Shown: piece by piece, positions 1 to 34,023 of the stretch
Numbering within the stretch: position 1 is the first letter of the stretch
How the letters are laid out: every line of letters begins with the position of its first letter
NCBI GenBank assembly: GCA_012838225.1
Contig: DUPT01000001.1
Coordinates: 1-34,023, forward strand
Source of the DNA: Tissierellia bacterium
GTDB lineage: Bacteria; Bacillota; Clostridia; Peptostreptococcales; Acidaminobacteraceae
DNA length: 34,023 bases
Direction: 5' to 3'
The notes under the pieces: generated by a model
The model's database searches: none
What the model saw: the letters and a program-made list of their open reading frames with translations, nothing else
What the model was told of the DNA's origin: nothing
Translations under genes and position numbers: made by a program

Positions 1-97
1 AAAAAGATGTATGTAAGACGAGTCGCGTCATATTTTTGATAACTTGTCAACTATTTATTGTAAATATATATAATATATTTTATTCATGGATGGAAGT

Positions 98-130
98 AAA
101 AAAAAGCAGAGACCTGATTTCAGATCTCTG
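98..130 (-). terminator. Rho-independent terminator of the TcaA-like gene
   Basis: Read on the minus strand, arms at 121-130 and 107-116 form a 10-position stem with one mismatch and a 4-base loop. It is followed by an eight-base T run (the A run at 98-105 on the plus strand). It lies about 50 bases past the stop codon at 179. The remaining 1-97 is very AT-rich, and I see no gene in it. Confidence 0.85.
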
Positions 131-178
131 ATTTTCTGGTTCTACTAACTTAATGACATTGCCCGCGGGGCGTTTTTT

Positions 179-1771
179 CTATTGGATATAGACCAAGGTA
201 TTGTCTTCGGGAATGACATAATCATACAGCAGCTCTTCATCATAGAACAGCCATTTGTCCTGGGCCTGATCATAGATCATTTTCTTGTGCCAGCTGGTAT
301 GATTCTGATAATCGGTCTCGATGTATTTGATATAGTAGCTCTCGATAAACTCGGCATAGGCCCGGCCATCTTGAGCATAGACCCGAAACGAGTCATTGCT
401 AAAGCGAATGGCAAACGGCTCATAGTCAAGGCTGCCATCGCCCTGCTTGAACTCCTCGAGCGCTTGGTTCAACCGTTCTTCGATGGGCGAACCGGGCTGG
501 ATATTGCTGTAGGGCTCCATCGACTTTTGCTTGAGTGATTCATAGGAATCACTGACAAAGCGTCGGGTGGCATTCATCAAGGTGCCTTTGAGCTCCTCCG
601 TCAATTCGAGCGCCACTTCTTTTCCGCCCAGGCTCTCAGTCAGGGACTGCTCAAACGGCGTCTGCTCGGTGCCCTCGCCCTGCAATCGGACGACATCGGT
701 CCCAAGCTCGATCGGTCCGACAACATAATCGCAATCAGCGAAGTCGCGATAGCTCCCGACATTTTCACCGTTTACGAACACGATATCCTCCGGCTGGGCT
801 CTGGCCAGTACCAAGCCATTGACGAGCTCGAAGCTGATCGGCCCTTCGGCCTGTTCGACCTCATTGGTCACCACCTGACCCATTGGGGTATCGATCTTCA
901 GCTGATACTTGGTGCCCGGTGGGTGGATCCCCAGCAGTTCAGGCCGGTGATCGACATCTCGAACGCTCAGGTTCGAGTCCTGGCCATCGATAAAGATCCG
1001 ACCCGATTGATAGATCGAGCGGATCGTCGGCAATACGGCTCCGGCTCGAGGGTAGAGACTGATCCGATCGTTTTGGAAGCGCTTGGCGTGATGAGACACC
1101 TCGACCTCTTCGGTCAGGCTCGGCCCATCCGCCGTATGATAGACGGCCTGATAGATGCCGGGCATCAGCGACACTTCCCCTCGGTCATTGGCAGATAGAT
1201 CGAGGCTCTCCTCCCCCAGCTCGACCCGGTAGGGCGTCTCAGCCGTGAGCACCTCGACCGTGACCGGCCGAAGGCTCAGCCGATGTGTCGGGATATAGCG
1301 CAGCGTCTTCTCACCGGGGGCGATCTCGAGATCACCCGAGCGGAGCTCTCGCAGGGCTTCACTCATCCGTTCGCGATAGTCGTCGCGCGATAAGAGCTCT
1401 CTCAGTCTGGTCCACTGGTCCTCACTCAGCTCGGTATCGGTTTCTTTTAGGCGGGCGATCGTTTCATTGGTGCTTCGGCCGACGATGACCAGGCTCTCGT
1501 CTCGGACGGCTTTGTCACTGTTGGCCTGAGAGATGAAATAATAGGTCGCCCCCAGCGCCAGCGCGATCAGGAGCAGAAAGGCAAATAGGCCCACCATCGG
1601 CCCGATAAAGCGGGTGGCTTTTCCGGTACTGGTTTGACGCGCGATCGAACGCTGCTGATCAAAGCCGCAGCTCGGACAGTAGCGGTCGGTCTGATTCAGC
1701 GGTGTGGCACAGTTTTTACACACCGTCGTCGGCTTTTGATAATTGCTGCTTGCCGGATGTTTTGTCTTCAT
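179..1771 (-). CDS. TcaA/YvbJ-like zinc-ribbon membrane protein
   Basis: A 530-residue membrane-anchored protein. An N-terminal zinc ribbon is visible as CxxC at C18/C21 and CxxC at C32/C35. A single hydrophobic segment follows at about 57-79, and then a long extracytoplasmic region. The order (zinc ribbon, one TM helix, repeated beta-rich domains, C-terminal NTF2-like region rich in Tyr) matches the TcaA/YvbJ family of Bacillota. TcaA in staphylococci affects glycopeptide susceptibility and cell-wall stress; that role is family knowledge and is not shown here. The ATG at 1771 has a GGGGGAAG ribosome-binding site and a good promoter just upstream, and a terminator follows, so it is a single-gene unit. 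The gene diverges from the yczE-like gene. The family call is fairly secure, the function is not. Confidence 0.75.
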   Translation of the reverse strand: MKTKHPASSNYQKPTTVCKNCATPLNQTDRYCPSCGFDQQRSIARQTSTGKATRFIGPMVGLFAFLLLIALALGATYYFISQANSDKAVRDESLVIVGRSTNETIARLKETDTELSEDQWTRLRELLSRDDYRERMSEALRELRSGDLEIAPGEKTLRYIPTHRLSLRPVTVEVLTAETPYRVELGEESLDLSANDRGEVSLMPGIYQAVYHTADGPSLTEEVEVSHHAKRFQNDRISLYPRAGAVLPTIRSIYQSGRIFIDGQDSNLSVRDVDHRPELLGIHPPGTKYQLKIDTPMGQVVTNEVEQAEGPISFELVNGLVLARAQPEDIVFVNGENVGSYRDFADCDYVVGPIELGTDVVRLQGEGTEQTPFEQSLTESLGGKEVALELTEELKGTLMNATRRFVSDSYESLKQKSMEPYSNIQPGSPIEERLNQALEEFKQGDGSLDYEPFAIRFSNDSFRVYAQDGRAYAEFIESYYIKYIETDYQNHTSWHKKMIYDQAQDKWLFYDEELLYDYVIPEDNTLVYIQ

Positions 1772-1791
1772 ACTTCCCCCTTCTTGTTTTC

Positions 1792-1819
1792 ATTATACGG
1801 TTTTCACATAATTGTGCAA
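1792..1819 (-). promoter_or_regulatory. Promoter of the TcaA-like gene
   Basis: Minus-strand -35 TTGCAC (1814-1819), a 16-base spacer and a perfect -10 TATAAT (1792-1797), 21 bases before the ATG at 1771. Confidence 0.75.
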
Positions 1820-1839
1820 TCTTTTGTCGTCGCTTCCGC

Positions 1840-1858
1840 TATAATGGCTCTAGGGAGG
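1840..1858 (+). promoter_or_regulatory. -10 box and ribosome-binding site of the yczE-like gene
   Basis: A perfect TATAAT lies at 1840-1845 and AGGGAGG at 1852-1858, five bases before a GTG at 1864. No good -35 sits at normal spacing. The transcript would have an extremely short leader, because the SD begins only six bases after the -10. The SD settles the GTG start; the open frame extends further upstream without support. Confidence 0.55.
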
Positions 1859-1863
1859 CTGCC

Positions 1864-2505
1864 GTGAAAAAACACTTTTGGATTCGTTTTCTCAAACTGA
1901 TTTTCGGACTATTTCTTCATGGCCTGGGCATTGTCATGCAGATCCAGGCAAATATCGGCTATGCTCCCTGGGATGTGCTCCACGTCGGCTTAGCCCAAAC
2001 CATCGGCCTCACGATCGGTCAAGCCAGTATCAGCGTGGGCTTGATGATCCTGCTGATCGATCTGTTGCTGAAGGAGCCGCTTGGGCTGGGCACCATCCTC
2101 AATATGCTGCTGGTCGGACTGTTTGTCGATCTGATCATGAGTACCGGTCTGATCCCGGTGATGAGTCACCTTATCGGGAGTGTCCTGCTGTTATTTTTGG
2201 GACTGGTCGTCTTGGCGCTGGGCGTCTATTTCTATATCGGCAGCGGCTTTGGCGCCGGTCCGAGAGATACGCTGATGGTGGCCCTGAACCGCCGACTGAA
2301 TGTCCCGATCGGCATCGCCCGCTCAGGCATCGAGTTCACGGCGCTCGTCATCGGCTGGCTGCTGGGCGGAATGGTCGGGATCGGTACGATCATGGCCGTC
2401 ATATTGATCGGCTTTATCCTCCAGAGCCTGTTTCGGCTGCTTCGGTTTGAACCCAAAGACGTCGCCCATGAGACCCTCACCGATTATCTGCCCGCAAAGA
2501 AATAA
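1864..2505 (+). CDS. YczE/YyaS/YitT-family integral membrane protein
   Basis: A 213-residue protein made of about five hydrophobic helices with a short charged tail. The conserved start of the family is visible: a glycine-rich first helix, then IGYAPWDVLHVGL after it. The second half repeats the theme with GSGFGAGPRDTLMVAL, as expected for the internally duplicated YczE/YitT family. Bacillus YczE is a membrane protein reported to influence nonribosomal peptide production; the molecular function of the family is not established. The GTG start is chosen because of the AGGGAGG site five bases upstream. The stop TAA coincides with the first copy of an 11-bp direct repeat, so the original terminator has been moved 287 bp downstream. 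Confidence 0.8.
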   Translation: MKKHFWIRFLKLIFGLFLHGLGIVMQIQANIGYAPWDVLHVGLAQTIGLTIGQASISVGLMILLIDLLLKEPLGLGTILNMLLVGLFVDLIMSTGLIPVMSHLIGSVLLLFLGLVVLALGVYFYIGSGFGAGPRDTLMVALNRRLNVPIGIARSGIEFTALVIGWLLGGMVGIGTIMAVILIGFILQSLFRLLRFEPKDVAHETLTDYLPAKK

Positions 2506-2513
2506 CAGCCATC

Positions 2514-2729
2514 AATGACCAAACTCAAGCCATTGCCAGCGCTATAGAGCCGATCAAAGAATCTGACGCTTATCTCTTCCAATCGGAAAATACCTCACCG
2601 GAGCCTGTCCGAGTCGTATCGCCGGGCCAAAGTGACGGTTCATCGATCACAAGAGAAGAAATCGAAAAGGTTGAGGATACGATAAGACGGCGGAGGCTTA
2701 TGGCTGAAGACGAACTTTTATTCAAATAA
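2514..2729 (+). pseudogene. Captured C-terminal gene fragment, no start codon
   Basis: An open frame runs from 2472 to the TAA at 2727-2729 but has no plausible start with a ribosome-binding site. The part inside the insertion encodes about 71 residues of protein-like composition, ending in a charged helix (EEIEKVEDTIRRRR) and then MAEDELLFK. I do not recognise the parent family. It reads as the 3' end of a gene whose 5' part is absent. Confidence 0.45.
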
Positions 2730-2741
2730 TCGAAGGAAAAA

Positions 2742-2792
2742 ATGTCTGAAGTAAATGTACAAATCACTGCTGATTATGTCCACACGCTGTAA
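2742..2792 (+). pseudogene. Captured gene start, 16 codons
   Basis: AAGGA lies five bases before an ATG at 2742, which opens a 16-codon frame (MSEVNVQITADYVHTL). The frame stops at the TAA that belongs to the second 11-bp repeat. The gap of 12 bases after the preceding fragment looks like a normal operon junction. The best reading is the 5' end of the next gene of the donor operon, cut off at the insertion edge. A functional micropeptide is possible but has no other support. Confidence 0.35.
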
Positions 2793-2818
2793 CAGCCATC
2801 TAAGACGGCTGTTCTTTT
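2791..2818 (+). terminator. Terminator originally belonging to the yczE-like gene
   Basis: AACAGCC (2791-2797) pairs with GGCTGTT (2807-2813) and is followed by CTTTT. It overlaps the stop codon of the convergent HD-domain gene at 2800-2802. Confidence 0.7.
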
Positions 2819-3237
2819 GTTGCTTCCAGTGCATTGAGTTTGTCGAGGGCTGCTTCATACTGTCTGATCTTCTCAGGCTTTATCAGGCCGCTGTGATAGG
2901 CTCGGCTGAGATTATCATTGAGGTCGGCCCGTTTGACCAAGCGGGCCAACCGGTTGTCGAAGGCTCGGTCCAGGTAGGTCGAATAGTCCTCGCCCTCGCG
3001 CCGACTGAGCGCATCGACGGCCGAGACAATCTCAGTCGAAAAATCCCGGGCCAGTTCAGCCAAGCTGAGCTCACTGTCTTCGATCACATCGTGCAACACA
3101 GCCACCACCTGAGCGGTCGGATCGGTCTGGGCCAGCATGACGCGCAGCGGATGCAGGATATAGGGCTGATCGGCCTTATCGACCTGTCCGGCATGAAGCC
3201 TAGCCGCCAGTCTGATCGCCTTTGTCAGAGTGTCCAT
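2800..3237 (-). CDS. HD-domain protein, RelA/SpoT-type small alarmone hydrolase-like
   Basis: A 145-residue single-domain protein. Metal-binding HD-fold motifs are visible in order: H29 in ILHP, H49-D50 in LHDVIED (with E53/D54), and D105 in KRADLNDN. This pattern fits the MESH1/small alarmone hydrolase branch, the hydrolase half of RelA/SpoT, which removes the 3' pyrophosphate from (p)ppGpp; no synthetase domain is present. Activity on (p)ppGpp is inferred from the family. The ATG at 3237 overlaps the stop of the upstream membrane-protein gene by one base (TAATG), implying translational coupling. The same frame stays open to 3519, but that part only shadows the upstream gene. Confidence 0.7.
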   Translation of the reverse strand: MDTLTKAIRLAARLHAGQVDKADQPYILHPLRVMLAQTDPTAQVVAVLHDVIEDSELSLAELARDFSTEIVSAVDALSRREGEDYSTYLDRAFDNRLARLVKRADLNDNLSRAYHSGLIKPEKIRQYEAALDKLNALEATKEQPS

Positions 3238-3638
3238 TATTCGAGCTGTCCGATGGCCTCTTCGTGATCCGGTCCGGCCTTGACGGCGTACCAGACGGCC
3301 AGGAATTTGATGACCGATTCTACGACCGGCATGATGCGGGTGCCAAAGCTCATGCTGCCGCCCAGATAGCCGTAGAGACCCAATACGATCCCGATCAACA
3401 GAATGATCAGACCGACCTTCTTGAGCATAAACAGCAGGATCAGACCGAGGATGGTGAGGGCACTGGCTGCGATGGCCACGATCAGCGTCGTCTGCATCGA
3501 GCTTGGCAGATTGTACCACTGTGAGTCAAAGCTCAGATACGTCCGGACGATGCGAAAGATCACCCACAGCTCGTATAGGAACAAGGCGCCCAATACGATG
3601 ATAAACATTGGATGACGAAATTTAGAGTCAGCTTTCAT
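3237..3638 (-). CDS. Small integral membrane protein, unknown function
   Basis: A 133-residue protein with about four hydrophobic stretches, near residues 11-30, 48-70, 73-92 and 100-118. The N-terminus is short and cytoplasm-like, and the C-terminus is acidic. I do not recognise a family. AAGGGAGG lies six bases before the ATG at 3638. A TATATT box at 3669-3674 (minus) is a possible -10, with a poor -35. The gene is coupled to the downstream HD-domain hydrolase, so the pair probably acts in one process, but nothing in the sequence says which. Confidence 0.7.
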   Translation of the reverse strand: MKADSKFRHPMFIIVLGALFLYELWVIFRIVRTYLSFDSQWYNLPSSMQTTLIVAIAASALTILGLILLFMLKKVGLIILLIGIVLGLYGYLGGSMSFGTRIMPVVESVIKFLAVWYAVKAGPDHEEAIGQLE

Positions 3639-3698
3639 ATGATTCCTCCCTTGTGTGCTTCCTTAGAAAATATACCCAATCAGCTCACGCTTTCATCT

Positions 3699-3731
3699 AA
3701 AAAAACATCCCGAGACCGTATCGCGGGATGT
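3699..3731 (-). terminator. Terminator of the CNNM/CorC operon
   Basis: Minus-strand stem ACATCCCG (3724-3731) with CGGGATGT (3705-3712), followed by a T run (A run 3699-3705). It starts nine bases past the stop codon of the last operon gene. The plus strand also has TTTT after the stem, so weak bidirectional function is possible. Confidence 0.85.
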
Positions 3732-3739
3732 TTTAAGCT

Positions 3740-4987
3740 TTATTTGGTTTCGATCCGGAGCGTTTCGATCCGGTTCTTGTCGATCTCTTCGACCTTGAAG
3801 GTCACCCCATCGATCTGGATGATCTCGCCGGGCTCGGGCAGGCCGCCCAGTTCGCCCAGGACAAAGCCGCCGATCGAATCAAAGTCTTCGCTCTCGAAGC
3901 GCGTGCCGATCATCTCATTGACGAGCTCGATCCGAGCCGCCCCATCGACGATATACTCGTCCTCTTGGATGACCTCGATCTCATCTTCATGCAGATCGTA
4001 TTCATCGGCGATATCGCCAACGATCTCTTCGACCAGATCCTCCATCGTGACGACCCCGGCCGTTCCGCCGTACTCATCGAGCACGATCGCGATCGGGATG
4101 TGCTTCTGACGCATATCCTCAAACAGCTGAGCCGTTCGCTTGAACTCATACGTGAAATAGGGTTCGCGCAAGACTTCGGTGATAACAAAATTTTCCCGGG
4201 TGACATTGTTTAGGATCAGGTCCTTGATATAGATCACACCCACGATATCATCGGGCGTCTCCTGATAGACCGGGATGCGTGAGAACTGCTCGGTCTTAAA
4301 CGAACACACCACATCGTCATAGGTCGCCTCCAGATTGATGGCGATCATATCGGTCCGCGGTGTCATGACATCCTTGGCCTGTGAATCACCGAAGGCAAAC
4401 ACATTGTTGATCATTTTGCGCTCATCCCCCTCAAGCACACCCTCTTCGTGGGATACATTGACGATGGTCTTGAGCTCTTCTTGGGTGATAAACGGTTGAG
4501 CCAGATCGGTCGAGCCGCCGAGCAGACGGACAAAGCCGTTGGTGACAAACATGATAATGCGGGTGATCGGACTAAACAGCTTGATCACGACCGACACCAT
4601 CGGCGCCAGTCTTAGGCTGGCCCGCTCGGAGTTGGCGGCGGCCACGCTTTTGGGCGTGATCTCACCGAAGATCAGGATCAACACGGTCATGACCGCGGTG
4701 GCGATGGCAGCGCCCAGCCCCGGGAAGTATTTGGTAAACAGGACGGTCGCAATCGCAGAGGCTGCAATATTGACCAGGTTGTTGCCGACAAGGATCGAAC
4801 CGAGAAAACGGTTCGGCTGTTCGATCAAACGGCTGATCGTGTCTGCCCGAGGTACTCCGGCCTCCTGCATATGGCGCAGTCGGATCTTGCTAAGTGACAT
4901 CATGGCAGTTTCTGAGGCGGAAAAGAAGGCTGATAGTGATAGCAGTATCACTAAAAAGACGATCTGTCCCGCGTCGCTAGGGTCCAT
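3740..4987 (-). CDS. CNNM/CorC-family transporter-like protein (third of three)
   Basis: A 415-residue protein with a DUF21/CNNM membrane domain (about 1-190; early motif FFSASETAMMSLS, then FGEITPKSVAA). Two CBS motifs follow at about 205-325 (SRIPVYQE, and the nucleotide-site-like VLDEYGGTAGVVTMEDLVEE). A C-terminal CorC_HlyC FAD-like domain occupies about 340-415. Family members are linked to magnesium or cobalt efflux and older 'hemolysin' names; the direct substrate here is unknown. The ATG at 4987 overlaps the TGA of the preceding paralogue by one base. It ends next to the operon terminator, so it is the last gene of the triplet. Confidence 0.9.
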   Translation of the reverse strand: MDPSDAGQIVFLVILLSLSAFFSASETAMMSLSKIRLRHMQEAGVPRADTISRLIEQPNRFLGSILVGNNLVNIAASAIATVLFTKYFPGLGAAIATAVMTVLILIFGEITPKSVAAANSERASLRLAPMVSVVIKLFSPITRIIMFVTNGFVRLLGGSTDLAQPFITQEELKTIVNVSHEEGVLEGDERKMINNVFAFGDSQAKDVMTPRTDMIAINLEATYDDVVCSFKTEQFSRIPVYQETPDDIVGVIYIKDLILNNVTRENFVITEVLREPYFTYEFKRTAQLFEDMRQKHIPIAIVLDEYGGTAGVVTMEDLVEEIVGDIADEYDLHEDEIEVIQEDEYIVDGAARIELVNEMIGTRFESEDFDSIGGFVLGELGGLPEPGEIIQIDGVTFKVEEIDKNRIETLRIETK

Positions 4988-6276
4988 CAGTTATTTGGTC
5001 TCCTTTGTTCATTGTTATTTATATCCTCGGACTCGATCTGATCCAAGCGGACCCGATCGACCCGTAGATTGGCCATTTCCAACACGCTCAGGTGAGCGTT
5101 TTCATATTCGAAGGAATCTCCCACCTGGGGATAGCCTCCGACCATTTCGATAAACCAGCCGCCGACCGTATCAGAGTCGAATTCGAACTCATCCTCATCC
5201 CAGGCCATCAGATCGATCAGATCGGCCACGCTCATGTCGCCATCGAGCTCGTAGCAGGTTTCACTCAGCTGTCGGACCTCCTCGTACACCTCATCATCCT
5301 CGTCCCAGATCTCACCGACCAGGGTCTCCATGATGTCCTCGATCGTCACGATGCCGATGCAGCCGCCGTAGTCGTCGGTCACGATGCCCAGATGCATCTG
5401 CGATTGGCGAAGCTTTTCTAAGGCGCTGGGCAGGCGAGTGGTCTTATACAGATAGATCGGGGATCGCAAGAGGCTGCGGATCTTGGTCTCAGGATCCTCA
5501 ATGATCGCCCGGTAGAAGTGGTTCAGATAGAGGATGCCGATGATATTGTCCATCGTCTTTTCGTATACCGGGATCCTGGTATAGGGCGAGGCCTGGATCT
5601 GTTCGAGGATCTCTTGACGATCATCGGTCAGATCGATGGCATACATATCGACCCGAGGGATCAGGATCTCATTGACCGATCGCTCGGTGAAATCGAGGGC
5701 CGAACTCAAAATATTCTTTCGGTTCTGATCGATGATGCCTTCCGTCTCGACGGTCTCAAGCAGGTTGACGAGCTCTTCTTCGACGGCCTCGGCCTGCTCT
5801 TCTTTATCCAGGATCTCCCCTTGAAAGCGGCCCTTGACCAGCTTAACGATCGGCTCGGTCAAGAAAATGATCGGCGAGAATAGACCCATGAACAGCTTGA
5901 GCGGCCGGGCAGCAAACATCGCAATCGTCAGCGAGTGTTTTTTAGCAATGATCTTGGGCGTTGTTTCCCCAAAGATCAGGATCAGGATCGTCATGCCAAG
6001 TGCAGCGGCTGAGGTGGCCTTCTCACCAAAGAGCGTGATCGCCAAGTAGGTGGCCACCGTCGAGGCGGCAATATTGACCAGGTTGTTACCGATCAGGATG
6101 GTCGTCAGGGCTCGCTCAAAGCGCGAGTAGATCTGATAGGCCAGCTTGGCCCGTTTATCCCCCGTATCCATCATCGTTTCCAACCGGACCCGGTTGATCG
6201 AGGAATACGCGATCTCCGAGCCGCTAAAGAAGGCCGAGAGCATGATCAGACCCACGATGGCTAAGGCAAAATTCAT
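4987..6276 (-). CDS. CNNM/CorC-family transporter-like protein (second of three)
   Basis: A 429-residue paralogue with the same order: DUF21 membrane domain (FFSGSEIAYSSIN near the N-terminus, FGETTPKIIAKKHS after the third helix), tandem CBS domains (TRIPVYEKTMDNIIGILY and VTDDYGGCIGIVTIEDIME) and a CorC_HlyC domain. It has a longer acidic linker before the CBS pair and an Asn-rich tail. The CBS pair commonly binds adenine nucleotide or Mg-ATP in CNNM relatives. The start overlaps the upstream gene stop by four bases (ATGA), so translation is coupled. The three paralogues differ enough to suggest old duplications with different roles. Confidence 0.9.
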   Translation of the reverse strand: MNFALAIVGLIMLSAFFSGSEIAYSSINRVRLETMMDTGDKRAKLAYQIYSRFERALTTILIGNNLVNIAASTVATYLAITLFGEKATSAAALGMTILILIFGETTPKIIAKKHSLTIAMFAARPLKLFMGLFSPIIFLTEPIVKLVKGRFQGEILDKEEQAEAVEEELVNLLETVETEGIIDQNRKNILSSALDFTERSVNEILIPRVDMYAIDLTDDRQEILEQIQASPYTRIPVYEKTMDNIIGILYLNHFYRAIIEDPETKIRSLLRSPIYLYKTTRLPSALEKLRQSQMHLGIVTDDYGGCIGIVTIEDIMETLVGEIWDEDDEVYEEVRQLSETCYELDGDMSVADLIDLMAWDEDEFEFDSDTVGGWFIEMVGGYPQVGDSFEYENAHLSVLEMANLRVDRVRLDQIESEDINNNEQRRPNN

Positions 6277-7562
6277 CGCTCACCTCCATTGCCATCCACC
6301 GGCTCGGCCGGCGCTTCATACTCGAGCAATAGACTGCGGATGCGGCGATTGTCCATCGTTAGGACCGTCACCAACAGCTCCTTATATACCATCTGATCAC
6401 CCTCATGCGGGATGCGAGCCAGTGACTCATACACCCAGGTGCTCAGCGTATCGTGAGCGATCTCATCGACATCCGGGTCGTCAAAGCCGATCAGCTCAAA
6501 CACCTCCTCGACCATCATCTCAGAGTCGACCTCATAGCGGTGATCATCGAGCGGTTTAAAGTATTCGACTGCAATATCATCCTCATCCCAGATCTCACCG
6601 ACCAATTCTTCGAGGATGTCCTCGACCGTCACCACCCCGACCACGCCGCCAAAGGTATTGGTGACGATGGCCAGATTGACCTTTTGGCGACTCATCTCGG
6701 TCAACAGATCATCGATATAGGTGCTGCTAAAGACAAATAACGGCGGATCGAGAAAGTCATAGACATTGGCCGGCTTGCCCAATTGGAAGCTGGCCCGCAG
6801 ATACTTCCTGATCTGCAAGACCCCGACCACCTCATCGATCGAATCATTATAGACCGGGATCCTCGAGTGCTTGCTGTTTTTGATGGTATCAAAGATCTCT
6901 TGGGCATCATCGGTACAATCGACCGCCACGATATCGGTCCGAACGGTCTTGATATTGTCCACGATCTTATCGCCAAACTTGAGTGCGGTATGCACCCAAT
7001 CACCCTTTTCAGCCTCCATCGCTCCCTCGTCTTTGATGGATTCGATGATGCTGTAGAACTCTTCTTCGGTCACCGTGGCCTTTTTTTCGGTAATGAACAG
7101 ACGCGAAATCAGGTTTCCAATCCCGGCGAGGATAAAAGAAACCGGACGAAAAATAAACATCAGGACTTTCAGTGAAGGAGACACGAAGACGGAATAGCGC
7201 TCACTATAGGCCTTGGCCAAGGTCTTAGGCAGCATCTCACTGACAAAGAACACGATGACCGTGATCACCACGGTCACATAGACCAGTGACGACGGCCCCC
7301 ACAGTCTGGTAGCAATCAGTGTGGCCACGGCTGCGGCAAATATGTGAGCGATGTTGTTTCCGATCAGGATCGTGCTGATGGCATCGTCAAAATGAGACAG
7401 AATATAGAGTGCCTTCGCAGCATTTTTATCGCCTTTGTCTGCCCGGATCTTCAGCCTCGATTGCGAAACCGATGCTAATGAGATCTCAGAAGCTGCGAAG
7501 TATGCACCTAGCACTATAAAGAAAACTAGCAGTAGGTACAACCACCACCCAACGTCATCCAT
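6273..7562 (-). CDS. CNNM/CorC-family transporter-like protein (first of three)
   Basis: A 429-residue protein with an N-terminal DUF21 domain (YFAASEISLASVS, then VSEMLPKTLAKAYSE). CBS domains follow (SRIPVYNDSIDEVVGVLQ; VTNTFGGVVGVVTVEDILEE), with a C-terminal CorC_HlyC region and an acidic, Gly-rich tail. The second CBS has TNTFGG where the other two paralogues have a DEYGG/DDYGG core, so its ligand site may differ. It is the first operon gene, with a TTGACA promoter upstream. AAGGAGG precedes the ATG by 12 bases, rather far for efficient initiation; no closer in-frame start is seen. Confidence 0.9.
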   Translation of the reverse strand: MDDVGWWLYLLLVFFIVLGAYFAASEISLASVSQSRLKIRADKGDKNAAKALYILSHFDDAISTILIGNNIAHIFAAAVATLIATRLWGPSSLVYVTVVITVIVFFVSEMLPKTLAKAYSERYSVFVSPSLKVLMFIFRPVSFILAGIGNLISRLFITEKKATVTEEEFYSIIESIKDEGAMEAEKGDWVHTALKFGDKIVDNIKTVRTDIVAVDCTDDAQEIFDTIKNSKHSRIPVYNDSIDEVVGVLQIRKYLRASFQLGKPANVYDFLDPPLFVFSSTYIDDLLTEMSRQKVNLAIVTNTFGGVVGVVTVEDILEELVGEIWDEDDIAVEYFKPLDDHRYEVDSEMMVEEVFELIGFDDPDVDEIAHDTLSTWVYESLARIPHEGDQMVYKELLVTVLTMDNRRIRSLLLEYEAPAEPVDGNGGER

Positions 7563-7611
7563 GGGGAATCAAAACCTCCTTCAGGTTCAAGAATTAATCA
7601 AAGATAGTAAA

Positions 7612-7640
7612 AGTGTAACGGAAAGTGAGCCGCTTGTCAA
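7612..7640 (-). promoter_or_regulatory. Promoter of the CNNM/CorC operon
   Basis: Minus-strand consensus -35 TTGACA (7635-7640), 17-base spacer, -10 TACACT (7612-7617). The leader is about 45 bases. A GC-rich palindrome directly abuts the -35 on its upstream side. Confidence 0.75.
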
Positions 7641-7662
7641 TCAGGCCGGCCTGATCGGCCGG
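7641..7662. repeat. GC-rich palindromes abutting a -35 box
   Basis: A perfect 14-bp palindrome, TCAGGCCGGCCTGA, lies at 7641-7654. It overlaps a second inverted repeat (CCGGCC 7646-7651, GGCCGG 7657-7662, loop of five). There is no T run on either side, so it is a poor terminator for the glycosylase gene that ends at 7689. Its place next to the -35 suggests an operator, which is inference. Confidence 0.5.
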
Positions 7663-7688
7663 AGCCAAATAGGACAGCTTTTGACCAG

Positions 7689-8789
7689 CTATTTGACAAA
7701 ATCTACAAAGGTGGCCAGCTCGGTCTGAAAGGCTGTTTCATCGACCTTGGCACCCTCTTCCCACCAGATCTGTTTGAGATCGAACGCGCCCTCTCGGACT
7801 CTCTCCGGTTCGAGCCGCCCGATCAGCCGGTCGCCCTGGAGGATCGGCAGGACATAGTAGCCCCATTGTCTTTTTTTCTCAGGCACATAGACCTCCCAGC
7901 GGTAGCGGAAGTCGAAGATCTCCTCGATCATTTTGCGGTCCCATAAAAAATTATCCAGCGGTGCCAGCAAACGCACCTCTCCCGGGAGCTCGACCGACTC
8001 GAGCATGGCTGACTTATCGCTTGGCATGACAAATTGACCCGGCACGTCTTCGATCGTTACCGGTATGATCTTGCCTTGCTCCAACAAGCGCTCGATGGCC
8101 GGTTCACGGTATTTCTGATAATAATGGTAATAGCCCAGCCAGGCCTCACTTCTCTTCATTCGGATCAGTCCGGTCGCTTCGACGCGGCGATAGGCATACC
8201 AGTCGAGGAAAGCTTCATCCAGCTCGCTCATCTTCGGCGGCTTGGCATGACGGTAGATTTTCTGAGTATTGAACTTTTCAGCGATCTCGGCTTCTCCCAG
8301 GTGGAACAGATAGTCCAGGAAGTGGAAGGGGCGGTATTTCCCCTGATGACCCATATCGAATTCCTTGGTCAGGTGGACATTTTTCAGGAGTTGACCGTCG
8401 CGGAGCTTTTGCCGGACAGTTTCAGCCATCCGGTCAAAATCATCCTCCAGAAGCTCTCGACCGTGAGCTTCGCTGGCCCTGGCATAGCGGCCTGAAATAG
8501 GCGTCATCATCTCGCGATCGGTCATGGGATAGATATTCATCATCTTATCCCAGCCATCGATCAAACTCCTCTCCTGATATAGCCAGCGTTCGAGATCATC
8601 CGGCCGGAAACCCTCCAGGCGAGCTTTTAGGACCAGGTCGGCATTTCGACCCACCACCCTCAGAGGATCATACTGAATGGTCCTGAGCCTCGAGAATACC
8701 TTGTCCATATGAGATTTGGGTAAGCGCCGGTCCAGGAAATGATACCGGACGAAATAATTTCTGGCTTGTTCCTTCGTTATTGTATGCAT
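7689..8789 (-). CDS. YcaQ/AlkX-like winged-helix DNA glycosylase
   Basis: A 366-residue protein of the winged-helix YcaQ/AlkZ-like family (older name DUF1006). The N-terminal part carries the family signature around the catalytic loop: RLRTIQYDPLRVVGRNADLVLKAR. The QYD there matches the Q-x-D motif of E. coli YcaQ (AlkX), which unhooks DNA interstrand crosslinks and excises bulky N7 adducts. The C-terminal beta part contains LLAPLDNFLWDR and YYVLPILQGDRLIGRLEP, both typical. Two starts are adjacent, GTG 8792 and ATG 8789; ATG is preferred because GGAGG lies five bases from it. It stands alone between a terminator and the CorC promoter. The substrate is inferred. Confidence 0.8.
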   Translation of the reverse strand: MHTITKEQARNYFVRYHFLDRRLPKSHMDKVFSRLRTIQYDPLRVVGRNADLVLKARLEGFRPDDLERWLYQERSLIDGWDKMMNIYPMTDREMMTPISGRYARASEAHGRELLEDDFDRMAETVRQKLRDGQLLKNVHLTKEFDMGHQGKYRPFHFLDYLFHLGEAEIAEKFNTQKIYRHAKPPKMSELDEAFLDWYAYRRVEATGLIRMKRSEAWLGYYHYYQKYREPAIERLLEQGKIIPVTIEDVPGQFVMPSDKSAMLESVELPGEVRLLAPLDNFLWDRKMIEEIFDFRYRWEVYVPEKKRQWGYYVLPILQGDRLIGRLEPERVREGAFDLKQIWWEEGAKVDETAFQTELATFVDFVK

Positions 8790-8815
8790 CACGACCTCCG
8801 GGCATTTTATACCCG

Positions 8816-8838
8816 AAAAGCCGCCCCGGTGGGGCGGC
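8816..8838 (-). terminator. Terminator of the GNAT gene
   Basis: Perfect 8-bp GC stem GCCGCCCC (8820-8827) with GGGGCGGC (8831-8838), followed on the minus strand by TTTT (A run 8816-8819). It lies about 40 bases past the GNAT stop codon, upstream of the glycosylase gene. CCTTT on the other side could allow weak plus-strand function. Confidence 0.85.
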
Positions 8839-8876
8839 CTTTCGCTGCATAGAAGGATTATAGAAAAAGCGTTATT

Positions 8877-9572
8877 CTAGCGGGCATAGACGATCGTATT
8901 GGTCTTTCGCGAGACCGAGTCTCCGAAGAAGCCCTTATTGATCACGAGCTTTTGCAGATCGAAGTCATGCGAATCGATCTCGAGTTGCTTCAGCCAGGCC
9001 GGCTGACTATCGAGCAGGTCCCGGTGCAGGATGAACCGCCAGACCCCGTCATGCTCGGTGGTACCGTATTTCTTTTTCAGCGCCCGGATCTTGAGTCCGC
9101 TCGACATGACATTGTAGAGCGAAAAGATATTTTGCGGGGCAACCGTACAAAACAGATGGCGCAGCCCTTGACGCTCGATATGCTTAATCGCCACCTGTGT
9201 CATGATCCCCTGGAGGCGATTGCCTCGGTAATCGGGACTGACCACCGTGCTCTCAAGCACCGCGACTTCATTGAGCGGGATATCGAGCGCCACATCATTT
9301 GCCAGATTGGAGGCACTATCCCCGGGCTGGCTGATATAGCGAGCAGCGATCATCTCGCCTTGTTGATTGAGCGCACCGAACAAAGCGCCGCCACCTTTTA
9401 GCATCGCTTCGATCTCTTCGCCGGTATCGAGCATGAACCACGACTTATGGCGCATATTCCTTCGGACTTGTTCTTGCATCTGGACGACTTGATCAATGTA
9501 TTCGGGTCCCAGTTGGACGATTTTAAAATCCTCTTTTGATTTGGCCAAGCGGCCGGCATGTAGCACATTCAT
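8877..9572 (-). CDS. GNAT-family N-acetyltransferase
   Basis: A 231-residue protein. The acetyl-CoA-binding motif A is visible as the strand VAVLESTVVSPDYRG followed by NRLQGIMTQVAIKHIERQG (R/Q-x-x-G-x-G/A type). A downstream helix-strand segment (CTVAPQNIFSLYNVMSSGL) matches motif B. The N-terminal 20 residues and the last 60 lie outside the core fold. The acceptor substrate cannot be deduced. GAGGTG lies four bases before the ATG at 9572. A strong promoter at 9648-9676 gives a leader of about 70 bases carrying repeated GTTGTCA sites. A GC-rich terminator follows, so the gene is monocistronic. Confidence 0.8.
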   Translation of the reverse strand: MNVLHAGRLAKSKEDFKIVQLGPEYIDQVVQMQEQVRRNMRHKSWFMLDTGEEIEAMLKGGGALFGALNQQGEMIAARYISQPGDSASNLANDVALDIPLNEVAVLESTVVSPDYRGNRLQGIMTQVAIKHIERQGLRHLFCTVAPQNIFSLYNVMSSGLKIRALKKKYGTTEHDGVWRFILHRDLLDSQPAWLKQLEIDSHDFDLQKLVINKGFFGDSVSRKTNTIVYAR

Positions 9573-9602
9573 ATTACACCTCTATCAATCTCTGTTTGCC
9601 CG

Positions 9603-9687
9603 TGACAACTTCATTCTATGTGTGGGGTTGTCAGGTGATATGGTCTTATTATACACTGCCAACTTCTACTTGTAAAGCAGGTTGTCA
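9603..9687. promoter_or_regulatory. Three GTTGTCA/TGACAAC sites around the GNAT promoter
   Basis: TGACAAC at 9603-9609 and GTTGTCA at 9627-9633 form an inverted pair downstream of the -10. A third GTTGTCA at 9681-9687 lies just upstream of the -35. Three exact copies of a heptamer in 85 bases bracketing one promoter suggest a repressor or activator site. The protein is unknown. Confidence 0.35.
9648..9676 (-). promoter_or_regulatory. Promoter of the GNAT gene
   Basis: Minus-strand -35 TTTACA (9671-9676), 17-base spacer, perfect -10 TATAAT (9648-9653). Confidence 0.8.
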
Positions 9688-9731
9688 TTATTTCCAAGTT
9701 AAGTTTTATCGCACCGCTGAAGTTAAACAAG

Positions 9732-9820
9732 AAAAAACCTGTTCGGTCGAAGATGATGGGTCATATCCTATTATAGATAGGCATAACCAGCATCTATCAA
9801 ACACCTAACAGGTCGTTTTT
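9732..9820 (-). ncRNA. Structured element after sdaAA: three-helix RNA or terminator
   Basis: On the minus strand, ACCTGTT (9807-9813) pairs with AACAGGT (9737-9743) and is followed by a six-T run. The roughly 63 bases inside can form two further helices: ATAGAT/ATCTAT (9792-9797 with 9773-9778) and a short ATGA/TCAT hairpin. The closing stem also has GTTTTT beyond it on the plus strand, so it could stop transcription in both directions. It begins about 20 bases after the sdaAA stop. It may be only the sda terminator with a large loop, but the branched shape is unusual. I recognise no known RNA family. Confidence 0.4.
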
Positions 9821-9834
9821 AACAAAAATTTACG

Positions 9835-10698
9835 TTAGAGGAACTTTTTCTCCAGGTTTTTGGCCGCCGGACTGGCCGCGATCCCACCCAGCGAGGTCTC
9901 ACGCAGGGCCTCCGGCATCATCTTCCCGACCCGATACATCGCATCGACCACCTGATCAAACGGCACCAGCGACTCGATCCCGGCCATCGCCAGATCCGCA
10001 CTGACAAAGGCATTGACGAGGCCTGAGGCATTTCTGAGAGAACAAGGGAATTCAACGAAGCCGGCGATCGGATCACACACCAACCCCATGACATGGATCA
10101 GCGCCATCCCGGCAGCGTGAAAGCACTGGGCGGGCGAACCGCCTAGGAGCTCCGTCAAGCCGGCGGCCGCCATGGCGGCCGCCGTACCGCACTCGGCCTG
10201 ACAGCCGCCATCGGCACCGGACACCGTCGCCTCCAGCGCAATGATCTTACCGATCGCCCCGGCGGTGTAGAGCGCCGGTAGTAGCTCCTCAAGCGTAAGG
10301 GAGTATTTGTGTTTGGCTGAAGCCAGTGCCGCCGGCAGGATACCGGATGCTCCGGCGGTCGGGGCGGCCACGATCCTGCCCATCGAGGCATTGACCTCGG
10401 AGGTCGATAGGGCCATGGCGACTGCGCCCATGACAAACTCACCCAGCAGCGGATCTCGCCGGCGGTGCTGCCAGGCCTTATAGGCCGTTCCGCCCGTCAT
10501 GCCCGACAAAGAAAAGACCGGCTGTTCGAGCCCCTTATGGCTGGAATCGGCCATGATCTCGAGCACCTCGAGCATCCGCTCATCGAGGGCTTCGGGTGAA
10601 AGACCGACCAACTCGGCCTCACCCCGTCGATAAACCTCCGATAGCGGCAGTTGTCTCGTCTGGCACTCCGCTAATAGATAGTCGGCACTATAATGCAT
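9835..10698 (-). CDS. sdaAA: L-serine dehydratase, iron-sulfur-dependent, alpha subunit
   Basis: A 287-residue catalytic subunit of the two-subunit Fe-S L-serine dehydratase (L-serine to pyruvate and ammonia), acting in the cytoplasm with SdaAB. The family signatures are clear: SMGRIVAAPTAGASGILPA, then GADGGCQAECGTAAAMAAAG, then CDPIAGFVEFPC. The cysteines in the last two segments are those expected to hold the oxygen-sensitive [4Fe-4S] cluster. The start is ATG 10698, with GGAGG six bases upstream inside the end of sdaAB. The two genes overlap by 11 bases, implying coupled translation and equal subunit amounts. A longer reading to 10797 only repeats sdaAB in another frame. Confidence 0.95.
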   Translation of the reverse strand: MHYSADYLLAECQTRQLPLSEVYRRGEAELVGLSPEALDERMLEVLEIMADSSHKGLEQPVFSLSGMTGGTAYKAWQHRRRDPLLGEFVMGAVAMALSTSEVNASMGRIVAAPTAGASGILPAALASAKHKYSLTLEELLPALYTAGAIGKIIALEATVSGADGGCQAECGTAAAMAAAGLTELLGGSPAQCFHAAGMALIHVMGLVCDPIAGFVEFPCSLRNASGLVNAFVSADLAMAGIESLVPFDQVVDAMYRVGKMMPEALRETSLGGIAASPAAKNLEKKFL

Positions 10699-11365
10699 CC
10701 TGTTCCTCCACTGCTCCGATATCCGAGATGCTAAGGAAGCTCGGATCCTTCTCCAGCGCCACCAAGGTGGCCCGGGGGATCTGACCATCGAGCTCAAGCA
10801 CCATCGTCGCGATCTGTCTGTTTCTGGTCACCTTCATGGCTGCGATATTGACGCCGGCTGAAGCGATGCTCGAACTGATCCGGCTGATCATACCGGGCTT
10901 ATCGGTATAGTCGAGGATCAGGGTCGGATAGTCGCCTCGAAGTGACACGGCCGTCTGATTGATCTGGATCACCTCGATCGTCGCCCCGCCAAGACTCGAG
11001 CCGACGATCATCATAGCACCGGCTTCGCCCTCGATCTCAAACTTGACCGTATTGGGATGGACATAGCCTAAGTCGGCCTCCTCAAAGCTCACCCTCAGAC
11101 CGGCCTGCTCGGCCAGTGAAAACGCCTCGGGCAGCCGCTCATCATCGGGGCTCATCCCCAGGAGCCCGGCGACCAGGGCCAGGTCGGTGCCGTGACCACG
11201 GTAGGTCTTGGCAAACGAGCCGTGGAGCAAGCAGTTGATCCGTTCGATCGGCCGCCGATAGATCAGCGCCGCCATATTGCCCAGGCGAACCGCCCCGGCG
11301 GTATGGGAGCTTGAGGGACCGATCATGATCGGACCTAAAATATCAAAAATATCCAGTTCACTCAT
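10688..11365 (-). CDS. sdaAB: L-serine dehydratase, iron-sulfur-dependent, beta subunit
   Basis: A 225-residue beta subunit. The N-terminus has the serine-dehydratase beta signature IFDILGPIMIGPSSSHTAGA, followed by HGSFAKTYRGHGTDLALVAG. A C-terminal ACT domain (about 150-220) contains DKPGMISRISSSIASAGVNIAAMKV, a likely small-ligand (serine) site. The start ATG 11365 is chosen because the protein then begins directly with the conserved domain and GGAGAG lies four bases upstream; ATG 11377 is an alternative. It lies 31 bases after the BusR-like regulator, with a hairpin between, and overlaps sdaAA by 11 bases. Confidence 0.95.
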   Translation of the reverse strand: MSELDIFDILGPIMIGPSSSHTAGAVRLGNMAALIYRRPIERINCLLHGSFAKTYRGHGTDLALVAGLLGMSPDDERLPEAFSLAEQAGLRVSFEEADLGYVHPNTVKFEIEGEAGAMMIVGSSLGGATIEVIQINQTAVSLRGDYPTLILDYTDKPGMISRISSSIASAGVNIAAMKVTRNRQIATMVLELDGQIPRATLVALEKDPSFLSISDIGAVEEQDAL

Positions 11366-11376
11366 ACCTCTCTCCA

Positions 11377-11403
11377 TAAGAAAGGACTGACTCGGGTCAG
11401 TCC
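11377..11403 (-). terminator. Intercistronic hairpin between regulator and sdaAB
   Basis: A perfect 8-bp inverted repeat GGACTGAC (11384-11391) and GTCAGTCC (11396-11403) with a four-base loop. On the minus strand it is followed by TTTCTTAT. It includes the stop codon of the regulator gene. The interrupted T tract suggests partial termination or an RNA-processing barrier that sets the regulator to sdaAB ratio. Confidence 0.55.
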
Positions 11404-12032
11404 CTAATAAAATCTTCCACTCGGCTGATATTGTCATCGGCATTGCCGACATACAGGATGATATCGCCTTCAAAGAATTTCAGCTTCGGCCCGGGCGATA
11501 GGATGAGCTGGCCCATCCGATTGATACCGATGATGGTCGCTCCGGTATAGCGCCAAAACTGCACCTCGCCGATGGTCTGACCGATCAGATGAGAGCCCGG
11601 GGAAACCTTAGCCTCAAGCGGTGTGATAACCCCCATATTGCGCATAACGGTAGCCTGTTCGATCATGAATTCGATCTTTTCATTGACCTGGGCGTCGATC
11701 TGTTCCTTTTGCTCGTTCAGGATCCTGATCTCTTCGCGCAGGGCCAACAGCTTATCCTGTTCCCGGTACGTCTCAATAAACTCGATCGCCTTTTCCTTGG
11801 AGGTCACCAGGATGCCGACCCGTTCTTCGACCGAGACGGCCTCGGCTTCTTCGAGCAGCTTGACCGCTCGGCGGATGGTTTCAGCCGACACACCGTATTT
11901 GCCGGACAGGGTCGAGCGACCCTTTATGACCTCTCCGATCTTGTATTCTTCTTTCCAGATGCTATAGGCAATATCGAGCGCGATCTTCTCATAGCGGGCT
12001 GATGCCGGTTCCGATACTTTGACTCTCTTCAT
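11397..12032 (-). CDS. BusR-like GntR-type regulator with RCK_C (TrkA_C) domain
   Basis: A 211-residue transcription factor with three parts. A GntR-type winged helix spans about 10-80, with LSGKYGVSAETIRRAVKLLEE as the recognition region. A long coiled-coil helix runs about 85-135. A C-terminal RCK_C/TrkA_C domain spans about 140-210 (SHLIGQTIGEVQFW, then GDIILYVGNADD). This architecture is that of BusR, which in streptococci and lactococci represses a betaine transporter and is controlled by c-di-AMP bound at RCK_C. Here it heads the serine dehydratase genes, so its target is probably sda. c-di-AMP binding is inferred only. No SD precedes ATG 12032, and the -10 box lies seven bases away, so the message may be leaderless. 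Confidence 0.8.
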   Translation of the reverse strand: MKRVKVSEPASARYEKIALDIAYSIWKEEYKIGEVIKGRSTLSGKYGVSAETIRRAVKLLEEAEAVSVEERVGILVTSKEKAIEFIETYREQDKLLALREEIRILNEQKEQIDAQVNEKIEFMIEQATVMRNMGVITPLEAKVSPGSHLIGQTIGEVQFWRYTGATIIGINRMGQLILSPGPKLKFFEGDIILYVGNADDNISRVEDFIRD

Positions 12033-12038
12033 ACTCAC

Positions 12039-12044
12039 ATTATA
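12039..12044 (-). promoter_or_regulatory. -10 box of the regulator-sda operon
   Basis: A perfect TATAAT on the minus strand. Its expected transcription start is about position 12032, which is the A of the start codon. The -35 is poor (TTGATG with a 20-base spacer). It faces away from the divergent -10 at 12057-12062 and must share DNA with it. Confidence 0.55.
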
Positions 12045-12056
12045 GCAAAAGAGGGG

Positions 12057-12062
12057 TATAAT
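12057..12062 (+). promoter_or_regulatory. -10 box of the methyltransferase-malY unit
   Basis: A perfect TATAAT, 31 bases before ATG 12093, with no clear -35. GGAGG at 12083-12087 lies five bases before that ATG and rules out the in-frame ATG at 12081 as the start. Confidence 0.55.
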
Positions 12063-12092
12063 ATCATCAAGAACTGTCAAATGGAGGCGCTC

Positions 12093-12797
12093 ATGAGTAC
12101 ATTCTACGAATCCATCGCCCGCTATTATGATCGGATCTTTCCGGTCGGTCAGCCTCAGCTCGAGCTGATACTCGACTTGGCCGGCCAGGCGTCAAGCCGA
12201 GTGCTCGATGTGGCCTGTGGCACCGGCTCGTACAGTCGAGAGCTCTTTCTCAGAGGTCATGAGGTGGTCGCGATCGATAATGATCCGGCCATGCTGGAGT
12301 TGGCCCGAGACAAGACGCCCGGACTCGATGTCCGGCGGGTGCCGATGGAGTCGATCGACTGCATCGAGGGTGGCTTCGATCTGATCTTTTGTATCGGCAA
12401 TTCACTGGTCCATCTCGAGGATCAGACCGAGATCGAGGGCTTTATCAAAGACGCCTACGACCTGCTACATACCGACGGTTCACTGTTGGTGCAGATCGTG
12501 AATTATGACCGGATCCTGTCGCAAAAGATCGGGGGTCTTCCGACGATCGATCACAACGATCTGACCTTCGAGCGCCATTATCATATCGAGGAAGACTCGA
12601 TCGACTTCCACACCTATCTCGAGACCGAAGACGGAAAAGTCGAGAATCACCAACCGCTCTATCCGATCCTGAGCGAGGATCTCTTAGACGCCTTTGAGAA
12701 GGCCGGTTTTATCGGGATCCAGATGTTTGAGAATTTCTACGGCGATTCCTTTGACATCAATACCAGTATGTTTCTCATCGTGCTGGCCACCAAATAA
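12093..12797 (+). CDS. Class I SAM-dependent methyltransferase
   Basis: A 234-residue cytoplasmic methyltransferase of the Methyltransf_11/25 type. Motif I is VLDVACGTGSYS at about 38-49. The acidic residue that holds the SAM ribose follows in VVAIDNDPAML, and motif IV is FDLIFCIGNSLVHLED. The acceptor is not evident. The C-terminal beta segment (HYHIEEDSIDFHTYLE) resembles small-molecule methyltransferases rather than RNA enzymes. It lies 16 bases upstream of the MalY-like gene, so the two are probably co-transcribed. The unit diverges from the regulator-sda operon across a 60-base region with overlapping promoters. Confidence 0.8.
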   Translation: MSTFYESIARYYDRIFPVGQPQLELILDLAGQASSRVLDVACGTGSYSRELFLRGHEVVAIDNDPAMLELARDKTPGLDVRRVPMESIDCIEGGFDLIFCIGNSLVHLEDQTEIEGFIKDAYDLLHTDGSLLVQIVNYDRILSQKIGGLPTIDHNDLTFERHYHIEEDSIDFHTYLETEDGKVENHQPLYPILSEDLLDAFEKAGFIGIQMFENFYGDSFDINTSMFLIVLATK

Positions 12798-12813
12798 AGA
12801 GCAAGGGGGATTT

Positions 12814-13944
12814 ATGATCAATCAACGAATCAAGACGTATGCCACCAAGTACATGAACCGACAGGAGATCTTCGGGACTGAGGATGTCATCCCGCTGTGG
12901 ATCGCCGACATGGACCTGCCGGGAGCACCGGCCATCACCCGGGCGCTGATCGAACGGGCCGAGCACAATGTCTGGGGCTATACGGCGATTCCGGAGGCCT
13001 ACTATCAAGCCTTTATCGACTGGCAACAGCGCCGTAACGGTGTCCGCTATGATCTATCACTGATGAGCTATGCCGACAATCTCGTCCAGGCCATCCAGTT
13101 GACGCTCGGAGCACTGCTAACACCGGGCGACAAGGTCATCGTCCAGCCGCCGGTCTATCATCCCTTCTTTAAAACGGTCGCCAACAATGATCTGGTCCAG
13201 GTGAATAGCGCCCTGATCGAACAGGACGGCTACTATCGGATGGACTTCGATCATCTGGCCAAATCCGTCCGGGATGCCAAGGCTTTGATCCTGTGTAATC
13301 CCCATAACCCGGTCGGACGCAACTGGAGCGAAGCGGAGCTGACAAAGCTCGTCGATCTGTGCGTCGCCAGTGATGTCTTGATCCTAAGCGATGAGATCCA
13401 CTCCGATCTGATCCACCGGGGAAGCTTCACCCCGATGCAAAAGCTCAATCAGAGCCATGTCATCACCTTCAACTCGACCGGTAAGAGCTTCAACACCGCC
13501 GGGCTTCAGGGCGGCTATGTGATCTTTCCAAATAAAGACATGAAGCAAGCCTACGAGGACTACGCCGCCAGCCACGGCCGAATCGGTGCCAACTGCTTCA
13601 ATATCTTCTCCAATATCGCCGCCTATAATGAGTCCGAGGATTGGTTCGATGACACCTTAAAGCTGATCGGAGACAATATCGATTATGTCACCGATCGCAT
13701 CCACCGACAGATCCCCCGGATCAAGCTGAGAGCACCCGAAGCCACCTATCTGATGTGGCTCGATTTTAGCGATTATGGATTGAGTGACAAAGAATTGCTC
13801 CAGCGCTGCGCCAAGGCCGGTGTCGGTCTGGGTCCGGGCGAGTGGTTCGGGCAAGGCGGCCAGCAGCATATGCGGCTAAACGCCGCCACTGAAAAAGAGC
13901 TTCTGGAAGAAGCCCTTGATCGTTTAGTTAAAGAATTTGCCTAG
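12814..13944 (+). CDS. MalY/PatB-family PLP-dependent C-S beta-lyase
   Basis: A 376-residue fold-type I aminotransferase-like enzyme of the MalY/PatB subgroup. These cleave cystathionine or cysteine conjugates to a thiol, pyruvate and ammonia. Visible features are PLWIADMDLP near the N-terminus, ILCNPHNPVGRNWS, SDEIHSDL with the PLP-ring Asp at D193, and STGKSFNTAGLQ with the Schiff-base lysine at K224. A C-terminal MRLNAA carries the carboxylate-binding arginine. AAGGGGG lies near ATG 12814. The enzyme gives the same products (pyruvate, ammonia) as the divergent serine dehydratase, which suggests an amino-acid degradation locus. Some MalY proteins also act as regulators. Confidence 0.9.
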   Translation: MINQRIKTYATKYMNRQEIFGTEDVIPLWIADMDLPGAPAITRALIERAEHNVWGYTAIPEAYYQAFIDWQQRRNGVRYDLSLMSYADNLVQAIQLTLGALLTPGDKVIVQPPVYHPFFKTVANNDLVQVNSALIEQDGYYRMDFDHLAKSVRDAKALILCNPHNPVGRNWSEAELTKLVDLCVASDVLILSDEIHSDLIHRGSFTPMQKLNQSHVITFNSTGKSFNTAGLQGGYVIFPNKDMKQAYEDYAASHGRIGANCFNIFSNIAAYNESEDWFDDTLKLIGDNIDYVTDRIHRQIPRIKLRAPEATYLMWLDFSDYGLSDKELLQRCAKAGVGLGPGEWFGQGGQQHMRLNAATEKELLEEALDRLVKEFA

Positions 13945-13969
13945 ATGCTTGCTTCCAAGCCGCTAATCC

Positions 13970-13998
13970 TCCCAACCGCCAGGTTGGGATTTCTTCTT
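13970..13998 (+). terminator. Terminator of the methyltransferase-malY unit
   Basis: TCCCAACC (13970-13977), loop GCCA, GGTTGGGA (13982-13989), then TTTCTTCTT. It lies 26 bases after the malY stop. Confidence 0.85.
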
Positions 13999-14105
13999 AG
14001 ACACTAAAGACAAAGCCAAGACGATCACCAACAACTTAATTTGAGCAACTCGATATCCTCTCCTTTGGAATCCTCGTCGCCTGATGTCCCTTCCAGACAT
14101 GGCGG

Positions 14106-14130
14106 AGCGCCAGTCAGCCTGGCGCTGTTT
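14106..14130 (+). terminator. Hairpin with short T tract in a gene-free stretch
   Basis: A perfect 8-bp stem AGCGCCAG (14106-14113) and CTGGCGCT (14119-14126), loop of five, then GTTTT. Nothing that needs terminating ends here on the plus strand after the malY terminator. It may be the scar of a lost gene or a boundary of the following AT-rich island. The rest of 13999-14207 holds no supported gene. Confidence 0.45.
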
Positions 14131-14207
14131 TACATGAAGGGGATCGCGATACCTCTTTGATGGTGATTGATTCACTCTTGATTTTGACTCTTTATGAGGC
14201 AATTTTG

Positions 14208-14438
14208 ATGGATATACTTTATTTCCCTGACAATTGCGGGAATTTCTCTGAACCGTCTTTTGCAACAACGGAACTTGTTGCTACTTACCAAGGATCGTTG
14301 CTTACTTTTCTTGACAATCCGGAAGAGCACCTCAATATGAAACTTTCTCCCGAAATTTTAGAAGCTTTTAAACAAGAAAAAGCGACAACACAAAGTGATT
14401 CTGGAATAATGTTCGCTGTTTACCGCGCCTACAAATAA
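14208..14438 (+). CDS. Small protein of unknown function
   Basis: Encodes 76 residues (start MDILYFPDNCGNF). I do not recognise it. It has no clear signal or membrane segment from this start, contains one Cys, and ends in a polar helical stretch with FKQEK. ATG 14208 is preferred because GAGG lies eight bases upstream; the open frame extends to 14157 without a ribosome-binding site. Base and codon use are more AT-rich than the flanking genes and the GATC tetranucleotide is rare, which suggests foreign origin. It lies 10 bases before the next small gene, so the two probably form one unit. Confidence 0.45.
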   Translation: MDILYFPDNCGNFSEPSFATTELVATYQGSLLTFLDNPEEHLNMKLSPEILEAFKQEKATTQSDSGIMFAVYRAYK

Positions 14439-14448
14439 GGCGGAATCA

Positions 14449-14799
14449 ATGAGAAATATAACAAGGGTAACTTCAATAATGCTGGCGTTGTTTTTACTGA
14501 CGATATCTCTTGCAACGCCTATATCTTTTGCACACAACCACGAAGCCAGCATTAACGAACTGCTTCAGATTACAGATCTTAGTCTCGATAACTATGTAAT
14601 TAATGGCGTAACATGTTGCCATGCCCCAAGAGTTGTTCGAGAGTATTACGTAAGACATTCTTTCCCGGCACCGGAAGGCTACTGTACTAAGGTTCTGTTT
14701 TATGAAAAAGATGTCTGCTATAACTGTTCAACCGTACATATTCCACTCCACTTAGCATACAGCGCACCTGGTTGTGGCATTGATCATGCGTTCAATTAG
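14449..14799 (+). CDS. Secreted six-cysteine protein, unknown function
   Basis: A 116-residue protein with an N-terminal signal peptide: basic MRNITR, a hydrophobic core to about residue 23, and a likely cleavage after ISFA (residue 28). The mature part has six cysteines (C56, C57, C79, C90, C93, C109) and several histidines, including a CCH and a CxxC. It could be disulfide-bonded or bind metal. No family is recognised. A weak SD (AAGGCGG) sits five bases before the ATG. Codon use is AT-rich and unlike the neighbours. A bidirectional terminator follows. Confidence 0.6.
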   Translation: MRNITRVTSIMLALFLLTISLATPISFAHNHEASINELLQITDLSLDNYVINGVTCCHAPRVVREYYVRHSFPAPEGYCTKVLFYEKDVCYNCSTVHIPLHLAYSAPGCGIDHAFN

Positions 14800-14844
14800 T
14801 AGCAACTTAAGACTAATAAAACCTAAATTTATTCTCATTTAAGT

Positions 14845-14873
14845 AAAAAAAAGAGTGGTCACACTCTTTTTTT
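14845..14873. terminator. Bidirectional terminator between convergent genes
   Basis: GAGTG (14853-14857), loop of four, CACTC (14862-14866), flanked by eight A on the left and seven T on the right. It can therefore end transcripts from both the small-gene unit (+) and the pirin operon (-). The stop codon of the minus gene overlaps it. Confidence 0.85.
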
Positions 14874-15264
14874 AGTCCCTATCGTGTTTGAGCTTTCTAA
14901 GCCTAAAGCCATCGATAAAGCGTAAGCTCAGGATGAACAGAAAGCCCAGTGCCACGATGATCCCGATATTGACGGATAGCTTCAGATCGGTGAAAAGACC
15001 GATGATCGGTATCGCCAGCATGATGATCCAGGCATAGCGAAGCCAGCCGCTACTCGTCACCTCGACGATATCGCCTGATTCGACCTCCAATCGATTGCTC
15101 TTGACGCCCAGCTGCGTCGCCGAGAGGGTGGCTCTGGTCGGTGGCAGCTCGAGCTCAACCATCCGGCCTTCATTGATCGAGGCTGTTTCTCTGCCGTTGA
15201 GTCTGAGGCGAAGCTTCGAGCCGGAGCCCACCCAGCCGGTGTTTCGTTTGACTGTTACTGACAT
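14872..15264 (-). CDS. Small membrane protein with N-terminal beta domain
   Basis: A 130-residue protein of unknown function. Residues 1-72 form a soluble, beta-rich segment resembling a PEGA-type or surface beta-sandwich fold (KLRLRLNGRETASINEGRMVEL has the look of such repeats; similarity only). Two hydrophobic helices follow at about 75-90 and 95-112, then a strongly basic tail. AAAGGGAG lies six bases before ATG 15264. It is the last gene after pirin (19-base gap) and ends in the shared terminator. Confidence 0.65.
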   Translation of the reverse strand: MSVTVKRNTGWVGSGSKLRLRLNGRETASINEGRMVELELPPTRATLSATQLGVKSNRLEVESGDIVEVTSSGWLRYAWIIMLAIPIIGLFTDLKLSVNIGIIVALGFLFILSLRFIDGFRLRKLKHDRD

Positions 15265-15283
15265 TCTTTACTCCCTTTTCTCT

Positions 15284-16129
15284 CTAGATACCGGTGCCGC
15301 TTTGTTTGATAAAGGTGCCGTTTCGCAGATCGGCAAAGGCTTGATTGAGCTCTGGCTGTGTATTCATGACGATCGGTCCGCCCCAGGCGATCGGCTCTCT
15401 TAGGGGGCGCCCGCCTAAGACGATCACATGGGCCGGCTGGTTAAAGCCAAACGACATCTGATGACCGGCTTCGGTCACAGCTCCGCTGGCCATCGGATAG
15501 GTCCGGCCATCAAACTCGACCTCGCCCTCGAGCACGAAAAAATAGATATTGTAGTCGGGATCGGTCTCAAAAGTGACAGCCGCCTCCCCCAACGCTTCAA
15601 AGTGATAGAAGAAGGGCTCGGTGTCTTCTTCGACCAGCGGACCGACTGTTCCCTTATAGTCACCGGCCAGCACCTTGACCTTGAGATTGTCCTCTTCGAC
15701 CAGCGGGATATTCTCGCCCGTCAGATCATTATAGGCCGGACGGCTCATCTTGCGCTTTTTAGGCAGATTGAGCCAGACCTGGACGCCCAGCATATGCTCA
15801 CTCGGCTGAGGCATCTCCTGATGCAGGATACCGCTGCCGGCACTCATCCACTGGCACGATCCATCGGCGATGATGCCTTTGTTGCCCAATGAATCCTCAT
15901 GATCGATCTCGCCTCGGACAAGATATGTAATCGTTTCGATGCCGCGGTGAGGGTGCATCGGAAAGCCCTTGATATAGTCGTTGGGGTCTTTGGAGTTGAA
16001 ATAGTCCATCATCAAGAAGGGATCGAACTCTCGGACCTCACCGTGACTAAAGGTCCGGATCAGGTTGACGCCGGCGCCGTCGCGCCCGGGAGAACCTCTA
16101 AAATCCATGCGTGATACACGTTCTGTCAT
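15284..16129 (-). CDS. Pirin family protein
   Basis: A 281-residue bicupin. The N-terminal cupin shows the pirin signature MHPHRGIETITYL with metal ligands H59 and H61, then SAGSGILHQEMP with H103 and E105. The C-terminal cupin (from about 165) lacks an equivalent full set of ligands, as usual for the family. Bacterial pirins have been reported as quercetinases, metabolic modulators or oxidative-stress proteins, and the role here is undetermined. AGGAGG lies eight bases before ATG 16129 and overlaps the stop of the aldo/keto reductase gene. The two are therefore co-transcribed. Confidence 0.9.
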   Translation of the reverse strand: MTERVSRMDFRGSPGRDGAGVNLIRTFSHGEVREFDPFLMMDYFNSKDPNDYIKGFPMHPHRGIETITYLVRGEIDHEDSLGNKGIIADGSCQWMSAGSGILHQEMPQPSEHMLGVQVWLNLPKKRKMSRPAYNDLTGENIPLVEEDNLKVKVLAGDYKGTVGPLVEEDTEPFFYHFEALGEAAVTFETDPDYNIYFFVLEGEVEFDGRTYPMASGAVTEAGHQMSFGFNQPAHVIVLGGRPLREPIAWGGPIVMNTQPELNQAFADLRNGTFIKQSGTGI

Positions 16130-16139
16130 TGATTTCCTC

Positions 16140-17249
16140 CTATTTTGAAAAATATTCTTCGATCACGGGCATATGCGTCGCGACCGGGATCGCCTGGGGG
16201 CAGACCTCTTCACACGCTCGGCAGCCCACACAGCCCGAGGCGTCAAGGTCTAAGCCGTCATACAGCCTCCGTCCGGCTGATTTGTTCTTAGAGGCCGTGA
16301 TATTATAGGCCTCAAATGCTCCGGGGATATGGACCCCATAGGGACAGGGCATGCAGTAGTTACACCTGGTGCACGGCACCAAAGCCATGGTATCATAGAC
16401 CGCCTTGACGGCTTCGTAGTGGGCCAGCTCAGCTGGAGTCAGCTCTTCGAAGGTCTGATTGGCCAGGGCGACATTATGATCGACCTGAGCTTTATCATTC
16501 ATCCCGCTAAGCACCACACTGACCTCGGGCTTATCCCACAGCCAGCGAAAGGCGTATTCGACCGGATCGCCCGGGATCATGGCCGAGACCACCTCCGGCG
16601 GATCGGCCAGCTTGCCGCCTAAAAGCGGCTCCATAATGATGATGCCAAGGCCCTTGGCATGGGCATCGTATAAGCCCTGCAGGGTCGATTGAAAATCGGT
16701 ATTGATATAATTCATCTGCAGCTGACAAAAATCCCAATCAGAAAAGCCGTTTAGGATCTGATAAAAGGTGTCTTTATCGTCGTGGAAGCTAAAGCCCAGC
16801 TGCCTGATCCGGCCGGCGGCCTTTTCTTTTAGCATCTCATCGAGGATGTTTAGATCCAGCACTGTCTGCCACCGCTCCTTGCCCAGGGCATGCAGCAGGT
16901 ATAGGTCGATATGATCGGTCTGGAGCTTTTCCAACTGTTCACTTAAAATGCTCGAGAAATCCTCGGTCCTCTCCAGCTTCCAGATGGGCGATTTCGTCGC
17001 CAAAATAACCCGCTCCCGGTAGCCATCCTGTAGTGCGCGTCCAACTGCCACTTCACTCATTTCATTGTGATACGGATAAGCCGTATCGATATATGTAATA
17101 CCAGAATCGATTGCGTGGCGAATCAGTTCAATTGCTTCGTCCATTCGTAGCGTTGACTCCCCCTGCTCATTGACATCACTTGGCATTCGCATACAGCCAA
17201 AGCCAAGGATGGTAGCTGAGGGACCCGATCCAATTTGTCTTTGTTCCAT
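16140..17249 (-). CDS. Aldo/keto reductase with C-terminal 4Fe-4S domain
   Basis: A 369-residue enzyme. The TIM-barrel AKR part spans about 1-285: GFGCMRMP at the N-terminus, GITYIDTAYPYHNEMSEVAVGRAL with the Asp/Tyr pair, LATKSPIW with the catalytic Lys, and DLYLLHAL. The C-terminal Fe-S part has CTRCNYCMPCPYG and CVGCRACEEVCPQAIPV, typical of the ferredoxin-linked AKR group in anaerobes. The physiological substrate is unknown. Start ATG 17249 is chosen by AKR homology and a purine-rich GGAAGG/AGGTAGG site. A TATACT box at 17272-17277 (minus) is a likely -10. A second AKR of this type lies at 27478-28488 with moderate similarity. Confidence 0.9.
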   Translation of the reverse strand: MEQRQIGSGPSATILGFGCMRMPSDVNEQGESTLRMDEAIELIRHAIDSGITYIDTAYPYHNEMSEVAVGRALQDGYRERVILATKSPIWKLERTEDFSSILSEQLEKLQTDHIDLYLLHALGKERWQTVLDLNILDEMLKEKAAGRIRQLGFSFHDDKDTFYQILNGFSDWDFCQLQMNYINTDFQSTLQGLYDAHAKGLGIIIMEPLLGGKLADPPEVVSAMIPGDPVEYAFRWLWDKPEVSVVLSGMNDKAQVDHNVALANQTFEELTPAELAHYEAVKAVYDTMALVPCTRCNYCMPCPYGVHIPGAFEAYNITASKNKSAGRRLYDGLDLDASGCVGCRACEEVCPQAIPVATHMPVIEEYFSK

Positions 17250-17316
17250 AGGCCTACCTTCCTTATCTATTAGTATACACGAAAACTGAATAGACATTTG
17301 ACTGGGTATGGTTGTA

Positions 17317-17346
17317 TTCTTGTTAGAAGCGAGTGAGTTGTATAAT
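17317..17346 (+). promoter_or_regulatory. Promoter of the serpin operon
   Basis: -35 TTCTTG (17317-17322), 18-base spacer, perfect -10 TATAAT (17341-17346), about 40 bases before the first serpin ATG. No promoter or terminator is seen between the three serpin genes. Confidence 0.6.
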
Positions 17347-17385
17347 AGTGAACAATTCATTCTGTGAAATAAAACAGGGGGTTTT

Positions 17386-18651
17386 ATGAAAAAAATAGTC
17401 TTATTTCTACTCATCATCAGTCTGGTCGGTTGCTCGAGTGTACCGCCCTTGGAGGAGCCTCAGACGAATGAAACAACAGAGCCTTCATCCACTACACCCG
17501 TCCGACATTTAGCTGATAGTCAGCCGCTACTTTTGTCTAAGGACTACTATGACTATGCGGCTGATCATCCCACCAGCGAAGAGCTTCTACAGTCGATCAA
17601 CCAGTTCGCCCGGGAAAGTGGCGTTCAATTACTCAGCGGCGAAGCCAATGATAACTATTCTCCCATCAGCCTGTATATGGCGCTCGCTATGGTGGCGACC
17701 GGTGCCAAGGGTGAGACAGCGGAAGAAATTTATCAGCTGTTAGGCCGTGAGGTCGATCCCGAAGCCCTGGCCCAAGAGATGCAACAGCTCAATCAATTGC
17801 TCAATGTCCAGACGGAAGGCGGACGGATCAAATTGGCCAACTCCATCTGGAGTCAGCAAGATTTGCCGTTTGAACCGACCTTTATAAAGAGGTTGAACGA
17901 CAAATTTGCTGCCGCCTTATTTGAAGTTGATTTTAGTCTGCCCGAAACTGCAGAAGAAATGTCAAACTGGGTATCGGATATGACAGAGGGGCTGATCAAG
18001 CCTGAGTTTACCGACCTGGAAAATATGATCAGCGTCTTGATCAATACCCTGTATTTTAAAGAAGGCTGGGTCTATCCCTTTGAGGAAGCCAATACCAAAC
18101 CGGACATCTTCCACGGCATCAATGGCGATATCGAAAAAGACTTCCTTCAGCAAAGGAAAGAGTTTGAGTATATCGATCATGATGGGATCGAGGGTGTCAT
18201 CCTACCGTTTGAATTGTCTCGGATGATCATCCTAAAAAAATCGGGGACTAATCCCAAGACCTTGCTTGAGGATTATTCACTCGAAGAGTTAACGAAATTC
18301 AAACAGCGAGCCACGGTTAACCTTTCCCTGCCTAAATTTAAGTTTGATAACAGCTATGATTTGATCGACACCTTAAAGAGTCTGGGCATTCATCAGGCCT
18401 TTGATCTGGGACTGGCCGACTTTAGTGCCATGACGCCAACCGGCTCGGCCATCTCTCAGGTCCGTCAAGATAGCTTTATTGCACTCGATGAGACCGGGGT
18501 GGAAGCCGCTGCCATGACGATGATCGGCAATGAAAGAGCGATGATTCTAGAAGATCCGCCTATCGTTGATTTAAGCTTCGATGAGCCGTTTTTGTTCATT
18601 ATTGAAAGCCGAGACTCTGTCCCGTTGTTTATCGGCACCCTGACTAATTAG
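17386..18651 (+). CDS. Lipoprotein serpin 1 (serine protease inhibitor)
   Basis: A 421-residue serpin with a lipoprotein signal (lipobox LVGC, lipidated Cys C16) and a Ser/Thr/Glu-rich linker. The fold starts near residue 60 and contains the canonical NDNYSPISLYMALAMVATGAKG shutter segment. INTLYFKEGWVYPF and SRMIILKKSG are also family features. The reactive-centre hinge is GVEAAAMT from G371. Its small residues permit loop insertion, so this should be an inhibitory serpin. Counting from the hinge, P1 is near R384/A385. The loop before the SFDEPF anchor is longer than in alpha-1-antitrypsin. The C-terminus PLFIGTLTN is standard. AGGGGG lies five bases upstream of ATG. It is the first of three tandem copies. 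Confidence 0.95.
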   Translation: MKKIVLFLLIISLVGCSSVPPLEEPQTNETTEPSSTTPVRHLADSQPLLLSKDYYDYAADHPTSEELLQSINQFARESGVQLLSGEANDNYSPISLYMALAMVATGAKGETAEEIYQLLGREVDPEALAQEMQQLNQLLNVQTEGGRIKLANSIWSQQDLPFEPTFIKRLNDKFAAALFEVDFSLPETAEEMSNWVSDMTEGLIKPEFTDLENMISVLINTLYFKEGWVYPFEEANTKPDIFHGINGDIEKDFLQQRKEFEYIDHDGIEGVILPFELSRMIILKKSGTNPKTLLEDYSLEELTKFKQRATVNLSLPKFKFDNSYDLIDTLKSLGIHQAFDLGLADFSAMTPTGSAISQVRQDSFIALDETGVEAAAMTMIGNERAMILEDPPIVDLSFDEPFLFIIESRDSVPLFIGTLTN

Positions 18652-18665
18652 CAATAGGAGGAAAC

Positions 18666-19877
18666 ATGAAACGACTGATTGCACTATGTCTGATCGGACT
18701 GCTTTTGATCAGCTGCTCTCCAGGCTACACCGCCCATCAGGCGATAACATCTCAGCCACTAAGTGAAGATCAGTATCGAGAGTTGTTGCGATCAAGCCCA
18801 CCAGCTGACGAAACCATTCAGGCCATTCAGAGCTTTGCCCGGCACAGCTCGTCTGCCCTATTAAGCGGCGAGTCGAATGATAACTACTCGCCTATCAGCC
18901 TCTATCTGGCACTATCCATGGTCGCTACCGGCGCTGATGGTGAGACTGCCCGCCAAATCTATGGCACTTTAGACAAACCGGTCGACCCTGATGCTCTGGC
19001 CAGTGACATGTCTCAGCTGATCGAGCTGCTAAATATAAAGACGGACCAGTCGCGCATTCAGCTGAGTAACTCCATCTGGAACCAGCAGGACATACCGTTT
19101 TTAGATGGCTATATCAAGCGTTTAAATGAGCAGTTTCAAGCTTCTCTGTTTGAAGTCGATTTTATACAACCGGCAACTTTAAAGCATATGCAGGACTGGG
19201 TAGCCAAACAGACAAATGATTTGATCAAGCCTGAATTCGACCGATTAGACGATGCCATCAGCGTACTGATCAACACCCTATATTATAAGGATAGCTGGCT
19301 ACGGACCTTCGAAGAGTATGCTACCGAGCCCGATATCTTCCATGGCGTAAACGGTGATGTCACCAAGGATTTTATGCACCGGGACGACTATATGAGCTAT
19401 ATCAAGCAGGGAGATATTGAGGGTGTCAGTCTGTATACTAAAACCGGACGGGTGGTTTTTTTAAAGCAATCGGGGGTAAACCCGAAAGAGATACTCCAGA
19501 GCGAGGATCTCTATCAGTTGATCAATAACTTTGAGTCGCGGGAAGTCCGTCTGGCCTTGCCAAAATTCAGCTTTGAAAACCACTATGACTTAAAAACAAT
19601 GCTAAAAGAACTTGGTATCATTGATGCGTTCGATCGTGATTTGGCCGATCTTTCAGCCACCAGCGAGCTGCCACTGTATATCTCTCAGATATTTCAAGAC
19701 AGCTTTATTGAACTCAATGAAGACGGCATCGAAGCCGCCGCGGCAACAGTCGTTGTAGCACCGACATCCGCTCCGCCGGCCGATGAGCCGATCGAGCTTC
19801 GCTTCGATGAACCTTTTGTCTATCTGATTGAAGATCAATCAGGACTACCGCTATTTATCGGTACACTATCTCAATAA
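18666..19877 (+). CDS. Lipoprotein serpin 2
   Basis: A 403-residue serpin with lipobox LISC (C17). It has the conserved NDNYSPISLYLALSMVATGADG segment, the INTLYYKDSW strand, and the FDEPFVYLIED and PLFIGTLSQ end. The hinge GIEAAAAT from G354 is close to ideal for an inhibitory serpin. The reactive loop is Val/Pro-rich (VVVAPTSAPPADEP) and the P1-P1' count falls at S368-A369. It has no extended linker after the lipid anchor. A central segment is less conserved than in its sisters (GVSLYTKTGRVVFL in place of the usual LPF). AGGAGG lies 14 bases after serpin 1 and four before the ATG. Confidence 0.95.
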   Translation: MKRLIALCLIGLLLISCSPGYTAHQAITSQPLSEDQYRELLRSSPPADETIQAIQSFARHSSSALLSGESNDNYSPISLYLALSMVATGADGETARQIYGTLDKPVDPDALASDMSQLIELLNIKTDQSRIQLSNSIWNQQDIPFLDGYIKRLNEQFQASLFEVDFIQPATLKHMQDWVAKQTNDLIKPEFDRLDDAISVLINTLYYKDSWLRTFEEYATEPDIFHGVNGDVTKDFMHRDDYMSYIKQGDIEGVSLYTKTGRVVFLKQSGVNPKEILQSEDLYQLINNFESREVRLALPKFSFENHYDLKTMLKELGIIDAFDRDLADLSATSELPLYISQIFQDSFIELNEDGIEAAAATVVVAPTSAPPADEPIELRFDEPFVYLIEDQSGLPLFIGTLSQ

Positions 19878-19888
19878 TGGAGGCCCAT

Positions 19889-21220
19889 ATGAAAAAGTTA
19901 ATCATCAGTCTGCTGATCATGATCGTACTGCTAAGCAGCTGTACTCCAACCGGCACAGAACCTGAGCCTAAGCCAAGCGAGGAAACACCGGCCGAGCCCG
20001 AGCCTACACCACCTGAGGAAACACCGGCTGAGCCCGAGCCTAATCCAACAGATGAAGCATCAGGCGACAAACATTTTGTCGTCCATAGTGCACCGGATAA
20101 ATCGCCCAGCACTCTAGAGGAAGTCCAGGCACTTCGTATTGATAAGCCACTCTCAGACGAGACGATCCAGGCCATCAAGAATTTTATGCAAGCCTCGACA
20201 CCACTACTCTTAAGCGGTGAGAAGAATGATAATTACTCGCCCCTAAGCCTCTACCTGGCACTGGCCATGGCTTCTACCGGAGCTGAGGCTGAGTCGCAGG
20301 CAGAAATTATCCAAGCGCTTCAGTTGGAAAACCCGGACGACTTAGCCGATCAGATGGGTCTGATCATGGAGCGTCTGAATGTTGAAACATCAGAGGGACG
20401 AATTCGTTTGGCCAACTCGATTTGGAACCAATACAACTTCCCCTTTGAAAAAGACTATATCCAGACGCTAAACGATAAGTTCCAGGCCAGTCTGTTTGAA
20501 GTCGACTTTAAAAGCCCGGAGGCGGGTGAGCAAATGAGTCAGTGGGTGTCGGAAAAAACCGAAGGCTTGATCCAACCGGAATTTGACGATACTTCAGACT
20601 TTATCAGCGTGTTGTTCAACGCCCTCTATTTTAAGGAAAGCTGGCTGGCACCATTCCAGGCAGAGCTGACTAAGCCTGATACCTTCCGCGGAATTGAGGG
20701 GGAAAGTGAAAAAGACTTCCTTCACTCCAGCGACAAGGGCATGTATATCAGTCATGAGGGTGTCGAAGGGATGATCTTACCCTTTGAATATTCGCGAATG
20801 ATTTTACTAAAAAAGTCTGGCTCTAATCCGATGGATATTCTTAAAGACTATTCATTAGACGACCTGACAGCCTCTGCTTCTCTGGCGATGATCAATCTTA
20901 AGCTCCCTAAGTTTGAGTACAGTAATGAATATAATCTAAAAGAGATGCTAGAAGGTCTGGGCATGAGCAAGGTATTTGATCCGGACGAAGCCGACTTTTC
21001 CGGCATCAGCCCGGAGCCGCTGTTTATCTCTGATATTCTGCAGGATAGCTTCATCTCATTAGATGAAGACGGCGTCGAAGCGGCTGCTGTCACCACGATT
21101 GGCTTTGGCACCACCTCAATCATTGACAAACAAGTCGAGCTGGCGTTTGACGAACCGTTTCTGTTTGTGATCGAGAGTCCGGAAGGACTTCCCTTATTTG
21201 TCGGTACAGTAACCAAATAA
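19889..21220 (+). CDS. Lipoprotein serpin 3 with Pro/Glu repeat linker
   Basis: A 443-residue serpin with lipobox LSSC (C18). An acidic Pro/Glu/Thr-rich spacer follows at about 20-55, holding a 12-residue tandem repeat. The serpin domain starts near residue 80: NDNYSPLSLYLALAMASTGAEA, FNALYFKESWLAPF, SRMILLKKSG, and a PLFVGTVTK end. The hinge GVEAAAVT from G395 is of inhibitory type. The P1-P1' count falls at T409-S410 in a Gly/Thr-rich loop. GGAGG lies five bases before ATG 19889; the ATG at 19877 overlaps that SD and is rejected. The spacer would hold the inhibitor further from the membrane than serpin 2. Confidence 0.95.
   Translation: MKKLIISLLIMIVLLSSCTPTGTEPEPKPSEETPAEPEPTPPEETPAEPEPNPTDEASGDKHFVVHSAPDKSPSTLEEVQALRIDKPLSDETIQAIKNFMQASTPLLLSGEKNDNYSPLSLYLALAMASTGAEAESQAEIIQALQLENPDDLADQMGLIMERLNVETSEGRIRLANSIWNQYNFPFEKDYIQTLNDKFQASLFEVDFKSPEAGEQMSQWVSEKTEGLIQPEFDDTSDFISVLFNALYFKESWLAPFQAELTKPDTFRGIEGESEKDFLHSSDKGMYISHEGVEGMILPFEYSRMILLKKSGSNPMDILKDYSLDDLTASASLAMINLKLPKFEYSNEYNLKEMLEGLGMSKVFDPDEADFSGISPEPLFISDILQDSFISLDEDGVEAAAVTTIGFGTTSIIDKQVELAFDEPFLFVIESPEGLPLFVGTVTK
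19979..20050 (+). repeat. 36-bp tandem repeat encoding the serpin 3 stalk
   Basis: Two direct copies of a 36-bp unit begin at 19979 and 20015 (both start GAGGAAACACCGGC). They encode EETPAEPEPTPP and EETPAEPEPNPT. Near identity at the DNA level suggests a recent slip-type duplication and possible length variation. Confidence 0.8.
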
Positions 21221-21240
21221 TAATACTCCTACGACACTCT

Positions 21241-21270
21241 AACGGCCCTGAGGGGCCGTTTGTTATTTTT
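21241..21270 (+). terminator. Terminator of the serpin operon
   Basis: AACGGCCC (21241-21248) pairs perfectly with GGGCCGTT (21253-21260), followed by TGTTATTTTT. Confidence 0.9.
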
Positions 21271-21281
21271 AAGTAAACCTA

Positions 21282-21310
21282 TTGCATTACGCCGTATAAA
21301 AGAATAGTAT
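21282..21310 (+). promoter_or_regulatory. Promoter of the arsenic operon
   Basis: -35 TTGCAT (21282-21287), 17-base spacer, -10 TAGTAT (21305-21310), about 40 bases before the arsR ATG. Confidence 0.7.
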
Positions 21311-21314
21311 ATGA

Positions 21315-21330
21315 GTATATTTGAATATAC
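21315..21330 (+). promoter_or_regulatory. Probable ArsR operator
   Basis: Inverted repeat GTATATT (21315-21321) and AATATAC (21324-21330), separated by TG. It lies over the expected transcription start. The AT-rich dyad next to the arsR promoter fits an ArsR/SmtB site. Confidence 0.6.
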
Positions 21331-21347
21331 AATTATAAGGAGAAGTC

Positions 21348-21719
21348 ATGGTTGATATTTTTAAAGTCCTAGCTGATGAAAACCGGTTGCGTATCCTAAA
21401 CCTGCTACGTAAGGATGAGCTGTGTGTCTGTGAGATTGAAGCGATTTTAGATACGACTCAATCCAATGTATCGCGGCACTTGACCCGCTTGAGAAATGAC
21501 AAGCTGGTCAGCTTTGAGAAGCGGGCTCAGTGGATCTACTACTCGCTTCATCCGGAATTTATAAAAGACCATCGCCTATTATTCGACTATCTCGTTCATG
21601 AGATGGAGCAAAACGAAGCTTATCAAGCTGACGAAAAACGCTTGGCAGCTTATCGGGCCAGCTCTTTAACGTGCGAAACGGTCACCCAAATCAATTTAAG
21701 TGAGGCATTGAGAAAATAG
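21348..21719 (+). CDS. arsR: ArsR/SmtB-family arsenic-responsive repressor
   Basis: A 123-residue winged-helix repressor that should leave DNA when it binds As(III). The arsenic site is visible as ELCVCEI (C26, C28) at the start of the DNA-binding helices, close to the ELCVCDL motif of classical ArsR proteins. The recognition helix is TTQSNVSRHLTRLRNDKLV. The N-terminus is short (FKVLADENRLRILNLL). It leads the operon and likely represses itself through the dyad at 21315-21330. AAGGAGA lies four bases before the ATG. The last base of its stop TAG is the first base of the next start codon. Confidence 0.93.
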   Translation: MVDIFKVLADENRLRILNLLRKDELCVCEIEAILDTTQSNVSRHLTRLRNDKLVSFEKRAQWIYYSLHPEFIKDHRLLFDYLVHEMEQNEAYQADEKRLAAYRASSLTCETVTQINLSEALRK

Positions 21720-22801
21720 TGAAAAGAAAACGCATTATCCATTCCGGCATTTCTACCTTTGAGCGATATCTGACCCTGTGGGTCTTCATCTGTATGGTGA
21801 TCGGTGTGCTGATCGGTGTCTATCTGCCGGCTATCCCTCAATTCTTAGGTAACTTTGAATATGCTAATGTATCCGTCCCGGTAGCCATCTTGATCTGGCT
21901 GATGATCTATCCCATGATGCTAAAGGTTGACTTTAAAAGTATCAAAAAGGTGGGTGAAAATCCGCGAGGGCTGATTATTACCTGGGTCACGAACTGGCTG
22001 ATCAAGCCATTTACCATGTATGCCATCGCCGCCTTTTTCTTCTTTATCGTATTCAAGAAATGGATCACACCGGATCTGGCCACCCAGTATTTAGCGGGAG
22101 CAGTCTTACTAGGTGCTGCGCCTTGCACGGCCATGGTCTTTGTCTGGTCTCATTTGACCAGAGGTAATCCAGCCTATACCGTGGTACAGGTGGCAACCAA
22201 TGACATCATCATACTGGTGGGCTTTGTCCCGATCGTAGCCTTTCTTTTGGGAATGAGTAATATCACGATCCCCTGGACCACCCTATTCCTATCCGTTATT
22301 CTTTTTGTCGTCATTCCCTTGGCGGCCGGGATCATTTCCCGCACGCTGATCACAAAAAATAAAGGACTGGAATACTTTGAGAAGGCCTTTATCCCGAAGT
22401 TTAGCAATGTCACTATCACCGGTCTGCTCCTCACACTTATTATCATCTTCTCCTTCCAGGGAAGAACCATCATCGAGAACCCGTTTAATATTATTTTGAT
22501 TGCCGTACCGCTGATCATCCAAACCTTCCTAATCTTCTTTATCGCTTACTTCTGGTCGAAGGCGTGGAAGTTAACTCACGATATTGCTGCCCCAGCGGGA
22601 ATGATTGGAGCCTCCAATTTCTTTGAGTTAGCGGTGGCGGTCGCGATTTCTCTCTTCGGACTGGGCTCCGGAGCCGCTCTGGCGACGGTGGTCGGCGTAT
22701 TGGTAGAAGTACCCGTCATGCTCCAGCTTGTCAGGATTGCCAATGGAACACGCTCCTGGTTTAGACCGAGCGAAGGTGATAGAAGCTATGAAACCACTTA
22801 A
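21719..22801 (+). CDS. acr3: ACR3-family arsenite efflux permease
   Basis: A 360-residue membrane transporter of the BASS/ACR3 superfamily that exports arsenite. It has about ten hydrophobic helices. The conserved cysteine is C136 in GAAPCTAMVFVWSHLTRGNPAYT, and the conserved glutamate is in GVLVEVPVML near the end. The start is GTG at 21719, overlapping the arsR stop by one base. There is only a weak purine-rich region upstream, so initiation probably depends on coupling to arsR. The 3' end overlaps the next gene by 14 bases. Confidence 0.93.
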   Translation: MKRKRIIHSGISTFERYLTLWVFICMVIGVLIGVYLPAIPQFLGNFEYANVSVPVAILIWLMIYPMMLKVDFKSIKKVGENPRGLIITWVTNWLIKPFTMYAIAAFFFFIVFKKWITPDLATQYLAGAVLLGAAPCTAMVFVWSHLTRGNPAYTVVQVATNDIIILVGFVPIVAFLLGMSNITIPWTTLFLSVILFVVIPLAAGIISRTLITKNKGLEYFEKAFIPKFSNVTITGLLLTLIIIFSFQGRTIIENPFNIILIAVPLIIQTFLIFFIAYFWSKAWKLTHDIAAPAGMIGASNFFELAVAVAISLFGLGSGAALATVVGVLVEVPVMLQLVRIANGTRSWFRPSEGDRSYETT

Positions 22802-23669
22802 AATAGAGTTTTTATATCTGGATCTAACTAGCTGCGATAGATGTTTAGGTACTGAGAAAAATCTATCGCAAGCGATCGATCAAATGTCAGATTATGCGCA
22901 CAGCCAAGGACGCATCATCGAATTAGAGCCGATTGAGATCTCCTCAGCCGAGCTGGCGATCAAGCACCACTTTTACACTTCGCCCACGATCCGGATCGAT
23001 TCTCAGGATATTCAGGGTGATTTCTTAGAAAACGACTGCGCTTGTTGCGGTGATATCTGCGGCACAGAGGTTGATTGTCGGAGCTGGCACTATGAAGGCC
23101 AAGCCTATGATGTCCCGCCAATTGGTCTGATCACAAGTGCCATCAGACAAGCCATCGATCATAAGGTTCTCTTTCGACCAGCCAAGCCGGCCTATGTCCT
23201 ACCGGAAAACCTCGAGCGATACTTTTCTGCCCTAGCCAACAAGAAAGGAAAGACTATGAAACCAAAGGTTGCCTTCATCTGCGTTCACAATTCCTGCCGA
23301 TCCCAAATGGCCGAGGCACTGAGTAAGCTCTACGCCTCCGATGTCTATGAAGCCTACTCCGCCGGGACTGAGACCAAGCCTCAGATCAATCAGGATGCCG
23401 TTCGCATTATCAAGGATAAATACGGCATCGATATGAATGAGACCCAGCACTCCAAGCTGATCGATGAAATTCCAGAGGTCGATATCGTCGTCACCATGGG
23501 CTGCAATGTCATCTGTCCTTTTATGCCCTCACAGCACGAAGAGGACTGGGGGTTAGATGATCCGACCGGACAGCCCGATGAAGCGTTTCTAAAAACAGCG
23601 CAGATCATTGAGGATAAGGTGAAGGATCTGGCCAGACGGATCTCAGACAAAGAAATCGAGCTTTCCTAA
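22788..23669 (+). CDS. arsC: DUF2703 domain fused to thioredoxin-type arsenate reductase (ArsC)
   Basis: A 293-residue fusion. Residues 1-140 are a DUF2703-like thioredoxin-fold domain with CxxC at C16/C19 and a cysteine cluster (C84, C86, C87, C91, C97; core CACCGDICG). This family recurs in arsenic operons. Residues 157-293 are a low-molecular-weight-phosphatase-type ArsC with the P-loop C165-VHNSC-R171 and a TMGCNVICP segment carrying further redox cysteines. ArsC reduces arsenate to arsenite for Acr3 export. M157 has its own AAGGA six bases upstream, so a free 137-residue ArsC may also be made. ATG 22788 is the chosen start for the fusion; AGGTGA precedes it within acr3. Confidence 0.85.
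   Translation: MKPLKIEFLYLDLTSCDRCLGTEKNLSQAIDQMSDYAHSQGRIIELEPIEISSAELAIKHHFYTSPTIRIDSQDIQGDFLENDCACCGDICGTEVDCRSWHYEGQAYDVPPIGLITSAIRQAIDHKVLFRPAKPAYVLPENLERYFSALANKKGKTMKPKVAFICVHNSCRSQMAEALSKLYASDVYEAYSAGTETKPQINQDAVRIIKDKYGIDMNETQHSKLIDEIPEVDIVVTMGCNVICPFMPSQHEEDWGLDDPTGQPDEAFLKTAQIIEDKVKDLARRISDKEIELS
23244..23258 (+). promoter_or_regulatory. Internal ribosome-binding site and start for free ArsC
   Basis: AAAGGAA at 23244-23250 is followed, five bases later, by an in-frame ATG (23256-23258) exactly at the ArsC domain boundary. The 137-residue product from here matches the usual length of stand-alone ArsC (about 130). Confidence 0.6.
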
Positions 23670-23717
23670 CAGAAACGTGTTGAATCAACAATTATTAAAG
23701 GTTCTTTCTTTTTTGGG

Positions 23718-23738
23718 CAGCTTCGGCTGCTTTTTTTA
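23718..23738 (+). terminator. Terminator of the arsenic operon
   Basis: GCAGC, UUCG tetraloop, GCTGC (23718-23731), then seven T. Confidence 0.9.
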
Positions 23739-23783
23739 TTCTTATTACCGAAACATAATATAGGTAGAATGGCTCAAATCCGA

Positions 23784-23811
23784 TTGACAACGCCCGTCCA
23801 TATGTTACGGT
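23784..23811 (+). promoter_or_regulatory. Promoter of the PEPCK gene
   Basis: Consensus -35 TTGACA (23784-23789), 16-base spacer and a weak -10 TACGGT (23806-23811). The SD AAGGAGGGA follows shortly before ATG 23839. A strong -35 with a poor -10 hints at activation or repression control. Confidence 0.5.
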
Positions 23812-23838
23812 TAGATTAACACCAAGGAGGGAAGAAAC

Positions 23839-25635
23839 ATGACTAAACACGAAGGATTGCAAGCCTGGGTCAACGAGATCGAGAGCTTATGCAGGCCTGA
23901 CCAAGTCGTCTGGATCAACGGATCGCAGGAAGAAAACGATCAGTTACTTAAGGAGATGGTAGAATCTGGGGCTGCCATCGAACTCAACCAAGAGTATCAC
24001 CCCGGCTGTTACTTATTCCGAAGCGATGCCTCAGACGTTGCCCGGGTCGAGGATCGGACCTATATCGCATCTCGCAATCAAGAAGATGCCGGCCCGACCA
24101 ACAACTGGATCGACCCGGACGAACTCAAAGCGACCATGACCGACCTCTATGATGGCTGTATGAAGGGGCGCACCATGTATGTCATCCCGTTTTCGATGGG
24201 ACCGATCGACTCACCGCTGAGTAAGATCGGCGTCGAGATCACCGACAGCCCCTATGTCGTCGTCAATATGCGGATCATGACCCGTATGGGTAGCGCCGCC
24301 CTCGAAAAACTGGGAACCGATGGCGAGTTCATCCCGTGTCTCCACTCCGTCGGTGCACCGCTCGAAGAAGGCCAAGCCGATGTCCCGTGGCCGTGTGCTC
24401 CAATGGATGAAAAGTATATCTCTCACTTCCCGGAAGAACGCACCATCTGGAGCTATGGCTCAGGCTATGGCGGCAATGCTCTCCTAGGCAAGAAATGTTT
24501 GGCGCTTCGGATCGCATCAGCTCAAGCCCGAGATGAAGGCTGGCTGGCCGAGCATATGCTGATCCTCAAGCTGACCGATCCCCAAGGTGAAGTCAGCTAT
24601 GTGGCGGCGGCCTTCCCGAGTGCCTGTGGCAAAACCAACCTGGCTATGCTGGTGCCAACCATCCCCGGCTGGAAGGTCGAGACCGTCGGCGATGATATCG
24701 CCTGGATGCGCTTTGGTGAGGATGGCCGACTCTATGCCATCAATCCCGAAGCCGGCTTCTTCGGCGTGGCTCCGGGAACCTCGGAGGCCTCTAATCCCAA
24801 CGCCTTGGCCTCTTGTCGCAAAAACACCATCTTCACCAATGTCGCCATGACCAAGGGCAAGCGTGTCTGGTGGGAAGGCATCGGCGTACCGGTACCCGAC
24901 TACCTCGTCGATTGGCGAGGCAATGACTGGACACCAAAGAGCACTGAGAAAGCAGCTCATCCCAACTCCCGCTTCACCGCCCCGGCCTCTCAATGTCCCT
25001 CGATCGCACCCAATTGGGAGGATCCGCAGGGCGTGCCGATCGATGCCATCTTAGTCGGTGGTCGTCGTAAGACCACCATCCCGCTGATCCATGAGAGCTT
25101 TGATTGGAACCACGGCATCTTCTTAGGCTCGATCATGGGCTCAGAGATCACGGCCGCCGTCATCAGTGACAAGATCGGCCAGGTCCGACGTGACCCCTTT
25201 GCCATGCTTCCCTTTATCGGCTACCACGTGGGCGACTACCTGCAGCACTGGCTCGACATCGGTCAGACCGAGGGCGCCAAGCTCCCTAAGCTGTTCTATG
25301 TCAACTGGTTCCGCCGCGGCGCCGACAACCACTTCCTCTGGCCTGGCTTTGGCGATAACAGCCGCGTCCTCAAGTGGGTCCACCAACGAGTCAAGGGTCA
25401 GATCGGAGCCGATGAAACACCGATCGGTCTGATGCCAAAAGACGGCGACATCGACCTGAGCGGACTGGAAGTCCCGGACGAAGACATGGCTGATCTACTG
25501 GCAGTACCGGTCGATGAGTGGCTGGCAGAAGTCGAATCGATCAAACAACACTATCAAAGCTACGGAGAAAAAATGCCACAAGAGCTGTGGCAAGAGCTCG
25601 CGGGTCTAGAAGACAGACTCAAACAAGCAAAATAG
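23839..25635 (+). CDS. pckG: Phosphoenolpyruvate carboxykinase (GTP)
   Basis: A 598-residue cytoplasmic enzyme interconverting oxaloacetate plus GTP with PEP, CO2 and GDP. The length and motifs match the GTP-dependent family rather than the ATP form. The kinase P-loop is FPSACGKTN (259-267) with the GTP-type reactive Cys C263. GDDIAWM (284-290) supplies metal ligands, and [24 protein letters not shown]... covers the substrate region (starts about 184). The C-terminal half has FYVNWFRRG and [15 protein letters not shown]. It is a single-gene unit with its own promoter and terminator. In anaerobes it can run toward oxaloacetate (PEP carboxylation) or gluconeogenesis; direction cannot be read here. 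Confidence 0.97.
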
Positions 25636-25648
25636 ATAGACAAATGAT

Positions 25649-25679
25649 ACTCCCTCGGCCAAACGCTGAGGGAGTTTTA
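25649..25679 (+). terminator. Terminator of the PEPCK gene
   Basis: ACTCCCTC (25649-25656) pairs with GAGGGAGT (25668-25675), followed by a short T run. It sits between convergent genes. Confidence 0.75.
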
Positions 25680-25689
25680 CATTCAGTGA

Positions 25690-26331
25690 TTAACGACCTT
25701 GGCGATTTCTACCACCCATTGGACCAAGCTGACTTCCCAGATGATCACATACTCCGTCGCCATCCTCATCGATATACTGAGCTTGATTCAAAGAGCCTTT
25801 AACGCCACCGCCGCCCTTTGCTTCACTGTTCTTACCAAACCGGCCAGAGCCACCCAGTCCGAGACCAGCTTGAGGATTCGTGAAGGCTTTCAGATGATTC
25901 TCTGAACCCTTTAGTAGGTTGGTGAACATTCTGGTGACATCTGCTGGCAGACCCATATCGATCAGTTCTTGATATTGTTTAATGTCGGTTTCTTCGATAT
26001 CGATTGCCATGGCGATACTGTCTTCTATTGAGCCGGGTGCTGTAATCTGTTCGGTTGGTTGAATCAGCTCGATCTCATAGCGCTCCGCGATCCGCTCAAT
26101 CGCCGCGACATGCTTTTGCTCCGCCTTGACAATGCGACTAAAGGGTAGGATGTTCCCATAAGTATCGAGCACCGCTTGATAGCTATCTCTGGCAGTATAT
26201 TCGTCATTTAACGCGTCTTGTAGAATATTTTTCAAGTCTGGTTCCGGGGACTCAGCATAGCTAAGCGGGAGTGAGCCTAGTACCAGTGTCCCAAGTAAGA
26301 GTGTCAAGATGATCAGCTTTCTTGTTTTCAT
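25690..26331 (-). CDS. Secreted DUF2202 ferritin-like protein with DxDGDGxCD tail
   Basis: A 213-residue exported protein. The signal peptide has basic MKTRK, a hydrophobic core and likely cleavage after SYA (residue 26). The ferritin-like DUF2202 helical bundle (about 33-152) shows acidic/His pairs expected for a di-iron site: LNDEYTARDSY, KAEQKHVAAI, AIDIEETDIKQY and GSENHLKAF. A Gly-rich spacer (G-x-G, GGGG) leads to YIDEDGDGVCDH. That is a Ca-loop-like motif shared by other exported clostridial and archaeal proteins. It ends in an Arg/Gly tail. The function is unknown; metal or oxidative stress is a guess. AAGGA lies about nine bases before the ATG. Confidence 0.85.
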   Translation of the reverse strand: MKTRKLIILTLLLGTLVLGSLPLSYAESPEPDLKNILQDALNDEYTARDSYQAVLDTYGNILPFSRIVKAEQKHVAAIERIAERYEIELIQPTEQITAPGSIEDSIAMAIDIEETDIKQYQELIDMGLPADVTRMFTNLLKGSENHLKAFTNPQAGLGLGGSGRFGKNSEAKGGGGVKGSLNQAQYIDEDGDGVCDHLGSQLGPMGGRNRQGR

Positions 26332-26436
26332 GATTTATTTTCCTTTCATGCGGGTTGCCCCATTCGTCTAACAGTGTTTTCTTTTGCTGTTAGCATATAA
26401 GCAAAAAATGGCAAACCCGTGGCTAAAATAAACATT

Positions 26437-26471
26437 AAAAAAAACTGCCCATTTGATAGTACAACGGGCAG
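26437..26471 (-). terminator. Terminator of the glp-pepF-AKR-kinase operon
   Basis: Minus-strand CTGCCC (26466-26471) pairs with GGGCAG (26445-26450), then eight T (A run 26437-26444). It lies 15 bases past the last stop codon. Confidence 0.9.
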
Positions 26472-26486
26472 AGAAAATCAAGAGCC

Positions 26487-27464
26487 TTAGATATATTCCG
26501 CCAGACACGATTGCATGAATTCGATGTCAAGATAGCGCTGAAGCTTCTCATACTGCAGGGACTCCAGCTCATGAGCGCCTGGTTTGGCATGGTCATAATA
26601 ATATCTGGCCAGTGAGCTAAATAGCTCAAATAAGTAATACGGCATATAGGCGTTGACCCGTTCTCTGAGGCTCGACTTCTCCAGTCCCATGGTAGTCTCC
26701 CAGCGGAAATAAAAATCCTCCCGATCGATCGCCCGCAGGATCACATCGGCCTCCATCAGGCTGGTGGTCCGGGCTAGAAAGCGCGTGATGTCGATGGCGG
26801 CATCACCCAGATAGGCCCCCTCCCAGTTATAAAGATAACCGGGACTTTGCATTGTGAAATCTTCCATCTCAAACGGTCCATGACAAATGACCGGCTCGAC
26901 GCCTTGAAAGGTCCGTCTTTTCCTGTCTAAATGCTCCTCAGCCCATTCGGTGAAGCCATCAAAGAAATACAGATGATCCACCTGAAACACCCCGGAGGAC
27001 AGGGCGTCCTTTAGGTTGTCTTTTCCGCGTATGAGACAAAGACCGAGTGGATCATCCAGCCTGGGTAGCTCCAGCTCTGCTCCATGACGATGGATCGAAC
27101 CAAAGATCTGAGCCACTTTTAAATAATCAGCCGTATAGTCCAGTTCTTCGTCTGGGATATACTCCATCAATAAGACGTCTCGATCAAAGCCTTCGGGCAC
27201 ATGATCATAATGATAAGCATTGGGTGTATGGGAACAATCATCGAGATAGCGCAGCACCTTATACTCATTGCCTAGTCCTGAGTCGACAGAGGCTTTCGCG
27301 GCGACCTTAAGCAGATATGGCTCGGAGGCCAGATCCTTTAGCAGATAGAAATAAAAGTCGCCGCTGGTCTTCAGATAGACCAGCTCCATCGTTCCGGAAA
27401 ACCGAAAGGCATCGTTTTCAGTCAGATAGCGTTTGATCTCCGGCATCAAGGTGCGGTGCTGCAT
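26487..27464 (-). CDS. APH/choline-kinase-fold protein with degenerate active site
   Basis: A 325-residue protein with the aminoglycoside/choline kinase fold. The N-lobe has YLLKVAAKA (K53 at the ATP lysine) and a following Glu (E67). VLLMEYIPDEEL forms the hinge. The catalytic segment is ICHGPFEMEDF, where families have HGDxxxxN: the Asp is Pro (P197) and the Asn is Asp (D202). The metal-binding Asp of the 'DWE' element is Asn (N213-W214-E215). Three key positions are changed, so it may be a pseudokinase or use altered chemistry. It is the last gene of the long operon, 13 bases after the AKR gene, with AGAGG six bases before ATG 27464. Confidence 0.75.
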   Translation of the reverse strand: MQHRTLMPEIKRYLTENDAFRFSGTMELVYLKTSGDFYFYLLKDLASEPYLLKVAAKASVDSGLGNEYKVLRYLDDCSHTPNAYHYDHVPEGFDRDVLLMEYIPDEELDYTADYLKVAQIFGSIHRHGAELELPRLDDPLGLCLIRGKDNLKDALSSGVFQVDHLYFFDGFTEWAEEHLDRKRRTFQGVEPVICHGPFEMEDFTMQSPGYLYNWEGAYLGDAAIDITRFLARTTSLMEADVILRAIDREDFYFRWETTMGLEKSSLRERVNAYMPYYLFELFSSLARYYYDHAKPGAHELESLQYEKLQRYLDIEFMQSCLAEYI

Positions 27465-27477
27465 GGGCGCCTCTTTC

Positions 27478-28488
27478 CTAGTCCAGTACCGCCGAAGCTT
27501 GTTTTAGCATATCGCGGATCGGCAGATGATAGGGACAGCGTGATTCACACAGTCCGCAATCAATGCAGTCCTCGGCCTTTTTCTCAAATCCAGCATATCT
27601 CTCTTTGACCCAGTCCTTCAGGTTGTAGCGAGTGTAGTAGCCCTCCATTAAGAAGACCATGGGAATATCGATCCCGACTGCACAGGGTAAACAGTAACGA
27701 CAACGGCGGCAGAAGTGACTACCTAAACTATCGGCCTCGGCCTGCATGGTCGCCTGTTCTTCCTTTGATAAGGGCGTTAGCGGTGAGGCAGCCAGAACAT
27801 TTTGTTCTAGTTGTTCGATACTATCGACCCCCGGAATGACAACCGAGACAGCTTCGTTGTGTAGGATGGTCCGGAGGGAAAGCTCCTTATGATCGATCGC
27901 ACCACCGGCAAAGGGCTTCATGACAATAAAGCCGATCCCCTTGTCGTGGGCTTTTTTAAACCAGTCTTCACCTTGGCGCTCCATGGGATTGTAGGGGAAC
28001 TGGATGGTCTCAAAATGACCATCCTCAACAAAGCGTTTGAGCAGATCGACGCTGTGGGTACTGATCCCGATGTGGCGGATCACACCCTCAGCCTGTTTCT
28101 CCTTGATCGCCTGATATGCCCCGTCCTCACCCATCAGCGTTTCATAATCCGAAAAGTTAGCTACATTATGAAACTGATACAGATCGATATAATCGGTGCC
28201 TAAATCACTCAGACTGATGGCCAGTTCTTTTAAAACACCCTCACGCGTTCGCTGCATGCTTTTGGTGGCCAGGATGAAATTGTCTCGTCCTAACGCCTTT
28301 AGGCCATGACCGATATAGGCTTCACTGACGGTATAGCCCCGGGCGGTGTCAATGAAGTTGGCCCCTAATTCAAGGGCCCGGGCCATGATGGCTTTGGTGC
28401 CCTCGGCATCGATTCGCTGAAACGGGATCCCTCCCAGCCCGACCGGTGGGACAAGTAGACCGGTCTTACCTAATGGTCGTTTAATCAT
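27478..28488 (-). CDS. Aldo/keto reductase with C-terminal 4Fe-4S domain
   Basis: A 336-residue protein. The AKR barrel shows VGLGGIPFQRI, FIDTARGYTVSEAYIGHGL, LATKSMQR and YIDLYQFHN. The Fe-S tail has CRRCRYCLPCAVGIDIP and CIDCGLCESRCPYHLP, which fits two 4Fe-4S clusters. The ferredoxin-type tail suggests electron exchange with an anaerobic redox partner. ATG 28488 is preceded by AAGGAGA at four bases. The start lies inside the end of pepF (8-base overlap), so the longer open frame to 28590 is not used. Its product may handle aldehydes or hydroxyacetone-type carbonyls from glycerol metabolism; that is context inference. Confidence 0.9.
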   Translation of the reverse strand: MIKRPLGKTGLLVPPVGLGGIPFQRIDAEGTKAIMARALELGANFIDTARGYTVSEAYIGHGLKALGRDNFILATKSMQRTREGVLKELAISLSDLGTDYIDLYQFHNVANFSDYETLMGEDGAYQAIKEKQAEGVIRHIGISTHSVDLLKRFVEDGHFETIQFPYNPMERQGEDWFKKAHDKGIGFIVMKPFAGGAIDHKELSLRTILHNEAVSVVIPGVDSIEQLEQNVLAASPLTPLSKEEQATMQAEADSLGSHFCRRCRYCLPCAVGIDIPMVFLMEGYYTRYNLKDWVKERYAGFEKKAEDCIDCGLCESRCPYHLPIRDMLKQASAVLD

Positions 28489-30262
28489 TTTTGTCTCCTT
28501 GGACCAGCTCCTCGGTCCGCTCGATAAACTCATCGATCTGACCCTTGATGACTTCAAGTGATTGTTTAAAGAAGGCACTGTCACGAACATCGATGCCCAT
28601 GGTAGCGGCTACGTCTGGGATCGACATCTGACCGGTCAGTCTCAAGAATTCATCGTATTTTGGCATAAACGCCTCACCCTCGGCTTGGTAGCGAGCAATA
28701 AAGCCATTGGCCATCAACAGCCCAAAGGCATAGGGGAAGTTATAGAAGCTTCGGCCGGCTGAGTAGTAGTGCGGTTTATTGATCCACATATAGGGATGTA
28801 GGATCTCAGGATCAAGGCCATCACCATAGGCTTTCTTCTGGGCTTCAAGCATCATTTCCTTTAGCTCATCCGCCTGAAGGGTGCGGGTTTTCCGCTTTTC
28901 GAACAGGTCGGTCTCAAACAGGTAGCGCGAATAGATATCGGTGATCACCTGATTGGCTCCGCTGATCGAATCCTCCAAAATGGCCAGTGCGTCATCGGCC
29001 GACACATCCTTTAGGGCTTCTTGGACGATGAGACTTTCATTAAAAATCGACGCAGTCTCAGCAATCGGCATGGGATAGCCGGCGTTTAGGATCGATTCAT
29101 CCTTGAGATTTAGTCCATGGTAGCCATGGCCCAACTCATGCGCCAGGGTCGTCATATTCGAGAACGATCCATTAAAGTTACTCATGATCCGGCTCTGACC
29201 GATCACATGCAGGTTGGAGCAGAAGGCCCCGCCCCGCTTACCGGCTCTTGGTTCGATATCGAGCCAGTCCTTATCATAGGCTAACTGAACATAATCAGAT
29301 AGTCGGGGACTGACCTTCTTAAAGGTGTCGATAATAAACTCCATCGCCTCGGGATAGCTATAGGTCAACTGACTCTTACCGACGGGAGCAAATAGTTCAT
29401 AGAAGGGCAGACCCTTATCATAGCCTAGGATCTCAGCTTTTCGTTTGAGGTATCGTCTAAAGTGCGGCAGGTAGGCTTCGATCGCCTCCATTAATGCATC
29501 AAGTGTTTGTTGGTCCATCCGAGAATCCTCGATCGTTTCCTCTAATGGGCTCTCAAATCCGATCATCTCAGCCACCGTGATGACCTCACCCTTGATGGCA
29601 TTGAGTGCTGCGGCGGATGATTTTTCAATCCTCGGATAAGCCGCGATCTCGGCTTCAAAGCCAGCCTTTCGAGTAGCCGGATCCCCCGAGTAGGCCAGGT
29701 TTCTTACGGCCGGCAGTGGCAAGGTCTTGGTTTCACCCTCGAGATCGACATCGATTAAAAGATTGGACATGATATCACCCTGAAGGGTAGAAAAAGCGAC
29801 CGATCCGGTATTTCTTAGCTTAGCTAACAGGATCTCTTCCTTTTCACTCAGTAGCCGGTTGGCCTTGGTCTGGAGTTCTTTTAAAAAGAAGAGATGTTCC
29901 TTGATAAGAGCTGACTCCTTGGCCAATGCCTCGAGGTCGAGGTCCTTTAAAAACAATTTAAATCGGGTGTCGATGATCGCCTGCTCACCGGCAAAAGCAC
30001 GTAATCGGTTCAGGCCATCAGCCGCTCCCTTATGATCGGATTCAACCGATTGAGTCAGACTAAAAAATGATCCTAAGCGAGATGACAGGCGTCTAAGCTC
30101 CTGCAGATCTCGAATGGTCTGCTCTAAGTATTCCTTTGGCTGACTGATCTCAGCACTGCTTTCTTCTACCAGCTCGTTTAAAAGCTGCTTCAGCTTATTG
30201 AAATCGTTCTCCAGAGTCGGGTCGTCAAATGATTGGTACAGGTCGGTCAAATTCCAGCGCAT
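28481..30262 (-). CDS. pepF: Oligoendopeptidase F (M3B metallopeptidase)
   Basis: A 593-residue cytoplasmic zinc peptidase that cleaves short peptides. The HExxH site is H375-E376-L-G-H379 in TTLAHELGHGYHG. The third ligand Glu follows in PIAETASIFNE, and the C-terminal HPYMWINKPHYYSAGRSFYNFPYAFG provides the conserved substrate Tyr/His residues. The length is standard for PepF. The ATG at 30262 starts one base after the DUF1667 stop. AAAGGACC lies close upstream. It is part of the glp operon, an uncommon position for pepF. Confidence 0.95.
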   Translation of the reverse strand: MRWNLTDLYQSFDDPTLENDFNKLKQLLNELVEESSAEISQPKEYLEQTIRDLQELRRLSSRLGSFFSLTQSVESDHKGAADGLNRLRAFAGEQAIIDTRFKLFLKDLDLEALAKESALIKEHLFFLKELQTKANRLLSEKEEILLAKLRNTGSVAFSTLQGDIMSNLLIDVDLEGETKTLPLPAVRNLAYSGDPATRKAGFEAEIAAYPRIEKSSAAALNAIKGEVITVAEMIGFESPLEETIEDSRMDQQTLDALMEAIEAYLPHFRRYLKRKAEILGYDKGLPFYELFAPVGKSQLTYSYPEAMEFIIDTFKKVSPRLSDYVQLAYDKDWLDIEPRAGKRGGAFCSNLHVIGQSRIMSNFNGSFSNMTTLAHELGHGYHGLNLKDESILNAGYPMPIAETASIFNESLIVQEALKDVSADDALAILEDSISGANQVITDIYSRYLFETDLFEKRKTRTLQADELKEMMLEAQKKAYGDGLDPEILHPYMWINKPHYYSAGRSFYNFPYAFGLLMANGFIARYQAEGEAFMPKYDEFLRLTGQMSIPDVAATMGIDVRDSAFFKQSLEVIKGQIDEFIERTEELVQGDKND

Positions 30263-30263
30263 G

Positions 30264-30602
30264 CTAGGTCCTTTCTATTGTGCGGGTCGCAGTGATCGTC
30301 ATTTTGTCGTCTTGATATAATATATCGCCCAAGCGGATCGGAGCAGACAGCTTCAGGCTCCCACTCACCTGTTTCAGATGATCCAGGTCGGCTTTTCGCA
30401 TGGTGCTTGTTTTATAGCTGATCACCGGTAATTCGCCGCCTTGAAGGCGGATATTTCCAGTGTAGACCCGTTTCGGGTCAGTGATCTCATCGAGGGCGTA
30501 TTGCTTCCCTCTAGGACATAGGTGTCCCGTGATCTTAATCGATTCTTCTTGTTTTATTTTTAGTTCACACCCCATGGGGCAGATAATACAGATGAGCTTC
30601 AT
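30264..30602 (-). CDS. DUF1667 domain protein, redox partner of the glp dehydrogenase
   Basis: A 112-residue cysteine-rich protein. It has a CIICPMGCEL motif near the start and GHLCPRGKQYALDEITDPKRV after it, the DUF1667 hallmark. The protein is normally encoded next to the FAD/NAD oxidoreductase of the glycerol-3-phosphate dehydrogenase set. The Cys pattern suggests Fe-S or metal binding, perhaps as a small electron-transfer subunit; the function is not proven. The start overlaps the preceding gene stop by four bases (ATGA). Confidence 0.9.
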   Translation of the reverse strand: MKLICIICPMGCELKIKQEESIKITGHLCPRGKQYALDEITDPKRVYTGNIRLQGGELPVISYKTSTMRKADLDHLKQVSGSLKLSAPIRLGDILYQDDKMTITATRTIERT

Positions 30603-31801
30603 GGCTTAATCTCCACGGTGATATCTCCCTCTAGCTTGATCCCCTCCGGTATTTTCAAGCGATACAGCTGAGATGGGATCAGGATGGGCACCTTCTTCTC
30701 CAGGATTAGTGTGTCGCCCTGAAACAGCTGGATCGTCGCCTTTCTCAGGCTCTTTTTTGAGCGGAGATAGACTTCGAACAGACTGTGTCCTACATAGCGC
30801 TGCGGGATCAGGCTAAGCACCTCTTGGCCCTGGATTACTTTATAGCGCTCTGTCTTCGTTAGACCAACCAGATAGTGCTTGGCTCCCCTCGCGGCTAAAC
30901 GGGCCTCCTCTGAGACATCGTCGACGATGTCATGGACGTGGAGCACATTGCCACAGGCAAAAAAGCCCGTCTGGAGACTCTCTCGGTCCTCATCTACGAC
31001 AATTTTACCTGATCCATCGATTGGTAGGAATGATTGGACCAGATCATTTTCTGGGATCAAGCCAACGCTTAGCAAAAGCATATCACACTCGATCAGTCTT
31101 TCCTCTGCGGTGACCAAGTCCTCAATGATAACACCTTCTAGGTGTTCTCGGCCTAAGACTTGTTTGATCCGGGTGTTAAGAAATAGCGGGATGTCGAAGT
31201 CGTTTAGGCACTGGGCAATATTTCGCTGCAGTCCACTCGAGACAGGATTGATCTCCACCACTCCCTTTACCTCGACCCCCTCCAGACTTAAGCGCCGGGC
31301 CATGATCAGGCCGATATCACCTGAACCATAGATCAGGGCAGTTTTTCCAAGCTTTAGTCCCTCAAGATTGATCATCTTTTGGGCTGCACCGGCCAGATAC
31401 ATGCCGGAGGGTCTCTCGCCTAAGAGGGAAATCGCTCCGGCAGTCCGTTCCCGGCAGCCCATCGCCAATATAACAGCCTCCGCCTCCAGCTCGATCAGCT
31501 CCGCATGGCGTAGCACCGTCAGCTGTTTGTTGGGCCGAAGTGCAACGACACTGGCCGAGGTCCAGATCTCGATCGGGGCCTGCTTGATTTCCTCAATAAA
31601 ACGGGCGGCATACTCCGGTCCGGTCAATTCCTCTCCAAACTCATGGATACCAAAACCCGAATGGATGCATTGATTTAAGATCCCACCTAAATCAGCCTCT
31701 CGCTCAACCACCAGAATATCATCGATCCCTAAGCGGTTGGCCTCAAGGGCGGCACTCAGCCCCGCCGGACCGCCTCCGATAATAACCAACCGGCGCTTCA
31801 T
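30599..31801 (-). CDS. NAD(P)/FAD-dependent oxidoreductase of the glp operon
   Basis: A 400-residue two-dinucleotide-domain flavoprotein. The FAD site is VIIGGGPAGLSAALEANRLG at the N-terminus. The second nucleotide site is ALIYGSGDIGLIMARRLSLEG at about 155-175. GFFACGNVLHVHDIVDDVSEEARLAARGA near residue 295 is the FAD-contacting end. The family sits between the type-2 dehydrogenase and DUF1667 in many Bacillota and is thought to pass electrons on from glycerol-3-phosphate oxidation. Overlap of four bases with the upstream gene. Confidence 0.9.
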   Translation of the reverse strand: MKRRLVIIGGGPAGLSAALEANRLGIDDILVVEREADLGGILNQCIHSGFGIHEFGEELTGPEYAARFIEEIKQAPIEIWTSASVVALRPNKQLTVLRHAELIELEAEAVILAMGCRERTAGAISLLGERPSGMYLAGAAQKMINLEGLKLGKTALIYGSGDIGLIMARRLSLEGVEVKGVVEINPVSSGLQRNIAQCLNDFDIPLFLNTRIKQVLGREHLEGVIIEDLVTAEERLIECDMLLLSVGLIPENDLVQSFLPIDGSGKIVVDEDRESLQTGFFACGNVLHVHDIVDDVSEEARLAARGAKHYLVGLTKTERYKVIQGQEVLSLIPQRYVGHSLFEVYLRSKKSLRKATIQLFQGDTLILEKKVPILIPSQLYRLKIPEGIKLEGDITVEIKP

Positions 31802-33210
31802 TTGATCACCATCCAGGAGCCCGGTCGCTCCTTCTCGATCTCTTCGATCCCTACACCTAACTCTTGGGCTAAAATCTGCAGGACCCGGTGCTCACAAAAG
31901 CCCCCTTGACACCGGCCTGAGCCCGGTCGGACTCGTCGTTTGACTCCACCGATGGTGGTGGCACCATGCTCGATGGCTTGCTTGATATCGGCTAAGGTTA
32001 TATCCTCGCAGCGACATACCACATCGCCATAATCGGGATTTTGTCTCATGAGCGCCAGCTGCTCCTCGTGTGGTAGATCCTTATATAGGGTGATCCCTCG
32101 GCGCTCTGGGATAAAGTCTGTCTTTTCTATCAGCTGATGCTCTTGTCTGATCATATTTAGAACATATTCCGCGATGGCTGGCGCACTGGCCAGACCGGGT
32201 GAATCGATCCCATTTAGATGATAGGCTCCGGACTCACCACGCCGTATGTCAAAATCGCCTGTTTCACTGGTCGAGCGAAGCCCGGTAAAGACGCGGATCG
32301 TTTTATCTAAGCGGACCTTTCGGATCAGCCGTGAGAGCTGTGAATCGACCTCCTCCAGACCCTCGGCCGTGACCGAGGTATCCTGTTTAGAGTCTTGCAG
32401 GATCGAGGTCGGGCCTAACAATACATTGCCATGGACCGTTGGGGTCACTAAGATCCCCTTGGAGTACTTACTCGGCAATTGGAATAAGACCTGATGATAA
32501 TGGACCCGCTCACTCAGATCGAGGACGCGGTACTCGCCTCTTCGGATATGGGTCGAAAGCAGGCTATCGCCTAGCTCTTTTGCCAGAGCGCCGGTCATTG
32601 CTCCGGCGGCATTGATGAGAACGAGGCAGTGATAGGTCTGATCCTTCGTCTCAACTAAGAACCCAGAGTGTTCCTTCCGAATCCGCTTCACCTCTTGGCG
32701 CGGGTAAAAGGCGACACCATTTAGCATGGCACTCTCCAAGAAGGCAAAGGTGGCATTAAAGGGACAGATGATGGCCGCACCCGGCGCATGCAAAGAAGCC
32801 ACCACTGCATCCGATACCTGGGGTTCAAGCTCTCTGGTTTGATCGGCATCAAGCATATGCAGGTCTGTGACACCATTTTCCAGCCCTGTGAGATAGAGGT
32901 GATTTAACACCAGCTTCTCGTCTTCATTACGGGCTAATACGAGAGAGCCGATCGGCTCATACGGGATGTCGATCACCTGGTGAAGCTCACGATAGAGCTC
33001 AGATCCACGCTTGTTTAGCTTCGCCTTTAATGTTCCCGGCAGCGGGTCATATCCGGCATGGACAATGCCACTGTTGGCTTTGGAGGTTTCCTGAGCCGCT
33101 TCATTGTTCTTATCTAATACGATAACATCTAGTTGATATTTGGAGCATTCTCGTGCGATCGAGGCACCGATGATGCCGGCGCCGATGATCAGGATATCGG
33201 TTTTTATCAT
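31798..33210 (-). CDS. GlpA-like FAD-dependent glycerol-3-phosphate dehydrogenase
   Basis: A 470-residue enzyme expected to oxidise glycerol-3-phosphate to dihydroxyacetone phosphate. The N-terminal DAO fold begins [20 protein letters not shown]. The C-terminal BFD-like [2Fe-2S] domain shows VVCRCEDIT and [16 protein letters not shown]. That architecture is GlpA-like and differs from GlpD. The ATG at 33210 overlaps the glpK stop by four bases; the extra ten codons in the open frame are not needed. Together with the two downstream redox proteins it resembles a GlpABC-type complex. Related two-domain proteins use other hydroxyacids, but the adjacent glpK favours glycerol-3-phosphate. Confidence 0.9.
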
Positions 33211-34023
33211 TCCATCACCCGCCGAAGGGCATCCTGCCACTGGGCGTAGTGGCTATCGATCCAATCCTGTGATTTAGTTGGGTGAAACACCTTGACATCT
33301 GATTGCAAAGCTCTTAGCTGATCGATCGAATCCCAGACACCGACTTCAAGGCCAGCCAGGTAGGCGGCACCTAATGCGGTCGTCTCCGTAATCTTTTGTC
33401 GAACCACCGAGGCCTCCAATATGTCGGCCTGGAACTGCATCAAGAAATTATTGGCGGCCGCTCCCCCATCCACTTGCAGCCTCGGCACCTTAAATCCGGT
33501 ATCCTCCTCCATAGCTTTTAAGATATCAAGGGTTTGATACGCAATGCTCTCGAGTGTTGCCCGGACGATGTGCTCGCGCTTGGTGCCTCGGGTCAATCCA
33601 AAGATCGCCCCTCTGGCATACATCTGCCAATAGGGTGCTCCTAATCCGGTAAAGGCCGGCACCACGACCACCCCATCACTATCATCGACCAGGCCGGCGT
33701 AGTACTCACTCTGGGCAGCGTCATAGATCATTTTCAGCTCATCTCTTAGCCACTGGATGGCGGCACCGGCAACAAAGACCGAGCCCTCCAGTGCGTAGCG
33801 GAGCTCATTCCCCCGTTTCCAAGCCAGGGTCGTGATCAATCCGTTTTGGGACGGCTTCGCCTGCTCACCGGTATTCATCAGCATAAAGCAGCCCGTGCCG
33901 TAGGTGTTCTTGACCATGCCGGCCTCGGTGCAGAGCTGACCAAAGAGAGAGGCCTGCTGGTCCCCGGCCACCCCTCGGATCGGGATCTCGATCCCGGCGA
34001 TCACCTCTGGGTGGGTCAGGCCG
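33207..34023 (-). CDS. glpK: Glycerol kinase, C-terminal part (cut by window edge)
   Basis: About 271 C-terminal residues of a FGGY-family glycerol kinase, which phosphorylates glycerol at the entry to the pathway. The frame is open through the window edge; the coding sequence continues beyond 34023 and no start belongs in view. Visible markers are [33 protein letters not shown], the FGGY signature area [28 protein letters not shown], and [20 protein letters not shown] near the C-terminus. It heads the visible operon; its promoter lies outside the window. Confidence 0.95.

Follow-up and report, generated by a model that had tools for sequence, protein, structure and literature searches.

Why does a single bacterial locus carry three serpin genes in a row, and what might three such proteins do together at the cell surface? 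The question arises in the 34,023-nucleotide stretch of contig DUPT01000001.1 from a Tissierellia bacterium that we analysed (the window), in which three intact serpin genes lie head to tail on the forward strand between positions 17386 and 21220. What bacterial serpins do for the cell is, to our knowledge, still poorly understood. The array and the features that frame it are listed here.

16140-17249, - strand: aldo/keto reductase with a 4Fe-4S domain, divergent from the array (Pfam, tblastn synteny)
17250-17385, + strand: intergenic region of 136 bp from the reductase to serpin 1 (read from sequence)
17376-17381, + strand: ribosome-binding site of serpin 1, AGGGGG (read from sequence)
17386-18651, + strand: serpin 1, predicted lipoprotein of 421 residues (Pfam Serpin, E 6.7e-73)
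18656-18661, + strand: ribosome-binding site of serpin 2, AGGAGG (read from sequence)
18666-19877, + strand: serpin 2, predicted lipoprotein of 403 residues (Pfam Serpin, E 1.7e-68)
19879-19883, + strand: ribosome-binding site of serpin 3, GGAGG, right after the serpin 2 stop codon (read from sequence)
19889-21220, + strand: serpin 3, predicted lipoprotein of 443 residues (Pfam Serpin, E 7.4e-72)
21241-21260, + strand: Rho-independent-type terminator at the end of the array, with an 8-pair stem and a T-rich tail (scan and sequence)
23839-25635, + strand: GTP-dependent PEP carboxykinase, the downstream synteny marker (Pfam, tblastn synteny)

The shared strand, the short gaps (14 nt between serpins 1 and 2, 11 nt between serpins 2 and 3) and the single terminator after the last gene support the view that the three serpins form one transcription unit, within which each gene has its own ribosome-binding site. 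The terminator scan gave no terminator-like site in the gaps between the serpin genes, and the sole good one follows serpin 3. The earlier note on this DNA had described three complete lipobox-bearing serpins in one operon, and open reading frames, Pfam matches, lipoboxes, gaps and terminal terminator all agree with it. For serpin 3, a start at ATG 19877 would overlap the end of serpin 2; we prefer ATG 19889, which has GGAGG 5 nt upstream. The promoter is expected in the 136-bp region between the divergent reductase and serpin 1; a promoter-like match at 17291-17320 was set aside as chance level, nine such matches having been found against 13 expected in shuffled sequences. Downstream of the array, Pfam identifies an ArsR regulator, what we take to be an ACR3-like transporter and an arsenate-reductase-like protein (from matches to SBF and LMWPc), and the PEP carboxykinase. 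An assembly duplicate is ruled out by the pairwise DNA identity of the serpin genes, which is only 55-57%. No serpin beyond the three was found in the genome (1.85 Mb, 97% complete).

Taken singly, each protein of the array is an ordinary new serpin. The matches to PF00079 (serpin superfamily, MEROPS I4) score 232-247 bits, where the cut-off is 27, and span positions 4-369, 6-368 and 19-368 of the 370-position profile in serpins 1, 2 and 3, respectively; no NCBIfam model matches them. Structure prediction covered serpin 1, and the AF2 model (pLDDT 83.3, pTM 0.82) has a serpin fold in which residues 377-390 form a disordered loop. The top Foldseek matches of this model are all serpins (conserpin, tengpin and many animal serpins), the best being conserpin (5cdz, E 2.1e-32), and sequence comparison likewise gives conserpin and tengpin as the closest solved structures.

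All three proteins begin with a short signal peptide and a lipobox, LVGC (C16) in serpin 1, LISC (C17) in serpin 2 and LSSC (C18) in serpin 3, and a lipobox is also found in nearly all of their close relatives. The lipoboxes, together with an LspA (lipoprotein signal peptidase) encoded in the genome (E 3.7e-40), make processing of the three serpins to lipoproteins likely. The linkers that join the cysteine to the serpin domain have estimated lengths of roughly 52, 35 and 77 residues in serpins 1, 2 and 3, with late-starting Pfam matches extrapolated back to the beginning of the domain; the linker of serpin 3 is rich in Pro and Glu. We suggest that each serpin would carry a lipid on its N-terminal cysteine and so be anchored at the outside of the cytoplasmic membrane, where flexible linkers of differing length would tether the three proteins and each would expose its reactive loop. 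Membrane-anchored prokaryotic serpins have been noted earlier (PMC8233489).

The P1 residues were assigned solely by counting from P17, the glutamate that opens the hinge. By this count the serpin 1 loop is MIGNERA/MILE (the slash marks the P1-P1' bond), with A385 at P1 and R384 at P2, that of serpin 2 is VVVAPTS/APPA, with S368 at P1, and that of serpin 3 is TIGFGTT/SIID, with T409 at P1. These are the residues near which the earlier note had placed the diverging loops, its numbering being already on the 19889 start. The loop of serpin 2 is similar to that of L028 (IIAVAPTSAPPA), a single-copy relative, APTS/APP aligning with APTSAPP, and the Thr-Ser bond in GTT/SII of serpin 3 is of a type common to many relatives. 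In the trio the P1 residues are all small, yet the P6-P2 residues differ sharply. Judged from these loops, serpins 2 and 3 probably target elastase- or subtilisin-like enzymes and serpin 1 probably something different; in its NERA/M sequence, trypsin-like enzymes may also cut after Arg384. Because every P1 is Ala, Ser or Thr, the array may be directed at variants of a single elastase- or subtilisin-like niche and not at a broad range, and only serpin 1, with its Arg at P2, would clearly depart from that niche.

Trapping of the protease as an acyl-enzyme through loop insertion is the standard suicide mechanism of serpins. A protease that cut the P1-P1' bond of one of the three would be caught in this form, the loop inserting into β-sheet A and the protease being distorted, and together the three would stop several extracellular proteases from damaging the cell surface. 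We consider it likely that the array is a set of membrane-anchored suicide inhibitors of common origin, whose bait loops have diverged to stop several extracellular proteases. The main rival explanation is a self-directed role, in which the same inhibitors would act chiefly on the cell's own extracellular protease and shield its surface proteins from a cell-wall-anchored subtilase. The genome does encode one S8 subtilase, a protein of 1571 residues with PA, Fn3-like and three CWB2 cell-wall-binding domains, which would share a compartment with the anchored serpins; the small P1 residues suit subtilisin-like enzymes, and Pnserpin and Tkserpin are reported inhibitors of endogenous proteases (PMC8233489). 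However, three different baits would be needless for one protease, the subtilase is encoded on a different contig (C43), and Pfam identified no protease gene among the annotated neighbours of the array. We regard the self-directed role as unlikely, although worth keeping in view, and favour inhibitors of several extracellular proteases.

The common origin of the three is supported by a maximum-likelihood tree of 42 serpins of the same order, in which they form one clade (support 100/99). The nearest clade holds lipoprotein serpins that occur as single copies in the same family, in a grouping that is weakly supported. These single-copy serpins (L028 in genome G006, L029 in G033, L030 and L031) have the same lipobox architecture but one gene in place of three, and are 28-37% identical to the array serpins (tblastn). 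In G006, from the sister genus g6, the single serpin has the same divergent aldo/keto reductase next to it and the PEP carboxykinase downstream, and in G033 serpin and reductase are neighbours on a short contig (both by tblastn synteny). Monophyly of the three and a single syntenic serpin in these two genomes indicate that the array arose by local triplication of one ancestral serpin in the lineage of the window. In the duplicates of this ancestral surface serpin, body and hinge would have been kept and the bait sequence would have come to differ. The lack of a serpin in G001, of the same genus, was rejected as evidence, as that assembly lacks the array interval; on either side of the locus, contigs C206 and C27 of G001 terminate in a pirin and an arsenate-reductase-like gene, and the triplication is therefore not datable from this genome. 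Recent gene conversion was rejected as well, there being no near-identical block in 30-codon windows (highest value 0.76). Horizontal import of the array found no favour, with no jump in GC content (about 47% against 41-58% in the flanks) and with the trio grouping with family members.

The earlier note had proposed a conserved scaffold carrying variable loops, and the check set in advance was whether the loop changes no faster than the scaffold. It changes much faster: mean identity among the three serpins is 12% in the loop (P7-P5') and 54% in the scaffold, and none of 307 scaffold windows of 12 columns is as diverged as the loop. Even with register shifts allowed, the loop pairs match at best at 1, 3 and 2 of 12 residues. 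Among single-copy orthologue pairs of the family, the loops lie mostly within the scaffold's own range, with L022/L023 as an exception, and those of L028 and L029 are conserved between species (73%), unlike the loops of the array. Scaffold pN among the three serpins (0.28-0.33) is well below pS (0.75-0.81), which shows purifying selection on the scaffolds; since dS is saturated, positive selection on the loop cannot be claimed or told from relaxed constraint. Relaxed constraint on extra copies would leave one working copy, perhaps serpin 2, with the others drifting as substrates or decoys. The saturation, which keeps adaptive change from being demonstrated, would suit such drift, as would the resemblance of the serpin 2 loop to that of a single-copy relative and the serpin 1 loop, the most atypical of the three with NERAM and a Met at P9. 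Yet each of the three retains an intact scaffold, hinge, lipobox and ribosome-binding site despite the saturated synonymous sites. Drifting copies would lose these features and the low scaffold pN, and the change that has occurred is concentrated in the loop; we judge drift to be improbable, and favour three putative inhibitors with diverged baits.

The hinges, ETGVEAAAMT in serpin 1 (369-378), EDGIEAAAAT in serpin 2 and EDGVEAAAVT in serpin 3, appear to be of the inhibitory type, as had been claimed for all three, and agree with the consensus apart from departures at P14 and P9. P17 is Glu, P15 is Gly, P12-P10 are Ala-Ala-Ala and P14 is uncharged throughout; P14 is Val, Ile and Val in serpins 1, 2 and 3 and so off the usual Thr/Ser, and P9, which like P12-P10 is a small residue in the consensus, is Met in serpin 1, departures with which loop insertion could be slower. 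Non-inhibitory serpins with a binding, chaperone or structural role, as is thought of certain serpins of prokaryotes, among them a Streptomyces clade (PMC8233489), and as a P14 other than Thr/Ser might suggest, are very improbable here beside the P12-P10 alanines and the uncharged P14.

PF00079 was searched in 41 genomes of the family, 394 of the order, 391 of the class and 299 of the phylum, about 1,000 distinct genomes. That bacterial serpins are usually single genes, as the earlier note had it, holds in the class sample, where 128 of the 165 serpin-bearing genomes have a single match by our count, but tandem same-strand pairs recur, in about 18 of the roughly 1,000 genomes. The view that a triple array is unusual fared better, no second clear triple having been found among these related genomes. 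The triple is rare, and tandem duplication of serpins is recurrent. The other arrays, in genomes of the order and class (G217, G228, G261, G278, G323, G449, G475, G690, G707, G487, G665 and others), consist of adjacent same-strand paralogues, two genes as against three here, with loops that are usually less alike than expected, and those placed in the tree fall in different scaffold clades, with independent origins. The pair in G561 sits at a contig end and could belong to a longer array. An ECF sigma-factor gene precedes the tandem serpins in four f10 genomes, and one G323 serpin instead carries SLH domains.

Among 87 serpins with a readable loop, and taking one value per array, in 14 of 18 arrays the loops of tandem paralogues are less alike than those of serpin pairs from different genomes matched for scaffold identity, for which our arithmetic gives a two-sided sign test of about 0.03, indicative only as arrays share genera. 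The trend is modest in size, and some dependence between the arrays remains. P1, again by counting, is Thr, Ser or Ala in 44 of 50 single serpins and in 19 of 37 tandem serpins, and is thus more varied in the latter.

In the vertebrate clade A and B serpin clusters, local duplication is likewise accompanied by divergence concentrated in the reactive loop. Unlike the array, these clusters are eukaryotic and larger, and their members are neither lipoproteins nor arranged in an operon; the clade B loci have been described (PMC1308813). The siropins of Eubacterium siraeum are biochemically characterised and of low mutual identity, and are not known to form a tandem array. The serpin of Bifidobacterium longum and B. 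breve has elastase-like targets, as we propose for serpins 2 and 3 of the array, but is a single gene, under two-component regulation in B. breve. The B. longum protein forms covalent products with elastases, papain induces that of B. breve, and protection against host proteases has been proposed for both (PMC8012564). More generally, a role in guarding cells from environmental or host proteases is proposed for known bacterial serpins that act on elastase-type enzymes (PMC8012564, PMC5127057). Our search of the literature, incomplete in that most subscription papers fell outside it, found none describing bacterial serpin operons or arrays, and we could not find an earlier description of a bacterial tandem serpin array with loop-concentrated divergence.

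At this locus three predicted surface-anchored inhibitors occur together in nature, with a common scaffold and the bait loop as their main difference, and a sister genus has just one such gene at the corresponding place; what is gained from added loops therefore becomes a testable question. The survey of tandem genes also serves as a list of bacterial serpins whose baits are unusual. The wider tandem trend points to target choice as the trait for which selection favours duplication. More tentatively, and with less than even confidence, we propose that tandem serpin loci in the phylum may be hot spots of loop diversification, in which an arms race with the proteases of the community or host would drive the bait loop to new specificities. 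Such loci would be a bacterial parallel to the vertebrate serpin clusters, and the triple would be the most expanded case seen.

Other genes of the window include the following.
Window 14449-14799: protein of 116 amino acids, containing cysteine and predicted to be secreted
Window 22728-23669: DUF2703 fused to a low-molecular-weight phosphatase/arsenate-reductase-like domain (Pfam)
Window 25690-26331, minus strand: DUF2202 protein with a signal peptide

The 116-residue protein gave no match in a Pfam scan, and the fusion gene belongs to an ars gene cluster. The C-terminal segment of the DUF2202 protein, DEDGDGVCDHLGSQLGPMGGRNRQGR, could possibly bind metal.

Outside the window, the following loci were noted.
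L054:3348-8060 (contig C43 of the same genome): S8 subtilase, 1571 amino acids
L044:3152-6865: two neighbouring serpins, the first with SLH domains
L068:1-5601 (G704:C84): tandem serpin pair with glycine-rich loops
L041:389-4342, L042:3329-7340, L043:1470-5326 and L045:3277-7074: tandem serpin pairs, each with an upstream ECF-type sigma factor gene (Pfam Sigma70_r2 and r4)

The subtilase, which carries PA, Fn3-like and three CWB2 cell-wall-binding domains, is a possible endogenous target of the window serpins. In the first L044 serpin, the serpin domain is preceded on its N-terminal side by three S-layer homology (SLH) domains, and by eye the second serpin begins in a similar way; this suggests that the L044 serpins are attached to the wall rather than anchored by lipid. 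The L068 loops read VGGGGGGTAM and VSGGLVWGIP, although the scaffolds are 80% identical.

The four sigma factor loci come from four genomes in another family of the order. Their serpin pairs are also preceded by a second gene, whose product has a basic N-terminal stretch and a membrane-like segment and looks like an anti-sigma factor; the three of these proteins that were scanned matched nothing in Pfam. The arrangement suggests that these serpins are the output of a surface-stress sigma system.
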